64,000 bases of DNA from Bryobacterales bacterium. GTDB lineage: Bacteria > Acidobacteriota > Terriglobia > Bryobacterales > Bryobacteraceae. The notes under the pieces were generated by a model. That model did no database searches, was not told where the DNA came from, and saw only the letters and a list, made by a program, of their open reading frames with translations. Each line of letters opens with the position of its first letter. The stretch's first letter is position 1. Of this stretch, positions 1 to 64,000 are shown one piece after another. The stretch lies in assembly GCA_019261985.1 (NCBI GenBank), contig JAFAQY010000121.1, forward strand, positions 124,001 to 188,000, given 5' to 3'. Both the position numbers and the translations under genes were made by a program.

Positions 1-1169
1 ATCGCATTATTGGTGGTCCAGCGGCCGGCCTCCTCTTTGGTTGTAGGCGGCTGGTAGGCGATGAAGTAAGGCTCGCCCCGAAACTGTAGAAGTTCCACTT
101 CCTTCGGAGAAAACTTTTCCTGGATTTTCCCGAGTGCGTTCCGCAAGCTTTCGATCCGCAGCGGTTGTAAGTTCAAGGAGCCGCCTGTGATGGCGCGCGC
201 CATCTCCTTCGTCATCGTCGACCTTGGAGAAACCGTGGGATTCCCCATGATGAAACCCTCGCCGTTGCTTTCGACGCGCTTTGCCACCTCCGACCATCCG
301 GGGATCGGGAACGTGGTGATGGGAATCATTCCGCTCAGGATCCAGGAGATCGAGAATAAGCCAAAAATCAGGCCGGCATAGTGGTGCCACTTCATCCAAC
401 CCGAGTACGGTGTGTAAGACAGAACGCCTTTCTGACGGAATCTTGGTTTAAGCGCCACGCGCCAGATTCCAAGAACGACTCCCGTCACCGCCATCAGCAG
501 GGCCGTCCAAGCGATCCAATCCAGTAGCGGCGTCCACCAGGTGCGCTGTCGAAAGAAGAATAGATTATGAAGAACGTATCCGGAAATAGCGAGGATACGT
601 CCCCTCCGGTCCGTTCTCTGAACGATATCGTTGCTCTTTTCGGAGATGTAATACTCGACGCCGGCCGGATCGTTCATGGCAATGCGATGCAGGGGAGCGA
701 ATCCGGCCAGCGTTGGAATTCTCGTGAACTCGTCGGGGCTTTCCAGATAGGCATCGTAGGTCATCGTGGACGCGTACTCGGGGGCGAATTGCTTCATCCA
801 CTGCAGGGACTGCTCGCGGCCCATGCCGGCAAGAACCTCGCCGGTGTCAGCGTACACCGCGGACCAATTGCCGATGCTGTTCCTGGTGAGCCGGTAGACG
901 GGCCTGCCAAGATACATCGACAGTCGCACGCGCGAAGGCTTGATACCAGCCTTAGCCGCCGCCTCTGCAGGAGTCACCGTTGCCCTCGAAAAGTCGATCG
1001 GCTCCAGGCGCTGCAGGCGCTCTCCCATGGTGATTTGTGGATGGCCGTAGTACATGAGGACCACGCCCGAGAGCGTCCACACCAGGAACATCAGAATGAT
1101 GCCGATGCCTAGCCATCGATGCGAATAAATGAGGAGCTTGCGCCAGTCGAGCAGTTTGCGGGTGTTCAC
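1..1169 (-). CDS. PepSY-associated transmembrane protein (partial, C-terminus off the window)
   Basis: The minus-strand frame reads open from about 1169 to the window edge, so at least 389 codons are present and the 3' end is missing. Near the N-terminus there is a membrane helix following SHRWLGIG. Two more helices follow around residues 195-225 (WWTPLLDWIAWTALLMAV) and 255-275 (WHHYAGLIFGLFSISWILSG). The conserved SHRW and WHHY signatures, with soluble PepSY-like stretches between helices, are typical of the PepSY-TM family. Members are often linked to iron or siderophore reduction and sit beside TonB receptors, but no such neighbour is visible here. The start is uncertain: GTG at 1169, or TTG at 1181 in the same frame. 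Neither has a strong Shine-Dalgarno. Family assignment is solid; function is inference. Confidence 0.8.
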   Translation of the reverse strand, partial: MNTRKLLDWRKLLIYSHRWLGIGIILMFLVWTLSGVVLMYYGHPQITMGERLQRLEPIDFSRATVTPAEAAAKAGIKPSRVRLSMYLGRPVYRLTRNSIGNWSAVYADTGEVLAGMGREQSLQWMKQFAPEYASTMTYDAYLESPDEFTRIPTLAGFAPLHRIAMNDPAGVEYYISEKSNDIVQRTDRRGRILAISGYVLHNLFFFRQRTWWTPLLDWIAWTALLMAVTGVVLGIWRVALKPRFRQKGVLSYTPYSGWMKWHHYAGLIFGLFSISWILSGMIPITTFPIPGWSEVAKRVESNGEGFIMGNPTVSPRSTMTKEMARAITGGSLNLQPLRIESLRNALGKIQEKFSPKEVELLQFRGEPYFIAYQPPTTKEEAGRWTTNNA

Positions 1170-1248
1170 AACTCTTGTCAAACAGAGTATATCGGAGCGC
1201 GGAAACGGATTAGCGTACATGATTGCAGAAGACGAGGGTTTCTGAGGA

Positions 1249-1272
1249 GCCTACGGCGGGCTGTAGCCCCGA
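1249..1272. repeat. Fragment of dispersed twin-hairpin repeat
   Basis: This short piece reads CCTACGGCGGGCTGTAGCCC, which closely matches the second hairpin half of the repeat copy at 13399-13438. It lies between the start of the PepSY gene and the point where the metallo-beta-lactamase reading frame ends prematurely. Only one hairpin is recognisable, so it is either a decayed or a partial copy. Confidence 0.45.
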
Positions 1273-1456
1273 TTTTGTTGGTCGGCCCATGATCCGCATC
1301 GCGGTTCCCGGTGCAAAGAGACACTTGTCCCGTGCGGGATTTTGCGGAACACTTGAGATTGTCAAAGAACGGCGACCCGCCGGCCGCCAAGGATCGGCAA
1401 CGAAGTTGATCGAGCGCCTGCTCGAACAACTCCCGAAGAGGGAAGCCGCCGGTCAT

Positions 1457-1950
1457 CTACACCCAGATCTTGCGCAGATCCCGCTTCCGTTCCTTCTCGA
1501 AGATTTCGTCAGGGGGGCGGAGCTTCACGTTTGGGAGCAGCTCGGGCTGCACTTCGTTGCGGCTGGAGAATGTGGCGATGATCTCCCCGCGGTGCTTCTC
1601 GATCTCATCCTGCTGCATTTTGTTGCGGATCAGCATGGCGCCCGGAGGGAACCCGGGCTCACCGGCGGCGTGCTCCGGATGGAAATGGGTCGTGGTCAGA
1701 TACAGTTTGTTATTGGGGGCAAGCTTCTTCGCAACTTTGGCGATGGTTGCGCCATTGCGTGGCCCCAAGCCGGTGTCGACCACCAGAGTGGCGTTGTTGC
1801 CGGCGACGATCCAATATTCGGAAACAAACCCATGATGGCCCAGACATGATCGGACACCTTCACCGTGTCCTCGCCAAGAATCGGCTGCGTTTGCGCCCGC
1901 ATCGCCGCGCCGGCGAATAGCACGAGCATAGACGTAACGATCATTCGCAT
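1457..1950 (-). pseudogene. Frameshifted and 3'-truncated metallo-beta-lactamase-fold hydrolase
   Basis: The frame from 1950 encodes a signal peptide (MRMIVTSMLVLFAGAAMRAQ) followed by KVSDHVWAIMG and PNIG. The rest of the protein continues in the next frame: IVAGNNATLVVDTGLGPRNG, then the zinc-site motif TTHFHPEH, then MLIRNKMQQDEIEKHRGE. A single missing base near 1810-1811 explains the switch. The second frame ends at 1457 just after LRPPDEIFEKER. This is well before the remaining metal ligands and the C-terminal half that MBL-fold enzymes need, and the 280 bases downstream show no similarity to them in any frame. The gene is therefore both frameshifted and truncated. A base-calling error could explain the frameshift but not the truncation. 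Confidence 0.72.
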
Positions 1951-2008
1951 ACTGCCTTTGTACTACGCTGGCTGGTACCATGGCTATAAGCGCTAGTTTT
2001 ATCCTCTG

Positions 2009-2272
2009 ATGGTCAAGCTTGCCCGGCAATTCCTCGGTCACGTCCTCCCCGGAGTAATGCGCCCCCTGCGCATCCTGTGGAATGAAATCATCGGCTTTCT
2101 GTTTTTCGTGATCGCTATTTCGGCCACGCCTTCCATCATTCGCAATGTCCGCGGACTCTCGCAGCCCGACGGCAGCCCGTTCCGGGTGTTCGTGTCCGTC
2201 GCGTTCGCGGCGATCATGCTCTATTTCGCCGTTACTTCGTTTCTGCGGGCGCGAAAGATCGGGCGGTCGTAA
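2009..2272 (+). CDS. Small two-helix membrane protein, unknown function
   Basis: This 87-residue protein has two predicted membrane segments, around residues 26-42 (IIGFLFFVIAISATP) and 60-77 (VFVSVAFAAIMLYFAV). A basic tail (RARKIGRS) follows the second helix. The arrangement is a short helical hairpin with little outside the membrane. It is divergent from the broken MBL gene. The next gene on the same strand begins 151 bases later with its own ribosome site, so it is probably transcribed alone. I recognise no catalytic motif and assign no function. Confidence 0.6.
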   Translation: MVKLARQFLGHVLPGVMRPLRILWNEIIGFLFFVIAISATPSIIRNVRGLSQPDGSPFRVFVSVAFAAIMLYFAVTSFLRARKIGRS

Positions 2273-2423
2273 GTCACCTCAGGTTTCCAGCAACGCGGCC
2301 GCGCTCGCGACGCGCGCCAAAACCGAATGTATTTCATTTCAGCTAAGCTATACATCAGCCGATTTACCTAGCTGGTTTGCGTGTCCGGTCCGCCACATTT
2401 CTCCGTTGTGAAGGAGGAGTACG

Positions 2424-4364
2424 GTGTTAGCCCTCGCCGCGATCGCTGCGTTTAAGCAGTTCTCCGGACTTCTTCGGATCCGTTCTGAATTGGCGGAGTG
2501 GGGCGTATTCGAGCGGCGGCCGGCCTCCAAGACACTTACGGGCAACCAAAATCCTGACGACGTGGCGGGAGTTGTCGAGATCCAGTTTAAGAAGGCGGAA
2601 TCAATCCCACGGCTGGCTCTGATCCCGGACCTGCTTTGGAGCGGCAACGGATTTTCAACGGGCTGGGCCCTTTGCGCCGGAGCGCTGGCGTGGCTGACGT
2701 TCAGCGCGATTGTGGTGCTGGCGCACGGAGTGGTCTTAGATCAGGATCTCGTCCCCGCGCAAATCATCGCCGGGGCGGTACATTATCCACCCGGCCATCC
2801 TCACGACGTGTTTTATCATCGCGTCTTTAATCTGCCCAGTTATCTCCTGGCGGCGCTTTGGACGGTATGGCCGAACCCCGAAGCGCTTTCCGGGGTCCGC
2901 AACTGGCTACATATATTTTTGGGTGTTTTCGTTCCGTATGCCGTGACTGTGCTGGTCGCCGGCCGCCCCTGCTACGGGCACATCGCCGCTATGCTGGCGC
3001 TCTCCAATGCGGCGCGCAAGCTGCAAGGGGTGTATCCGATGACTATTTATCCCGGCTTCGATAGCGATGGCCATTTTGGAGAGTATTCTTCCGTTCTGAT
3101 TGTTGCCTTGCTATTGGGCCGGTTCTGGAAATCAGGCGGATTTCTGCTCGGAGTGTTGCCGGCTATTCATCCCACTATGGCCGCGGTCGTTTGGCCTTGG
3201 GCGTTCGTATATCTCTGGTTTCACGCAGGACGGATGCAGCGGAGCGAAAAGCGGCATCTGCTCGTATGCATCGGCCTTGGCCTGGCACTGTGCGCGGCCC
3301 TCGGCGGAGTGATGGCCGCCACCGCCCCGAATACAGCTGTTCAGCCGCCCTACGACTATGTTGGGGATAGCTCCATCGTGTACCGTAACTTTGAAGAATT
3401 CACGGATACACATCGTCGGCCGCTGCCGCTCTCCACGTATGGGTATTCGTTCCATCCGCTGATTCTTTTTACGTTGTTGGGGCTGTTGATCTGGAAAACA
3501 TACACGGATAACGATGATGTAACCCGCCGAGTGGTGATCGGCCTAGCCGGGCTGAGCACCGCCGCCTGGGTCTATGTGGCGGCAGGGAGTGCATTGATGA
3601 ACGCATACAGCGGAGGTTTGGCCTCTTTGGCGCGAATATCAATGCCCGGCCGGTTCTCAAATCTTACCGCTATCGTGGTAATTCCACTGAGTGTCGCGCT
3701 GATTGCGCGCGCGCGGACGGCGGCTCTCTGGATAGTTCCGCTATTGCTTGCTCAAGCTGCGCTTATGCCGGTGCATCATGTTTTCTTGGAGCGCATTTTC
3801 ATCCTTGCGATCACCGGCGCTGCTCTGGCGTCGACGCTGATCCCGTTCAGGTTTGCAGTGCGCGGCTGGCCCGTCCCGGTTCTGGTTGCGCCCATTGCGC
3901 TGATCTTCATATTCCGCCCAATCGATTCCGGTTCGGCATTTCGAATCACTCCCGAGGACCACAATTTGAACTCCTGGCTTCGCGCGAATACCGCGCCGGA
4001 CGAGCCCATTCTTACTCCGATGGCATTTCGACCGGAACTACAGGTCAAAACAAACCACCCGGTAATGATGGAGGGAGAAACGGTTTATCTTATGACCTAT
4101 ATGCCGTCATTAGCCGGCCTGATCGGAGAGATGGCCCGCGACCTTTATGGAATCGATTACACCGATAAATCGAAACTGGGGCGCGGCCGCTTCAATCTTC
4201 GATCAGGTCGCGTGATGAGCGCTTGGCAGGCCAAGACGGCGAGTGAGTGGGCCGATTCAGGGCGCCGGTATCGTTTCCGGCTGGTGGCATCGCCCACAAT
4301 TATCCCGCTCCCTCTCACAGTTGGATTTCGTGGGGCACGGTGGACTCTATATGTGATCGAGTAA
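2424..4364 (+). CDS. Large polytopic inner-membrane protein, GT-C-like topology
   Basis: 646 residues starting at GTG 2424, fixed by a strong Shine-Dalgarno (AAGGAGGAG at 2411-2419). After a soluble N-terminal stretch of about 75 residues there are roughly eleven to thirteen hydrophobic helices up to about residue 500. A periplasmic C-terminal domain follows, opening with EDHNLNSWLRANTAPDEPIL. Many-helix proteins ending in a domain that begins with a W-[IL]-R-x-N-T-P-like motif are common among GT-C glycosyltransferases and mannosyltransferase-like proteins. The first loop carries HYPPGHPHD, an acidic/His-rich segment that could be an active-site loop. No family is certain. There is no adjacent lipid-sugar gene to support a glycosylation role, so that remains a guess from topology. 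Confidence 0.65.
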   Translation: MLALAAIAAFKQFSGLLRIRSELAEWGVFERRPASKTLTGNQNPDDVAGVVEIQFKKAESIPRLALIPDLLWSGNGFSTGWALCAGALAWLTFSAIVVLAHGVVLDQDLVPAQIIAGAVHYPPGHPHDVFYHRVFNLPSYLLAALWTVWPNPEALSGVRNWLHIFLGVFVPYAVTVLVAGRPCYGHIAAMLALSNAARKLQGVYPMTIYPGFDSDGHFGEYSSVLIVALLLGRFWKSGGFLLGVLPAIHPTMAAVVWPWAFVYLWFHAGRMQRSEKRHLLVCIGLGLALCAALGGVMAATAPNTAVQPPYDYVGDSSIVYRNFEEFTDTHRRPLPLSTYGYSFHPLILFTLLGLLIWKTYTDNDDVTRRVVIGLAGLSTAAWVYVAAGSALMNAYSGGLASLARISMPGRFSNLTAIVVIPLSVALIARARTAALWIVPLLLAQAALMPVHHVFLERIFILAITGAALASTLIPFRFAVRGWPVPVLVAPIALIFIFRPIDSGSAFRITPEDHNLNSWLRANTAPDEPILTPMAFRPELQVKTNHPVMMEGETVYLMTYMPSLAGLIGEMARDLYGIDYTDKSKLGRGRFNLRSGRVMSAWQAKTASEWADSGRRYRFRLVASPTIIPLPLTVGFRGARWTLYVIE

Positions 4365-4593
4365 TTCGAGCCGTTTCAGAGAGCCAACACCGTAGCTCTC
4401 GTATGGTGCGTTGCTCAGTTTTTATCCCGTCTACCTGAGCGTCGGTGCTTTGCCCGTGCACTGGAAAGCGCGGGAAACGCCTTGCGCCGCCTGTTCGTGG
4501 CCTTCGCAGCCGCAGGTGGCGGCGGTTAGGATGGTAATAGCTTGTGTGCCAGTTCTATTGCAGTCTCCTCGACATAGATCCAGCGGAGGCAAT

Positions 4594-4827
4594 ATGAATC
4601 CAAGCAATCCTGACGAAGACGACGAGATTCTGCCAGAGTACGATTTCACGCGAGCGGTTCGCGGAAGGCATCACGAAGCATATAAAAAGGGGACGAACGT
4701 CATCTTCCTCGACTCGGACGTCGCCGCGGTTTTCAGGGACTCGGCCTCTGTGAATCGTGTGTTGCGGTTGCTGCTCAATCTCGGCAAGGACAACGCCGCG
4801 ATAAATAAGCCGGCCAACTCGGAATGA
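4594..4827 (+). CDS. Small acidic protein resembling orphan antitoxin-type proteins
   Basis: 77 residues from ATG 4594, preceded by GCGGAGGC at a good distance; the longer in-frame extension upstream has poor coding character. The N-terminus is very acidic (NPDEDDEILPEYDF). A conserved core follows: ARR-like AVRGRHHEAYKKGTNVIFLD, then DVAAVFRDSASVNRVLRLLL. This pattern (DYDF-x-RGxxxxxYxxGTNVVxLDxDVxxxFxDSxSVNxALR) is widespread in small bacterial proteins often found next to a toxin-like partner. No partner is visible here: the RND operon ends on the opposite strand 20 bases downstream. Function is inferred from the pattern only. Confidence 0.6.
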   Translation: MNPSNPDEDDEILPEYDFTRAVRGRHHEAYKKGTNVIFLDSDVAAVFRDSASVNRVLRLLLNLGKDNAAINKPANSE

Positions 4828-4847
4828 GCGCCTCAGCGTCCTACGAT

Positions 4848-7800
4848 CTAAGCCGGCGTGTGGATAGGCTCCGGCTCAGGCGCTTTCTTGCTGCGCTTCG
4901 TGCGGCCGAGGCGCTCCTGCAGCGCGGCCATGTAGGTGTAGAAGACAGGCGTTAGATACAGCGTCACAAGTTGCGAGAACATCAGGCCGCCGACGACCAC
5001 CAGGCCGAGCGGCTGTCGGGCTTCGCCCCCTGCTCCATAGCCGAGCGCAATCGGCACCGCGCCGAGAGCCGCGGCCATCGTAGTCATCATGATCGGGCGG
5101 AAGCGGATCAGGCAGCCTTCATAAATCGCTTTCTTCGGGGTGAGACCCTGGTTGCGCTCGGCATCCAGGGCGAAGTCGATCTGCATGATGGCGTTCTTTT
5201 CTACGATGCCGATCAGCATGATCAGACCCACGAACGCATAGATGTTCAGGTCCATGTGGAACAGCATCAGGGTGACCAGAGCGCCGAAGCCCGCCGACGG
5301 CAGACCGGAAAGGATGGTCAGCGGGTGGATGTAGCTTTCGTACAGAATGCCAAGAACGATGTAGACGACCAGGACCGCGACGATCAGCAGGATCGACAGA
5401 TTGCTCAGCGAGCTCCCGAACTCTTTGGCCGAGCCTTGGAAAGACACGCTGACTTCGTTGGGAACCACATTGGCGGCGATCTTTTGCACCTGCGAAACAA
5501 TCTCGCCCAGCGATACGCCGGGCTTTAAGTTGAAGGAAAGCGTCACGGCCGGAAGCATTCCGTAGTGATTGATCGACTGCGGCCCCGCCTCTTGCCTCAC
5601 GGTCGCCAGCGTTTCCAACGGAATCAACTGGCCGCTCGAGTTCTTGAAGTACAGCAGCGAAAGCGCTCGCGGATCTGCCTGGTACCGTGGCTGGAGCTCC
5701 AATAGCACTTGATATTCATTAATCGCCGCGTAAATGGTGGAGACCCATTTGGGTCCGAACGCATCGTAAAACGCGCCTTCCACCGTGTTGGCGCTTACTC
5801 CCATTGCAGCGGCCTTATCGCGGTTGATTTCCACATCCACTTGCGGGCTGGTGATGGCCAGATCGCTCGAAAGATCGTCGATTCCGGGGATTTTGCCGAT
5901 CTCCTCCAGTAATTTTTGAGAGGAATCGTACAGGGCCGGACGATTCGGCGATACCAGCGAAATCTGATACAGGCTCTTGGTCACTTGGCCGCCGATTTGG
6001 ATCGTCGGCGGGTTCTGCAAGTAGACCTTCATGCCCGGGATGTTCGATACCTTCGGGCGGAGATCGTCGATGATTTGATTTACCAGTTGCTTGCGCTGGG
6101 CGCGCGGCTTGAGGCGCACGATCATCTCACCGTAATTCGGGCCGCCCAGCGTGGACGCGCCCGTCCCGCCGACCGTGGACATCATGGCCTCGATATTCGG
6201 ATTTTGCTTTACAACGTCCGCGACGATCTGCTGATAACGCGACATTTCATCGAAGGAAGTGCCCTGCGCCGCCTCCGTGATCACCAGCAACTGGTCCGTA
6301 TCCTGATCGGGAATGAATCCCTTGGGAATTTTCACGAACAGATATCCGGTACCGGCAAGCACAAGGACGAAGGCCAGCATCGTTGCCGGGCGATAACGCA
6401 GCGCCACCTGAAGCGTGCGGTCGTAAACACGCAGTATTGCCTCGAAAAATTTTTCCGTGACATTGTAAAACCACGAATGGCCGCCGTGGCCGGGAGTACG
6501 GAGGAAGCGGCTGCAAAGCATTGGTGTGAGCGTAACGGAAACTACGCCCGAGATCAGAATCGCGACGCAAATCGTCACCGCGAACTCGCGGAAAAGGCGG
6601 CCCAGGATGCCACCCATGAATAGCACCGGGATGAATACGGCGGCGAGCGATAGCGTCATCGAAACGATGGTGAACCCGATTTCGCGCGAACCAACCAGCG
6701 AAGCCACCAGCGGACGTTTGCCCATTTCCATGTGGCGGAAGATGTTTTCGAGCATCACGATAGCATCGTCGACAACGAATCCCACCGACAGGATCAAGGC
6801 CATCATCGAGAGGTTGTCGAGGCTGTAGTGCAGCAGGTACATCACGGAGAACGTTCCGATGATGGAGAACGGGAGGGCCAGGCTGGGAATGACGGTCGCC
6901 GACACATTGCGCAAGAACAAGAAGATAACCGCGATCACGAGTCCAAGCGTCAGCACCATCGTGAATTCGACGTCGTTATAGGATTCGCGGATGGTGTCGG
7001 AGCGGTCGTAGAGGATGTCCATCTGAACCGACGGAGGCAGTTCGGCGCGGAACACGGGTATCAGCTTTTTGATATTGTCGGTGACCGTGATGGTATTGGT
7101 TCCCGGTTGGCGCTGAATGGCGAGGACGATGGCACGCTCGCCCTCGCCGTTGTTTTCGTAATACCAGGAGGCGGTTCTCGCGTCCTGCACGCTGTCTTTC
7201 ACTTCGCCTAATTCCTGCAGCCGGACCGGGTTGCCGTTGCGATAGGAGACGATCAACGTTTTATATTGCTCGGCCGAGGTCAATTGGCCGCTGGCCATTA
7301 AAGTGAAGGCGCGCTGCGGACCCGTGATTTGGCCCGTGGGAAGGTTGACGTTCCAGTTCTGAAGCGCCGTTTCGACTTCATTGATGCCCACCAGATGCGT
7401 GGCCAGCGCGCGCGGGTCCATCTGCACGTGCACCGCGTATTTCTGCTGTCCCAGAACTTGCACCTGAGCAACGCCGCTGATGGTCGAGATCCGCTGCGCG
7501 ATGCGCGTCTCGGCGTATTCGTCAAGGGTGTATAGCGGGACCATCTTCGACCGTAGCGTCAGGAAGATAATCGGCTGATCCGCCGGATTCACTTTCGTGA
7601 ACGTGGGCGGGGTGGGCATGTTTTGAGGAAGGAGTTTAGAGGCCTGCGTGATCGCCGCTTGCGTGTCTACCGCAGCGCCGTCCAGGCTGCGGTTCAGGTC
7701 GAAGGAAAGAGTGACCTGGGCGGAGCCGAGCGAGTTGACGCTGGTCATCGAGATCAGGCCTGCGATGGTCGAGAACTGGTTCTCGAGCGGCGTCGCTACC

Positions 7801-7985
7801 GCGGCGGCCATGGTTTCCGGGCTTGCGCCGGGAAGCGCGGCGGTGACCAGCAGAGTTGGAAAATCGACGTTGGGCAGATCGCTGACCGGCAGCTCGCGAT
7901 AGGCGACCGTGCCGAACAAAGCGATGGCGGCCATCAGAAGACTGGTAGCGATCGGCCGCTTAATAAAAGGTTCGGAGAGATTCAT
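4848..7985 (-). CDS. RND efflux pump inner-membrane transporter (second of tandem pair)
   Basis: 1045 residues, the usual length for hydrophobe/amphiphile-efflux (HAE1, AcrB/MdtC-like) RND pumps. The N-terminus (FIKRPIATSLLMAAIALFG) is the first membrane helix. The proton-relay pair is present in helix 4 (GFVVDDAIVMLEN), and the helix-10 lysine is in GIVEKNAIMQIDFA. The LIRFRPIMMTTMAAALGA segment near the C-terminus is a family signature. It would form a trimer spanning the inner membrane and capture substrates from the periplasm. It follows the sister pump by 12 bases, giving an adaptor-pump-pump operon like MdtABC. No outer-membrane channel is encoded in this operon. Substrate is unknown. 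Confidence 0.93.
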   Translation of the reverse strand: MNLSEPFIKRPIATSLLMAAIALFGTVAYRELPVSDLPNVDFPTLLVTAALPGASPETMAAAVATPLENQFSTIAGLISMTSVNSLGSAQVTLSFDLNRSLDGAAVDTQAAITQASKLLPQNMPTPPTFTKVNPADQPIIFLTLRSKMVPLYTLDEYAETRIAQRISTISGVAQVQVLGQQKYAVHVQMDPRALATHLVGINEVETALQNWNVNLPTGQITGPQRAFTLMASGQLTSAEQYKTLIVSYRNGNPVRLQELGEVKDSVQDARTASWYYENNGEGERAIVLAIQRQPGTNTITVTDNIKKLIPVFRAELPPSVQMDILYDRSDTIRESYNDVEFTMVLTLGLVIAVIFLFLRNVSATVIPSLALPFSIIGTFSVMYLLHYSLDNLSMMALILSVGFVVDDAIVMLENIFRHMEMGKRPLVASLVGSREIGFTIVSMTLSLAAVFIPVLFMGGILGRLFREFAVTICVAILISGVVSVTLTPMLCSRFLRTPGHGGHSWFYNVTEKFFEAILRVYDRTLQVALRYRPATMLAFVLVLAGTGYLFVKIPKGFIPDQDTDQLLVITEAAQGTSFDEMSRYQQIVADVVKQNPNIEAMMSTVGGTGASTLGGPNYGEMIVRLKPRAQRKQLVNQIIDDLRPKVSNIPGMKVYLQNPPTIQIGGQVTKSLYQISLVSPNRPALYDSSQKLLEEIGKIPGIDDLSSDLAITSPQVDVEINRDKAAAMGVSANTVEGAFYDAFGPKWVSTIYAAINEYQVLLELQPRYQADPRALSLLYFKNSSGQLIPLETLATVRQEAGPQSINHYGMLPAVTLSFNLKPGVSLGEIVSQVQKIAANVVPNEVSVSFQGSAKEFGSSLSNLSILLIVAVLVVYIVLGILYESYIHPLTILSGLPSAGFGALVTLMLFHMDLNIYAFVGLIMLIGIVEKNAIMQIDFALDAERNQGLTPKKAIYEGCLIRFRPIMMTTMAAALGAVPIALGYGAGGEARQPLGLVVVGGLMFSQLVTLYLTPVFYTYMAALQERLGRTKRSKKAPEPEPIHTPA

Positions 7986-7997
7986 GACTTCCTGAAA

Positions 7998-10900
7998 CTA
8001 ATCCCCGAACTCCATCGCCGGCTCCGGAGCCCGAACAGCCTTGCGGCTTCGCCGCCACGTCAGAATGCTGGACATGTACGTATAAACCACCGGGGTCAAG
8101 TAAAGTGTCATCAGTTGCGATACCATCAGACCGCCGACCACGCACAGGCCGAGCGGGCGGCGGGCCTCGCCGCCGGCGCCGTAGCCCATCGCCATCGGCA
8201 GAGCGCCGAGCATGGCGGCCATCGTGGTCATCATGATGGGGCGAAAACGGATGAGGCAGCCTTGATAGATCGCCTCCGCGGGGGACTTGTCGGTGCGCCG
8301 CTCTTCCTCCAGCGCGAAATCGATCTGCATGATCGCGTTCTTCTTCACAATTCCGATCAACATCACCAGGCCGACGAATGAATAGATGTTCAGCTCGTTT
8401 CCGAAAATGATGAGCGTCAGCAGCGCTCCCACGCCCGCCGAAGGAAGACCGGAAAGAATGGTGATGGGGTGGATGTAGCTTTCGTACAGCACTCCAAGCA
8501 CGATGTAAACCACGCCAATCGCCACTACCAGCAGCAAGCTGAGGTTCGACAGCGACGACTGGAACATCTGCGCATTTCCGGAGAAGCTGCCAGTCACCGA
8601 CGGAGGAAGGACGCGCGCGGCCAATTCGTCGACTGCGCTCACCGCTTGACCTAGGGAAACGCCCGTCTTCACGTTGAATGACAGCGTCACCGAGGGAAGC
8701 TGGCCGGAATGCGCGATGCTCTGCGGACCCACGGACGGCGTAACTTTGGCCAGCGAATCAAGGGGCACCAGCTGGCCATTGCCCGCCTTGAAGTAAATCT
8801 TCGAAAGATAGTCGGTCCACTCCTGGTATTTCGGCTTCATCTCCTCCAGGACTTGGTACTGATTTACCGCTGTGTAGATATTGCTGGTCAGCTCGGGGCC
8901 GTACGCGCTGTACAAGGCGTTTTCGATTTGTTTCGCGTTCAACCCGTACAGAGCGGCGCGCTCGCGGTCGATCACCACCGACATCAGAGGGTTCTTCATC
9001 TGCAAATCGGTGCCGACGTCGGCGACTTGGGGCAGCTTCGAAATATCTTCGGCCATGATCTCCGCCCATTTATAAAGCTCGTCGTTGTCGAACGCCTGGA
9101 GCGTGAACTGGTAGTTGCTGCTGGATTGCCGTCCGCCGATGCGAATCGCCTGCGGCAAGTTTACATATACCCTAAAGCCAGGGAAATTCGAGATCTTCGG
9201 CCGCAGTTTGTCCGCCAATTGTTGCGCGGATAGCGGACGATCCTTGCGCGGCTTTAGCGTGACCTGCATCTGATTGTAGTTGCCGTTGCCGACGTTCGCG
9301 AGGAAGGTTTCGACGTTCGGATCGGCCCGCAGAATGTCGGCCAGGCGCTTCTGGTACTCCACCATCTTGTAGAAGGAAGTGCCCTGCGCAGCCTGAAGAT
9401 TTACCTGCAACTGGTCCTGATCGACATCCGGGATGAATCCGGTGGGCACTATCTTGAACAGATGCACGGTAAGCGCAAGCACGCCGACAAAAACGATGGC
9501 CATCACCGGGCGCCATTTCAATACGCGCCGTAAACTCCACTCGTAGCCGCGATAGGTTTGTTGAAAGCACCACTCGGCCCAGCGCGACCACCACGGCTCC
9601 GTGCCCTTCGGACGCACCTTCAGGAACCGGCTGCAAAGCATCGGAGTAAGCGTCACCGAGACCAGGCCGGAGATCAGGATGGCGGTGGTGATGGTTACGG
9701 CAAACTCGCGGAACAGGCGGCCCAAAATGCCGCCCATGAACAGAATCGGGATGAACACCGCGGCCAGCGAGATGGTCATCGAAATAATCGTGAACCCGAT
9801 TTCCTTCGACCCTTTGAGCGACGCCTCCATGGGCGATTCGCCGTGCTCGATATGCCGCATGATGTTTTCGAGCATCACGATCGCGTCGTCGACAACAAAG
9901 CCGATCGAAAGAATCAGCGCCATCAGCGAGAGGTTATCCAGGCTGTACTTGAATACTGCCATCATCGCGAACGTGCCCAAAAGCGCAAACGGAAGCGCCA
10001 TGCTCGGAATGATGGTGGCGGAAGCGTTGCGCAGGAAGAGGAAAATCACGCCGATCACCAGCAGCAGGGTGACCAGCATGGTGACCTGAATATCGTCGAA
10101 CGACTGCCGGATTGTCTTGGCGCGATCGAAGCGCACGCCGAGCGTCGCCGATGGCGGCAATTGGGATTGTAGTTGCGGTATCGTCGCCTTAATTGCGTCC
10201 GTGACCGCGATCGTATTCGCGCCCGGCTGGCGCATCACCTGAAGCTGTACGGAGCGCTGCTGGGTATTGGCCGTATACACCCAGGCGGCGGACCGCGTCT
10301 CCTGAACGCTATCCACGACGTCGGCGATTTCGTTCAGCCGCACAGGCGCCTTATTGCGATAAGCGACGACGACGTTTCCGAACTGCGCCGCGTTCTTGAG
10401 TTCCGCGTTGGTGGTGAGGGTGAACGTTTGCATCGGGCCAAATAGCGTGCCCGTGGGCAGATTGGGGTTGGCGGCCGCAATCGCCGCGTCCACTTCGTTC
10501 AGACCGATACGCTTCGACACCAGCTTGTCAGGATCCACCTGCACGCGCACGGCGTACTTTTGCTGGCCTTGGACATTCACCTGCGAAACGCCGTTAATCG
10601 TCGAAAGCCGCGGCATCACTAGGTTTTCCGCGTAATCGTCCAACTGGCTCATGGGCAGCGTCGGCGAAGTCAGCGTCATCTGCATGATGGGCTGGTCGGA
10701 CGGATTCTGCTTCTTGAACGATGGCGGGAAAGGCATCGGCGGCAGAAGCGGCAACACCTCGGCTATGGCCGTTTCCACGTCCACGGCGGCGCTGTCAATA
10801 TCGCGATCCAGGCTGAACTGAAGCGTGACCTGGGTCTGCCCGGTGCTGCTCGATGAGACCATCGAATCGAGACCGGCGATCGTCGTGAACTGGCGCTCAA

Positions 10901-11099
10901 GCACAGTGGCCACGGACGAAGCCATCGTGGCCGGGTCGGCGCCCGGAAGATTCGCTTGTACGTTGAGCGTGGGGAAATCAACCGTCGGCAGATCGCTGAC
11001 CGCGAGCGTGAAATAGGCCACTACGCCGAAAAGAGCAATGGCCGCCATCAGCAAACTGGTGGCGATAGGACGCCGGATGAAGATCTCCGATAGGTTCAC
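7998..11099 (-). CDS. RND efflux pump inner-membrane transporter (first of tandem pair)
   Basis: 1033 residues with the complete HAE1-RND architecture. The first helix is in FIRRPIATSLLMAAIALFGV, the aspartate pair is in GFVVDDAIVMLEN, and the helix-10 lysine is in GIVKKNAIMQIDFALEEE. The two large periplasmic porter/docking regions have normal size. It is clearly a paralogue of the next gene, sharing long identical stretches at helices 1, 4 and 10-11. That suggests heterotrimeric assembly as in MdtBC, although this is inference. It starts 11 bases after the adaptor gene, so the three are co-transcribed from upstream of 12427. Confidence 0.93.
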   Translation of the reverse strand: MNLSEIFIRRPIATSLLMAAIALFGVVAYFTLAVSDLPTVDFPTLNVQANLPGADPATMASSVATVLERQFTTIAGLDSMVSSSSTGQTQVTLQFSLDRDIDSAAVDVETAIAEVLPLLPPMPFPPSFKKQNPSDQPIMQMTLTSPTLPMSQLDDYAENLVMPRLSTINGVSQVNVQGQQKYAVRVQVDPDKLVSKRIGLNEVDAAIAAANPNLPTGTLFGPMQTFTLTTNAELKNAAQFGNVVVAYRNKAPVRLNEIADVVDSVQETRSAAWVYTANTQQRSVQLQVMRQPGANTIAVTDAIKATIPQLQSQLPPSATLGVRFDRAKTIRQSFDDIQVTMLVTLLLVIGVIFLFLRNASATIIPSMALPFALLGTFAMMAVFKYSLDNLSLMALILSIGFVVDDAIVMLENIMRHIEHGESPMEASLKGSKEIGFTIISMTISLAAVFIPILFMGGILGRLFREFAVTITTAILISGLVSVTLTPMLCSRFLKVRPKGTEPWWSRWAEWCFQQTYRGYEWSLRRVLKWRPVMAIVFVGVLALTVHLFKIVPTGFIPDVDQDQLQVNLQAAQGTSFYKMVEYQKRLADILRADPNVETFLANVGNGNYNQMQVTLKPRKDRPLSAQQLADKLRPKISNFPGFRVYVNLPQAIRIGGRQSSSNYQFTLQAFDNDELYKWAEIMAEDISKLPQVADVGTDLQMKNPLMSVVIDRERAALYGLNAKQIENALYSAYGPELTSNIYTAVNQYQVLEEMKPKYQEWTDYLSKIYFKAGNGQLVPLDSLAKVTPSVGPQSIAHSGQLPSVTLSFNVKTGVSLGQAVSAVDELAARVLPPSVTGSFSGNAQMFQSSLSNLSLLLVVAIGVVYIVLGVLYESYIHPITILSGLPSAGVGALLTLIIFGNELNIYSFVGLVMLIGIVKKNAIMQIDFALEEERRTDKSPAEAIYQGCLIRFRPIMMTTMAAMLGALPMAMGYGAGGEARRPLGLCVVGGLMVSQLMTLYLTPVVYTYMSSILTWRRSRKAVRAPEPAMEFGD

Positions 11100-11110
11100 T
11101 CGCCCCGCTC

Positions 11111-12427
11111 CTAACCGGAACGCCTGCCGCCTGTATCGCCGCCCTGATTGCCTTGACCGCCCTGGCCGCCTTGGCCGCGGCCGCGCCGGCCCTCTCCGGT
11201 CTGAACCTTGCTCCCGGGTTGCAGGCGCAATTGCCCTTCCGTGACCACCGTCTCACCCGGCTCGATTCCTTTCAGGATGACCAGATCCTGATCTACGCGA
11301 GGCCCGGGCGTCACGTTGCGCGCCTCCACAGTTTGATCGTTCTTCACCACATAGATAAACTGCCCATCCTGCCCGTTTTGTACAGCTTGGTTGGGCACCG
11401 TGATCGCCCCCGGCTGAGTGGTCAGCCGCAACGTCACGTTCAGAAACTGTCCCGGCCACAAGCGGCGGTCTTTATTTTGGAAAGTTCCCTTTAGCTTGAT
11501 GGTGCCGGTCGTGGTGTCCACCGTATTATCGATAAACGTCAGCACACCCTGCTCCGCTTCCGTGCCGCCGTCCTGAGGACGGGCGACTACGGGCAGATTG
11601 CCCGTCGCGGAATATCGCTTGATGTCCGCCAAGCGCGCCTCGGGAACCGCGAACGTAACGTAGATCGGCTCGATCTGGTTGATAGTGGTGACCTCGACCG
11701 TTAATGGCGCCACCGTGTTTCCGACCTTCACGCCAATATTGCCGGTCCGGCCGTCGAGAGGCGAATTGATAACCGTGTAGCTGAGCTGAACGTTGATGTT
11801 GTCGATATTAGACTGATCGGCTCGGATCTGCGCTTTTGCGCTTTCAATTGCGGCGCGATCGGCTTCTACGGCCTTCGAGAGCGCATTCGCATTGGCGCGG
11901 AGCTGATCGCCCTGATCTCGCGATGCGATTCCTTCCTTCACTAGCGCCTCGGTACGATCGGCTGTGAGCCCGGCATAGCGCTGGTTGGCAATATCGTGCT
12001 CCAGGTTCGCTTCCGCTTGCGCTTCCAGAGCCTTGCTCCTGGCCACGTTCGCTTCCGCCTGCGCGAGTTGCGCCTCATACAAGCGCGGGTCTACGCGGAA
12101 CAGCTTCTCGCCGGCCTTAACGTAATCGCCCTCGTTGAAGTACACATCGGTGATCTGGCCGGCGATCTGCGATTTCACGCTAATCGTTTTGTAGGCTTCG
12201 ACCGTTCCGACCGCCTGGATCTCGATAGGCACGTCGCGCTGGACGGCGGTCGCGACGACCACCGGGACCGCTCCGCCTCCGCCCCCTCGACCCTTGCCCT
12301 TGCCCTTTCCGGTGCCCGCGTCGGCGTCGACGGAGGAAGAAGCGCAAGCCGTGAGGAACAACAGCGTTCCCGCGGTCACCCCCAGGGCGATTTTACGAAA
12401 CGTCGGTTTATGGATAACAATTCTCAC
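11111..12427 (-). CDS. RND periplasmic adaptor lipoprotein (membrane fusion protein)
   Basis: 438 residues from a GTG start at 12427. The signal sequence ends in a lipobox, LLFLTAC (Cys at about residue 28), so it is a lipoprotein. A Gly/Lys-rich linker (GKGKGKGRGGGG) follows. Then comes the biotinyl-lipoyl-like entry (AVGTVEAYKTISVKSQIAG), a long alpha-hairpin coiled coil (residues about 105-215), and beta-barrel and membrane-proximal domains. The far C-terminus is again Gly/Arg-rich (GRRGRGQGGQGGQGNQGG). It links the pump to an outer-membrane channel. As first gene of the operon it should set the promoter position, but the 313-base upstream gap shows no operator I can defend. Confidence 0.92.
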   Translation of the reverse strand: MRIVIHKPTFRKIALGVTAGTLLFLTACASSSVDADAGTGKGKGKGRGGGGGAVPVVVATAVQRDVPIEIQAVGTVEAYKTISVKSQIAGQITDVYFNEGDYVKAGEKLFRVDPRLYEAQLAQAEANVARSKALEAQAEANLEHDIANQRYAGLTADRTEALVKEGIASRDQGDQLRANANALSKAVEADRAAIESAKAQIRADQSNIDNINVQLSYTVINSPLDGRTGNIGVKVGNTVAPLTVEVTTINQIEPIYVTFAVPEARLADIKRYSATGNLPVVARPQDGGTEAEQGVLTFIDNTVDTTTGTIKLKGTFQNKDRRLWPGQFLNVTLRLTTQPGAITVPNQAVQNGQDGQFIYVVKNDQTVEARNVTPGPRVDQDLVILKGIEPGETVVTEGQLRLQPGSKVQTGEGRRGRGQGGQGGQGNQGGDTGGRRSG

Positions 12428-12740
12428 GTGATTGTAGGCCTAGTATACTTTCCCACGCGGCAACTTGCATTTGCAGAATGGCAGGGCATTTACTTACCAC
12501 CGCGCACAACGCCGGTACCCGAGAAAGGCGCACAGAGGCGCGCGAAGCGCTAAATCCCTGGATAATTGGCGCTCTGGTGCGTCCGCAGGTTACGCTCGCC
12601 GGAACTCGTGTACGGCGCACATTGGCGAGGCAACTCCCGACCCGTCAGCAACATAGCACGTTTCAAACCACCCCTCATATGGCATACTGCAAATTGGCCA
12701 AATGCACCCACTGCCTTCTGGCCGACCCAGGCCTAACAGC
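12428..12740. other. Intergenic gap between divergent efflux operon and cmk
   Basis: This gap must hold divergent promoters for the RND operon and cytidylate kinase. I looked for short ORFs, hairpins and direct repeats and found nothing convincing. The reading frames here are short and have no ribosome site. Confidence 0.4.
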
Positions 12741-13394
12741 ATGGAAAAACGAGTAATTATCGCGATAGACGGCCCCGCCGGAGCGGGCAAGAGCACGGTC
12801 GCGCGGGACGTCGCCCGGCGATTGGGGTTTTTATATATCGATACAGGCGCAATGTATCGGGCTGTGGCGCTATGGGCGCTACGCACGGGGATCGCAATGG
12901 ACGATCCGCACCGGTTAGAACAACTCGCGCAACAGGCTGAGATCGAATTCACCGCCGGCAGGGTGCTGCTGAACGGCGAGGATGTAACGGAATCGATCCG
13001 CGAGCCGCAGGTCAGCGAAGCTGCGTCGAAGGTCGCGGCGTACGGAGGCGTGCGCCGCGCGATGCGCGAAGAGCAACGGCGGATTGCGTCAAACCACTCA
13101 TCGGTTATGGAAGGGCGGGATATCGGAACCGTAGTTTTTCCCGAGGCCCAGATCAAAGTTTTCCTGGATGCCAGCCCCGCGGAACGCGCCCGCAGGCGGG
13201 CGGCCGAGCTGGGCCTTGAGAATAGCCGCGCGGTGGCTCAGGAGATGGAACACCGCGACCGGCGGGACCGGACTCGGGTTGAGGCTCCGCTAACGCAAGC
13301 GCCGGATGCGGAATATGTGGATAGCAGCCGGATGACGCAGGAGGAGGTCACCGAGGCGATCTTGAGGCTTGTCAGGAAAAGAACCTCGCACTAG
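12741..13394 (+). CDS. cmk: Cytidylate kinase
   Basis: 217 residues. The enzyme phosphorylates CMP and dCMP with ATP in pyrimidine nucleotide salvage and synthesis. The P-loop is GPAGAGKST (residues 11-19). The CMP-binding region includes DTGAMYRAVALWAL, and a second conserved segment is MEGRDIGTVVFPEAQIKVFLDA. The LID-like arginines are in EMEHRDRRDRTR. I chose ATG 12741 because the P-loop then sits at the usual distance from the N-terminus. An in-frame ATG at 12702 would add 13 residues with no family counterpart. In many bacteria cmk precedes rpsA or ispH; here it stands alone and is followed by a repeat element. Confidence 0.95.
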   Translation: MEKRVIIAIDGPAGAGKSTVARDVARRLGFLYIDTGAMYRAVALWALRTGIAMDDPHRLEQLAQQAEIEFTAGRVLLNGEDVTESIREPQVSEAASKVAAYGGVRRAMREEQRRIASNHSSVMEGRDIGTVVFPEAQIKVFLDASPAERARRRAAELGLENSRAVAQEMEHRDRRDRTRVEAPLTQAPDAEYVDSSRMTQEEVTEAILRLVRKRTSH

Positions 13395-13398
13395 CGCT

Positions 13399-13466
13399 GT
13401 AGGGCAGGTTTCCGCCTACGGCTGGCTTCAGCCCGCCCACGGTTACGTGAAGTTCTGCAACTAAGC
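13399..13466. repeat. Dispersed twin-hairpin repeat with conserved tail
   Basis: The copy begins TAGGGCAGG just after the cmk stop. Its second hairpin closes on a TTCA loop (GGCTGGC/GCCCGCC). The final 26 bases (13441-13466) match 62888-62913 with two mismatches. The first hairpin arm is degenerate here. It sits between two same-strand genes, where it could act as an mRNA hairpin. There is no T-run, so it is not a classic intrinsic terminator. Confidence 0.65.
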
Positions 13467-13545
13467 AACTAGACCGACTTCGCGTCTTCTCTTGCGCGGA
13501 AGAAATTTCGCAGCCTAAACGTCGAACAGCCTGAACGGAGGTGTT

Positions 13546-14112
13546 ATGAATCGGGTTCGTGGCGCTACCATTCGCCTATTGACACTCGTTGCCGTCACCA
13601 CTCCCTCATGGGCCAAGGGCGATATGGTTCTTATAGAGATCATGGGTGGACACCTTCCATCCACAATCATGATTACCGACCCCAAGATCAACGACTTCAA
13701 TATATGGGCTGGCCCTGGGGTCAACGGAGTCGCTTTGAACCAAGCCGAAGGATTCATCATCAATTGGACAGCAGGGGTGGCCTCACCATCAGGGCGTGAT
13801 GCTGAACATTACCAAGTGTCCTTTTATGTCGGTTGCCGCACCATACCGGACGATCCGAAATGTCTTGCAGAGAAGGCTCATCTCGCCTACGTCGTGCTGT
13901 ACGACTACGATCGCAAGTCGAAACAGGGTTTCGTTTATCTTCCTCGCATCAACGAACCCTGGGGTGATTTGAATGGTGGCTCGATCTATCGCGGCAAGGG
14001 CGTTGAGGGCCACTGGTTTCGCGCAACCGAAGCGTGGCAGAGTTTCGTGCAACCGATCCTCGACAAACGAATGCCCGGCGCGTCGGCGCCAGACACCAGC
14101 AACCCGCGGTAA
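13546..14112 (+). CDS. Secreted protein of unknown function
   Basis: 188 residues starting at ATG 13546 with an excellent ribosome site (CGGAGGTG). Residues 1-23 form a Sec signal peptide ending TPSWA-K. The mature protein has two cysteines (GCRTIPDDPKCLAE) that could form a disulfide in the periplasm, and several aromatic/Gly patches (FNIWAGPGVNG, FIINWTAG). There are no transmembrane helices after the signal. I do not recognise a family. It is convergent with the CzcA-type pump gene, three bases away, and shares no obvious function with it. Confidence 0.65.
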   Translation: MNRVRGATIRLLTLVAVTTPSWAKGDMVLIEIMGGHLPSTIMITDPKINDFNIWAGPGVNGVALNQAEGFIINWTAGVASPSGRDAEHYQVSFYVGCRTIPDDPKCLAEKAHLAYVVLYDYDRKSKQGFVYLPRINEPWGDLNGGSIYRGKGVEGHWFRATEAWQSFVQPILDKRMPGASAPDTSNPR

Positions 14113-14115
14113 AGT

Positions 14116-17100
14116 CTAACTGCCGTCGGAGTCGTGTTGCGTCGCGCTGAACGAGAAACCCGCCGCCTCACTTGTACGGTTCGTGGAACAGATCCATTCA
14201 TAAATCACCGGCAGCAGCAACAAAGTCAGCAGAGTAGAGCTGAACAGCCCTCCAATCACCACGCTCGCCAATGGCCTCTGGACTTCTGCCCCCGTCGAAG
14301 TTGAAATCGCCATAGGAATAAAGCCGAAACTGGCCACGAATGCCGTCATCAAAACGGCGCGCAGTCTGCGTCGCGCGCCGTTGAGCACTGCGTCGCGCAT
14401 AGCCATGCCCGAGTAGCGCATCTGATTGATGGAACCAATGAGAACCACGCCGTTTAGCATTGCCACACCGAACAGCGCGATAAATCCCACCGATGCGGAG
14501 AGGTTGAGATTCATTCCGCGGATCCAAAGCGCCGCTACGCCCCCGACCAGGGCGAATGGAACGTTTCCCACCACCAGCAGAGCCAGTTTTACCGAACCGA
14601 AAGTTAGGTACAGCAGGATGAAAATCAACGCGATCGCAATCGGCACGATCAACGTTAGCCGCCGGGTTGCCCGCTGCTGATTCTCAAACTGTCCGCCATA
14701 TTCGACGAAGTAGCCTGTGGGAAGGGCGATATCCCGATCGATCCGGGCGCGTACTTCGGCGACGAAACTTCCCAAATCCCTGCCTCGGACATTGGACATC
14801 ACGACGATGCGCCTCTGACCCTGTTCCCGGTTAATCAATTCAGGGCCGCGCCTGACACCAACCCTTGCGACCTGCTCCAAAACGACCTGTTCGCCGCCGG
14901 GCGCGCGTAACAAAATGTTGCGCATGGCATCCGGATCGGTGCGATACCGGCCGGGAAGGCGAAGCGCCACGGTATAGCGCCTCTGCCCGTCGAGCACTTC
15001 CGAAATGACGTCGCCCGATCCGCCGCTCGAAACCGCCTCTTCCACATCCGTGACGTTCAGGCCGTATCGCGCAAGCGCGGCGCGATCGACGTTAACCGAT
15101 AGCTCGGCGACTCCGGAAGTGATCTCCATCTGCGGCTCGGCCGCGCCGCGCGCCCCGGAGACTACTCGCAGAACCTCCTGCCCAATCCGATCCAGCTCGC
15201 GGAAATCGTCTCCGAAAACCTTCACGGCGAGATCGGCCTTTACTCCCGAAATCGTTTCGTCGATGCGCATCGCCATCGGCTGCGTAAAGCTGTACGCCAC
15301 GCCGGGGATCTTATCCAGCTCCTTGGCGACTGCCTGGATAAGCGCCTCCTTGGTATGGAATCGCGTCCACGTTTCCATCGGGCGCAACAGCAAATACGTG
15401 TCGCCCTCGTTGATTCCCATAGCTTCCGTGGCGAAATCCGGGCGTCCGATTTTTATCACCACATCGGCGATTTCGGGAATTTGCCGCAAGCGCCGCTCGA
15501 TCCTCTTGCTGATTTCAATAGACTCGGTCAGAGAAACGCCCGGCAATTTGCGGGTTTCGACCAGAATCGATCCTTCATCCAGCTTGGGCATGAATTCCGT
15601 CCCCATGAAATAAAGGGACCCGAGCGCAATCGCCAGCATCACGGCGGCCGCGGCTACGGTCAGTACGCGAAATCTCATGGCCCCGATTAAGAGCCATGAA
15701 TACCCACGCGCGGTCCTGCTCATGATTCTCCCTTCGCGTTTCGCCGCCGCCCCCGTGCGGAAGCTGAAGGATGCCAGCAACGGAACCATGGTCAGCGCCA
15801 GCAACAAAGAACCGGCGAGCGCCGCGCAAACAGTGATAGCCATCGGGCGGAACATGCGTCCTTCCAGCCCTTGTAAGAACAGGATCGGGAGATAGACGGC
15901 AACTATGATAATGACCGCAAAGGTCATTGGCCTGGCCACTTCATGGGCGGCATGCCGCACCGATTCTAAGGGAGATTCGCGGCCATGCTGTTCACGCAAC
16001 CGGCGCACCGAGTTCTCCATCATGACCACGGCTCCATCGACGATCATGCCGAAATCGATGGCCCCCAGGCTCATCAGATTCGCGCTAATGCCAAACAGCC
16101 GCATCCCGAGAAAGCCGATGAGCATCGAGAAAGGAATGATGGCGGCTGTGATAAGCGCCGCGCGCAAGTTGCCCAGGAACAGCAGCAACACGATCGTCAC
16201 CAGCACAAAACCCTCGAACAGATTTTTTTCAACGGTATGGATGGTGCCGTCGATCACCAAGGACTGATCGTAGAAGGGGACCAGCTTCACGCCGGCCGGC
16301 AGATGTAGCGAGGCGATCCGTTCCTTCACCCGTTCAATAAGCTGCTTGCCGTTTTGGCCCTTGAGCATGATGACCATTCCGGATACGGTTTCGCCGTTCC
16401 GCAGCGTGGCGCCTTCGGGCGGCGCGGACCCGATGCGCACTTCGCTGACTTCGCGCAACAACAGCGGTGTGCCGCCTTTGGAATGCAGGACGATATTTCC
16501 CAAATCCGCAACCGTGGACGCCCGCCCGGCGCCGACCAAAGTGTATTGCTCCGAGGCGTGCTCGATATAACCCCCGCCGAAATTGGTATTGTTCTCCTCC
16601 ACGCGTTGCGCGACATCGTGCAGAGTGAGCCCGTACCGGTCGAGCAGAGCCGGATCGGCCACGATCTGGAACTGTTTAGTCTGGCCGCCCCAGGCGTTAA
16701 TTTCGCTCACGCCGGGAAGCGTGCGCAACTGCGGTTTGATGACCCACTCGTGCAAATCCTTCAGCTCCATCGCGTTCATCGGGCCGGAAAGGGTGTATTG
16801 ATAAAGTTCTCCGAATGCGGTGGCGGGAAGGCCCAACACAGGTTGAATCCCGCGCGGAAGGGTGGAGGATATCTGCTGCAACCGCTCGGCGACAAGCTGA
16901 CGCGCGAAATACATCGCCACGGAGTCATCGAAGACGACGGTCACCATCGAAAGCCCCAGCTTGGACAGCGAGCGTACTTCTTCCTTGTTGGGCAGCCCGA
17001 GCATGGCGCGCTCGATCGGATACGTAACCAGCTGTTCTACTTCGGTAGGCGGCAAAGCCGGCGCATCCGTCACCACCACCACCTGATTATTCGTGAGGTC

Positions 17101-17220
17101 GGGGAAGGCCTCTACGGGAATGGTGTAGAGCGCATACCCTCCTACTCCCAGCAGGGCCGCCAATGCGAAAAGAAACAGCCAGCGATATGCAAGCGTAAGG
17201 TCGATAAGCCGGTTGAGCAT
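14116..17220 (-). CDS. czcA: Heavy-metal RND efflux transporter, CzcA-type
   Basis: 1034 residues. The heavy-metal-efflux RND signature in helix 4 is DFGMIVDGAVVMMEN. It matches the DFGxxxDGAxxxxEN pattern associated with divalent cations (Zn/Co/Ni/Cd), unlike the Cu/Ag pumps whose motif differs. It also carries YPIERAMLGLPN near the N-terminus and the FIALFGVAMLNGVVLI segment in the C-terminal membrane half. As inner-membrane pump of a tripartite CzcCBA complex it would expel metal from periplasm or cytoplasm using the proton gradient. It begins three bases after the adaptor gene. Metal specificity is inferred from the motif and the His-rich upstream protein. Confidence 0.9.
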   Translation of the reverse strand: MLNRLIDLTLAYRWLFLFALAALLGVGGYALYTIPVEAFPDLTNNQVVVVTDAPALPPTEVEQLVTYPIERAMLGLPNKEEVRSLSKLGLSMVTVVFDDSVAMYFARQLVAERLQQISSTLPRGIQPVLGLPATAFGELYQYTLSGPMNAMELKDLHEWVIKPQLRTLPGVSEINAWGGQTKQFQIVADPALLDRYGLTLHDVAQRVEENNTNFGGGYIEHASEQYTLVGAGRASTVADLGNIVLHSKGGTPLLLREVSEVRIGSAPPEGATLRNGETVSGMVIMLKGQNGKQLIERVKERIASLHLPAGVKLVPFYDQSLVIDGTIHTVEKNLFEGFVLVTIVLLLFLGNLRAALITAAIIPFSMLIGFLGMRLFGISANLMSLGAIDFGMIVDGAVVMMENSVRRLREQHGRESPLESVRHAAHEVARPMTFAVIIIVAVYLPILFLQGLEGRMFRPMAITVCAALAGSLLLALTMVPLLASFSFRTGAAAKREGRIMSRTARGYSWLLIGAMRFRVLTVAAAAVMLAIALGSLYFMGTEFMPKLDEGSILVETRKLPGVSLTESIEISKRIERRLRQIPEIADVVIKIGRPDFATEAMGINEGDTYLLLRPMETWTRFHTKEALIQAVAKELDKIPGVAYSFTQPMAMRIDETISGVKADLAVKVFGDDFRELDRIGQEVLRVVSGARGAAEPQMEITSGVAELSVNVDRAALARYGLNVTDVEEAVSSGGSGDVISEVLDGQRRYTVALRLPGRYRTDPDAMRNILLRAPGGEQVVLEQVARVGVRRGPELINREQGQRRIVVMSNVRGRDLGSFVAEVRARIDRDIALPTGYFVEYGGQFENQQRATRRLTLIVPIAIALIFILLYLTFGSVKLALLVVGNVPFALVGGVAALWIRGMNLNLSASVGFIALFGVAMLNGVVLIGSINQMRYSGMAMRDAVLNGARRRLRAVLMTAFVASFGFIPMAISTSTGAEVQRPLASVVIGGLFSSTLLTLLLLPVIYEWICSTNRTSEAAGFSFSATQHDSDGS

Positions 17221-17223
17221 TGG

Positions 17224-18429
17224 CTACTCGCTCTCCAGCGACGCTTTCAAAAGCTGCCCCTTCAAAATAAAGCTCCCGTGAATGACGACGGAATCGCCGG
17301 CCTTGAGCCCCTCGAAAATCGGAGTTTTGCCGTCTGCCGCTTCGCCCACGCGCACGGGACGAACCGCGAATCGGCCGGGCGCGATTCCAATGAAAACCAC
17401 GTCCTGTCCGTTCACTTGCTGCACAGCGTCGGACGGCGCCAGCAATACGGATTTAGCGCGGCCGGCCGGGATCTCGGCGTCCGCGAGCATTTCGGGCCGC
17501 AGCCGGCCCTGTGGGTTATCCAACTCGATTCGGACTTGCATGACTCGCGTAACGGGATCGAATTCCTGACCCAGGTTTGTGATCTTGCCCGCCATCCGGG
17601 CGCCGTCCTGGCCGCCCAGCGTTATGAAGGCGGACTGACCCGCGCGAAGTTTTGGCAGATCCTCCTGGCGAACCGAGGCCAACATCCACACTTTGGAAAG
17701 ATCGCCGATCACGAACGTGACCGAGGAAAGTTCAACCGTTTTTCCCGGCGTGACATTCTTCTCGATTACGTATCCATCGCCCGGAGCGATGATTGGGACG
17801 TCGTCTTCGGTTTCGTCGGTTCTGTTGGCCGGCGGGTCGGCGGGCACACGCAAGTCGTCCTCTAAGAGGTCGCGGCCGCGGTCTACCTCGATCTCATCCT
17901 TCCGCACCGCCGCCTGCGCGGTCATTAGATCCTGCTGAGCCAACTCCACCTGCTGAGCGGAGCCCGCCTTCAGTTCCAATAATCGTCGCGCTCGGTCCAA
18001 GTTGCGTTGTGCTTGACCGGCAGCGGATTTGGCGCGCTCCAACTCGGCCAGCGCGGCGCGATACTGAGCGCGCGAATCGCGCACCTCATCGGCGTGATAA
18101 CGCGCCAGGATTTGTCCTTTGCGGACGTAATCCCCAAGACCGGCGTATACCGCGACCACCGATCCAAGAGTGCGAACGCCGATGCGCCAGACACGATCGT
18201 CGGCGAGCGCGATCCTACCCTTCACGCGCAGCAGATCGGGCTGTTGAGACATTGCGATGGCCTGCGTCTGGATCTGCGCCGAAGCCAGTTGCTCCGGCGA
18301 CAGCACAACTTCGTCTTTGGCGGATGTCGCTTCCTTTCCGGCGGGCGTTTCCGTAGCTGCTTTGGGATTACTGCACGCGGCCAACAGGAGGAAGGGGAGA
18401 AACCAATTTAGACCGGCAACCCTTTTCAT
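17224..18429 (-). CDS. czcB: Heavy-metal efflux periplasmic adaptor, CzcB-type lipoprotein
   Basis: 401 residues from ATG 18429. The start is fixed by the GGAAGGAG ribosome site and by the ATGA overlap with the end of the upstream channel gene. The longer in-frame extension lies inside that gene. The N-terminus is a lipoprotein signal with FLLLAAC. A single-hybrid motif region, a helical hairpin (RAQYRAALAELERAKSAAGQ), and beta-barrel domains follow. The segment YAGLGDYVRKGQILARY is typical of metal-RND adaptors. Partner of the CzcA-type pump. Confidence 0.9.
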   Translation of the reverse strand: MKRVAGLNWFLPFLLLAACSNPKAATETPAGKEATSAKDEVVLSPEQLASAQIQTQAIAMSQQPDLLRVKGRIALADDRVWRIGVRTLGSVVAVYAGLGDYVRKGQILARYHADEVRDSRAQYRAALAELERAKSAAGQAQRNLDRARRLLELKAGSAQQVELAQQDLMTAQAAVRKDEIEVDRGRDLLEDDLRVPADPPANRTDETEDDVPIIAPGDGYVIEKNVTPGKTVELSSVTFVIGDLSKVWMLASVRQEDLPKLRAGQSAFITLGGQDGARMAGKITNLGQEFDPVTRVMQVRIELDNPQGRLRPEMLADAEIPAGRAKSVLLAPSDAVQQVNGQDVVFIGIAPGRFAVRPVRVGEAADGKTPIFEGLKAGDSVVIHGSFILKGQLLKASLESE

Positions 18430-19658
18430 TGATTCACTCCTTCCGCGGCTTCGAGCTTTACTATGCTCTGCCGGTAATCCGCCAGCCCGCGGGTCCACGC
18501 TAATTCCGCGTCCAGGCGCGCGCGCTCGGCATCGAGCAGCCTGAGCAGGTCCACGGCTCCTTCGGCGTAAGCGGCGGATGCGATTTGCGAAATCGTGGCC
18601 GCGTGCTCCCGGAGCGGCTGTAGGGCCGTCAAAAACTCCGTGCGTCTCATTTCGTACTCCTGCAAGGCGCTGTAGTAATCTGCCCGCACCTCGGCCTCAG
18701 CCGCCGCCAAAAGGTCCTCTTGTCTGCGAACCTCCGCGGCGGCAGCCATGCGGTTTCCCTGGTTTTTGTCTGTGAAAGGCAGCGTAATGCGGATCGAAGC
18801 AATCGCTGTATTCACGCCGGTAACCGTATCGGGGAGTTGCGTTCTCTTATACCCATAAGTCACGTTCAGGTCGGGTCGCGCGGAAACGTCTTGCAGCTTG
18901 GCATTCGCGCGGGCTTGCTCCAGCGCCGCGCGCGCCGCTTTAATCTCGACCCTCCGCGCCAGAACCTGTTCTATTCCGAGCGGTTCCACCTGGATGTTTT
19001 CATCCAGCGGCTCGGTAAGCACGTAGCCGGTGAATTCTTTGGCGCCCATCTCACGGAGCAGATCCCCCCGCGCCCGCGCGAAGTCCAGGGCTGCCAAATC
19101 GGCATTGATACTTAAACGCTCCGACTCGAGGCGGACACGCAGCACATCCTGCTCTGCGATTGCGCCCACGTTGAGCTGCGCCGCATGATAATCGACGATC
19201 TTCTGAAAGCTGCCGCCGGCGCTCCGCAGCACGTCGCGAATTTCCTGCAACCCGCGCGCGTTCCAATACGCGAGTTTGACGCGTTCGATCACGCGCCAGC
19301 GGGCCATTTCATAATCCGCCTGCGCCCGGGCCACGCTATCGCCGGCTAGAGCGATGCGCTGCTTACGTTTCCCCAACACGTCGAGCGGCTGACTGATCAT
19401 CGCCAGCGTGTCGACGTCGCGTGTGTAAGTCTGCCCCGGCCTGAGGTTCTCATTCAGAAATTGGAACTCGGGATTAGGCAAAAGCGCTGCTTGTTTTCGA
19501 ACTCCCTCCGCCGCGAAAACTCGCTCCTGCTCGGCCTTCAAGGATGCGCGTGATCGCAGCGCGCTATCGACCGCCTCTCGCAAGCCGAGCCGCGTTTGAG
19601 CCTGACAGGCCAAAGCCGCGAGAACGACGGGCGTTAACAATCCAAACTCTCTTATCAC
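18426..19658 (-). CDS. czcC: Outer-membrane efflux channel, CzcC/TolC family
   Basis: 410 residues from a GTG at 19658, preceded by GGAAGGAG at ideal spacing. An upstream in-frame ATG would add 43 residues with no signal sequence. From the GTG there is a clean signal peptide (residues about 1-20, LLTPVVLAALACQAQ). The two long outer-membrane-efflux-protein coiled-coil repeats follow (LGLREAVDSALRSRASLKAE; and TLPFTDKNQGNRMAAAAEVR onward), ending in AYAEGAVDLLRLLDAERARL, a typical family ending. It provides the exit duct for the CzcBA complex. Confidence 0.9.
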   Translation of the reverse strand: MIREFGLLTPVVLAALACQAQTRLGLREAVDSALRSRASLKAEQERVFAAEGVRKQAALLPNPEFQFLNENLRPGQTYTRDVDTLAMISQPLDVLGKRKQRIALAGDSVARAQADYEMARWRVIERVKLAYWNARGLQEIRDVLRSAGGSFQKIVDYHAAQLNVGAIAEQDVLRVRLESERLSINADLAALDFARARGDLLREMGAKEFTGYVLTEPLDENIQVEPLGIEQVLARRVEIKAARAALEQARANAKLQDVSARPDLNVTYGYKRTQLPDTVTGVNTAIASIRITLPFTDKNQGNRMAAAAEVRRQEDLLAAAEAEVRADYYSALQEYEMRRTEFLTALQPLREHAATISQIASAAYAEGAVDLLRLLDAERARLDAELAWTRGLADYRQSIVKLEAAEGVNQ

Positions 19659-19731
19659 GGAACTCCTTCCCACGAATGAACCGAAGCCCGGCCCACGGCC
19701 GGGACACACTACGAGTGTCTGAGTGGAAAGG

Positions 19732-20109
19732 TTAGCAAGGTGGGGCTCTGGGGATCGAACGATCCCTTGCCGGCGGGCTGTTGCCACGCTCTTCGACTAC
19801 AGCAATGGGCGCAAAAGCCTGTGAAGCAGCGAATCGCAGATCCGGTCCGCGAGAAAGCGCGAAGGGAGCCAGGCTGGACCCAATCACCAGCGTGAATGTA
19901 TCGAGTGATCGGGCGCTAGCGTGGTCATCGTCCGGATCTGTTAATTGCGGGCCATGCCCGGCGGCGGGCAAAGCCGGAATGCTATAAAAATGCGCGTGAA
20001 TCACGCCGTCGTGGTCGTGATCCGGGCCTGTGTGAACGTGTTGAAGCGGCGCCAGAAGAAGAGCCAGCAGGAGAGCCAGGCAGGTCTGCAACGCAACGCA
20101 AGAACGCAT
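19732..20109 (-). CDS. Secreted His-rich peptide upstream of metal efflux operon
   Basis: 125 residues. A Sec signal (MRSCVALQTCLALLLALLLA) is followed at once by a histidine/aspartate cluster. His24, 26, 31, 33, 38 and 40 fall within 17 residues, with Asp residues between them, and further HASARSLD and DDDH follow. The rest is of low complexity and not recognisable. Small His-rich periplasmic or surface peptides preceding czc/cus operons are known in other bacteria and are thought to bind metal. It lies 73 bases upstream of the channel gene on the same strand, so it is probably the leading gene of the operon. Metal binding is inferred from composition. Confidence 0.65.
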   Translation of the reverse strand: MRSCVALQTCLALLLALLLAPLQHVHTGPDHDHDGVIHAHFYSIPALPAAGHGPQLTDPDDDHASARSLDTFTLVIGSSLAPFALSRGPDLRFAASQAFAPIAVVEERGNSPPARDRSIPRAPPC

Positions 20110-20126
20110 TCCTTGCCAGTCTACCG

Positions 20127-20687
20127 CTACTTACACCGGTCCGCCAGCGTAGGCTTCTCGCGCCATTTATCGTGGCAATTGGCGCAGGCGGTGGTCATGG
20201 TATCCGCCGCATCGAGGATCTTGTCCTGATTTTTGGATTGCGCCGCCGCGTAGGCCTTCATTCCGGCATCCCGAAGGCTTTGAACGAACTTCGGCCAGTC
20301 CGGATTGTTCATCGGAACCGGCAGGCCGTTCGCACACTTACGGCCGGAAATCATCAGCAGGTTAGCCGCCTCCGCAAGAGCGAGCGACGCGTTCTCCACC
20401 GCCTGCCAACCTCCGTAGGTGCTGACCAGCGGATCCGTCGCCAAGGCGGGATCCTTCCCGGGCGCAGGCTTCAGGTCCGCTGGATTATCGTTTTGGGCCG
20501 CGAAAATGACGTTCGACGCCGGAAACAGGATGCCTCTCATGAGTTGCAGCAGGTTGGCTTGAGGCCGCATTGTGGCGGGCGCCTGCTTGGCGGCACCGGC
20601 AGCCGGGGCTTTTGAAGCTGTTTGCGCGGGCAGATTTAGAGCGAAAAGCGCCAATATTGCGGTGCGATATAGAGTTGTTCTGGGCAT
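20127..20687 (-). CDS. Periplasmic c-type cytochrome (cytochrome c'-like)
   Basis: 186 residues with a Sec signal ending NLPAQ. The only heme site is CANCH, close to the C-terminus (Cys168, Cys171, His172), and a mostly helical region precedes it. A C-terminal heme motif in a four-helix bundle is the plan of class II cytochromes c (c', cytochrome c556). The start at 20687 has ATGs in agreement. It ends 17 bases before the His-rich peptide on the same strand, suggesting co-transcription with the metal efflux genes. I infer a role in periplasmic electron transfer or ligand binding, with moderate certainty. Confidence 0.75.
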   Translation of the reverse strand: MPRTTLYRTAILALFALNLPAQTASKAPAAGAAKQAPATMRPQANLLQLMRGILFPASNVIFAAQNDNPADLKPAPGKDPALATDPLVSTYGGWQAVENASLALAEAANLLMISGRKCANGLPVPMNNPDWPKFVQSLRDAGMKAYAAAQSKNQDKILDAADTMTTACANCHDKWREKPTLADRCK

Positions 20688-21047
20688 CCTGGTATTCCAT
20701 TGATCCTATTCGAGAGCGAGAGTCGCCTGTTAACAGGACCGCTCCATCCTAACAAGGCAACAGGAAGGCAGCCAGTTATCTTTCGGACATTTTTTGCCAT
20801 CGCGGGTGACGTGCAAACCCGGCAGCTAGATGAAGATTGGCCGAAACATAACTCGCCTGCTGGGGCGGCCGTGAGTTAAGGCGCAAGGTGGACGCAAGCT
20901 TGCCCCGTCTGCAGCTAAGGCTTGCCGTGGGATGTTGACGACTGCGTGCCCGCGATGCAAATCCAGCCGTCGCCGCGATGTTCTGCCGTCTTCAATAGTC
21001 GTCGACGTGCTCGTGAACGATGATTTTGTCTGGTAGCCGCGCCTGAT
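20688..21047. other. Gene-poor gap upstream of hicAB
   Basis: Frames here are short, and the minus-strand ones mirror hicA. I found no ribosome site linked to a plausible protein. The promoter for the minus-strand cytochrome gene must lie in the left part and that for hicAB in the right part. Confidence 0.35.
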
Positions 21048-21077
21048 GGCAGTTTTGCTTGCATCAAGCCGACTGCC
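21048..21077. promoter_or_regulatory. Inverted repeat, candidate HicB operator
   Basis: GGCAGT at 21048-21053 is mirrored by ACTGCC at 21072-21077. An inner stem GCTTG/CAAGC surrounds a CAT centre. It lies 16-45 bases before the hicA start. HicB antitoxins with a DNA-binding domain autorepress by binding inverted repeats at this position, so operator function is likely but inferred. Confidence 0.45.
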
Positions 21078-21092
21078 ATGTTGTGATTAAAG

Positions 21093-21271
21093 TTGACGAG
21101 CCAGGAGTTCAAACGGTGGCAAAGAGGGGCTGCAAATTCCAACCGACCAAGTCCGGGCACCTGATCGTCCACCGGGGACAGTTTTCGTCCGTGCTCCCGA
21201 TGCATGGAAAGAACAAAGAGCTCGGCACCGGATTGGTTGAGGCAATCAACAAACAACTGGATTTGAGGTAA
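21093..21271 (+). pseudogene. hicA: hicA toxin gene with a one-base frameshift
   Basis: From TTG 21093 the frame gives MTSQEFKRW, the classic HicA N-terminus, but then runs into a stop. The next frame, overlapping near 21119-21121, gives KRGCKFQPTKSGHLIVHRG followed by LPMHGKNKELGTGLVEAINK, the conserved HicA core with its active-site His (SGHL). Restoring one base after TGG would rejoin W-L-K-R-G-C and yield a normal toxin of about 60 residues. As written, the toxin could only be made from an internal GTG at 21116, preceded by AGGAG, which would lack the first strand. Either the toxin is dead or this is a sequence error. The intact antitoxin follows by 10 bases. Confidence 0.72.
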
Positions 21272-21281
21272 AAAGACTGCT

Positions 21282-21710
21282 ATGTATCGCTACCCGGTGA
21301 CGCTGACGCGCGATGACAATGGAACGATTTTGGCGACATTCCCGGATGTGCCCGAGGCCGTGACATTTGGGGACACGCGCGAGGATGCACTGAAACGGGC
21401 AGCGCAAGCCTTGGAAGCCGCGCTGAAGATCTACATCGACGATCAAAGGGCCGTCCCACCTCCGCGCGCGACTCGCCGTCGCGGCCCATCGGTTGTGTTG
21501 CCGGCGTTGATCGCGGCGAAAGTGGCCCTATACCAGGCGATGCGTTCGGGAGGCGTCAGCGTTGCTGAACTTGGAAAGCGAGTGAGGCGCCCGCACGCTT
21601 ACATCAATCGTCTGCTTGACCTGAACGCCACCTCTCCGTTGGACCAAATCGAGGGTGCCCTTTCGGCCCTTGGCAAGCAAATCGATCTGGTCATCAGGGA
21701 TGCTGCCTAG
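21282..21710 (+). CDS. hicB: HicB-family antitoxin
   Basis: 142 residues. The N-terminal HicB fold is clear (MYRYPVTLTRDDNGTILATF followed by DVPEAVTFGDTREDALKRAAQ). It degenerates from the RNase-H-like fold and binds HicA. After a basic linker (PPPRATRRRG) the C-terminal half has a helix-turn-helix of the antitoxin type (VSVAELGKRVRRPHAYINRL) expected to bind the operator. It is intact while the toxin gene is frameshifted. The pair sits next to the 3' end of tmRNA, a common insertion site for mobile DNA, but no integrase is visible. Confidence 0.85.
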   Translation: MYRYPVTLTRDDNGTILATFPDVPEAVTFGDTREDALKRAAQALEAALKIYIDDQRAVPPPRATRRRGPSVVLPALIAAKVALYQAMRSGGVSVAELGKRVRRPHAYINRLLDLNATSPLDQIEGALSALGKQIDLVIRDAA

Positions 21711-21987
21711 AGATAGCGGGCAATGCTCAATAGTCATCTCCGTCAGGGTCACACTTGTCTCATCAATCGTGTTCGCGGTAGATACCGGCGTGGGTGGACG
21801 CCTCGTTAGGAAGAAGGGGCGTGTTTTCTGATCCATCCGCCAATGCGTTGAGGGCAGCGTTGAATTCGGCAGATTGGCCGGCGCACACCCTCCACTCCCG
21901 TTCTTAAGGCGGTTCGCGCTCGCGGCAATCCGGGTCTCAGGCAATGCAGAGTAGCTTGTATTCCCAGGAGGGCTCGATAAAGGAAAG

Positions 21988-22339
21988 TGGTGGAGGCGGC
22001 GGGAGTCGAACCCGCGTCCGAGAAAGTCTACCGCGAAAAGGCTACGTGCGTTTCCGGTTCGGTGGTTTTCGACCGCTTCATCAGGAACCGGCAAGAGAAA
22101 GCGGCTTAGCCCGATTAATTCCGGCTTTCGGCTCCAGGCGGAAGCCTTGGACCTACTCCTACAAGATGACGCCCTTAGGCCGCGTGCAGGCCCATCGACC
22201 CAGAGCGGCTACCTAAAGATTAGGCAGCGTAAGCAAACTGCTGATTGGCAGTTTTAGGTTTCCGATCGTTTTACGGGAGCTCGGAACCCGGCACGACTTC
22301 CCACGCTAGATACAATCCCGTCGAATCCGTTACGCCCCC
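21988..22339 (-). ncRNA. ssrA: Transfer-messenger RNA (tmRNA)
   Basis: The minus strand reads GGGGGCGTAACGGATTCGAC at the 5' end (22339). It ends in a T-arm/acceptor stretch, GGTTCGACTCCCGCCGCC, then TCCACCA at 21988. The 5' GGGGGCG pairs with the 3' CGCCTCC, allowing one G-U. The alanine tRNA-like domain, tag frame and CCA end are all present at the length normal for one-piece tmRNA (352 nt). It rescues stalled ribosomes with SmpB. Confidence 0.95.
22220..22249 (-). other. tmRNA proteolysis-tag reading frame (ANQQFAYAA)
   Basis: The resume codon GCC (minus strand, 22249-22247) opens a frame encoding ANQQFAYAA, ending at TAA (22222-22220). The AYAA/ALAA-type C-terminus is the degron read by ClpXP. 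The frame follows CTAAAACT, the usual A-rich upstream context. Confidence 0.88.
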
Positions 22340-22356
22340 CTTTCATTTCGATTTTA

Positions 22357-23112
22357 CTACAGCCCCATAATCTGAAACCCCGCATCGACGAAGATCACGT
22401 TTCCGGTGACGCCTCGGCCCAGATCGCTCGCCAGAAACACTGCCGTGTCCGCGACCTCCGCCGGGTCGCAATTCCGCCGCAAAGGCGCGCGCACGGCCAC
22501 CTTTTCAAGAACGGTCGAAAAATCCTTGATGCCGCGCGCCGAGGCCGTCTTGATGGGCCCGGCCGAAATCGCATTCACGCGAATGTTGGACGGACCCAGA
22601 TCGCTCGCCAGATAACGGACACACGCTTCGAGCGAAGCCTTCGCCGCGCCCATGACGTTATAGTTCGGCACCACTCGCTCCGCGCCCAAATACGTCAGCG
22701 TCATGATGGAGCCGCCGCCGCTCATCATCGCAGCCGTTGCCCGCGCAACGGCGACCATCGAGTACGCGCTGACCTCTTGCGCCAGCAAATACCCGGCGCG
22801 CGAGGTCTCGACAAATGGCCGGCTCAAATCCTCGCGGTTGGCGAAGGCGACGCTGTGTACCACCGCGTCCAGCTTCCCGTGCTCCCGCAGGCCATTCAGA
22901 TGATCGTCGTTGGTAACGTCGCACTCGAAAACGTTCGTAGCGCCGGCATCCGCGCCCAGTCCTTCCGCGGTTTGCCTTAACCGTTCGCCTTGATATGTCA
23001 AAAGAAGCGAAGCCCCTTCGCGCCGAAATGCTTGGGCGATAGCGTAGGCGAGGCTCCATTTATTGGCGACTCCCAGGATGAGAGCCGTCTTGCCCTCCAG
23101 AAGCTGCGGCAT
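22357..23112 (-). CDS. fabI: Enoyl-ACP reductase (NADH), FabI
   Basis: 251 residues. Catalyses the final reduction of each fatty-acid elongation round. The dinucleotide site is GVANKWSLAYAIAQAF in the Rossmann N-terminus. The active-site set is Tyr141, Tyr151 and Lys158 (YLGAERVVPNYNVMGAAK, the Y-x6-K pattern of FabI). The substrate loop (SAGPIKTASARGIKDF) is intact, so triclosan-type sensitivity is expected. It starts 10 bases after the thiC stop, implying co-transcription, an unusual partnership. The tmRNA gene follows 18 bases downstream on the same strand. Confidence 0.95.
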   Translation of the reverse strand: MPQLLEGKTALILGVANKWSLAYAIAQAFRREGASLLLTYQGERLRQTAEGLGADAGATNVFECDVTNDDHLNGLREHGKLDAVVHSVAFANREDLSRPFVETSRAGYLLAQEVSAYSMVAVARATAAMMSGGGSIMTLTYLGAERVVPNYNVMGAAKASLEACVRYLASDLGPSNIRVNAISAGPIKTASARGIKDFSTVLEKVAVRAPLRRNCDPAEVADTAVFLASDLGRGVTGNVIFVDAGFQIMGL

Positions 23113-23122
23113 GCGCGCCGGT

Positions 23123-24532
<1,410 letters not shown>

Positions 24533-24634
24533 TCATCAGCGTTACGGCGCAAATAAATTGTCGGGGCTCGATTGATTCAGCCGATAGAAAGTTTTGATTG
24601 GACCGGAGCCTCCGCCCCGCCGTACGCTCGATAT

Positions 24635-25402
24635 ATGATGGCGACTGAAATCGTTAACGCGAGCGGCCCGGACGACATTTCCGTACTACATAAAGTAAGC
24701 CGGATCGTCAGTTCGGAGTTATCGCTGGATGAAATGCTCGGGGAGATCGTGGGTTTGGCGGCGCGGATCACGGGATGCGATGCATGTCTCGTTTATCTGG
24801 CGGAGGCAGAGACAAACGAGCTGGTATTGCGCGCATCTCAGGTTCCGCACGCGGCCGACCTGGGGCATCTTCGGATGAAGATGGGCGAGGGCGTGACAGG
24901 CTGGGTCGCCGAACACCAATCGCCGGTGGCGCTCTCTTCGAAAGCGGCGGCAGACCCGCGCTTCAAGATGTTTCCAGCGTTGGTCGAGGACACCTACGAG
25001 GCGTTTCTGTCCGTTCCGGTAATTAACAAAGGCAAGGCCATAGGCGTGATCAACATGCACCATCGCGATCAGCATGGGCACTCCGTGGACGAAATCACAA
25101 CCATTCAGTTCATCGGCGAGCAGATGGGCAGCGCCATCGCCAAGAGCATGCTGGAGGAAGCCAACGTGCGGCTGGCCGCCGAAACGGAGGACATGAAACG
25201 TCAGCTTGAGACGCGCAAAGCCGTCGAGCGCGCCAAGGGCATCCTTCAGCGCCGTCACAACCTTACGGAAGAAGAAGCTTACCTGCGAATGCGCAATGAA
25301 AGCCGCCGTCTGCGGAGGCCGATGAAAGAGCTGGCTGAGGCAATCATCCTCGCGGAGGAGCTAGCTCGCAAAGACCCCCCGCCGGCGGCGGCGGAAGCGT
25401 AG
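24635..25402 (+). CDS. GAF-ANTAR RNA-binding regulator
   Basis: 255 residues from tandem ATGs at 24635/24638. A TTG at 24572 would add 21 residues, and neither start has a strong ribosome site. A GAF domain (residues about 20-165; ITGCDACLVYLAE; MGEGVTGWVAEHQSPVAL; PVINKGKAIGVINMHH) is followed by a coiled-coil linker. A C-terminal ANTAR domain (AVERAKGILQRRHNLTEEEA and AYLRMRNESRRLRRPMKELA) completes it. ANTAR proteins bind paired hexanucleotide-loop hairpins in nascent mRNA and prevent termination; the GAF part senses a small molecule. No histidine kinase is adjacent, so a ligand switch is more likely than phosphorylation. Divergent from thiC. Targets are not identified. Confidence 0.85.
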   Translation: MMATEIVNASGPDDISVLHKVSRIVSSELSLDEMLGEIVGLAARITGCDACLVYLAEAETNELVLRASQVPHAADLGHLRMKMGEGVTGWVAEHQSPVALSSKAAADPRFKMFPALVEDTYEAFLSVPVINKGKAIGVINMHHRDQHGHSVDEITTIQFIGEQMGSAIAKSMLEEANVRLAAETEDMKRQLETRKAVERAKGILQRRHNLTEEEAYLRMRNESRRLRRPMKELAEAIILAEELARKDPPPAAAEA

Positions 25403-25601
25403 CTCCCGGGAGCTTAATCCCGCGAAACTCGAAAATAGAACGGTAAGTTCTCTCGCCAAAACGCAAGGCCGCAAAGAAGAAATTTTGCGACTTTTGCTTG
25501 GCATTGCGCGAAAATCTAAAACTTTTACAGAAATTTTGGCGGCCTGTATGTTCGCTTTGCGCTTGCTGGTGTGACAGCCCAAATCACACCAGGAGGCGAC
25601 A
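25403..25601 (+). promoter_or_regulatory. AT-rich leader with palindrome upstream of secreted protein
   Basis: A perfect 14-base palindrome (AGCTCCCGGGAGCT, 25401-25414) overlaps the stop of the GAF-ANTAR gene. The following 190 bases are much more AT-rich than the surroundings. They contain a hairpin GAAC-GGTAA-GTTC and repeated A4/T4 runs (AAATTTTG, GAAAAT, AAACTTTT), ending in AGGAGGCG, the ribosome site for 25602. It resembles a structured 5' leader, but I cannot match it to a riboswitch class. Confidence 0.35.
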
Positions 25602-27029
25602 ATGCGATTTTACAGCTTTTTATTGGCATTCATTTGCGTGGCGGCGATCCCGCGCACGGTTTGGTGCCAGAATGCGCTCCCACCTAACTCCCCAACGCCG
25701 GCCCCGACGACACCCGCGCCCGCGACTCCGGCGAGCTCCGGGAATACGTTTTCGATTAGCCAGGACCGCCAATATGCGCGGCCTGGCGAAATGATTACAT
25801 TCACGAGTACGGTACCGGCGGATTGGCATTTTAGCCCTGCGTTCGGGAGTGTTTCCGACGACGGCAAGAACACCATGTTTGCTGCTTATACCGCCCCGGA
25901 CGATATCCCTGGCGAGTGCGTTCAAATGACAATCACGGCGACTAAAGGCAGCGAATCGCATTCCGCCTATTTCGCTCTCCGCAAGACGGGCAAGGGGGAC
26001 TATGTAAATAAATACGACGTTCAGGAACCCTGCCCCGGCTCCGTCATCGCCGTCGCGATTGTTGGATTCGAACAAGCGGGCGGTACATCGGCGAAATCCG
26101 ATCAGAAGTTCTTCTTCGACATCTTCGACAGCCGGCCGTTGCCGTTCGGCAAGAACGACCCTGTCTACGGTCCAGCTTGGCGCTGGTGGGCTTCGGTGCG
26201 GATTGCAAGTTATCCGCAGCAGGTTACATCTCCGGTTGGGCAGTTCGATTTGGGCGCGGGTGTTGCCGCCGTGCCTGTAAACCAACTGGCCGGGTTCGGA
26301 GAATTCCGCGCCGGCCTGGAAAAGCGCGTGAGCAGTTTCAAACAGTATTTCCTGCCGGTGCCCGGCGGCTCATCCGAGCGCACATCCCTCGGCATGGTTG
26401 CCTATTTTGGCGGCTTAGCCAATTTAAACGCTCCAGGTGAGCGCGTCAATGTTTACAATCTCCCCGATCCTCAAACGCCTCAAGGCCAGGCATTCGCGAA
26501 TGCTTTGCCGGCGAGCAAGTATCCAATTCTTAGCGCGCCCAATGTCAAATACATTGGTCTCACCGCGCCGGATCACCAAAGATTCTACTGGCAGTACGCT
26601 GCCGGTTTTCGACTCACTACGCGCTTCTTCGATCGCGACGGGACCATGATGGCCGCACCCGCGATGTTCGCGGCTACGTTCGGCCAAAACGAGTTGGTCA
26701 CGGGGGGGCAACGCCGGGGCGTGGTCGGCACCTTCGAGGGCTTTTATCCTCTGCCGATGGGACCTCGCGGCAAGAACGCCAATCTCATTTATCTCTTCGG
26801 AAGGGCTGATCTACGTTTGGGCGGACCGAGCATTGGCGGCACTCCGTTGATCCTCGATCCCGCCCTTGATGCCAACAAAAATGCGATTTCGTCAAGTAAT
26901 CCGAACGTCGCCATCATCGCCGTTCCCAGCAATCGGGACTTGTATAGCATCGGCGTCGGCATGGACGCGATAGGTTTGGTCAATAGCATCCGCAGCAAGG
27001 TTCCCAAGGCCGGCACGAATGGGAAGTAG
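25602..27029 (+). CDS. Large secreted protein of unknown function
   Basis: 475 residues, ATG fixed by AGGAGGCG. A Sec signal (AFICVAAIPRTVWCQ) is followed by a Pro/Thr/Ala linker (PPNSPTPAPTTPAPATPA). A beta-rich domain (ARPGEMITFTSTVPADWHF) then leads into a long region of Gly/aromatic-alternating strands up to the C-terminus. The strand pattern in the second half could be an outer-membrane beta-barrel, although I cannot assign a family. The membrane-anchored patatin follows after 40 bases with its own strong ribosome site, so the two are probably one operon. Confidence 0.7.
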   Translation: MRFYSFLLAFICVAAIPRTVWCQNALPPNSPTPAPTTPAPATPASSGNTFSISQDRQYARPGEMITFTSTVPADWHFSPAFGSVSDDGKNTMFAAYTAPDDIPGECVQMTITATKGSESHSAYFALRKTGKGDYVNKYDVQEPCPGSVIAVAIVGFEQAGGTSAKSDQKFFFDIFDSRPLPFGKNDPVYGPAWRWWASVRIASYPQQVTSPVGQFDLGAGVAAVPVNQLAGFGEFRAGLEKRVSSFKQYFLPVPGGSSERTSLGMVAYFGGLANLNAPGERVNVYNLPDPQTPQGQAFANALPASKYPILSAPNVKYIGLTAPDHQRFYWQYAAGFRLTTRFFDRDGTMMAAPAMFAATFGQNELVTGGQRRGVVGTFEGFYPLPMGPRGKNANLIYLFGRADLRLGGPSIGGTPLILDPALDANKNAISSSNPNVAIIAVPSNRDLYSIGVGMDAIGLVNSIRSKVPKAGTNGK

Positions 27030-27069
27030 GCACTCCGCGGGGGGCGCAAGCGCCAGGGAGGAGGAAAAT

Positions 27070-29247
27070 ATGAGCAAGGCTCAGCGATTCTTTTCTTACT
27101 TGTATTGGTTACGAATCCCGTTGCTGATGACTGCCGTGCTGGCCCTAGCCCTACCCGTTGGTTTCGACACGGCGCTGTTCCGGGGTTTGACCGATCTCGA
27201 GCCGCGCGAAGTGAATTGGGTGTCCTTCATGGCGTTTTTAGCCGTAGGCACGATGATCGCGACAGTTAATCTGTTGCTGCTGTATGGCGGGGTCCGGATG
27301 CTCGGCCAGCCTTTGCCCAAAAACATCAATCCGCCTTGGCGTTTGGCGGTTTTGATATTAGGGCTGGCCGTGTACATTTCGTTTCTGGTTTGGCTCTCGG
27401 GCTATACGGTCGCAGAAAACCTGCACACGTCAGCCTGGAAGTTCGCGGCGCATGCGCTGTACGGCTGGTTCTTGGCCTTAGGCGCGATCTTAGGCTTGAC
27501 GGTGCTGCAAATGTGGTTCGCAACGCCGTTCCCGGGGATGCCTGCCGGGCCATTCTTAATCATTCCGTTCGATAAGATTCCCTTGCTGGGCGACCTTTTG
27601 GGCGACCTCCATAAGCGGCGTTCGCCGTGGGCAAGCGTCAAGATCAAAACCCCAGCGGTGCCATTGGGACCGGGCTACACGGAAACCACGCAGAACGTGA
27701 AATTCGTCCTGCCGGGAATCAGTTTCGCATTATTTATCTTTGCGCTATACATCGCGATCTATATCGTCTCGGGCGTTTCCGCCGCCTGCGATCTTCGCGA
27801 TCAAATTGGTTGTGCGCTTTTGCGCAAGCCGCACTTTATCCCGACGCTCTTCTGGGTTCTTCAGGGCCTTGCGCTCGTGTGCTGGCTATTGACCGCTCTC
27901 GCTTATTGGCTGGATCGTTATCGTATTCCGCTGGAAGCATTCGTTGCGATGTATCTTGTCGCGATCTCGTTTTTGCCAGGGAGCGCCGACGCAGATCACT
28001 TTTACAAGACCGTTGGGGCCAGAGTTCCTTACACCCAGCGTTTGACGCCGAAAGAGGTCCTCAAACAATCGCGATTTCAGGAACGGGCCATCTTAGTCGC
28101 CGCGGCCGGTGGAGGCATTCAATCCGCGGCTTGGACGGCCCAGGTGCTTACGGCCCTTCACGATCAATTGAAAGCTCAGAATTTTGACCAGGATGTCGCG
28201 GCGATTAGCCGAGTTTCGGGCGGATCGGTGGGAACGCTGTTTTATTTAAGATCGCTCCCAGCTTTTCCTGGGTACACCGGGAAATTTAATCCCGTGCACG
28301 GCGCCGAGGCGTCGAGCTTGGAAGCCGTCGCCTGGGGACTTGTACAGCCAGACCTGTTTCGAGTGCTCCTTCCAGCATTCGCGCGTCCGTGGGGGAATCT
28401 CGACCGCGGCTGGGCTCTGGAACGCTCTTTCGCGAAAGCGGCTGATATTGCGGACGAAAAGGGTGTTACGCTGTCCGAACTCGCCGCCGCTGTTAACAAT
28501 AGTTTTCCCGTGGTGATCTTCAACTCCACCGAAGTGGAGACTGGCAAGCCGCTGGTATTCAGCAATTCGCAGTTTCCTGACTTGACGGAAGAGCAGACGT
28601 TGCTGAACCGAGAGCAGGCCGATGTTTTCCAATGCCAAATACCCGGCCGTGATGTGCGCGTAGAAACCGCCGTCCGGATGTCGGCAAGCTTTCCGTATGT
28701 TTCACCCAACGCGCGCCCGGGCGACTGCGGCGATCACGCCGGATATCATTTGGCTGACGGAGGCTACTACGATAACTATGGCATCACGACGTTGAATTCC
28801 TGGCTTCGGGAAGGTCTAGGCAGGGAAACCTTTGCGGGCGGTTCTGTAAAGAAGCGTTCCTTTCTTATAATCCGAATCGTCGCTTTTCCAAAGGACGCCA
28901 CCGCGAATGCGGACGACCAAAAGTGGTACTACCAGATCGTCTCTCCGGCGTTGACAATTTACAATGCCCGGGGCGCCGGCCATATCGACCGCGACGATGC
29001 TGAGTTGTGGACTCTCCAGAACGCCCTCGGCAGAGCCGGCATCGATTATCGGGAGGTGGAATTCCGTTACAGTCCCGATTCTCCCGCTTCCAGGGAGATG
29101 TGCACGACATTTCGCGATAAACCCGTCTCGCCGCCGCTTTCGTGGCATCTTTCGCATCGGGAGCAGGAGTGTATTACGAAAGCGTGGAATGAACTTCCGC
29201 AGGATCGTGTCGAAACAGTGAGGCAATTCCTGACGGGAGCGCACTAG
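27070..29247 (+). CDS. Membrane-anchored patatin-like phospholipase
   Basis: 725 residues from ATG 27070, with GGAGGAGG just upstream. A longer in-frame ATG at 27019 lies before that ribosome site. The first roughly 310 residues hold several membrane helices (for example LYWLRIPLLMTAVLALALPV). The C-terminal half is a patatin domain. It contains an oxyanion loop (AAAGGGIQSAAWTAQ), a serine nucleophile in SRVSGGSVGTLF (around residue 382), and the catalytic aspartate in HLADGGYYDNYG (around 563). It probably cleaves acyl esters of lipids at the membrane. The combination of a polytopic N-terminus with a patatin domain is uncommon. It ends two bases before the convergent pgk stop. Confidence 0.82.
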   Translation: MSKAQRFFSYLYWLRIPLLMTAVLALALPVGFDTALFRGLTDLEPREVNWVSFMAFLAVGTMIATVNLLLLYGGVRMLGQPLPKNINPPWRLAVLILGLAVYISFLVWLSGYTVAENLHTSAWKFAAHALYGWFLALGAILGLTVLQMWFATPFPGMPAGPFLIIPFDKIPLLGDLLGDLHKRRSPWASVKIKTPAVPLGPGYTETTQNVKFVLPGISFALFIFALYIAIYIVSGVSAACDLRDQIGCALLRKPHFIPTLFWVLQGLALVCWLLTALAYWLDRYRIPLEAFVAMYLVAISFLPGSADADHFYKTVGARVPYTQRLTPKEVLKQSRFQERAILVAAAGGGIQSAAWTAQVLTALHDQLKAQNFDQDVAAISRVSGGSVGTLFYLRSLPAFPGYTGKFNPVHGAEASSLEAVAWGLVQPDLFRVLLPAFARPWGNLDRGWALERSFAKAADIADEKGVTLSELAAAVNNSFPVVIFNSTEVETGKPLVFSNSQFPDLTEEQTLLNREQADVFQCQIPGRDVRVETAVRMSASFPYVSPNARPGDCGDHAGYHLADGGYYDNYGITTLNSWLREGLGRETFAGGSVKKRSFLIIRIVAFPKDATANADDQKWYYQIVSPALTIYNARGAGHIDRDDAELWTLQNALGRAGIDYREVEFRYSPDSPASREMCTTFRDKPVSPPLSWHLSHREQECITKAWNELPQDRVETVRQFLTGAH

Positions 29248-29249
29248 GC

Positions 29250-30416
29250 TTACCGCTCCAGCGCCTTCACCCCCGGCAACTCGATCCCCCCAAGGAACTC
29301 CAGCGACGCCCCGCCGCCGGTCGAAATATGGCTGATCTTATCGGCGACTCCCGCCGACTTGATCGCCTTCTCCGAATCCCCGCCGCCCACCACGCTGACC
29401 GCGCCTGAATCCGCTACCGCCTTAGCGAGCGCGACGGTGCCGCGGTCGAAGGGCGGCGTCTCGAAAACGCCCATCGGTCCATTCCAGATAATGGTTTTCG
29501 CTCCCGCAATCGCTTTCGCGTAAGCCTCGGTCGTTTTCGGCCCGATGTCCAAGGCCATCATTCCATCGGGAATTTTGTCCACCACTTTGGTCTCGACGCC
29601 CGGCTTCAGTTCCGCCGCGACCACGTGATCCACGGGCAGCATCAGCTTGTCTCCCGCGCTCTGCATCAGCTCGCGCGCGAGGTCGATCTTATCCTCTTCC
29701 ACCAGCGATTTTCCCGTGAATTCGCCCCGCGCTCGCAGAAATGTGTACGCCATCGCGCCGCCGACCATCAGCCGGTCCACGACCTTCATCAGATTTTGAA
29801 TTACTTCGATCTTGTCCGAAACTTTCGCCCCGCCCAAAATCGCTACACACGGCCGAGCCGGGTTCTTGGTTGCCTTGGTGAGGTATTCGATCTCCTTATC
29901 CATCAGCAGGCCCGCCGCGGCTTGCTTTACATAGGCGATCATCCCCACGGTAGACGCATGCGCCCTGTGGGCTGACCCGAATGCGTCGTTTACATACACG
30001 TCACAGAGCTTCGCGAGCTGCTTCGAAAACGCGGGATCGTTTTTTTCTTCCTCTGCGTGAAAACGCAGGTTTTCGAGCAGCAAAACTTCGCCGGGCTTCG
30101 GAAGCATCGCTTCCACCCGTGGCCCCACGCAATCCGGCGCCATAGCCACCGGCCGTTCCAACAGCTCCGCTAACCGGGCCGCAACGGGCTTCAGACTCAT
30201 TTCCGGGTTCGGTTTACCTTTCGGCCGGCCCAGATGGCTCGCCAGAATCAAAGCCGCGCCGTGATCCAGAGCATATTGAATGCTGGGCAGCGAAGCGCGA
30301 ATGCGCTTATCGCTGGTGATTTCCTGTCCTCCCGGCGCGAGCGGCACATTGAAATCCACGCGCATGAAGACGCGCTTACCAGATAAATCTGAGTCGCGTA
30401 TCGATACCGTTTTCAT
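29250..30416 (-). CDS. pgk: Phosphoglycerate kinase
   Basis: 388 residues, the standard bacterial length. Transfers phosphate from 1,3-bisphosphoglycerate to ADP in glycolysis. Key segments are [12 protein letters not shown], the substrate motif [12 protein letters not shown], the hinge region with [14 protein letters not shown], and the nucleotide motif [20 protein letters not shown]. The C-terminus ([16 protein letters not shown]-like) is complete. Start at 30416 is preceded by AGGAGA. gap is not adjacent, unlike many genomes. Confidence 0.97.
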
Positions 30417-30475
30417 TTATTCTGTCTCCTAGGTGTTGTCAAAAACCGGCAGTTTTATAGTGTGTGATCCGTCCA

Positions 30476-33400
30476 ATGCGCAAACTTTCACTCTTTCGAA
30501 TCCATTGGTGCGCAGCCATATTAGCGCCTGCTATTTTCGGCCAGTCGTACAACGTAATGACTGTAGCCGGAACTACTCGTCTTAAACCCGGCAATCCGGC
30601 AACTTCCACGCCCCTCAGGCTTCCTTACGGAGTGGCCCAAGATGCGGCCGGAGTGGTTTACATCGCCGATCAGTTCGATAATCGCATTCTTCGCGTGGCG
30701 GTCGACGGCTCTATTCAGATGGTCGCCGGTACCGGTCAAGCCGGATTTTCGGGCGACAACGGTCCCGCTCTTGCGGCCGGCTTCAACGAGCCTCGCGCCA
30801 TCCGCTTGGACCCCAAAGGCGCGGCGCTTTACGTAGTCGATTACAACAACAACCGTGTGCGCAAGATCGACCTTGCGAAGGGAACGGTTACGACTGTAGC
30901 CGGGAACGGAGACTTCCATTCTACGGGCGATCATGGTCCCGCCACGCAGGCGGGCATGGCGCCGGACGACGTCGCGGTGGGCGCCGATGGCAGCGTGTAC
31001 GTGGCCGAATTCCTCAATAACGTAATTCGCAAAGTTTCCCCAATCGATGGAACTATCACCACGATTACCGGGAACGGAATCGCCGGCTATGGAGGCGATG
31101 GCGGACCCGCGGGATCGGGGCTCGTGAATGGACCTACAGGCATTTCGGTCGATTCCCAAAACGTGATTTATTTCGCCGACTATTTCAACAACGTCGTCCG
31201 GCGGATCAATCAAACCTCCGGCATCATCGACACATTCGCGGGAACCGGGGAGTTGGATATAGCGGACGGGTCACCGGCGAAAACTGCTCCCCTCCCGCTG
31301 CCGGTAGCAACCGCCGTTGAATCCAACGGAAACATCCTCGTATTGATGGCCTTGAACTTCCTCCAGCGAGTCACCGCTTCCGACGGCCTGATTCATACAA
31401 TTGCCGGAGGAAGCAACATCGGATTCGGAGGCGATGGAGGGCCGGCCGCCTTCGCGGCGCTCGCTTTCCCCCAATATGTAGCCGCCGCGGCGAACGGCGA
31501 TATCCTGCTCGCCGACTCGGGAAATTATAGGGTGCGCCGCATTCGATCGAACATCATCAACACCATCGCCGGTACGGCGATTAACGACAACATTCCAGCT
31601 ACTTCAGCGTTCCTGAATCAGCCGAGTAGCGTCGTTGGGACAGCAAACGGGAATTTCCTTATTGCCGATACGAATGATAATCGCATCCGGATGGTCACCA
31701 ATGGAAGTATTACCAACTTCGCGGGTACAGGTGTATCGGGAAGCACCTCGGGCCGGCTCAGCGCGCCCACGGGCGTATCGCGCGACCAACAAGGCAACGT
31801 CTATGTCGCGGACTGGGGCAACGACCGGATTGTCCGCTACGTTCCCGGAGGCGCGCCCGCAGTCGTGGCAGGCGGTAGTGGCACCGGCTTCAGCGGGGAT
31901 CATGGTCCGGCGACGCAAGCCAAGCTGAATGGACCGACTGCCGTGGTTGTCGATGCCGCAAATAATCTTTACATCGCCGATAGCTTGAACTGCCGCGTTC
32001 GAATGGTCGATAGTAACGCAATCATCACCACCTTGGCTGGAAACGGTCAATGCTACTTCTCGGGCGACAATGGCCCCGCTGCTCAGGCAGGCGTCGTCCC
32101 ACTCGCCGTTGCGCTCGATAACGGCGGTAATCTTTTGATCGCGGATTCAACCAATCGCATCCGAAGCGTGAATCTAACCACCAAAATCATCACCACCATT
32201 GCAGGTGTCGGAACACAAGGGTACACCGGCGACGGTGGACTTGCGACCTTGGCCCAGCTCAGCAATCCAACCGGCATTTCCGTCGATGCGGCGGGAAGTA
32301 TCTATATCGCGGATAACGGCAATGAGGTGGTTCGCACAATGCGGGGCGGCAAAATCTTCACCATTGCCGGTACCACGGACGTTGCTTTTGATTTCGACTC
32401 GGGTCCGGCTCTGGCAGTCTCGATGGACCCAATCGATGTATTCGCGGATATCGATGGCGCCATCTACATCACCGATTTTTTCAACGATCGCATTCGGAAG
32501 CTCACCGCCGCCATTCCCGCAACGTTGACGATTTCCTCGGGCGATGGTCAAACCGGGTTCCCAGGCAACAAATTAAGAATCGCCGCCAAAGTCATCGACT
32601 CGGGGGGTAATCCTATTGCCGGCCTACCGGTTTCGTTTAGCACCGCGACAGGCGCCGCCCGATTGAGTTCGTCGTCCGTACTGACGGATGTTACGGGAAT
32701 CGCCGCGACTCAAGTCGTGCTGGGGAACTCTCCCGGGCCGGTCACAATTACCGCGTCAACCTCAGGCCTGCCCAGTGTGACGTTTACTCTTACGATCAAG
32801 CAACCTGCCGTCGCCGGACCGCAAGTCACTTCGATCGTAGGGGCGGGCCTCAGCGTCCCGCCGGTCCAGGCTTTATCTCCAGGCGGGATCGTGAGCGTGT
32901 TTGGCAACACATTCGGCGCGGGTCCTGCGTACCAGCAGGTCGGAAGCGCCGATTTGGTGAACGGCCAAGTGCCCACCGCTTTCAAGGGGATTTGCGTCGA
33001 CCTTTCGGGAGTGCGCGCGCCGATATTAGGCGCCTCCGATACACAGGTGAATATTTTGGTTCCGGCGCTGCAGGGCGCATCTGTCGCCGTAACCGTCATC
33101 TCGGGCTGCGGGACGGCCAACCAGGTCAGCAGCGGCCCCGTGAATGCACCCGTTCAATCCGTGGCGCCTGAATTCTTTTACTTCGCCACCAACGCGGACG
33201 GACACAATCCGGTAGCTGCCGCGGATGCCCTCACCGGGTCGTATATCGGATCGCCAAGCCTGTACCCAGGCCAAGGCTTTGCGCCGGCCCACTCCTCGCA
33301 ATATGTGACGATTTATGCAACCGGCTTCGGCGCGACGAATCCGAACGTGACTCCCGGACAATTTCCGCAGCAACAGGCAAGCGTTCCAGGCCCGGTGCGT

Positions 33401-33589
33401 GTGCTGTTGAACGGCGCCCAATTGCCCGATAGCAATGTCCTTTATGCCGGGGTCACGCCAGGCAGCCCAGGCCTGTATCAGTTGAACATTTTGCTGCCCG
33501 ACAACACGCCGAACGGCGATCTGCAAATCATCATCGAAATCGGAGGCGTGCAGAGCCCTCCCGGCGCTTACATCACGGTGCTGAATTGA
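30476..33589 (+). CDS. NHL-repeat secreted protein with Solibacter C-terminal domain
   Basis: About 1037 residues from ATG 30476; a GTG at 30464 is also in frame. A signal peptide ends IFGQ. Some twelve NHL-like units follow up to about residue 685. Several carry the GY/FxGDxGPA signature followed by xxYIADxxNxRIR, so it should fold into one or more beta-propellers. A bacterial Ig-like domain comes next (residues about 690-785, NPIAGLPVSFSTATGAARLS). The last 230 residues are the 'Solibacter uncharacterized C-terminal domain' type (YATGFGATNPN; VNILVPALQGA), strongly tied to this lineage. Likely exported and surface- or matrix-associated. The ligand is unknown. Confidence 0.85.
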   Translation: MRKLSLFRIHWCAAILAPAIFGQSYNVMTVAGTTRLKPGNPATSTPLRLPYGVAQDAAGVVYIADQFDNRILRVAVDGSIQMVAGTGQAGFSGDNGPALAAGFNEPRAIRLDPKGAALYVVDYNNNRVRKIDLAKGTVTTVAGNGDFHSTGDHGPATQAGMAPDDVAVGADGSVYVAEFLNNVIRKVSPIDGTITTITGNGIAGYGGDGGPAGSGLVNGPTGISVDSQNVIYFADYFNNVVRRINQTSGIIDTFAGTGELDIADGSPAKTAPLPLPVATAVESNGNILVLMALNFLQRVTASDGLIHTIAGGSNIGFGGDGGPAAFAALAFPQYVAAAANGDILLADSGNYRVRRIRSNIINTIAGTAINDNIPATSAFLNQPSSVVGTANGNFLIADTNDNRIRMVTNGSITNFAGTGVSGSTSGRLSAPTGVSRDQQGNVYVADWGNDRIVRYVPGGAPAVVAGGSGTGFSGDHGPATQAKLNGPTAVVVDAANNLYIADSLNCRVRMVDSNAIITTLAGNGQCYFSGDNGPAAQAGVVPLAVALDNGGNLLIADSTNRIRSVNLTTKIITTIAGVGTQGYTGDGGLATLAQLSNPTGISVDAAGSIYIADNGNEVVRTMRGGKIFTIAGTTDVAFDFDSGPALAVSMDPIDVFADIDGAIYITDFFNDRIRKLTAAIPATLTISSGDGQTGFPGNKLRIAAKVIDSGGNPIAGLPVSFSTATGAARLSSSSVLTDVTGIAATQVVLGNSPGPVTITASTSGLPSVTFTLTIKQPAVAGPQVTSIVGAGLSVPPVQALSPGGIVSVFGNTFGAGPAYQQVGSADLVNGQVPTAFKGICVDLSGVRAPILGASDTQVNILVPALQGASVAVTVISGCGTANQVSSGPVNAPVQSVAPEFFYFATNADGHNPVAAADALTGSYIGSPSLYPGQGFAPAHSSQYVTIYATGFGATNPNVTPGQFPQQQASVPGPVRVLLNGAQLPDSNVLYAGVTPGSPGLYQLNILLPDNTPNGDLQIIIEIGGVQSPPGAYITVLN

Positions 33590-34749
33590 GAGCGGCCCCA
33601 CAACCGCGCTGAGGCGATATCCGCGCCCTGCCGCAGCGACTTCAGCTTCAGCCACACCGCGGGCTCGATTACCCATTCGCGATTGGTGAATGTGCCAAAG
33701 CCACAGTCCACGCCGGCGATCACGCGCTCTTTGTCTCCCACGGCCGAAACCGCCTCTTCGATCCGCCGCGCCACCACTTCCGGGTGCTCCACAATGTTCG
33801 TGGTTGTGTCGACGGTTCCCGGAATCAGCACCATCTCCGGGGGCAGCGGGTTGCGGCGCAACGCTTCATATTCGTGTTGATGCCGCGGATTGGCAAATTC
33901 GATGCTGAGTGCTCCGGCGTGGGCCTGATACAGAACGGGCAGGATCGCGCCGAGCGGCACATCGTAAATGTGCGGGCCATCCCAATTTCCCCAGCAGCAA
34001 TGCAGCCGCACGCGGTCGCGCGGAATCCCGTCGATTGCCGCATTAATTGCCGCAACATGCATCTCGGCAGCTTTCACAAAATCGGGTTCGGAAAGATCGC
34101 GATAAAACATGGAGCGATCCATCGCAAGATCGGGCGAATCGATCTGCAGGATCAGCCCGGCCTCGGTGATCGTCCGGTACTCATTCCGCATCTCCCGCGC
34201 GAGCGCTGCCAGATACGATTGCTGCGAGTCGTACCACGCGTTGAGCATGGTGGTTGAAATAATTCCCGGCGAAGGCGCGGTCATGAAGCACTCGCTGAAC
34301 GCGTTCGCGGTCTTGGCGCTACGCTTTACTCGCTCGATCTCATTCTGTAAAGGAGCGGTATCGCGATAATGCAACTCGCCCCGGGCTTCCGGAGCATTCT
34401 GCATCCGGCTGCGCTTCGGGAAGCGCTGTATCAGCGCCTGGACCAACTCCGGAAATTCCTCGAAATCCCGCCCTCTCCGCCGCTTGGACTCGCCGCCGAA
34501 GCCCGACATCCGCTCCGGAACGTAAGTCTGAAAGCCCACGCGCTGCTGCTCCCCGTCGTTGCCAATGTCGATGCCGGCCTCGGCCTGCCTTTGCACAACA
34601 TGCAACACCGCGCGATCCATTTCCCGCGCCAGCAGGTCCGAGTCGAGCGTCTCGCCCTCTTCGCGGCGGATCAGAAGATCGGAAAGCGTCTCATTGCGCG
34701 GCAAGCTGCCGACGTGGGTTGTGAGAATGCGGTCGCGGCTGTGAAGCAT
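33568..34749 (-). CDS. Cobalamin-independent methionine synthase-like protein (MetE C-terminal type)
   Basis: 393 residues, about the size of the MetE catalytic barrel alone. The zinc/substrate motifs of the UROD/MetE-like superfamily are present: TTHVGSLPRN at the start, HCCWGNWDGPH (His and Cys ligands), and GVDCGFGTF (third Cys). Such core-only proteins include archaeal-type methionine synthases and epoxyalkane:coenzyme M transferase-like enzymes, so the acceptor thiol is uncertain. Its stop lies inside the tail of the oppositely oriented NHL gene, with 22 bases of overlap. Confidence 0.8.
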   Translation of the reverse strand: MLHSRDRILTTHVGSLPRNETLSDLLIRREEGETLDSDLLAREMDRAVLHVVQRQAEAGIDIGNDGEQQRVGFQTYVPERMSGFGGESKRRRGRDFEEFPELVQALIQRFPKRSRMQNAPEARGELHYRDTAPLQNEIERVKRSAKTANAFSECFMTAPSPGIISTTMLNAWYDSQQSYLAALAREMRNEYRTITEAGLILQIDSPDLAMDRSMFYRDLSEPDFVKAAEMHVAAINAAIDGIPRDRVRLHCCWGNWDGPHIYDVPLGAILPVLYQAHAGALSIEFANPRHQHEYEALRRNPLPPEMVLIPGTVDTTTNIVEHPEVVARRIEEAVSAVGDKERVIAGVDCGFGTFTNREWVIEPAVWLKLKSLRQGADIASARLWGRSQFSTVM

Positions 34750-34899
34750 GGAGTACCAGTATAGAAGGCGCCGCAGATGGCCCTTGAGTTTGCGTACATC
34801 ATAGCGCAGTTGATTCAGGCGTCCTTACTAAATTTGTCTTTCCACATCAGTGACATCCCAATAACCCTGTCCCTTTTATCCAGTACTGATGTAAATTAT

Positions 34900-34938
34900 G
34901 GGGCAGGCTGCCAGCCTGCGGCGGACTTCAGTCCGCCC
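34900..34938. repeat. Dispersed twin-hairpin repeat (clearest copy)
   Basis: The first stem is GCAGGCT / AGCCTGC around GCC (34903-34919). The second is GGCGGAC / GTCCGCC around TTCA (34920-34937). Both arms pair perfectly. The copy begins GGGGCAGG, the same head seen at 56753 and 62845. Confidence 0.75.
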
Positions 34939-35110
34939 ATAAAATCCCTATATGAACCGCCAAACTCAAATCCGAAACCGCCCGCCTGCTGGACTCCCGG
35001 CGAAGTCGCGAAAGCTTCTCTGCCAAACGAACCCACCAGTGAACAACCATCCTGATTTGTTAAAGTTGGCGCGCCTCGAAAACCTCCTGCTGATGAGCCA
35101 CTGGTCCTTG

Positions 35111-35158
35111 GTGGAGCACGCTTCAGCGTGCAACCGGGGCTTCAGCCCCGGCGCGCGG
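35111..35158. repeat. Twin-hairpin repeat, sequence-variant copy
   Basis: Head GTGGAG, then GCACGC-TTCA-GCGTGC and CGGGGC-TTCA-GCCCCG. The architecture is the same as the other copies although the stem sequences have changed. That suggests the fold rather than the base sequence is kept. Confidence 0.6.
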
Positions 35159-35272
35159 GTTCCAATCACGCTGACCGCTGCCTCGCAGCCGGTGGCGCGG
35201 AGGATTGGTTGTTGTCGCCTGTCCGCGGACTTTTGATATGCTAGCAGGACTCGCTTATTCGAGGTGGAGTTT

Positions 35273-38200
35273 ATGAAGCTACTCACATTTGCAGTTGGCT
35301 TGTCCCTTTTTTCCGCCGTCCTGTTCGGCCAGGCAGGTACGGGAACCATTACCGGCACCGTCACCGATCCGGCGGGCGCGGTGGTGGCGAACGCCGCTAT
35401 CGAAGTCCGAAACACAGAGACCAACGTTCCTTACCCCACCGTCACCACCGAAACGGGAGCTTACACCGTGCTGCGGCTGCCTCCGGGTCCCTATAGCGTC
35501 ATCGTGACCGCCGCTGGTTTTAAAAAACTCACGCGCGGCGGACTTACGGTGGACGCCGGGCAGACGCTGCCGCTCGATCTGACCCTCGAAGTCGGCTCGG
35601 CATCGGAATCGGTAACTGTCACCGCGGAAGCCACGCTGCTCAAAACCGAGAGCGGCGATCTTACGCACAACATCACGCTGGAGCAGTTGACCGATCTGCC
35701 TATTTTGGGCGTCGGCACGGCTAACGCGGGCAGCAACGGCATTCGAAATCCCTATAACGCTGTGATCTTTCTGCCCGGAGTAAGCTACTTCGCGAATTTC
35801 AACATGATTGTGAACGGCGCGCCAACAAACACCGCCGGGTATCGAATCGAAGGCCTCGATAACACCAACCACACCGTTGCCTTCGCCATCATGCAGAACA
35901 TGCCCAATGCCGACGCGATTCAGGAGATGGCGGTGCAGACCAGCAATTACGCCCCGGAGTTCGGGCAGGCCGGCGGCGGCCTTTTCAATATCACCATGAA
36001 GTCCGGCACCAACCAGTTCCATGGGACCGGGTTTGAATATTACGTCAACGAATTCTTGAACGCCGGCGATCCGTTTTCGTTTAACAGCGGCACGCCGGGC
36101 GCTCCCGCGGGTGGCAAGTACCGTCCCTCCAATCGCCGCAACGATTATGGCGGCACCTTCAGCGGTCCGGTTTGGATTCCCAAACTCTACAACGGCAAGG
36201 ACAAGACTTTCTTCTTTTTCTCCTACGAGCGCTACAAGGAAGACCAGGCGCTTACGTTCACCGATACTCTGCCCAACGCCATGTACCAGGCTGGCGATTT
36301 TTCGGCGATTTCTCCCAACGGCGGCGCGGGCTTCAACACCGCGCTGGGAGTTCCCGCCGGACCGATCGCGACCGATGCGCTCGGCCGTCCGGTGTTCGCA
36401 AATGAGATTTACGACCCGCTGACTCGATCCACAACTGGTGGCGTAGGCTTTGCGAATCCATTTCCGAATAACATGATTCCGCTCACCAGATTCAGCCCTG
36501 TAGCTTTAGCGGTCCAAAAGGTTTTACCCGCGCTTTCAAATAATGGCCTGTATAACAACTACAACGGTTATAACCTCGGAGAACGGATAACAACCATTCC
36601 GTCCATCAAAGTGGATCAGATTATCGGCTCGAAGCAGAAACTCGCCTTTTATTACCACCACACCGAAACGGACGCGCAATACACGACACCGAATGGCAAT
36701 GCGGACGGCCTGCCCGATCTGCTTACGGGCGCCCGCGGGTCGATTCCGATCGGCGGCCCCACTTACAGGGTGAATTACGACTACACCATTACTCCAACGT
36801 TGCTCGCGCACTTTGGTGCGGGATACTCGATGATCTATTTCTACGATCACAGTCCCTGGACGCAGCAGGGTAAGACCGTCGATTGCCAAGCCCTCTTACA
36901 ACTGCAGGGATGCGAGGGCAGCTACAACTTTCCAACCATCATTGCCGGAAATGTGACCAGCCCAATCAATCTCGGCGGAATGCAGCAATTGGGCAACGCG
37001 CTCCTGCACACCGCCACCCATACCGAGCGCCCTTCCTCTAATGTCAACATGACTTGGATCAGAGGGAGCCACACGTATAAAGCGGGCGCGGAGGTGTGGT
37101 GGCAAGCTCAAATCACCGCTCCGCCGACGGGAGTTGGCCTGACGTATGCCACTCTCTCTAACCCCGCGGTCATTGGACCGGCGCCCTCAGGGTCTGTGAC
37201 CAACGCCGGCGCGACGGGAATCCCTGCCTCTTTGGTAACCGGCGCGTACACTCCGGGTTTCCCATACGCCAATTTCCTGCTGGGCGATGTGACGGCGGCT
37301 ACGCAATATGCGCCCGTCGATGCGCGCATGTATAAAACGCAGTGGGCGTTGTTTCTCCAGGATTCCTGGAAAGTGACCCGCAAGCTGACGGTAGATTACG
37401 GTCTGCGCTGGGATTATGCCACCGCGCCGCGCGAATCTCACGGTCGGTCGGCCAATCTGGGCGTGAATGTGCCCAACCCGGCGGCAGGCGGGCGTCTGGG
37501 CGCGCCCATCTTTGAGGCCACCTGCAATTGCACGTTTGTATCGAACTATCCCTACGCCATCGGTCCACGGCTCGGCATTGCGTATCAGCTCGACGCGAAA
37601 ACTGTGTTGCGTGGAGGCTGGGGCCTTGCGTACGGCTTCGCTCCGGATATCAACATTCAAAACACGGCCAATATCACCAATACCGCCACCGGTGTCAGCG
37701 CGTATTTGCCGCTAAACACCCCGGGCACGATCCCGCAGCCTGCTTGGCCGAACTTCAGCGCAGGCCAAACGCCGCTGCCGGGCAGCATTACCAGCGGATT
37801 CCTTTCGTTTCTCGATCCCGGCGCCTCGCGGCCGCCGCGCCAGAATCAATGGAGCATCGGAGTTCAGCGCGAAATCACCCATAACACCGTGATTGAAGCG
37901 TCATACGTTGGAAATCGCGGCGTTTGGTGGACCGGTCCGCTCGGATATCTGAACCAGGTATCGCCGCAAGCCTTCGCGGCCTATGGTTTATCGCCGTACA
38001 CCAATCCCACGGACAACTTGCTTCTGGGGCAGACGCTGGCAAGTAGCCAGGTTGTTTCTCGTCTCGGCAACATCCTGCCGTATTCGGGCTATTCCACCGG
38101 TAACACTCTGCTGAATGCGCTGCGGCCGTTCCCCCAATTCAGCACAATTACCGTGACCAACTCCCCGACTGGCAATACCTGGTACGACTCTCTTCAGATG

Positions 38201-38968
38201 AAGGGCACAAAGCGGCTGTCGCACGGCTTGCAAGTGAATGGCACGTTCACGTGGTCGAAAGCGATGGTGCGAATCCGGCCCAATCTGTTTGTGCCGTCAG
38301 ATAAGTCCATCCAACCGACTGACCAGCCGTTCCTGTTCAATGCGAATATCGTGTATACAACCCAAAGGTGGTTCCAGAATAGGTTCGTGAACACAGTGGT
38401 TCGCGACTGGAACCTCGGGGCGTTCCTGCAATATGGCAGCGGCCTTCCGCTGACGCCTCCCGCCGCGACCAACACCAACTACATCGGCGGCAGCGAGCAG
38501 TTCCGCGTTCCGGGCCAGCCTCTGTATTTGAAAAACCTGAACTGCGGCTGTATTAATCCGTACACCGATGTGGTTCTGAATCCCGCCGCTTGGACCAATC
38601 CCGCCAACGGCACCTTTGGTCCGGCCACTGGGACGTATTACAGCGATTTCCGGCAAGCGCGCCGCCCGCAGGAAAACTTCAATCTTGGGCGGACATTCAA
38701 GTTCGGGACGGAAGGGCGATACGCGCTGCAACTTCGCGGCGAGTTCGTGAACATATTCAACCGTACACAGATCGGCAATCCGAGCACGAACGCTCCCGGA
38801 TCCCCCGCCAGCAAGAACAGTTACGGCCAGTATTCGGCTGGCTTTGGTGTAATTAATCTCGCGGTTTCCGGTCCTCGCACCGCGCCGAGTTACACACAAA
38901 ACGCCACGGTCGGGCAGTTGTACCAATTGCCGCGAACCGGCACCCTTATCGCGCGGTTTTCGTTCTAA
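35273..38968 (+). CDS. TonB-dependent receptor, Oar-like with carboxypeptidase-regulatory domain
   Basis: 1231 residues from ATG 35273, with GAGGTGGAG upstream. A signal peptide ends VLFGQ. Residues about 25-110 form a carboxypeptidase-regulatory-like beta domain (GTITGTVTDPAGAVVANAAI). The plug follows (ITLEQLTDLPILGVG; NMPNADAIQEMAVQTSNYAPEFGQ), then a long 22-strand-type barrel ending in GTLIARFSF with the terminal Phe of outer-membrane proteins. This plan is typical of acidobacterial and myxobacterial Oar receptors, which import or bind large substrates with TonB energy. No TonB box or dedicated substrate gene is adjacent. Confidence 0.9.
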   Translation: MKLLTFAVGLSLFSAVLFGQAGTGTITGTVTDPAGAVVANAAIEVRNTETNVPYPTVTTETGAYTVLRLPPGPYSVIVTAAGFKKLTRGGLTVDAGQTLPLDLTLEVGSASESVTVTAEATLLKTESGDLTHNITLEQLTDLPILGVGTANAGSNGIRNPYNAVIFLPGVSYFANFNMIVNGAPTNTAGYRIEGLDNTNHTVAFAIMQNMPNADAIQEMAVQTSNYAPEFGQAGGGLFNITMKSGTNQFHGTGFEYYVNEFLNAGDPFSFNSGTPGAPAGGKYRPSNRRNDYGGTFSGPVWIPKLYNGKDKTFFFFSYERYKEDQALTFTDTLPNAMYQAGDFSAISPNGGAGFNTALGVPAGPIATDALGRPVFANEIYDPLTRSTTGGVGFANPFPNNMIPLTRFSPVALAVQKVLPALSNNGLYNNYNGYNLGERITTIPSIKVDQIIGSKQKLAFYYHHTETDAQYTTPNGNADGLPDLLTGARGSIPIGGPTYRVNYDYTITPTLLAHFGAGYSMIYFYDHSPWTQQGKTVDCQALLQLQGCEGSYNFPTIIAGNVTSPINLGGMQQLGNALLHTATHTERPSSNVNMTWIRGSHTYKAGAEVWWQAQITAPPTGVGLTYATLSNPAVIGPAPSGSVTNAGATGIPASLVTGAYTPGFPYANFLLGDVTAATQYAPVDARMYKTQWALFLQDSWKVTRKLTVDYGLRWDYATAPRESHGRSANLGVNVPNPAAGGRLGAPIFEATCNCTFVSNYPYAIGPRLGIAYQLDAKTVLRGGWGLAYGFAPDINIQNTANITNTATGVSAYLPLNTPGTIPQPAWPNFSAGQTPLPGSITSGFLSFLDPGASRPPRQNQWSIGVQREITHNTVIEASYVGNRGVWWTGPLGYLNQVSPQAFAAYGLSPYTNPTDNLLLGQTLASSQVVSRLGNILPYSGYSTGNTLLNALRPFPQFSTITVTNSPTGNTWYDSLQMKGTKRLSHGLQVNGTFTWSKAMVRIRPNLFVPSDKSIQPTDQPFLFNANIVYTTQRWFQNRFVNTVVRDWNLGAFLQYGSGLPLTPPAATNTNYIGGSEQFRVPGQPLYLKNLNCGCINPYTDVVLNPAAWTNPANGTFGPATGTYYSDFRQARRPQENFNLGRTFKFGTEGRYALQLRGEFVNIFNRTQIGNPSTNAPGSPASKNSYGQYSAGFGVINLAVSGPRTAPSYTQNATVGQLYQLPRTGTLIARFSF

Positions 38969-38997
38969 GATGTCAGGCAGGTCCGCGTTTCATTCGC

Positions 38998-39363
38998 ATG
39001 ATCCAACTCAAACGGGTCTACGAAGCTCCTTCGCCTCAGGATGGCGCGCGCTTCCTGGTCGAGCGGCTGTGGCCCCGCGGCATTCGAAAAGAGAACCTGC
39101 CCGTCGACTCCTGGCAGAAGGAAGCCGGCCCTAGCGATAAGCTCCGCAAGTGGTTCTCCCACGACCCCGCGAAATGGGAACAGTTCAAGAAAAAGTACTT
39201 CCAGGAACTCGACGACAAACCCGAGACCTGGGAACCCATTCGTAAAGCGGCGCGCCGCGGCCCGGTGACGCTGCTCTATAGCTCGCGCGATACCGAGCAC
39301 AATAACGCCGTGGCTTTGAAACAGTATCTCGATGCCAAGGGAAAACGGTCGAAAGCGCCGTAG
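38998..39363 (+). CDS. DUF488 family protein
   Basis: 121 residues. The start MIQLKRVYE and the motifs RFLVERLWPRGI, WQKEAGPSDKLRKWFSHDP, KWEQFKKKYFQEL and TLLYSSRDTEHNNAVALKQY together identify DUF488. This is a small cytoplasmic family with conserved Trp/Arg residues and unknown activity. It begins 29 bases after the receptor gene, possibly read from the same transcript, though functional linkage is unlikely. Confidence 0.88.
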   Translation: MIQLKRVYEAPSPQDGARFLVERLWPRGIRKENLPVDSWQKEAGPSDKLRKWFSHDPAKWEQFKKKYFQELDDKPETWEPIRKAARRGPVTLLYSSRDTEHNNAVALKQYLDAKGKRSKAP

Positions 39364-39484
39364 CCCAAGCGCCCCGCGATTGAAGCATCGGGATTGGGAA
39401 ACTCGACATGGCCTTAGAACCTCATCCCAGTAGAGGGCTGCGGAACAATCACCAGCGTCGGAGACAGCCCCGAAGGAGTTTTGT

Positions 39485-40165
39485 ATGGCAAACGGACTAT
39501 TTGAGGCCCGTCCGCAGCCGCGGATTAATCTTCAACCCATCGCCGGGCCGTCGGTCCTGGGAATGTTCGGGCTTGCAGGGGCCACGTTCATGGTTGCCGC
39601 TCACTTGTGCGAGTGGTACGGCGATGCGACATCGCCGGTTTTTCTATTTCCTTTCGCCGCAATGTTCGGCGGCATCGCTCAGTTCCTGGCCGGAATGTGG
39701 GCATTTAAAGCCAGAGACGCGGTCGCCGTCGCGGTGCACGGAATGTGGGGATCGTTCTGGATCGCCTATGGGCTGCTCACCATTGCGATGTCGGTATGGC
39801 GCATTCCGATTCCGCAGGGAAGATGGCCCGAAATCGGCTATTGGTTTTCCGTATTAGCCGCAATAACCTGGGTATGCGTAGCCGCCGCGGCCGCTGAAAA
39901 CAAAGGCGTGGTCACGGCGCTGGCGCTTTTGGCGCTGGGATCCACGGCGGCAGCGTTTGGAGCATTCGTTGGCGCGCACTGGCTGATGGTCCTGACCGGC
40001 TATTTGTTTGTAGCGGCATCGATTGCGGCTTTCTACACCGGAGGCGCCGTCATGCTAAACGAAGCCTTCGGCCGCGAAATTTGGAGGCTCGGAAAAGCTC
40101 GGTCCGCTTCCGCCGCGATTTCGGTTGGAGTTGGCGAGCCCGGAGTAGTGCGGGGACAAGCTTAA
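39485..40165 (+). CDS. YaaH/GPR1/FUN34 family transporter (acetate-type)
   Basis: 226 residues, six predicted membrane helices. The N-terminal motif INLQPIAGPSVLGMFGLAG replaces the usual NPAPLGL. GIAQFLAGMWAFKARD and WGSFWIAYG are conserved family stretches, the latter near the substrate pore. Members such as SatP take up acetate or succinate with protons. ATG 39485 is preceded by AGGAG at fair spacing. It is followed after 71 bases by the Tat-exported ThDP enzyme in the same direction, which suggests a link with acetate production or use. Confidence 0.82.
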   Translation: MANGLFEARPQPRINLQPIAGPSVLGMFGLAGATFMVAAHLCEWYGDATSPVFLFPFAAMFGGIAQFLAGMWAFKARDAVAVAVHGMWGSFWIAYGLLTIAMSVWRIPIPQGRWPEIGYWFSVLAAITWVCVAAAAAENKGVVTALALLALGSTAAAFGAFVGAHWLMVLTGYLFVAASIAAFYTGGAVMLNEAFGREIWRLGKARSASAAISVGVGEPGVVRGQA

Positions 40166-40236
40166 ACGTAACCAGCCTCTCTCCTTGGACGCCCCTGATA
40201 TCATTGAACCGGTAAACCGGGCGAGAGGAGAGAGCA

Positions 40237-42177
40237 ATGGCGAAATCTCAGAAAACTGCGGTCGGCCGCCGCGGATTCTTGAAAGGTGCGGCGGCCGGCA
40301 CGGCCGCATTCGTCACCACGACGCCGTTCGCGGATGCTCAGGCGCAAAGCAGCCGGCCGCAAGAGGGCGGAACTGGTGCGGCCCCCGCTCCAACGCAGGC
40401 GCAAGTCGATCGCGACGCCGGCAATGTGAGGCCGCCGGCTGCCGCGTCCCGGGCGATCACGCGCCCTGGCTCGGACCTGATGGTTCAGACGGTCCGCGAT
40501 CTCGGGATCGAATACGTCGCCGCCAATCCCGGTTCGAGCTTCGAGGGGTTGCAGGAGTCCTTCATTAATTACGGTAATCCGCCCAACAGGATCCCGGAGT
40601 TCATCACCGCGCTGCACGAAGAATCCGCTATCACCATGGCTCACGGATACGCGAAAGCGGAAGGTAAGCCGATGCTTGCGCTGTTGCACGGCACCATCGG
40701 CATCCAGCATGCCGCGATGTCGATTTATCAGGCCTATTACGACCGCGTCCCGGTTTTGATGATTGCCGGTAACGACCCCGACTTCATTGCCGCGCACACC
40801 GCCCACGATATGGCCGGGATGGTCCGGAGCTTTACGAAATGGGATAACGAACCGAAGACTCTGGACGAAGCGCTCAAAGCGATTCAACGCGCTTACAACG
40901 AAGCGATAACACCGCCGATGGGGCCCACTCTGGTGGTGCTAAGCACGGAGCTGCAAAAAGACAACGCGCCGAACGCGCAGGTCCCTGCATATAAGCCGCC
41001 CACGTTTTCGACGATTGATGCCACGCGCGCGAAGGAGATCGCGAAGGGTTTATTGGATGCACAAAATCCGCGCATCGCCGTCGGCCGGTTGCGGACTCCC
41101 CAAGGCGTAAAGCGCGCGGTGGAACTCGCCGAACTCGTCGGCGCTTCTACAAGCACGGCGGCAACCAACGGCCCAATGAGCTTTCCGCAGCGGCATCCGC
41201 TCTGCGGTCCGGGCGTGGACACGAATTACGACTACACGCTCGGCCTGGAGGCGCCCGGCGCGCAGGCATCCATTACCGGACCGGCGTTGGCGAAAATCGT
41301 CCCGCAGCGGGATACGATCAATGTCGGGTTCGGCGGCATTAGCGGCGGCGCAAATGGAGGCGGAGCCGGCCGCGGAGGAAGAGGCGGTGGGCGCGGCGCT
41401 GCTAGCGCAACACCCATCGAGGCCGATGCCGAGGCCAGCCTTCCGCTCATCATCGATCAAGTCAAGCAGCAGATGACGTCCGGCCAGAAAGCGCGCATGC
41501 AGGATCGCTCAGCCAAACACGCGACGGCGAATCATGAGGCTCGCATTACGGCGCTAACCCAGGCTCTGGAGGCCAGAAAAGCCGGGTGGAATGGAACTCC
41601 AATCAGCACGGCACGCATCTACGCCGAACTCTGGCCGCTGATTATGAATGAAGACTGGTGCCTGGCGTCGCCGAGCAATTTCTCTGGCGGCCATAATACG
41701 GCGTTATGGGATCACAACAAGCCATACAGCTACCTCGGCGGCCAGGGAGCCGGCGGCATGGGCTATGGCGCGCCGGCTTGCGTCGGCGCAGGCCTCGCGG
41801 CGAAAGCTCGCAATCGGATGGTCATCAACATCCAAACCGATGGCGATCTCAACTATGCTCCGGGAGTCCTCTGGACCGCGACGCATCACAAGCTGCCGAT
41901 GCTCACGGTGATGCATAACAATCGGGCGTGGCACCAGGAATATATGTTCGTCGAGTATATGGCCGGTGTGCGCGGGCGAGGCGGCTTGAATGCGCATATA
42001 GGGAGCACTCTGCGCGATCCGTTTATCGACTACGCGAAAATGGCTGCGGGCTATGGCATGGCTTCGGAGGGACCCATTACCGACCCAACGAAGTTATCGG
42101 CTGCACTGAAACGCGGGGTCGCATCGGTGAAGCGAGGCGATCCATATTTGATCGACGTGATTACGCAGCCGCGCTGA
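40237..42177 (+). CDS. Tat-exported thiamine-diphosphate-dependent enzyme, acetolactate-synthase/pyruvate-oxidase-like
   Basis: 646 residues. A twin-arginine signal (Arg11-Arg12 in GRRGFLKG, then AAAGTAAFVTTTPFADAQAQ) directs a folded cofactor-bearing protein to the periplasm. The Pyr domain has the ThDP-activating Glu in ALHEESAITMAHGYAKAEGK. The PP domain has the diphosphate motif QTDGDLNYAPG and, about 25 residues on, MHNNRAWHQE. A Gly/Arg-rich low-complexity insert (around residues 365-390) replaces part of the middle domain. The active-site residues for pyruvate are not certain, so substrate is open. A c-type cytochrome follows 12 bases later, suggesting electron transfer out of the enzyme. 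Exported ThDP enzymes are rare. Confidence 0.82.
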   Translation: MAKSQKTAVGRRGFLKGAAAGTAAFVTTTPFADAQAQSSRPQEGGTGAAPAPTQAQVDRDAGNVRPPAAASRAITRPGSDLMVQTVRDLGIEYVAANPGSSFEGLQESFINYGNPPNRIPEFITALHEESAITMAHGYAKAEGKPMLALLHGTIGIQHAAMSIYQAYYDRVPVLMIAGNDPDFIAAHTAHDMAGMVRSFTKWDNEPKTLDEALKAIQRAYNEAITPPMGPTLVVLSTELQKDNAPNAQVPAYKPPTFSTIDATRAKEIAKGLLDAQNPRIAVGRLRTPQGVKRAVELAELVGASTSTAATNGPMSFPQRHPLCGPGVDTNYDYTLGLEAPGAQASITGPALAKIVPQRDTINVGFGGISGGANGGGAGRGGRGGGRGAASATPIEADAEASLPLIIDQVKQQMTSGQKARMQDRSAKHATANHEARITALTQALEARKAGWNGTPISTARIYAELWPLIMNEDWCLASPSNFSGGHNTALWDHNKPYSYLGGQGAGGMGYGAPACVGAGLAAKARNRMVINIQTDGDLNYAPGVLWTATHHKLPMLTVMHNNRAWHQEYMFVEYMAGVRGRGGLNAHIGSTLRDPFIDYAKMAAGYGMASEGPITDPTKLSAALKRGVASVKRGDPYLIDVITQPR

Positions 42178-42189
42178 AGGATGTCTTTC

Positions 42190-42642
42190 ATGAGGAATTC
42201 GAGTCTAGCAATCGCGTCGCTTCTTGGTGCGGTTCTTTTGAATGCGCAAGGCGGTGGACGAGGCAATACCGCCCCGGCAAATAATCCGCCCCCAACCAGC
42301 CCCGTGACCGGAAACGCAGCTAACGGTAAGAATCTGTTCTACGCCTATGGCTGCTACGCCTGCCATGGATACAATGGCGAGACCGGCGCCCGCCCTTTCG
42401 TCGGGCGCTGGGGCAACCTCGCTACCGAAAAGGGCTTTATCGCATTCCTCCGTGGACGCTCCAACGTCGCGCCCCTGGTGCCTTCAACCTCCATGCCGAA
42501 TTTTTCGGAGGCGTCGTTGCCGGATAAAGATGCGAAAGATATCTATGCTTATATCCGGACGTTCAAGAGCTCAGCGCCGCCGGATGTGAAGGATGCTCCC
42601 GCCCTAAACGCCATACTTCAGGCGGCGAAGCAACAAAAGTAA
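42190..42642 (+). CDS. Periplasmic mono-heme cytochrome c
   Basis: 150 residues from ATG 42190, eight bases after AAGGA. The ATG at 42181 overlaps that site. The Sec signal ends LLNAQ, followed by a Gly/Asn/Pro linker. Heme site CYACH (Cys55, Cys58, His59), with the likely axial Met in TSMPNFSEASLPDKDAKDIYAYI. This is a class I cytochrome fold as found in electron-accepting subunits. Gap of 12 bases to the preceding exported ThDP enzyme makes it the probable electron acceptor. Confidence 0.85.
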   Translation: MRNSSLAIASLLGAVLLNAQGGGRGNTAPANNPPPTSPVTGNAANGKNLFYAYGCYACHGYNGETGARPFVGRWGNLATEKGFIAFLRGRSNVAPLVPSTSMPNFSEASLPDKDAKDIYAYIRTFKSSAPPDVKDAPALNAILQAAKQQK

Positions 42643-42689
42643 CAGACAAAGTAGCGACACTGGCGCACGATGCACCCGCGCCGGATAAG

Positions 42690-42770
42690 TAGTCGATAAT
42701 CTTTAAGAGAACTCCGTAACCAACGCCAATTAACCAAGTATACTGGCATAGTGCTCTAGTCGATCATCGA
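42690..42770 (+). promoter_or_regulatory. Putative PadR operator and promoter
   Basis: TAGTCGATAATC (42690-42701) is repeated as TAGTCGATCATC (42757-42768), flanking a possible -10 hexamer TATACT (42739-42744). The second copy also forms the palindrome TCGATCATCGA. The PadR start lies 12 bases on with AGGAG. Autoregulation by PadR at this dyad is inferred. Confidence 0.45.
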
Positions 42771-42779
42771 TAGGAGATT

Positions 42780-43139
42780 ATGCCTCGACGCGAATCGCCG
42801 TTACAGTCTGAAATGCTTCAGGGGACGTTGGACATGCTAGTTTTACGAACCCTGGTCCTAGGTCCAGCGCACGGGCAAACCATCGCCCACGCGATTGAGC
42901 GCGGCTCCCAGGACGTTCTGCAAGTGGAACACGGATCCCTGTATCCAGCTCTCCATCGTCTTCAAAATCGCGGCTGGATCGCTTCTTTCTGGGGCACCTC
43001 CGAGAATAATCGGAAAGCGAAATATTACCGGCTCACGCCGGAAGGGCGGAAGCAGTTGGCGGCGCAGAAGTCTCGCTGGGAACAACTGGTTCGAGCCATC
43101 AGCCGCATCATGAGCCCTCCTTCGGAGCAGAAGCAATGA
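42780..43139 (+). CDS. PadR-family transcriptional regulator
   Basis: 119 residues. The winged-helix N-terminus (QGTLDMLVLRTLVLGPAHGQ) and the wing HGSLYPALHRLQNRGWIASFWG, then KAKYYRLTPEGRKQLAAQ, fit the short acidobacterial PadR type. Its stop overlaps the ADOP start by ATGA. This gene order is the normal one in acidobacteria, where such PadR proteins are thought to control the permease. Effector unknown. Confidence 0.9.
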   Translation: MPRRESPLQSEMLQGTLDMLVLRTLVLGPAHGQTIAHAIERGSQDVLQVEHGSLYPALHRLQNRGWIASFWGTSENNRKAKYYRLTPEGRKQLAAQKSRWEQLVRAISRIMSPPSEQKQ

Positions 43140-45799
43140 ACTGGCGCCGATTCATCCAGAGGACGCAAACCGATGCCGAGCAGGAGCAGGAACTGGAGTC
43201 TTACCTGGAAATCACGACGGACGAATACATCGCCCGCGGCATGGCTCCGGATGAGGCACGCCGGGCGGCACGGCGCAAGCTTGGCAATCCCACACGAATC
43301 CGAGAGGAGATCTATCAAATGAATACAGCGACGTTCGTGGAAGGCACGTTCCAGGATCTCCGTAACGCGGCACGAATGCTACGGCTGAATCCGGCCTTCA
43401 GCATCACTGCGATTCTGACGCTCGCTCTCGGAATTGGCGCCACGACAGCCATGTTCAGCGTGGTGAATGGCGTGGTGATCAAGCCTCTTCCCTACCCCGA
43501 CTCCGACGCTCTGGTGACGGTTACACACTCGGCGGTATTTGGAAACGTGCGAGGTCGCGATTTCCCTTTTTCACCCCAGATGCTGGCCGTTTATCTCGCG
43601 AACAACCAAACCTTCCAGCAATTCGGGATGTGGAGGCCCGACTTCGCCGCGATCACCGGCCTTGGAGATCCGGAACGAGCGATCGCGTTTCTTGTAACTC
43701 AAGGGTTTCTGCCGGCGCTTGGCGTTCAGCCGGCGCTCGGCCGATGGTTTTCGCCGGCGGACGATCAGCCGGGTGCGCCGGAGACCATGATTTTGAGTGA
43801 CGGCTACTGGCATCGCCGTTTTGGCGGCGACCCGCGAGTGATCGGCCGCATAATAACCGTCGACTCCAGACTACGACAAGTGATCGGTGTGATGCCGGCG
43901 CGCTTCATCATCCCCATTCCAGGCCTGGCTCCCGACTTGATCCTGCCTTTGCAAATCAATCTTGCCCAGCCTCCCGGGGATTTTAATTACCGTGCTCTGG
44001 CGAGGCTTAAACCAGGGGTCACGGCGCCGCAAGCCAATGCCGATGTCGGTCGCATGTTGCCCATCTACCTGGGACGGTACGCGGGCCATCGAATGGACGC
44101 CCTCCATCTTCTTCCGGCTGTGCGCGCCTTCAAAGAGGATGTCGTTGGCGATGTGGGCCAGGTATTGTGGGTTCTGCTCGGCAGCATCAGCATCCTCCTG
44201 TTGATCGCCTGCGCGAATGTCGCTAATCTCCTCCTCGTGCGGGCGCAGGACCGCGGACAGGAACTTGCGGTCCGCGCCGCGCTGGGCGCCAGTTGGGGAC
44301 ACATCGCGCGCTCGCTGATCGTGGAGAGCCTGATGCTCAGTCTGTTGGGCGCCCTGATTAGCGTCGGCTTGACCTACGGCGGGCTACAGGTCCTGGTTGC
44401 TCGTGGACCCGCCTACCTGCCGCGCCTCACCGAGATCACGATCGACTCTTCGGTACTCGCCTTTACTCTGGCGATTTCGGTCGTTTCGGGATTGCTCTTC
44501 GGGCTGATCCCGATCGTGAAAGTCATGGGCCCGAAATCCGCATGGACTCTCGCTGGGTTCGTTCGCGGAGGTGGACGCTGGGCGAGTGGCGGCAAAAGCC
44601 AGCACCGCTCTCAAGACGCGTTGGTAGTGGTTCAGGTGGCGTTGGCCCTGGTGTTGCTCGTCAGCTCAGGGTTGATGATTCGCACCTTTCAAAACCTGCG
44701 TAGGGTTGACCCTGGATTCGCTCACCCGGAAGAAATCCAAACGGTACGCCCCGTTATGCCCCCAGGGCTAATCGCGCATCCTGACCGCCTGGTGCGCACA
44801 GAAGCCCAGATCTTGGAACGATTGGCGGCGATTCCCGGCGTCACATCGGCGGCCTACACCAATTCACTGCCGATGGATCGCGGGATCGCCGTCATTGTGT
44901 ATCCGGAGAGTAAGACATACGCGGCCGGCGAACTTCCGCCGACCCGCACAGTCAAGATGATTTCGCCCGGACTGTTCCGCACTCTCCAAACTCGTGTGAT
45001 CGCGGGGCGTGACGTGGACTGGGCCGAACTCTACAATGAGCGAAATGTTGTGCTGGTTTCGGAGAGTTTCGCGCGCGAGACGTGGGACACCGTCGCGGGA
45101 GCCATCGGGAAGCGCATTAAGCTGGGGACCACCGGCTCCTGGCAAGAGGTGATTGGAGTGGTAGGAGACATACGCGACAACGGGGCAGATCAGAAGGCGC
45201 CCCCGATCGTTTACTGTCCGGCGCGCGAGCAGCAAATGATCGGACCTGTGTCGCCGGTTTCCGTTGCGTTTACGCTTCGCAGCAACAGAACCGGAACGGA
45301 GGGCTTCCTTTCGGACATTCGAAAGGCAGTGGCGGCTGTGGATCCAAATCTTCCTCTTGCGTCGATCAACACCGTGGCGGCCTTGTACGAGATATCAATG
45401 GAGCGGACCTCATTTTCCCTGGTCCTACTGGGAATCGCCGGCGGCCTGGCGCTGTTGTTGGGGATTGTCGGCATTTATGGGGTCCTCGCGTATGCGGTCA
45501 TGCAACGCCAGCGTGAAGTCGGAATTCGGCTCGCGCTCGGCGCCCAGCCCGGGACGGTAAAAGGGATGTTCGTTTATCGGGGGATGATTCTTTCCGGCAT
45601 CGGAATCGCGCTGGGAATGGCCGTTGCTGCCGGGTTAACACGCCTGATGTCGTCTCTGCTGTTTGGCGTCAGGCCCGTCGATGCTGCCACCTTCGCGGCT
45701 GCGGCCGGTGTCCTAGTGGTCGCCGCGCTCGCGGCAAGTTATATCCCCGCGCGCCGCGCGGCGGCGGTAGATCCGGTGGATACGTTAAGGGGGCAGTAG
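43136..45799 (+). CDS. ADOP-family (MacB/FtsX-like) permease
   Basis: 887 residues. An N-terminal cytoplasmic prefix (EQELESYLEITTDEYIARGM and EARRAARRKLGNPTRIREEI) precedes two copies of the MacB periplasmic-core plus FtsX unit. The first membrane helix is in SITAILTLALGIGATTAMFSV. The C-terminal unit is GIYGVLAYAVMQRQREVGIRLALGA and the closing YIPARRAAAVDPVDTLRG. There is no adjacent ATPase gene, hence 'orphan' permease. It forms a four-base overlap with padR. Confidence 0.92.
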   Translation: MNWRRFIQRTQTDAEQEQELESYLEITTDEYIARGMAPDEARRAARRKLGNPTRIREEIYQMNTATFVEGTFQDLRNAARMLRLNPAFSITAILTLALGIGATTAMFSVVNGVVIKPLPYPDSDALVTVTHSAVFGNVRGRDFPFSPQMLAVYLANNQTFQQFGMWRPDFAAITGLGDPERAIAFLVTQGFLPALGVQPALGRWFSPADDQPGAPETMILSDGYWHRRFGGDPRVIGRIITVDSRLRQVIGVMPARFIIPIPGLAPDLILPLQINLAQPPGDFNYRALARLKPGVTAPQANADVGRMLPIYLGRYAGHRMDALHLLPAVRAFKEDVVGDVGQVLWVLLGSISILLLIACANVANLLLVRAQDRGQELAVRAALGASWGHIARSLIVESLMLSLLGALISVGLTYGGLQVLVARGPAYLPRLTEITIDSSVLAFTLAISVVSGLLFGLIPIVKVMGPKSAWTLAGFVRGGGRWASGGKSQHRSQDALVVVQVALALVLLVSSGLMIRTFQNLRRVDPGFAHPEEIQTVRPVMPPGLIAHPDRLVRTEAQILERLAAIPGVTSAAYTNSLPMDRGIAVIVYPESKTYAAGELPPTRTVKMISPGLFRTLQTRVIAGRDVDWAELYNERNVVLVSESFARETWDTVAGAIGKRIKLGTTGSWQEVIGVVGDIRDNGADQKAPPIVYCPAREQQMIGPVSPVSVAFTLRSNRTGTEGFLSDIRKAVAAVDPNLPLASINTVAALYEISMERTSFSLVLLGIAGGLALLLGIVGIYGVLAYAVMQRQREVGIRLALGAQPGTVKGMFVYRGMILSGIGIALGMAVAAGLTRLMSSLLFGVRPVDAATFAAAAGVLVVAALAASYIPARRAAAVDPVDTLRGQ

Positions 45800-45845
45800 C
45801 GTTTTTGATGCGAACGACTCAACGGCGGGCGAAAACCGATCGAAC

Positions 45846-46508
45846 TTAATTTATCGCTGGAAGTTCCGGCTTGCCCTCGGGAGCGCGCTCATCCACAGCA
45901 ATCCCAAAAAAGTTGCTTACGGCGTAGGCGCTCATAACGGCTACCATATCCACCGCGCCGCGCTTTCCCCACAATTCGACAACTTTCGCGAAGGTCGGGG
46001 AATCGACTTTCTTGTCGTGCATCATCTCGCGGCCGAAACGGATGACAGTTGCATCTTTTTCATTGAGACCGGTAACGGCACGGTTGTAACGAACAACATC
46101 GATCACCTTGGCATCGATTCCAGCCTTGACACCGCTAGCCTCATGACCGTTCCACTCGAGGTTGTAGTTGGTCTCGCGGCAGGCGACCAGAAGCGAGCTC
46201 GCGCGTGTGAGCATCGAGCGTTCCGCCAGTCACCGCGGCGTTATAGAGGTCAAGCAGTGCCTGCGCCATGCCAGCGTTATACGCAGCGAAAGCGAGAGGA
46301 CCGCGAAGCGTTCCATCCTTACTGGCAAAGGTTTGGCGAAGTGTCTGGCCCTTAGCGTCCAGATCGGACTTCTTCAGATACGGCAACCGAGCGCGCGATT
46401 CGGGATCAAGGTCAGCGGCCAGCTTCGAGTGAGCAAGCGCGAGGAAGGACGCCGAAGCGGCGAGGAGGGCCGCAGCCCACCAGCGTGAGGACGGGAAAGA
46501 GTCATCAT
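45846..46508 (-). pseudogene. Carboxymuconolactone-decarboxylase-like gene with frameshifts
   Basis: The frame through PYLKKSDLDAKGQTLRQTF and GPLAFAAYNAGMAQALLDLY reaches DAHTREL. The next frame then continues LLVACRETNYNLEWNGHEA and KVIDVVRYNRAVTGLNEKDA to the end. The switch lies near 46190-46193, a net shift by an indel. A second shift is needed near 46490, where the only nearby ATGs (46508) are out of frame with the signal-like SRWWAAALLAASASFLALA. With both repaired the protein looks like a secreted CMD-fold protein. As it stands it is not expressed whole. Sequencing error is possible. Confidence 0.72.
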
Positions 46509-46637
46509 GTTTTTTCTTTCTCAGTTGATTCTACTTCGCTGCCACGGTTGCGCGGGGTTTGCCGTTTTCATCGAAGCGGGCGAATGTCGCCGCCTCGCGA
46601 CGGCGTCCCGCCTCGCGACATGGCAAAATCTTTCCGT

Positions 46638-47183
46638 ATGAAGACCGTTGATCTCGCCGTTCAGTCTCAAAACATTCGGGACGCAGCCGCCCGCTTGCTG
46701 GTCGAACACTTCGACGAGCCGCGCGGCTGGCCAAGTCTGGAAGCTGCCCGCGAGGAGCTGGTTGGCGTAATCGCCGCAGGCTTTGCGCGCGCAATGCTTG
46801 ACGACGACATGGTTGTTGGATGGATCGGTGGGTTGCCTGAGTACAAGGGACGCGTTTGGGAACTTCATCCGCTTGTAGTACACCGCCAGTATCGGCTTCG
46901 CGGCATCGGCCGCACCCTTGTCAAATTGTTTGAGTCCGAAACAGCCGACCGGGGCGCCCTCACTCTCACGCTTGGCACAGATGACGATTCGGGAATGACT
47001 TCGCTCTCGGGAGTGGATTTATACGCCGACCTGCCGCGATACCTGGCCGAACTTCGCGATCTGGGGCGAAAACATCCGTTTCTCTTTTACAAAAAGCTTG
47101 GATTCACCGTAACCGGCGTCATGCCGGATGCAAATGGAAGCGGCCGGCCGGACATCTACATGTCGAAGCGAGTATGTCGATAA
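46638..47183 (+). CDS. GNAT N-acetyltransferase resembling AAC(6')-Ii
   Basis: 181 residues from ATG 46638; the upstream in-frame extension crosses the broken neighbour. The acetyl-CoA site is RQYRLRGIGRTLVKLFE. The rest follows the enterococcal AAC(6')-Ii plan closely: WELHPLVV, GALTLTLGTDDDSGMTSLSGV, then DLYADLP, HPFLFYKKLGFTVTGVMPDA, and NGSGRPDIYMSKRV. AAC(6')-Ii is 182 residues, nearly the same length. The family acetylates the 6' amine of aminoglycosides; physiological acceptors other than drugs are possible. It could be a natural reservoir relative. Function rests on resemblance by eye. Confidence 0.75.
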   Translation: MKTVDLAVQSQNIRDAAARLLVEHFDEPRGWPSLEAAREELVGVIAAGFARAMLDDDMVVGWIGGLPEYKGRVWELHPLVVHRQYRLRGIGRTLVKLFESETADRGALTLTLGTDDDSGMTSLSGVDLYADLPRYLAELRDLGRKHPFLFYKKLGFTVTGVMPDANGSGRPDIYMSKRVCR

Positions 47184-47202
47184 GGGCGATGGTCAAAGGC
47201 GT

Positions 47203-47478
47203 TTATGAAGCATCCGCCCCGGATGTCGAGGCGTCTTTCTTCTTCAGAGCGCTTTCGTTGTCGCGGATGAAGTCTCGAATCTCATCCGAGATGCCAAGGA
47301 GCTTTTCCCACTGCTCGCGATAAAGCGTCACCGGAAACCGCCCCAGGCCGTAAACGGATAGCGCTCCCTTCTCGCTTACCCTAAGCGAGATCTGTCCCCG
47401 CGCCGGCTTTTTCTTCAAAGCTTCGTTTTCGGAACGAAGCCTTTCGAGTTCAGCCCGCAGTTCTTCTTCGGATGCCAT
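47203..47478 (-). CDS. Small conserved coiled-coil protein
   Basis: 91 residues from ATG 47478; a GTG at 47496 would add six. The N-terminus is a leucine-zipper-like coiled coil (SEEELRAELERLRSENEALK). A compact region follows: ARGQISLRVSEKGALSVYGL, GRFPVTLYREQWEKLL and SDEIRDFIRDNESALKKK. The pattern (xxVSEKGAxSVYGLGRFPVTLYxxQW) recurs in small bacterial proteins of unknown role. No partner nearby. Confidence 0.7.
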   Translation of the reverse strand: MASEEELRAELERLRSENEALKKKPARGQISLRVSEKGALSVYGLGRFPVTLYREQWEKLLGISDEIRDFIRDNESALKKKDASTSGADAS

Positions 47479-47502
47479 GACCTCTACTGATACCACAGTT
47501 CA

Positions 47503-47551
47503 GTGGGGCCGGATGGCATCCGGCGCGCGGTTGCCAACCGCGCCGCGCGGG
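47503..47551. repeat. Twin-hairpin repeat, GCC/GGC-loop copy
   Basis: GTGGGG head, then GCCGGAT-GGC-ATCCGGC (47508-47524) and GCGCGGTT-GCC-AACCGCGC (47525-47543). Both stems are perfect. It lies between divergent genes. Confidence 0.65.
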
Positions 47552-47707
47552 TTGATTGCAAAGCCCGGAAAGGGCGCACCGCCTGGTTATGTCGAATAGC
47601 CTAAATGTGACGCCCAAGCAAGCATGAGTGAAAACTTTTCCCGCCTTTCCGTGTTTATCCGATTGTGCATCCCAATGGATGGGTGAACGATGGGAAGGTA
47701 TTTCCGT

Positions 47708-49258
47708 ATGAGATCTTTGCTTGTCCCTTTTGTCATGGCAATGGCCGCACATGCATGCATGGCACAATCCATGTCCGCGCGCGCGGCGGCGCGATTCCTC
47801 GATCAGTCGAGCTGGGGCCCGACTCCATCCTCAATCGCGGAACTTCAGAGCAGGGGCATCGACAACTGGCTGGCGGAGCAGTTCGCGATGAACACGTCGG
47901 ATCTTCCGGATCAGGAGATCCTCACCTCGGCGGGGATTTCGAACAACAATCTTGCGCCGGTACAGGCTGCGTTTTTTCAAAACGCGGTTTCCGAACCCGA
48001 CCAACTGCGGCAGCGCGTCGCTTTCATCCTTAGCCAGATCTGGGTGGTTTCGGCAACCTCCGGTGTTTCCCCGGCCTACGCATATCCGCCATACTGGCGC
48101 ATTTTTCGCGACAATGCGTTCGGCAATTACCGCGACGTCATTAAAGCCGTGACGCTCAGCCCCGCCATGGGCCGTTATTTGAACATGGCCAATAACAATA
48201 AAGGAAATGCGTCACTGGGAACGTCGCCGAACGAGAATTATGCGCGTGAACTCATGCAACTATTTACTCTCGGGCTGACGCAGTTGCACCTGGACGGCAC
48301 TCCGGTGCTGGACGCGAACAACAATCCTATTCCTACTTACGATCAGAGTGTTGTCACGAATATGGCCCGGCTTCTGACCGGATGGACGTACCCGACCGCT
48401 CCCGGGACGGCGGCAAAGAACAACAACCCCGCATATTACTTCGGGCAAATGTTTGCCGTAAATGCCGATCACGATACGACATCGAAAACGATCGTCGGGA
48501 ATGTGAAGGTGTCCGCTTCTCAATCGGCCGAGCAGGACCTGGAATCTCTCCTGGATGCATTGATGGCGCAGCCGACAATGGCGCCGTTCATTTCTCAACA
48601 ATTGATCCAGCACTTAGTCACCAGCAACCCGAGTCCCGCTTACATCCAGCGCGTCGCCCAAGTGTTTCAGGACGATGGAACGGGAACGGCGGGAAATTTA
48701 CAAGCGGTGATCACCGCGATTCTGACGGATCCGGAGGCGCGGGCGGGCGATGCCTCAGCCTCGGCGATCACGCCGACATTCGGGCACCTCCGGGAGCCGA
48801 TTTTGTTCATGGCGAACGTTCTGCGCGGGCTGAGCGCAACGGTGGCCGCGACGAACTCGGTCGCGGGAACGGCATCGAATCTGGGCGAAAACCTCTTCTA
48901 TGCGCCTAGCGTGTTCAGCTATTTTTCTCCGCAATCGCGCACGGCAAAGGGGCTGTATGGGCCGGAGTTCCAGATTTACTCCACCCAGACAGCGGCGCTT
49001 CGCGCCAACGCCGTGAACACACTCATCTATGGCACCCTCGGCGGGGTGAAGCTCGATTTATCGCCATTCACTGCCTTGGCCGGCAATTCAAGCCAACTGC
49101 TCGATTACATTGCGCAGGTGTTCCTGCACGGCTCAATGTCCACGCAGCTTGAATCGGCCGCGATGAGCGCAATGAATGCAGTGTCCGCGCCGGTGACAAA
49201 AGCGCAGGCAGCTCTTTATATAGTGCTGACGTCCAGCGAGTACCAAATCGTTCAGTAG
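47708..49258 (+). CDS. DUF1800 family secreted protein
   Basis: 516 residues from ATG 47708 (AAGG upstream); an ATG at 47690 would add six residues before the signal. The signal peptide is LLVPFVMAMAAHACMAQ. Family features are RFLDQSSWGPTPSSIAELQS, IDNWLAEQF, NENYARELMQLFTLGL, PTFGHLREPILFMANVLRGL and the closing YIVLTSSEYQIVQ. DUF1800 proteins are exported and nearly always paired with a DUF1501 protein. Their biochemical role is unknown. Confidence 0.9.
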   Translation: MRSLLVPFVMAMAAHACMAQSMSARAAARFLDQSSWGPTPSSIAELQSRGIDNWLAEQFAMNTSDLPDQEILTSAGISNNNLAPVQAAFFQNAVSEPDQLRQRVAFILSQIWVVSATSGVSPAYAYPPYWRIFRDNAFGNYRDVIKAVTLSPAMGRYLNMANNNKGNASLGTSPNENYARELMQLFTLGLTQLHLDGTPVLDANNNPIPTYDQSVVTNMARLLTGWTYPTAPGTAAKNNNPAYYFGQMFAVNADHDTTSKTIVGNVKVSASQSAEQDLESLLDALMAQPTMAPFISQQLIQHLVTSNPSPAYIQRVAQVFQDDGTGTAGNLQAVITAILTDPEARAGDASASAITPTFGHLREPILFMANVLRGLSATVAATNSVAGTASNLGENLFYAPSVFSYFSPQSRTAKGLYGPEFQIYSTQTAALRANAVNTLIYGTLGGVKLDLSPFTALAGNSSQLLDYIAQVFLHGSMSTQLESAAMSAMNAVSAPVTKAQAALYIVLTSSEYQIVQ

Positions 49259-49271
49259 GGGGGATTTAGGA

Positions 49272-50624
49272 ATGGTTACGAGACGAAATTTCTTAAGCAC
49301 GTCCATTCGCGTGGGATCGGCCACGGTTGGATCGCTCGCGCTTCGTCCGTTTGGACTGCTGCCTGCCTTGGCGCAAAATGGCAGCAACTATCGCGCGCTG
49401 GTCTGTGTGTTCCTCTTTGGCGGGAACGACTCGAATAATACCGTGGTGCCGATGGACAGCAGCTTCTCCGCGTACACATCCCTTCGCGGGTCGCTGGCGC
49501 TAAGTTCGACCGAGCTGACGGCGGCGATTTCGAGCGCTTCCGGGCCTCCCATTGCATTTCACGGCAAATTGCCCGAGCTGGCGAGCCTCTACGGAAGCAA
49601 AGAACTGGCCGTAGTCGCCAACGTTGGACCGCTGGTGCAACCTCTTACTCAGACGCAGTACAAGAATCAGCAGGCCGCTATTCCGCTGAACCTGTTCTCG
49701 CACTCCGACCAGCAGCTTGCATGGCAAACCTCCATTGCGCAGGGGCACAGCCCTACCGGATGGGCGGGGCGCGCCGCGGATTATATCTCGCAGTCGGGCG
49801 TAAATTCATCAGGCTTCCCAGCTTTCGTCTCCTTGGCGGGCAATGCCGTGGAAGGGACCGGCGCATCCACGCAGCCTGTAGCCATCGGTCCGGGGCAGTC
49901 GCTTCAACTGACTGGGTTTAGCAGCTCATCGGAATCGCAGACGCGCCTTAACGCGCTCACCGGACTCATTGCCGACGGCAGCGGTGTGGCGCTGGTGCAA
50001 GCGGCAGACGATGTCCTGGCGAACAGCATCTCAGACGCAAACGCGCTCTCTTCAGCGCTTGCCAAAGCCACTAAGCTAAACACCACGTTTCCCAACACGA
50101 GCCTGGGCGCGCAGTTGCAGCAAGTGGCGCAGATTATTCAGGTGCAGTCGTATCTCGGCATGTCGCGACAAATCTTCTTTTGTTCGCTCGGCGGTTTCGA
50201 CACGCATGCCAACGAACTGCCGACCCTTAACACTCTGTATCCGCAATTGAGCGCCGCTCTCGCCGCGTTTTATAGCGCGACGCAGGAACTGGGAGTCGCG
50301 CAGAACGTAACTACATTCACCGAGTCCGACTTCAGCCGCACCTTCCAGCCCACTACCGCCGGGGGAAGCGATCACGCCTGGGGCAGCCATCACCTGGTGC
50401 TGGGCGGAGCGGTCCAGGGCGGCAAAATATATGGCAGCTTTCCGACTTTCCAGTTGGGCGGCCCTGACGATACCGACGTGCGCGGACGTTGGATACCGAC
50501 GATTTCGATCGAGCAGTATGGCGCGACGTTGAGTTCCTGGTTTGGGATTCCAGCTTCGGCGCTTGCGGCCGTGTTCCCGAATCTCGCCAACTTTGCTTCT
50601 TCGAATTTGGGATTTTTGGGCTGA
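49272..50624 (+). CDS. DUF1501 family Tat-exported protein
   Basis: 450 residues, starting 14 bases after the DUF1800 stop. The signal has RRNFLSTS, a twin-arginine motif, followed by a hydrophobic stretch to PALAQ. Family features are RALVCVFLFGGNDSNNTVVP, QIFFCSLGGFDTHANEL, FTESDFSRTFQPT and GSDHAWGSHHLVLGGAVQGG. The last is a His-rich metal-site-like segment related to the alkaline phosphatase/sulfatase fold. Tat export of this protein and Sec export of its partner suggests it binds a cofactor or metal before export. Confidence 0.9.
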   Translation: MVTRRNFLSTSIRVGSATVGSLALRPFGLLPALAQNGSNYRALVCVFLFGGNDSNNTVVPMDSSFSAYTSLRGSLALSSTELTAAISSASGPPIAFHGKLPELASLYGSKELAVVANVGPLVQPLTQTQYKNQQAAIPLNLFSHSDQQLAWQTSIAQGHSPTGWAGRAADYISQSGVNSSGFPAFVSLAGNAVEGTGASTQPVAIGPGQSLQLTGFSSSSESQTRLNALTGLIADGSGVALVQAADDVLANSISDANALSSALAKATKLNTTFPNTSLGAQLQQVAQIIQVQSYLGMSRQIFFCSLGGFDTHANELPTLNTLYPQLSAALAAFYSATQELGVAQNVTTFTESDFSRTFQPTTAGGSDHAWGSHHLVLGGAVQGGKIYGSFPTFQLGGPDDTDVRGRWIPTISIEQYGATLSSWFGIPASALAAVFPNLANFASSNLGFLG

Positions 50625-51018
50625 GCCTAAGAGCGCAGCGGCGAAGTTCGCCTCCTGGCCCGCTACAGCGCCGAGGCGGCCTGCATCAGGAGTTTCTTCG
50701 CGAGGCAAAGAAAGCCTGCGGAGCATCCACCGACACCATACAGCGCGCCCGGGCCTGCAACGCCTGATCCGCCACGCCGCTTATCAGCGCTCGCGGGCGT
50801 ATATCGGTTCGGAGCCGAACGTCGTGGACGTCCGCCTCCGTCGTTTGCTCAGACACAGCCTTGGCTGGATCCATGCCCATTTACTCGCCTCCGCTCTCGC
50901 CTGACAGTTGCAGCTTTGGACCGCCGATGCCGCCTTGTCCGCGGCCGCAAAACAGCTCTCCGTGGCCTATCGTCCGCCGCACGTTTGAACAATCGCTGCG
51001 CGCCTTTCGTACGTTATA
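50625..51018. other. Gap between DUF1501 gene and sigma factor
   Basis: About 400 bases with no clear gene on the plus strand. A short minus-strand frame (50686-50880) is listed separately. The promoter for the sigma factor must lie in its right end; TTATAGT at 51014 is a weak -10 candidate. Confidence 0.35.
50686..50880 (-). CDS. Possible small protein (weak)
   Basis: 64 residues from ATG 50880, which has a good ribosome site (GGAGGCG, five bases away). The sequence ADVHDVRLRTDIRPRALISG and the following ADQALQARARCMVSVDAPQA show no recognisable domain. The only argument for it is the start site within an otherwise empty gap; it may be chance. Confidence 0.25.
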   Translation of the reverse strand: MGMDPAKAVSEQTTEADVHDVRLRTDIRPRALISGVADQALQARARCMVSVDAPQAFFASRRNS

Positions 51019-51036
51019 GTGGGACTTAGGTTCAGC

Positions 51037-51663
51037 GTGGCTTCCCCCGGCAACAATGCGTCCGGTTTCGACGAGCAGGAACTTGTAACCCGCGCGCAGG
51101 CGGGCGACAATTCGGCCTTTACAGCCTTGGTTCAGCGGTACCAGAACCGCATCTACCGCCTGGCTAAAAACATCACCCAAAATAAAGAGGACGCCGAGGA
51201 TGTCCTCCAGGAGGCCTTCTTAAAGGCCTACTCGCATTTGGACACCTTCCAACGGAACGCGAAGTTTTATACATGGATCGTGCGTATTGCGGTGAACGAA
51301 GCGCTGATGAAGCTGCGCAAGCGAAAAACGGATCGCACGGTGCCGCTGGATGAGCCGGTGGATACCGGAGAAGAAACGGTAAATCGGGAGATCGCGGTTT
51401 GGGAGGACAACCCCGAGCAGCGCTATTCCCGCGACGAAATGCAACAGATTCTAGACGAGGCGGTGCAGGACCTGAAGCCAGATTTTCGCGCCGTTTTTCT
51501 ATTGCGAGACATCGAAGAATTGAGTACAGAGGAGACCGCCGAAGCCCTGGGCGTCTCGGTTCCCGCAGTCAAGAGCAGGCTGCTCCGGGCGCGTTTGGCT
51601 TTACGCGAAAAGTTAACCCGGAAGTTTAAACGGAAAGGGGAAGACGTTTTTGCTCACTTGTAA
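51037..51663 (+). CDS. ECF RNA polymerase sigma factor
   Basis: 208 residues from GTG 51037; GTG 51019 in frame is also possible. Region 2 holds AFTALVQRYQNRIYRLAKN, DAEDVLQEAFLKAYSHLDTF and FYTWIVRIAVNEALMKLRKR. Region 4 holds RAVFLLRDIEELSTEETAEA and LGVSVPAVKSRLLRARLALR. This is the SigE/RpoE-like layout. Its stop lies inside the start of a zinc-finger anti-sigma gene, so the two are translationally coupled. Target promoters are not identified. Confidence 0.93.
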   Translation: MASPGNNASGFDEQELVTRAQAGDNSAFTALVQRYQNRIYRLAKNITQNKEDAEDVLQEAFLKAYSHLDTFQRNAKFYTWIVRIAVNEALMKLRKRKTDRTVPLDEPVDTGEETVNREIAVWEDNPEQRYSRDEMQQILDEAVQDLKPDFRAVFLLRDIEELSTEETAEALGVSVPAVKSRLLRARLALREKLTRKFKRKGEDVFAHL

Positions 51664-51898
51664 GCAGTTCCTCGAGGAACTTAACGACTATCTGGATCCG
51701 AGCATCGATCCGGAGACCAAGCGGCACCTGGAAGCTCACGTCTGCGAATGCCCCAATTGTTTCGTGATCGTCGACACCACTCAAAAGACTCTGAAGGTAT
51801 TCCGGGGAATGGATCCCCAGCCCATTCCAGAGGATCTGAAAAACCGGTTGTGGTCGGCGTTGGAACGAAAAATGGCGGCGAAAAAGGGCGTCGCTTAA
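51650..51898 (+). CDS. Zinc-finger anti-sigma factor
   Basis: 82 residues from a TTG start at 51650, overlapping the sigma gene by 14 bases. The ZAS signature is HLEAHVCECPNC (His-x3-Cys-x2-Cys), and the first Cys of the set is in MLTCKQFLEEL. No membrane helix follows, so this is a soluble, possibly redox-sensing anti-sigma of the RsrA type. Its stop TAA shares the TTAA at 51895-51898 with the convergent helicase stop. Confidence 0.88.
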   Translation: MLTCKQFLEELNDYLDPSIDPETKRHLEAHVCECPNCFVIVDTTQKTLKVFRGMDPQPIPEDLKNRLWSALERKMAAKKGVA

Positions 51899-54800
51899 CT
51901 GCGCCCCTCGCATTCTTCCTTCCAGAAAATGCACCTGCTGCATTGCTCTCCCACCTTCATCGGAAAATCCAGACACTGTTGAGCGGCGCTGAATGCGCGC
52001 ACGGCAGAACGAGCGTTTTCCAGGCTTTCTTCGTTTAAATCTACTTCCATCGCCTGCACAGAGCGCAGGTAGAGCAGAACCGCGCGGTCCGGGATGCGCC
52101 CGGTATACTGCTTCAGGGCAAGAGCGTACAGGCGCAACTGCAGCGCGTACCTCTCGAAGCCGGATTCGTCGCGATCGGTTTTGTAGTCCACCAAAATAAG
52201 CTCGCCGCCTTCCTCAAACCACAGATCGATCTGACCGCGCAGGACAACGTCTTCCAGGGCGAATTGAAAATCGAATTCCCGCTCTACGCAACTTGCGCAA
52301 GCCACCCGGCGCCCGAGGTCGCTTTCCAGGAACCGCCGCACCAGTTCGTGGGGCGGGCCCCCCGGCCCGCGCCGGGCCCCCTGGCCCGGCATTGCCGAAC
52401 GTTGCTGGATGTCGTGCTGGATCTCTGGCTGGATATAAGGCCCGCCCGCCCCACCAAGCAGCCGGTGGACTTCGCGGCCCAACTCCACTGCTCCCGTTCC
52501 CGGCGCTGAGGCCTCCGGCTCCAGACCAAGATAGCCGCTAAGAAAATACTTGCGAGGACATGCGCTGAACAGCGCGATGGATGTGACGGACGCTGCAGAG
52601 TCATATTGCCCCGAAACCACCGGTCTTTCAAGAAAAATTGGACCAATCGCGCCGTTCGGGAGCGGCACGGCCGTCGTATTCTCATCGACCACGGCAATAG
52701 ACGGCTGGATCTGGCTAGCCAACTTGACCCATGCAGACTGCTGTTTGCGTTCCGCATAAGAGAGGATCAGCCGGTCCTCGGCACGCGTCATCGCGACATA
52801 GAGCAACCGGTTCTCTTCTTCGTCTTCCTCCCGTTTCCGCCGGTCCGCAATGGCGCGGTGGGCGGCATCGTGAACGCCTTTGCCCGTAGCGGGATTGCGC
52901 CACTTGATTCCTAAGCCAATGCCGGGATCGAACACGATCGCCGGCATGCTGCGGTCGGCGCGGCGGTGCATCGCGCTTACGAATACGGCCGGGAACTCCA
53001 ACCCTTTAGCGCCATGGATGGTCATGATCCGGACAGCATCTGTCGCGTCCGGCGGCGGCGCTTCGGCTTCTGCTTGAATTTCGCGCAGCGCTTCCAGATC
53101 GTCCAGGAGTTCCGCCAAAGGACGCGGCCGGGCACGATCTTCGCGCCGAATCCAAGCCAGGAACTTGTCGATATTCGCGCGCGCCCGCTCGTTCATTGCC
53201 GTGCCGTAACCGCATTCATCCAGAGCCTGAGCAATCAGGCGATCGGGGCTAATAAAGCCGGCGAGACGGCGAATGCGCCCAAACAGATTCTCGAATTCCT
53301 GTTGCCAACCTTCCCGCCCGGCGAGCATGATCCGTTCATCGCTCCAGCCCACCAGAGGGCTGCGAAGCACAGTCAACATGGCGATATCGTCCAACGGATT
53401 TACCAGCGCTGCCAAAAATGCCATCAGATCGCGCGTCTCGCGCGCTTCTAAAAACGTGCGTCCACCGCTTATTAGAAACGGGATGTTGCGCCGGTCCAGC
53501 GCTTCTTCGAACGGGCGGGTTGAATTCAGCGTGCGGACCAGAATCGCAATATCGCCGAATTCGTAGGCATTCGAGTCTCTCCACTCGCGGATACGCGACG
53601 CAACCTGCGCGGCCTCATCTTCTTCGGCGCGGTCGCCGCACCCGGCGAAGAGTTCCACCACCGGGCTGCGAACCGCCGCGCAATCCCGCTTCGCCTGAAG
53701 CGCCCGATGCTCCACCCCGGGCTGTCCCGCCACCAGCTGCTCGATGGTCCTCAGGATTTCCCGCTGGCTGCGATAATTCTCCGTTAGCTCAAGCACCTGC
53801 GCGCGCGAACGGTACTCGCTAAAGACCGTGCGATCCGCATGGCGGAAGCCATAAATCGACTGGTTGATGTCGCCGACCGCGAAGAGATTTTGCCGAACCA
53901 AAGCCACCAGCCGCCATTGCAGCCGGTTTGTGTCCTGAAGCTCGTCCATAAGCAGATGATCGAAACGCGACGCAATCTGCCGGCGCAGATCTGAATCCGA
54001 TTCCAGCAGTTGAATCGTTTTCTCCTCGAGGTCTGTGAAGTCCACAACGCTTTGCGCATGCTTTGCGTGGCGAAATCGACGGTCAAGACGTTCAATCGCG
54101 GTTCGAAGCAGTTCCGGCAAGCCCGTGTGCGAAGCCGTAATCCACTGCGCTTCCAGGCGCGGCAGAATTTCTTTTTTCAACTGCGATGCGGCGATCGCAG
54201 CGGCGCTCTTTCGCGCAATGCGCTGCAAGGGCGGCATCGTCCCCACGATTGCGAAATGCTCGCGCGCAACTTCCGCCGGCAAGCTCAAAAACCGGGCGAC
54301 CCAATCAAGCAGCGGGGCGGCGCCTTCACCCATGAGGCTGGCATCCCCGCCGATCGCCGCGGCAAGCTCGCGAGCTTTGCAGGATACATCCTGCGCACGG
54401 CCGGCGGCGGGCAGCTCATGTACTCCCGCCAGCCGCATAGTCTCGTAGACATCGATCAGAGCTTGCGCCACGTCAGGCTGCCTGCCATCGTCTCTGGTCG
54501 AAAGATCCAGACCTTCCAGTAAGCGCCGCATGTCTACCGGACGCTCCGCAAACAACTCGTCCAACACATCCTCGGCAGCTTGCCGCTGAAGCCTCGCCGC
54601 CTGCGCGGGCTCCAGCACGGCAAAATCCGGAGGCAACCCCGCCTCAATGGCGTGTTCGCCCAACAGGCGCGCGCAGAAAGCGTCGATGGTGGACAGCCAT
54701 GCGGTTTCGATTTTTTCGCGCAGCTCGGGCGCATGCGCGAAACGCAGCGTCAACCGCTGCTTCATCTCGTTCGCCGCTTTCTCGGTGAAGGTTATGGCAA

Positions 54801-54951
54801 GGATGCGCCCCGGATCGATACCGCGCCGTTCCACCAGCCACGCGAAACGCTCGATCAAAACGCGCGTCTTGCCCGATCCCGGTCCGGCTACGACGCAAAT
54901 GTCGGCGGCTTCGCACTCCACCGCGGCCCGCTGCTGCCCCGATAGGTTCAT
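51895..54951 (-). CDS. UvrD/AddA-like helicase with C-terminal RecB-type nuclease
   Basis: 1018 residues. Walker A is GPGSGKT (23-29), and superfamily 1 motifs include AITFTEKAANEM, FDHLLMDELQDTNRLQW, NYRSQREI, VRIMTIHGAKGLEFPAVFV and LLYVAMTRAEDRLILS. The C-terminal nuclease has ELILVDYKTDRDESGFERYA and QLRLYALAL (D-x-K and Q-x3-Y). Late cysteines (Cys1004, 1007, 1014 in CSRCIFWKEEC) could form part of an Fe-S cluster of the AddB/RecB-nuclease type, joined by the Cys pair in ACASCVEREF. No AddB partner is near. It likely processes DNA ends in repair. Third gene of an operon with the methyltransferase and PFK. Confidence 0.88.
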   Translation of the reverse strand: MNLSGQQRAAVECEAADICVVAGPGSGKTRVLIERFAWLVERRGIDPGRILAITFTEKAANEMKQRLTLRFAHAPELREKIETAWLSTIDAFCARLLGEHAIEAGLPPDFAVLEPAQAARLQRQAAEDVLDELFAERPVDMRRLLEGLDLSTRDDGRQPDVAQALIDVYETMRLAGVHELPAAGRAQDVSCKARELAAAIGGDASLMGEGAAPLLDWVARFLSLPAEVAREHFAIVGTMPPLQRIARKSAAAIAASQLKKEILPRLEAQWITASHTGLPELLRTAIERLDRRFRHAKHAQSVVDFTDLEEKTIQLLESDSDLRRQIASRFDHLLMDELQDTNRLQWRLVALVRQNLFAVGDINQSIYGFRHADRTVFSEYRSRAQVLELTENYRSQREILRTIEQLVAGQPGVEHRALQAKRDCAAVRSPVVELFAGCGDRAEEDEAAQVASRIREWRDSNAYEFGDIAILVRTLNSTRPFEEALDRRNIPFLISGGRTFLEARETRDLMAFLAALVNPLDDIAMLTVLRSPLVGWSDERIMLAGREGWQQEFENLFGRIRRLAGFISPDRLIAQALDECGYGTAMNERARANIDKFLAWIRREDRARPRPLAELLDDLEALREIQAEAEAPPPDATDAVRIMTIHGAKGLEFPAVFVSAMHRRADRSMPAIVFDPGIGLGIKWRNPATGKGVHDAAHRAIADRRKREEDEEENRLLYVAMTRAEDRLILSYAERKQQSAWVKLASQIQPSIAVVDENTTAVPLPNGAIGPIFLERPVVSGQYDSAASVTSIALFSACPRKYFLSGYLGLEPEASAPGTGAVELGREVHRLLGGAGGPYIQPEIQHDIQQRSAMPGQGARRGPGGPPHELVRRFLESDLGRRVACASCVEREFDFQFALEDVVLRGQIDLWFEEGGELILVDYKTDRDESGFERYALQLRLYALALKQYTGRIPDRAVLLYLRSVQAMEVDLNEESLENARSAVRAFSAAQQCLDFPMKVGEQCSRCIFWKEECEGRS

Positions 54952-54972
54952 ATCGATGACTTCATACCCGCG

Positions 54973-55566
54973 CTACTTCTCCGCAAGCCAGGCGAGAAAC
55001 AGCCCATCCGGCTCCACGTCTTCCCAATACGAGATCAACTGGCTGCGTACCCGGCGGCAGTGGCGCCCCAGCAATTTTTCAAGCTCTTTGCGATCGAACC
55101 AGCGCTCCCACACCGGAGTCTCCAAGCGACCCCACGCGGCGGCATTTTTATCGATAATCGCGATGCGGCCTCCCCGCTTCACGATGCGCGCCAGCTCGGC
55201 CACTGCCGCCGGCACATCCACTGCGTGCTCTAGCGATTCGGTGGCATATGCGGCGTCGCACGACGCGGTCGCGATTGGAAGCGCCGTCATACTCGCGGCG
55301 ATCCGGTGAATGCCCGCCGGAACGTGCGCCAGCATGGCTTCCGCCAAATCGACGGCGATCACGGACGCCGGTGGATTGCGCTCCTTTACAATCCGCGCGA
55401 AGCGGCCTTTTCCCGAGCCGATATCGGCAATGCGCCCGCCGCCGACATCGCCAATATGATCGACAATCAGCTTGACGTGATATATGCGCGGGTCGATCGT
55501 GGACGGATAATGCTCCTCGTCCGCCGCCGCGCGATTGAAAAACTCACGGATTTCCGATGCGGACAC
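54973..55566 (-). CDS. SAM-dependent methyltransferase, class I
   Basis: 197 residues from a GTG, one base after the PFK stop. Motif I is ADIGSGKGRFARIVKE. Then VIAVDLAEAMLAHV, DAAYATESLEHAVD and GGRIAIIDKNAAAWG follow, the class I Methyltransf_11 order. Acceptor unknown. It precedes the helicase gene by 21 bases. Confidence 0.85.
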   Translation of the reverse strand: MSASEIREFFNRAAADEEHYPSTIDPRIYHVKLIVDHIGDVGGGRIADIGSGKGRFARIVKERNPPASVIAVDLAEAMLAHVPAGIHRIAASMTALPIATASCDAAYATESLEHAVDVPAAVAELARIVKRGGRIAIIDKNAAAWGRLETPVWERWFDRKELEKLLGRHCRRVRSQLISYWEDVEPDGLFLAWLAEK

Positions 55567-55567
55567 G

Positions 55568-56728
55568 TCAGGCCCTGGTCAGGAAAATCGGCAGGCCCAT
55601 TTTGTTGGCGTAGTTGGGCCGGTAGCGCGCTTTGTTGTACATCGTGTCCACATCCACCCTGCGAGGACCCAGCTTCGGATCGGGAATCGGCGCCATTGTG
55701 TAACAACCGTGCACGAGCGCCGACATCAGACCGCTCTTGCCCGCGAATAGGGTATCCATCGCGATGTTGCCGAACGTGGCGGCAATCAGCTTGTCGGCGA
55801 AATCGGGCTCGCCGCTGCGGAGATCGTACGTAAGATCGCTCACCATACACTCTTCGCCGGTCCGGTTGCCGATTTCCATCGCGAGCGCCTCGGCAATACT
55901 GGCTTTATGGCGATGGCCAAAAGCATCCGGTTCGCCATATTCCTGAACCGTGTAACCCTCCCACTGCGCTCCTTCGGAAAGCACCACCAGGACGTAATTG
56001 CTGGGCGTGTCGCTTTTTTCGACCAGCAAAAGGTCGATCAATTTATCCACATTAACCTTGTACTCCGGAATGCAGCAGCGGATGGACGTCACATATGCGG
56101 TGTACAGCGCGGTAAATCCCGCATCGCGGCCGAACACGCGGAAGATGCCGATGCGCTCGTGCGAACCCGCGGTGGTTCGCTGGCGCTGGATCGCATCCAT
56201 CGCGCGCGTAATCGCGGTAGAAAAGCCGATGCAATATTCGGTGTTGTGGACGTCGTTGTCCATCGTTTTCGGAATCGCCACCACCTTTACTCCCAGCGAA
56301 TGCAGATGAGCGGCGTAGCTGAGCGTGTCATCGCCGCCGATCGCAATCAGGTAATCCAAATTCAGCCGCTCGATGTTTTTCAGAACATACGGGCTCAAAT
56401 CCCACGTCTCGCCCTTCTTGGGAATACTCTCACCCGCTAAGTAGGGAGGCAATTTCCGCATCCTGAGCGGATTGGTGCGGCTGGAATGCAGGATTGTCCC
56501 TCCGTAGCGGTCGATAGTGCGCGTATTGGCGCGGTTGAGCGGAAGAATGTAATGTTCGCGGCTGGCCTTCTCTTCGAAGTTTAGATGGGTGACTCCCTCC
56601 CAACCGCGGCGGATGCCGATAATTTCGCAATCGTTTTCAGTGCCGCGGTATACGACTTCTTTGATGACGGAGTTGAGGCCCGGAACGTCTCCCCCTCCGG
56701 TCAAGATTCCGATCCGTTTGTTGGCCAT
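55568..56728 (-). CDS. pfkA: 6-phosphofructokinase, PPi-dependent signature
   Basis: 386 residues, longer than the 320-residue ATP enzymes of E. coli type. The phosphoryl-donor motif is GGDDT (131-135), and the following motif is PKTMDND (153-159). The Asp in place of the Gly of GGDGS, and the Lys in place of the Gly in PGTIDND, are the published discriminators for pyrophosphate-dependent enzymes. The fructose-6-phosphate region (IFRVFGRDAGFTA; CIPEYKVN) is complete. If PPi-dependent, the step is reversible. Operon leader for the methyltransferase and helicase. Confidence 0.9.
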   Translation of the reverse strand: MANKRIGILTGGGDVPGLNSVIKEVVYRGTENDCEIIGIRRGWEGVTHLNFEEKASREHYILPLNRANTRTIDRYGGTILHSSRTNPLRMRKLPPYLAGESIPKKGETWDLSPYVLKNIERLNLDYLIAIGGDDTLSYAAHLHSLGVKVVAIPKTMDNDVHNTEYCIGFSTAITRAMDAIQRQRTTAGSHERIGIFRVFGRDAGFTALYTAYVTSIRCCIPEYKVNVDKLIDLLLVEKSDTPSNYVLVVLSEGAQWEGYTVQEYGEPDAFGHRHKASIAEALAMEIGNRTGEECMVSDLTYDLRSGEPDFADKLIAATFGNIAMDTLFAGKSGLMSALVHGCYTMAPIPDPKLGPRRVDVDTMYNKARYRPNYANKMGLPIFLTRA

Positions 56729-56750
56729 GACCCATCATATCGGGACGCCC

Positions 56751-56789
56751 GTGGGGCAGGCTTCAGCCTGCGGCGGACTTCAGTCCGCC
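56751..56789. repeat. Dispersed twin-hairpin repeat
   Basis: GTGGGGCAGG head, then GCAGGC-TTCA-GCCTGC and GGCGGAC-TTCA-GTCCGCC. It lies in the divergent gap between PFK and the hydrolase, close to the latter's start. Confidence 0.75.
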
Positions 56790-56817
56790 TCGCTTCGGCT
56801 ATATACTGACCTACGTC

Positions 56818-57690
56818 ATGGCTAACCAATCCTGGATGTGGTGGGCATTGCCGGCCCTGATTTGCGGCGGGACATCGGCGCAGGTTTTGACCGGCGTAAT
56901 CGATATTCATGCTCATACCGATCCGGACAGCACCCCGCGCTCCATTGACGCGATCGATCTGGCCAAACTGGCCAAGAGCCGCGGCATGCGCGGCCTGGTG
57001 TTGAAGAATCACTACGAATCCACGGCATCGCTGGCATACATCGTTAGAAAGGAGGTCCCCGGCCTGGAGGTCTTCGGCGGCATCGACCTGAATCTGACAG
57101 TCGGCGGCATCAACCCCGCGGCGGTCGAGCGCATGACCATGGTGAACGGCGGCTGGGGACGCGTGGTGTGGATGCCTACCTTCGACGCGGAGAATCAGGT
57201 CCGCGATTCCAAGGAAAACCGGCCGTTTGTCCCTATCGCGAAGAATGGAGAGCTGCTGCCGGATGTGAAACAGGTAATCGGCGTCGTTGCCAAACACAAT
57301 TTGCTTCTCGAAACCGGCCACTCCTCCCCCGAGGAGGGCCTGATGCTGATCCGCGAGGCCAAGCGCCAAAATGTTCAGCACGTCGTGGTCACGCACGCCA
57401 CGCGCCCGCCGGTCCGCATGAGTATCGCCCAGATGCAGGAAGCGGCGAAGCTCGGCGCGTATATCGAATTTGTTTACGACCGCCAAGCGATGGCCGATAC
57501 CGCCCGCGCAATTCGAGCAATCGGACCGGAGTACTGTATTCTTTCGAGCGATCTCGGGCAGCCGAACAATCCGTTGCATCCCGATGGCCTCGAGGCGTTT
57601 TTCGCAGGGCTGGAAAAAGAGGGTATTTCGCGCGCGGATATCGAGCGCATGACCCAAAAAAACCCGGCAGTGGTTTTAGGCCTTCCATAG
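56818..57690 (+). CDS. Metal-dependent hydrolase, amidohydrolase-like (DUF6282 type)
   Basis: 290 residues. A signal-like N-terminus (MANQSWMWWALPALICGGTS) suggests export. Metal-site motifs of amidohydrolase/PHP-type barrels appear: VIDIHAHTDPDS (HxH), LVLKNHYEST, LLLETGHSSPEEG, VVVTHATRPPV and CILSSDLGQPNNPLHPDGL. The substrate is unknown. It is followed by a bicupin and an HpaB-like gene, which hints at a catabolic cluster. Confidence 0.75.
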   Translation: MANQSWMWWALPALICGGTSAQVLTGVIDIHAHTDPDSTPRSIDAIDLAKLAKSRGMRGLVLKNHYESTASLAYIVRKEVPGLEVFGGIDLNLTVGGINPAAVERMTMVNGGWGRVVWMPTFDAENQVRDSKENRPFVPIAKNGELLPDVKQVIGVVAKHNLLLETGHSSPEEGLMLIREAKRQNVQHVVVTHATRPPVRMSIAQMQEAAKLGAYIEFVYDRQAMADTARAIRAIGPEYCILSSDLGQPNNPLHPDGLEAFFAGLEKEGISRADIERMTQKNPAVVLGLP

Positions 57691-57724
57691 CTCTGCATCA
57701 GTAATTGCACAAGTAGGCATGCCC

Positions 57725-57758
57725 GCTGTAGGGCAGGCGGCGGCCTTCAGCCCGCCTG
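57725..57758. repeat. Dispersed twin-hairpin repeat, shortened copy
   Basis: CTGTAGGGCAGG head with one strong hairpin GGC-GGCC-TTCA-GCCCGCC. It lies in the short gap between the hydrolase and the bicupin start at 57776. Confidence 0.6.
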
Positions 57759-57775
57759 GGCGTGTAGAATCGGTC

Positions 57776-58597
57776 ATGCACTTTGTTTCCAAGATCGACA
57801 AAGCCGCGGCCGTGACGCCGCCCGTTTATCAAACCAACAGCAAAGGATTCCTGCGCGCGACCTATGCCGATCGCGCGATAGGATCGGTCCACATGGGCGT
57901 CGGCGTGTGCTTCCTCGCGCCCGCGGGCGAGGTAAAGCCGCACCTCCACTCCTTCGAGGAGAGCTTCTATGTCCTGGAAGGGAATGTCACGGCGCAAGTC
58001 GCGGGGCAAAGCTACTCGTTACGCCCGGGTGACTTTGGCTTGATCCGCACCGGCCTGCCGCACGCGTGGCGAAATGAAGCCGGCGAACCGGCGCGGTGGA
58101 TCGAAATGCAGGCCCCCCAACCGCGTCCCCTCGACTACGCGGAAGATACGTTCTTCGTCAATGGAAACCCCGGGGTGGAAGGCTCCTTATTAACCGGCCA
58201 TTTCGACGAGGCGCAATTGCCCCGGCCCGGTGGACCGTCGCAAATGGAGGGTTTTAACCCCACCACCGGCGTCGCAATCAAGATGTTCGTCGACCGCTCC
58301 TTTGGCGCAATTCATCAATCGCTCTTTTTGATTCAATACCTGCCTGGAGCGAAAATCGATCCGCACGATCACACCTTTGAAGAATCGTATTTGATCGTGG
58401 GCGGTCGAGTCCGCGCCACCGCCGACGGCAAGACGTACGACCTTGGCCCGGGAGACGTGATTTGGACCGGCGTTGGGTGCATTCATAGTTTCGAGAACAC
58501 CGGTTCGGAGCCGGTGCGCTGGATCGAGACTCAGGCGCCGCTACCCCCTGCGAAAGAAGTCTTTCGATTCGAGCGGGACTGGGCACAGTACAAATAA
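57776..58597 (+). CDS. Bicupin protein ((S)-ureidoglycine aminohydrolase-like)
   Basis: 273 residues from ATG 57776; an ATG at 57719 would read through the repeat. Two cupin modules are clear. Cupin 1 has HLHSFEESFYVLEGNVT followed by LRPGDFGLIRTGLPHAWRN, and cupin 2 has DPHDHTFEESYLIVGGRVRA followed by LGPGDVIWTGVGCIHSFEN. The double H-x3-4-EES-x6-G pattern resembles AllE, which acts in purine catabolism. Without other allantoin genes, a general isomerase or hydrolase role is just as possible. Metal ligands are present in both modules. Confidence 0.75.
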   Translation: MHFVSKIDKAAAVTPPVYQTNSKGFLRATYADRAIGSVHMGVGVCFLAPAGEVKPHLHSFEESFYVLEGNVTAQVAGQSYSLRPGDFGLIRTGLPHAWRNEAGEPARWIEMQAPQPRPLDYAEDTFFVNGNPGVEGSLLTGHFDEAQLPRPGGPSQMEGFNPTTGVAIKMFVDRSFGAIHQSLFLIQYLPGAKIDPHDHTFEESYLIVGGRVRATADGKTYDLGPGDVIWTGVGCIHSFENTGSEPVRWIETQAPLPPAKEVFRFERDWAQYK

Positions 58598-58658
58598 CGC
58601 CCGTTCACGGCGAACAGCTCCGCCGCCCGGACGATAATCGTAAAGGACCTAGAACAAT

Positions 58659-60236
58659 ATGTCTTCGAACTCAACCCCATCTGCCCCGGCGCGCACGCGT
58701 CCGTTCACTTCGGAGGAATACATCGAAAGCCTCCGCGACGGCCGCGAAATCTGGATCTATGGCGAGCGCGTTAAGGACGTGACCACCCATCCAGCTTTTC
58801 GCAATACCGTGCGCATGCTGGCGCGCCTATACGACGCGCTCCATGGCGAAAAAAAGGATGTCCTTTGCACGAACACCGACACAGGCAGCGGCGGATACAC
58901 GCACAAATTTTTCAAAGCGCCCCGCGATGCCGCCGAGATGGTGGAAGCACGCGATGCCGTTGCCGAGTGGGCGCGGGTCAGCTACGGATGGATGGGCCGC
59001 AGCCCGGATTACAAAGCCGCTTTCCTGGCCACGCTCGGGGCCAATTCCGAGTTCTATACGCCGTTTCAGGAAAACGCCCGGCGCTGGTACAAAAAGGTCC
59101 AGGAAGAAAACACCTTCGTCAATCACGCCATCGTAAATCCCCCGGTCGATCGCAATAAAGAACTCTCGGAAGTCCGCGATGTTTATATGCACGTCGAAAA
59201 GGAAACCGACGGCGGGCTGATCGTTAGCGGCGCCAAGGTCGTGGCGACCACGTCATCCCTAACGCACTACAACTTCATCGCCAATAATGGCGCGCTGCCA
59301 ATCAAGACCAAGGATTTTGCATTCGTCTGCATTGTGCCTACCGATGCGCCGGGAATGAAGCTGTTTTGCAGGCCTTCCTATGAAATGGCCGCGGCCGCCA
59401 CCGGCAGCCCGTTCGATTACCCGCTCTCGAGCCGTCTGGATGAAAACGATTCGATCATCGTCTTCGATAAGGTTTTCGTCCCTTGGGAGAACGTGTTCGC
59501 TTACGGCGATATCGACAAGGTGAATAATTTCTTCCCCCGCTCCGGCTTTCTTCCGCGTTTTATGTTCCACGGCTGCACCCGGCTTGCGGTGAAACTCGAT
59601 TTCATCGCAGGCTTGTTGCTAAAAGGAGTGGAGGCGACGGGAGCCAAGGATTTCCGCGGAGTGCAAGCGCAGGTCGGCGAAGTGCTCGCGTGGCGCAATC
59701 TGTTCTGGGGTCTTACGGACGCGATGGCCCGCACTACCGTGCCGTGGACGCCCGGCTACGTGCTGCCGAACCTGGATTACGGACTCGCATATCGTGTCGC
59801 CGCCAGCACGCTCTATCCGCGGTTGAAGGAAATCGTGGAAAACGTGCTGGCTAGCGCGCTGATATATCTTCCTTCGCACGCCAACGATTTCAAGTCCCCG
59901 GAAATCCGCAAGTATCTCGACCAGTTTGTGCGCGGCTCAAACGGGTATTCGGCGATCGACCGCGTGAAGCTGATGAAGCTGATGTGGGACGCAATGGGCA
60001 CGGAATTCGGCGGCCGCCACGAGCTCTATGAACGCAACTACTTCGGCAATCATGAAAGCATCCGCTTTGAGACGCTGATGGTCGCCGACGCGCTAGGGCA
60101 ATCGGCCAAGTACAAGGGCTTCGCCGAGCAGTGCATGGCGGAATACGATCTGGATGGGTGGACGGTGCCGGATTTGATCAATCCGGACGACGTGAATGTC
60201 GTGATGCGGAAGGCAGAGTCCGCGACGCCGAAGTAG
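58659..60236 (+). CDS. 4-hydroxyphenylacetate 3-monooxygenase (HpaB)-like protein
   Basis: 525 residues. Family segments are [94 protein letters not shown] and [20 protein letters not shown]. HpaB uses FADH2 from a partner reductase HpaC, which is not in the window. The closely related 4-hydroxybutyryl-CoA dehydratase has other Fe-S residues not evident here. With the hydrolase and bicupin it may act on an aromatic substrate; which one is unknown. Confidence 0.82.
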
Positions 60237-60391
60237 ACGCCTGCGCCCTTTTGCGCCATCAGCCAAACGCCATATCTCTGCGTCCTGGGACGGTGTGTCC
60301 CACAAACGAACAAGCTGAAATTGCGAGATCGCGGTCGTCCCCGTTTTTATTATGTTTTCGTGCTGGAATCAGGCTTGCTCTCAGCACTGCC

Positions 60392-62785
60392 ATGTTCCTG
60401 GATCTTGTGTACGCATACCGCATTCTGAAGAAGAGCCCTATGGCGACGGCTGTGACCATCCTGGCCCTCGCGCTCGGCATCGGCGCAAATATCGGATCGT
60501 TCATGGCAACAAACGCGCTGATACTTCATCCGTTTCCGTACCCCGATCTCGATCGCATCGTGATGGTTTGGGGAAATTTGCCGAAGCAGGAACTCAATCG
60601 CGCCGGAGTAACGGCCGCGGACTTTGCGGATTGGAAACGGCAGACTCGGTCTTTTGAAGCGCTTGCAACCTTCACTGCCGGAACTGTCAATCTGACCGGC
60701 GGCGACCCTCCGGAGCCCGTTCAGGCCGCGCGGGTTGGCCCCGGCTTCTTCCGGATCTTCGGAATGAAGCCCAGCATCGGCAGGACGTTTTCAAATGCCG
60801 CGGACGAATCAGCCGACCGCGTCGTAGTCCTAAGCGATGGATTATGGCGTAGCCGTTTCGCGGCTTCGCGGGATGTGATCGGCAAAACCGTTCCGCTCGG
60901 TGGTGAGAGCTACACTGTCGTCGGCGTCATGCCGCAGGATTTCGATTACCCTCTGGCCACCGATGTTTGGGTTCCGCTGGTGCTTACTCCAGCTGAAAAA
61001 TCGGACCGGGTTTATCACAGTTTCCTTGCCATAGGGAAACTGAAGCCGGGTGTAAGAGCCACCCAGGCCGATGCCGAACTCCGCACGACCGCCTCGGTTC
61101 TGGAGGGGCAGTATCCAACAACGAATGCCGGCTGGAGTGCGACCGTGCAGCCATTGCGCCAAACCACGGAAAGCGTGACGAACCGCTTTATTGTTGTCCT
61201 ATCGGTGGCGTCGCTCTTTCTTTTGCTCCTTGCCGGAGCGAACGTCGCGAATATCCAGCTGGCCCAAGCGATGAACCGCCGCAAAACGATTGTCATCGAA
61301 GCGTCACTGGGCGCAAGCCGTCTTCGAATCGCCCGGTCGCTGGGTCTCCAGAGTCTGCTTCTCGCCCTGGCGGGCGGCGCGGCCGGCTTGTTCGCAACGT
61401 ACTGGCTAAACGACCGGAATCAGACATTCATTCCAGCGAGAATCTACCAGATCGTCCCCGGGCTGCGGCAGTTGCGGATCGATTCCACGGTCATTTTCGC
61501 TATCCTCGCGCTTTCGATCGTGACGGGAATCCTGTGCAGCCTGCCGGCCATCGCGCATTTGGTCGGCCGGCGATCTTCGCCCGCTCTCAGCGAAGCGCTC
61601 CAACAAGGCAGCCGAAGCATCGCCGGCAATAGGCGCCAGCGCATACGCGACCTTTTGGTGATCGGCGAAGTCGCGATGGCCTTGCTTCTACTGGTGGGCG
61701 CCGGGGTTATGGTGAACACATTTGAACACATGGCGCGGTTGAATTTGGGATTCAATCCCTCCAAGCTACTGACTGCGCAGATTTCTCTCACGCGGCAGGC
61801 CTATCGCGAGGATGCTCAAATGGTTGGGTTCTTTGACCGGCTGCTGGCCAAGTTGTCGGCGATCCCCGGAGTGCAAAGCGCCTCGCTTGAGATGCCGGCC
61901 GGCACGGCAGCCGGTTTCAAGATCGAAGGACGTCCGGATCCGCTCGCAGCCGAACCTAGACCCGATATCCGAACGGTGGATGCGCGCTACTTCCGCACAA
62001 TGCAGATGCCGGTCCTTGCGGGTCGCGCGCTGGCCGACCAGGACACCGCCGGCTCGACCCCGGTGATCGTGATTAGTAAAAGCATTGCCGATCACTACTG
62101 GCCGGGATCGGACCCGATTGGACGACGCGTCCGTTTCGGGTTATCCCCGTGGCTGACTGTCGTCGGCGTCTGTGGGGACACCATCCAGTGGTTTACGAAT
62201 CGACCGGAGCCGGCTGCCTACACCTCATACCGGCAAAAGCCCGTATGGAACGCACAGGTACTGCTCCGAACGGAGGGTGATCCCTCGACCGTGGAGAAGG
62301 CTGTTGTTGCGGAAGTCCGGGCGTTGGATCCCACCGAACCGGTTTACGAGCTCAAAAGCATGGAGCAGTTCTTTTCTGAGGAGCGGTCGGGAGTGCAAGG
62401 AGCCGCCCGAGCCATGACGAACAACGCGGGTATCGCCCTGTTTCTGGCTCTCACCGGCATTTACGGCGTCATTTCCTACTTCGTCAGCCAGCGGACGCGC
62501 GAGATCGGTATACGAATCGCGGTGGGCGCGGAACTCTCCGACATCATCTACATGACCCTCGGGGAAGCGTGCCGGGTTGGCGGCATCGGACTCGCCATCG
62601 GTATCCCCGCCACATATCTCCTCATGCGCGTTTTATCGAATGCCTTGTACAACGTGGTCGTCGTGAAATGGAGCACGTTTTCAGGAGTCACGATTTTGCT
62701 CGCGGCCGCCGCATTGCTCGCGGCGTACATTCCCGCGCGCCGGGCAGCGTCGGTGGATCCCGTCATCGCGCTGCGGAACGAGTAG
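60392..62785 (+). CDS. ADOP-family (MacB/FtsX-like) permease, without prefix domain
   Basis: 797 residues from ATG 60392; the frame extends upstream only because it runs through the HpaB gene. The protein starts directly at the first unit (YAYRILKKSPMATAVTILAL). It lacks the N-terminal prefix seen in the ADOP at 43136 and has no PadR in front. The two MacB-core/FtsX units are complete, ending GIYGVISYFVSQRTREIGIR and YIPARRAASVDPVIALRNE. Some distance (155 bases) separates it from HpaB. Exporter or mechanotransmission role is inferred from the family. Confidence 0.85.
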   Translation: MFLDLVYAYRILKKSPMATAVTILALALGIGANIGSFMATNALILHPFPYPDLDRIVMVWGNLPKQELNRAGVTAADFADWKRQTRSFEALATFTAGTVNLTGGDPPEPVQAARVGPGFFRIFGMKPSIGRTFSNAADESADRVVVLSDGLWRSRFAASRDVIGKTVPLGGESYTVVGVMPQDFDYPLATDVWVPLVLTPAEKSDRVYHSFLAIGKLKPGVRATQADAELRTTASVLEGQYPTTNAGWSATVQPLRQTTESVTNRFIVVLSVASLFLLLLAGANVANIQLAQAMNRRKTIVIEASLGASRLRIARSLGLQSLLLALAGGAAGLFATYWLNDRNQTFIPARIYQIVPGLRQLRIDSTVIFAILALSIVTGILCSLPAIAHLVGRRSSPALSEALQQGSRSIAGNRRQRIRDLLVIGEVAMALLLLVGAGVMVNTFEHMARLNLGFNPSKLLTAQISLTRQAYREDAQMVGFFDRLLAKLSAIPGVQSASLEMPAGTAAGFKIEGRPDPLAAEPRPDIRTVDARYFRTMQMPVLAGRALADQDTAGSTPVIVISKSIADHYWPGSDPIGRRVRFGLSPWLTVVGVCGDTIQWFTNRPEPAAYTSYRQKPVWNAQVLLRTEGDPSTVEKAVVAEVRALDPTEPVYELKSMEQFFSEERSGVQGAARAMTNNAGIALFLALTGIYGVISYFVSQRTREIGIRIAVGAELSDIIYMTLGEACRVGGIGLAIGIPATYLLMRVLSNALYNVVVVKWSTFSGVTILLAAAALLAAYIPARRAASVDPVIALRNE

Positions 62786-62842
62786 CGGCACAGGTCCGGC
62801 GCGGCCCGCCAGCGTACCCAGTTGGAAAAGTTGGCAGCCCGT

Positions 62843-62913
62843 GTGGGGCAGGATGCCATCCTGCGGCGGGCTTCAGCCCGCCTTTGCGGTCACGTGAAGT
62901 TCTGCAATTAAGC
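62843..62913. repeat. Dispersed twin-hairpin repeat with conserved tail
   Basis: GTGGGGCAGG head, stems GCAGGAT-GCC-ATCCTGC and GGCGGGC-TTCA-GCCCGCC. The tail (62888-62913) repeats 13441-13466 with two mismatches. It lies between two convergent genes, so it could also serve as a bidirectional transcript end. Confidence 0.7.
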
Positions 62914-62915
62914 GC

Positions 62916-63908
62916 TCAATGACCTCGCTCGCGATACATGCGTTTCTGGGCTTTATGAATCGCCTTCCATTTCTGCTTCACAGCTCGTTGGGCGCTCGCG
63001 TCCGCTTCCATCGCGTGATGCCGCGCCTCGCGCTGTAGCTTCGCGTAGCTTGCCCACCGGACCGGTGAAATCCTGCCTTGCTCCACCGCCGTTCGCACCG
63101 CGCATCCAGGCTCGTTATCATGCGCGCAATCGGCGAAACGGCATTGTTCCGCCAGCGCCGCGATTTCGGGAAATGCCAAATCGAGCGAAGTCTCTCCGGC
63201 AAGCAATCCCAACTCGCGCATCCCCGGAGTGTCGATAAGCCACGCCCCGCCGGGCAGCGCCATCAGCATGCGAGCCGTTGTTGTGTGCCGTCCACGCGAG
63301 TCGTACTCGCGAACTTCCCGTGTGGCGAGCGTTTTTCCAGTCAGGGCATTCGCAATGGTCGATTTTCCCGCTCCGGAAGACCCCAGCAGCGCCGCCGTTA
63401 GTCCCGGCCGAAGCCAGGTCCGCAACGGTTCCGCGGAGAGCCGCGCTGCGATGGAGACTACGTCTACTCGTCCGGCAACGGACCGCACGGCAACCAGAGC
63501 CGCCTCCACATCCACGCAGATATCCGCTTTATTGAGCACCACGACCGGCTGCGCTCCGCTCTCCCATGCCAAAACGAGATAACGCTCGATACGCCGCAAA
63601 TTGAAATCCGCGTCCAACCCGCAGACTACGAAACAAACATCGATGTTGGCTGCCACGCATTGCGGCGAACGCTCCCGCCCGGCCGCTCTCCGAATAAACG
63701 CCGTTGTACGTTTCTCTACTGTCTCGATCAGGCAAAGCTCCGCGGCTGGACGAACCCAAACCCAGTCGCCGGCGGCGGGCAATTCGCCATAGGCCCGCAG
63801 AACGCCCGATGGCAGGGCCGCCATTTCCGCGCCATCTTCCAACAGAACGCGATACTCCTCGTGCGCGCCGAATGACACTCGGCCCCGAATGAGTTCCTCT
63901 TTAAGCAT
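62916..63908 (-). CDS. rsgA: Ribosome small-subunit-dependent GTPase A
   Basis: 330 residues. The GTPase domain is circularly permuted: NKAD (126-129) comes before the P-loop GSSGAGKST (176-184), then RGRHTTT (205-211) and DTPG (226-229). An N-terminal OB fold (GDWVWVRP) and a C-terminal zinc knuckle (Cys256, Cys261, His263, Cys269) complete the family plan. It acts late in 30S maturation. The start at 63908 has GGAG upstream. Confidence 0.95.
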   Translation of the reverse strand: MLKEELIRGRVSFGAHEEYRVLLEDGAEMAALPSGVLRAYGELPAAGDWVWVRPAAELCLIETVEKRTTAFIRRAAGRERSPQCVAANIDVCFVVCGLDADFNLRRIERYLVLAWESGAQPVVVLNKADICVDVEAALVAVRSVAGRVDVVSIAARLSAEPLRTWLRPGLTAALLGSSGAGKSTIANALTGKTLATREVREYDSRGRHTTTARMLMALPGGAWLIDTPGMRELGLLAGETSLDLAFPEIAALAEQCRFADCAHDNEPGCAVRTAVEQGRISPVRWASYAKLQREARHHAMEADASAQRAVKQKWKAIHKAQKRMYRERGH

Positions 63909-64000
63909 TTTGTTCGCTCCATATTCAAAGGACTTGAATACACGGCTCCCGCCCAGCCGTTGGGACGGCAGGATCAGCGTTGTATGAGCGCTCCTGCGAA
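63909..64000. other. Window edge, no gene seen
   Basis: Upstream of rsgA the last 90 bases hold only the ribosome site and a presumed promoter. No reading frame continues into the window from the right. Confidence 0.4.

Follow-up and report, generated by a model that had tools for sequence, protein, structure and literature searches.

A gene for a thiamine diphosphate (ThDP) enzyme with a twin-arginine (Tat) signal and the cytochrome c gene that follows it form a conserved, co-inherited gene pair, found here in a 64,000-nucleotide stretch of a Bryobacterales genome (the whole stretch analysed, hereafter the window). With a probability of roughly 0.55, we propose that the pair is a periplasmic ThDP-dependent 2-oxo acid oxidoreductase, in which the putatively exported enzyme would act on a 2-oxo acid and pass electrons to its own cytochrome c. 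The direct observations are the gene pair, its signals, the cofactor residues, co-inheritance, a clade signature and the finding that none of the examined Tat-less cousins has the pair.

Gene organization and domain architecture

ORF and Pfam matches confirmed three ORFs at the positions named in the initial annotation, all on the + strand like every feature given below: a YaaH/GPR1-type membrane protein (39485..40165), the ThDP enzyme (40237..42177 with stop codon, 646 aa) and a mono-haem cytochrome c whose N terminus resembles a signal (42190..42642, in an ORF open from 42181). The described order of a twin-arginine ThDP enzyme followed downstream by a cytochrome c was likewise evident from sequence and Pfam matches. 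The spacing of 12 bases past the ThDP stop is correct for the cytochrome ATG at 42190, which has AAGGA ahead of it; an alternative in-frame ATG at 42181 would give 3 bases. The YaaH-type gene lies 71 bases upstream of the ThDP gene, and the RNA 3' of the cytochrome gene folded no better than shuffles (z 0.02). The same genome carries five copies of the ThDP enzyme family, three without an adjacent cytochrome (one of these lies 367 nt from a contig end), together with two TatC and four COX1 matches. The copies without a cytochrome were counted against a two-component system and the TatC and COX1 matches for it.

The ThDP enzyme starts MAKSQKTAVGRRGFLKGAAAG (translation of ORF 40237-42177), and its residues 1-36 (40237..40344, end approximate) form a twin-arginine signal peptide with GRRGFLK. 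R11, R12 and F14 are invariant in A1 and A2, and the motif, by which Tat signals were assigned throughout, occurs in 103/108 matches having an N terminus (duplicates counted). Among the 102 cytochrome-bearing rows it is absent from five, four of which start at or near a contig end while L131 does not. We infer that the enzyme is exported to the periplasm. In a far group, the twin-arginine motif occurs on six ThDP enzymes that have no cytochrome; export in itself therefore need not involve one.

Pfam searches matched PF02776 (72.5 bits, cut-off 26.8; residues 78-181) and PF02775 (68.1 bits, cut-off 21.9; residues 487-641), and the AF2 model had a pLDDT of 84 and a pTM of 0.84. The N-terminal ThDP-binding domain (40468..40779) holds His151 and the predicted catalytic Glu128 (40618-40620), the latter kept in 102/102 plus 24/24 clade members. 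Asp535-Gly-Asp and Asn561-Asn562 lie in the C-terminal ThDP-binding domain (41695..42159); D535, G536 and D537 occur in 102/102 plus 24/24 clade members, and N561 and N562 in nearly all. A GDG(X)nNN-type motif is present, its first Gly being replaced by Thr534 in the PDB sequence alignment, so that it reads TDGD. The initial annotation had named loss of ThDP-binding residues in homologues as evidence against itself; in the clade alignment these residues are kept. The middle domain contains a Gly/Arg-rich stretch (residues 366-389, 41332..41403) with pLDDT below 50.

The asparagines are directly followed by H566-x-E568-x-M570 (41932..41946), which the clade alignment identified in 102/102 plus 23/23 aligned clade members, compared with 0/7 Tat-less and 0/9 far homologues. 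The longer pattern NN[RKG]x[YW]HxExM occurs in 125/127 clade rows and [YW]HxExM in 0/16 others; His-x-Glu-x-Met beside the cofactor is a mark of the clade. In PHROGs, the enzyme matched one unnamed family over residues 77-251 (87 bits), and the cytochrome had no match.

The cytochrome matched Pfam Cytochrom_C with 33.1 bits (cut-off 21.3), with CYACH at 42352-42366. The haem Cys, Cys and His and both residues of a Met-Pro are kept in 102/102 partner cytochromes, which points to a redox haem under selection; the conserved Met is probably the distal axial haem ligand. In a model read through from enzyme to cytochrome, the C-terminal helix of the cytochrome (42577..42639) reached a pLDDT of 91-94, higher than eight of ten haem-domain blocks, and may serve as a docking element. 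The cytochrome tail reads IPLL in 51/102 partners, the window cytochrome not being one of them. Blocks spanning 561-590 scored 63, 74 and 75 in the read-through model (given without inter-domain error) versus 72, 90 and 85 in the enzyme alone; this less certain region after the ThDP asparagines was counted against a two-component system. Among the ThDP ORFs examined, none was flagged as naturally fused to a haem domain.

Conservation and co-inheritance of the gene pair

The proposed side-by-side conservation, whose absence the initial annotation had named as evidence against itself, was assessed by searching for a CxxCH frame within 500 nt downstream of each ThDP gene. Such a frame was present for 102/126 Tat-bearing clade genes and missing for 24/126, compared with 8/516 other genes (250 aa or longer) from part of the window and L037-L155 (600 nt of downstream sequence was required for these controls and 300 nt for ThDP genes). 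Tat-less homologues had a downstream cytochrome in 0/19 cases. The haem rule was fitted by 90 of 113, of which 89 were kept after manual removal of L038, where it was met through a frame that looked like ClpX on visual reading. Also left out were a clade row whose downstream sequence was too short and L203, which has no N-terminal piece. The sample was drawn from 437 relatives, of which the best 80 (79 loci) were used, and is therefore weighted towards near relatives. Metagenome bins make up almost all of the named records, and the titles of some are questionable: L091/L210, a 2.9 Mb bin, is titled Klebsiella pneumoniae.

Carriers of the pair among those examined belong to the Acidobacteriota and the Alpha-, Beta- and Gammaproteobacteria, and include a plasmid in cultured Caballeronia zhejiangensis, whose p3 pair has the accessions WP_244808613/614. 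The deepest clade branches carry the cytochrome (trees rooted on a chosen outgroup; clade support 95 and 86), and enzyme and cytochrome distances were correlated (Mantel r 0.854; highest of 999 permutations 0.126).

The 24/126 clade genes without an adjacent cytochrome keep the same signature residues, which we counted against a two-component system. They would suit a cytochrome that is a structural, regulatory or delivery partner instead of the acceptor, or a pairing that arose from, for example, shared regulation. However, retention of the haem Cys/Cys/His and Met-Pro in 102/102 partners and the strong co-inheritance argue against this, and we regard it as improbable.

The YaaH-type protein matched PF01184 (43.9 bits, cut-off 25) and, below cut-off, NCBIfam AceTr_1 (43.7 bits, cut-off 50). 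A tblastn search (E 1) detected no YaaH copy beside the pair in loci L037-L188 (1.5 kb flank for L156-L179; L189-L212 lay outside the search range). Of the three-gene link drawn from spacing, the part joining enzyme and cytochrome stood (102/126), whereas the transporter, seen in the loci searched beside the window copy only, was rejected as a member of the module. Re-entry of the acid product through it is for the same reason unsupported.

Comparison with known ThDP enzymes

The nearest solved relatives of the window enzyme are benzoylformate decarboxylases (BFDC, MdlC; PDB 1bfd and 4q9d), which are alike in fold (25% identity over 486 aligned residues, best Z 33.3). Ser, Glu and His positions of the N-terminal domain are common to both: S100, E128 and H151 match BFDC S26, E47 and H70 in an alignment that does not include the His281 region. 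The BFDC active site comprises Ser26, His70 and His281. The window enzyme differs in its Tat signal, its cytochrome c partner and the NNRx[YW]HxExM signature, and its score for NCBIfam PRK07092 (benzoylformate decarboxylase; 165.6 bits) is far under the cut-off of 493.

These relationships shift the reading away from the pyruvate-oxidase-type enzyme of the initial annotation, and pyruvate and acetate are not the favoured substrate and product, since sequence and fold are nearest to BFDC and its cousins. PoxB belongs to the same ThDP superfamily and is a cytosolic or peripheral enzyme that uses FAD and quinone; unlike PoxB, the window enzyme has an export signal and a cytochrome partner. That both use the ThDP intermediate oxidatively is a proposed likeness. 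A flavin pyruvate oxidase of the PoxB/SpxB type moved to the periplasm, with cytochrome c replacing quinone and acetate returning via YaaH, would fit the common superfamily and the YaaH-type gene 71 bases upstream. Against it, no pyruvate oxidase occurred among the 60 listed of 96 PDB sequence matches or among the 50 fold matches listed in each of two fold-library searches, which is no exclusion; the FAD-type middle domain (TPP_enzyme_M, PF00205) had no match at E 0.001 in the window enzyme, and no YaaH copy accompanied the pair in L037-L188. We consider it very improbable. In the Caballeronia homologue, PF00205 scored 29.8 bits, just below its cut-off of 30.4.

A neighbouring tree group consists of Tat-less proteins of Alphaproteobacteria and Burkholderiales named 'thiamine pyrophosphate-binding protein' (31-38% identity), which have DGD...NNR in common with the window enzyme. 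They differ in having no signal and no cytochrome, and mostly show [YFG]-N-D where the window clade has H-x-E; their nearest NCBIfam model is PRK08327, with its cut-off not reached.

Neighbouring genes of the pair

Neighbouring dehydrogenases of the PQQ, NAD-type aldehyde and FMN types were counted at E 1e-20 in flanks that differ from 1.5 to 10 kb. NAD-type aldehyde dehydrogenases were present in 1/122 clade loci versus 5/7 plasmid and 1/12 genome loci of the Tat-less cousins, directly adjoining the ThDP gene in three of the plasmid loci. This swap of partners is what one would predict if the cytochrome took over the oxidation that falls to aldehyde dehydrogenase in the cytosol, and was counted for a two-component system.

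An alternative is that the enzyme acts in the periplasm as a non-oxidative decarboxylase of 2-oxo acids (or as a carboligase), while a second periplasmic enzyme, a dehydrogenase (e.g. PQQ) that oxidises the freed aldehyde or acyloin, uses the cytochrome. The likeness of the ThDP enzyme to BFDC, including the three aligned N-terminal residues, fits this alternative, as does a PQQ dehydrogenase near the pair in 14/122 clade loci. However, the constant partner is the cytochrome and not a dehydrogenase: under the above search settings, 108/122 loci had no PQQ match and 121/122 no NAD-type aldehyde dehydrogenase. We judge this alternative rather unlikely. PQQ alcohol dehydrogenases, exported periplasmic quinoproteins whose genes adjoin one for a c-type cytochrome, offer a functional analogy to the window pair, which differs in its ThDP chemistry and unrelated enzyme fold.

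The mandelate pathway comprises a 2-hydroxy acid dehydrogenase, BFDC and an aldehyde dehydrogenase. Salipiger abyssi shows the same gene logic, with a 2-hydroxy acid oxidase, a ThDP enzyme and two aldehyde dehydrogenases. So does bin G456 (locus L210), except that the cytochrome replaces the aldehyde dehydrogenase: here a Tat-signal FMN 2-hydroxy acid dehydrogenase stands in a row with the ThDP enzyme and its cytochrome. This dehydrogenase could be a source of 2-oxo acid outside, and the row was counted for a two-component system; compared with the mandelate pathway, it would be an exported version. No 2-hydroxy acid dehydrogenase was detected in the 122 clade loci (L210 not among these).

Same-strand close neighbours of the pair were of wide variety among the matches listed, and give hints only as to substrate. 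In L153 the pair is followed by a protocatechuate 3,4-dioxygenase-type gene, L052 has a substrate-binding-like protein alongside (below Pfam cut-offs), and the cytochrome-less copy L053 has a class II aldolase next to it. An oxygenase-ferredoxin/PdxA/MHS-transporter cluster lies near the Caballeronia pair. DUF6152 and similar proteins recur in mixed positions and strands, and were not counted as partners.

Proposed mechanism and significance

In the periplasmic oxidoreductase that we favour, the ThDP enzyme would fold and acquire its ThDP and Mg while still in the cytosol, then exit by Tat. Outside, it would attack a 2-oxo acid and CO2 would be freed; with benzoylformate decarboxylases as the closest enzymes of solved structure, a bulky or aromatic substrate is the likeliest. 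The ThDP carbanion/enamine, not freed as aldehyde, would be oxidised by the partner c haem in two one-electron steps; water would then release the acyl group as acid, and the cytochrome would deliver the electrons to a terminal oxidase. To our knowledge, ThDP enzymes oxidise 2-oxo acids on the cytosolic face of the membrane or in the cytosol, with the help of lipoamide/NAD, of ferredoxin, or of a flavin together with quinone or oxygen; we know of no precedent for direct transfer from a ThDP intermediate to the haem of another protein. More tentatively, at somewhat less than even odds, the pair may represent an undescribed ThDP class of extracytoplasmic 2-oxo acid:cytochrome c oxidoreductases, passing electrons singly and directly from the enamine to a dedicated c haem and needing neither flavin nor iron-sulphur cluster, lipoamide or CoA. 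Such a class would extend across at least two phyla and have five enzyme copies in the window genome.

In the titles and abstract openings of the open-access papers listed by literature searches, we found no description of an exported ThDP enzyme paired with a cytochrome c. A ThDP enzyme of Desulfococcus biacutus has no predicted signal peptide (PMC4103992), and Solibacter paralogues named acetolactate synthase (PMC3174227) were not identified with the window enzyme family.

The pair may let cells oxidise keto acids beyond the inner membrane, a role for ThDP enzymes of which the same titles and abstract openings yielded no report. If true, it would provide an additional electron route and a periplasmic site for C-C cleaving oxidation. 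The plasmid copy of Caballeronia zhejiangensis, with its cultured host, makes the reading testable now, and uncharacterised families of Acidobacteriota and Gammaproteobacteria would gain a testable role in keto-acid or aromatic carbon turnover.

Genes in the window

ORF and domain checks confirmed the three reading frames of the initial annotation: a YaaH-type transporter, a thiamine-diphosphate (ThDP) enzyme with a Tat signal and a cytochrome. The ThDP gene (40237-42177, 646 aa) encodes a twin-arginine signal at its start and N- and C-terminal ThDP domains; the middle domain gave no Pfam match at E 0.001. The cytochrome gene, starting at 42190 or 42181, encodes a protein with a single CxxCH, a Met-Pro motif and a hydrophobic signal-like N terminus. 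A gap of 71 bases separates the end of the YaaH-type gene from the ThDP gene; the YaaH-type product, previously counted as part of the module, is a bystander. Right behind the module, a PadR regulator gene overlaps a MacB/FtsX-type permease gene (42780-45799), probably an unrelated unit. At 38998-39363 the window encodes a DUF488 protein, assigned to the N3i subclade termed 'inactive'.

None of the 25 NCBIfam families listed, of 46, reached its cut-off, nor did those listed in a further NCBIfam search. In the Caballeronia record the two proteins are named 'thiamine pyrophosphate-binding protein' and 'c-type cytochrome'. Full-text searches of an open-access library, which includes few subscription papers or preprints, listed nothing that describes a ThDP enzyme exported together with a cytochrome partner or encoded beside one.

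Distribution

The source genome (6.49 Mb, 138 contigs) contains five copies of the ThDP gene, with identities of 100, 53, 51, 47, and 46%. At E 1e-40, matches occurred in 16 of 61 genomes (own included), all of one genus, and in the phylum sample in 23 of 396 genomes and 12 of 210 genera; in nine of these 23 (G069 and the eight genomes of genus g100) all matches were at about 30% identity and belong to other, more distant groups. A scan of named genomes, covering the best 80 of 437 relatives, yielded 79 loci whose titles included Acidobacteriota (Bryobacterales, Acidiferrales, Vicinamibacteria, and others), Gammaproteobacteria (Woeseiaceae, Pseudomonadales), Rhodobacteraceae, and Bradyrhizobiaceae. 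Clade genes were plasmid-borne in Caballeronia zhejiangensis and Novosphingobium sp. KACC 22771. The protein of the Bradyrhizobiaceae bin was matched at E 1e-90 in 7 of 297 sampled genomes of its order, and every judgeable match in that sample, the bin's own gene excepted, lacked both signal and cytochrome. Bin G456 (loci L091 and L210) is titled Klebsiella pneumoniae, probably wrongly; its L091 ThDP gene groups with Woeseiaceae, and the bin amounts to just 2.9 Mb.

Conservation and ancestry of the pair

A cytochrome-type frame lay directly downstream of 102 of the 126 tree-defined clade genes (another row was too short downstream to be scored), compared with 8 of 516 control genes from part of the window and loci L037-L155, with 300 nt of downstream sequence required for ThDP genes and 600 nt for controls. 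The side-by-side conservation set beforehand as a check was thus observed. Overlapping counts gave 66 of 78 loci under a less strict rule, in which some starts were misplaced, and 89 of 113 distinct ThDP genes after one false match was dropped. In contrast, none of 19 homologues without the twin-arginine signal (31-38% identity; seven plasmid-borne, twelve from genome searches) had such a frame (Fisher's exact test of 102/126 against 0/19, 3e-12, relatedness ignored). Enzyme and cytochrome distance matrices were correlated at r 0.854, where 999 permutations gave at most 0.126, and six of the 102 partner frames contained two CxxCH motifs.

The neighbouring cytochrome was absent at 24 clade genes, some of which stand first in a tandem of two ThDP genes (L046, L047, L105). 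Tandem or near-tandem duplicates occur in L046, L047/L092, L095, and L105, with a cytochrome behind each copy in L095 and behind the second copy only in the others. Presence and absence changed at least 11 times within the clade on the FastTree tree. The clade, defined against an outgroup that we picked, had support of 95 (FastTree) and 86 (mixture-model tree, 43 rows). In both trees the cytochrome is present in all the lineages that split off first: Novosphingobium, Caballeronia, Rhodobacteraceae together with Bradyrhizobiaceae, and two distant genomes of acidobacteria that group together. The pairing would thus most simply be ancestral, with several losses.

Six distant ThDP enzymes (L168, L170, L171, L172, L174, and L175; about 28% identity, one acidobacterial genus) have a twin-arginine motif, SRRGFI after a longer leader, and no cytochrome; they are perhaps another exported ThDP type. 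A second, different Tat-signal ThDP enzyme, closest in the PDB to BbmA and 2-hydroxyacyl-CoA lyases, lies directly behind the ThDP-cytochrome pair at L113:8686-10656.

Structure models and active-site residues

The AlphaFold2 model of the enzyme (46 sequences) reached pLDDT 84 and pTM 0.84. Among the PDB matches listed, the nearest solved relatives are benzoylformate decarboxylases (Z about 33, 486 residues, rmsd 3.7, 25% identity), not the pyruvate oxidases with which the initial annotation compared the enzyme; benzaldehyde lyase and acetohydroxyacid synthase follow roughly 1 Z unit lower. In sequence alignment, the active-site residues Ser26, Glu47, and His70 of benzoylformate decarboxylase correspond to S100, E128, and H151. 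E128, H151, and the ThDP-binding residues D535, G536, and D537 are invariant across clade rows, and N561 and N562 are nearly so.

Directly after these asparagines, NN[RKG]x[YW]HxExM was found in 125 of 127 clade rows, whereas the Tat-less cousins mostly have NNRx[YFW][YFG]ND (the pattern missed the motif in 2 of 19). H566, E568, and M570 are also present in cytochrome-less clade copies, which on sequence evidence makes them a mark of the clade, not of the cytochrome neighbour as such. Counted gaplessly from the second Asn, E568 might fall at the position of the pyruvate decarboxylase active-site Glu477, but the HMMER alignment sets a four-residue gap there.

Folded as one read-through chain (801 residues, 38 rows), enzyme and cytochrome gave pTM 0.80, with lower certainty after the ThDP asparagines than in the enzyme alone. 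The C-terminal cytochrome helix had pLDDT 91-94, at least equal to every haem-domain block and clearly above 8 of 10, in a model that gives no inter-domain error; this is only a hint of a docked tail. Half of the partner cytochromes (51/102) end in IPLL and the others vary, among them the window's own cytochrome, with the tail PALNAILQAAKQQK.

Partner exchange and proposed function

An NAD-type aldehyde dehydrogenase gene occurs in five of seven plasmid loci of the Tat-less cousins, adjoining the ThDP gene in Salipiger, Acidovorax, and Terrarubrum and one gene away in Sinorhizobium and Phaeobacter. It was found at 1 of 12 Tat-less genome loci, where flanks were only 1.5 kb, and at 1 of 122 clade loci, with 31% identity. 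Where the cytosolic enzyme seems to supply an aldehyde to a dehydrogenase, the exported enzyme is accompanied by a cytochrome, and this exchange of partners is the main reason for preferring direct oxidation over plain decarboxylation.

In bin G456, of doubtful title, the ThDP enzyme and cytochrome are followed by an FMN-dependent 2-hydroxy acid dehydrogenase that bears a Tat signal and, internally, a CTECH motif (L210:5741-6949, minus strand). A 2-hydroxy acid oxidase lies near the Tat-less cousin in Salipiger, and a 2-hydroxyacid dehydrogenase downstream of that in Phaeobacter. These neighbours would fit a 2-oxo acid as the substrate of the ThDP enzyme.

The source genome also encodes TatC and haem-copper oxidase, which could serve such a module; two tandem TatC genes lie outside the window on contig C110 (100542-102224). 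The association holds up and reaches further than the initial annotation could know, and we consider it slightly better than even (roughly 0.55) that the pair constitutes a ThDP-dependent oxidoreductase that acts on 2-oxo acids in the periplasm and has a cytochrome c as its dedicated acceptor.
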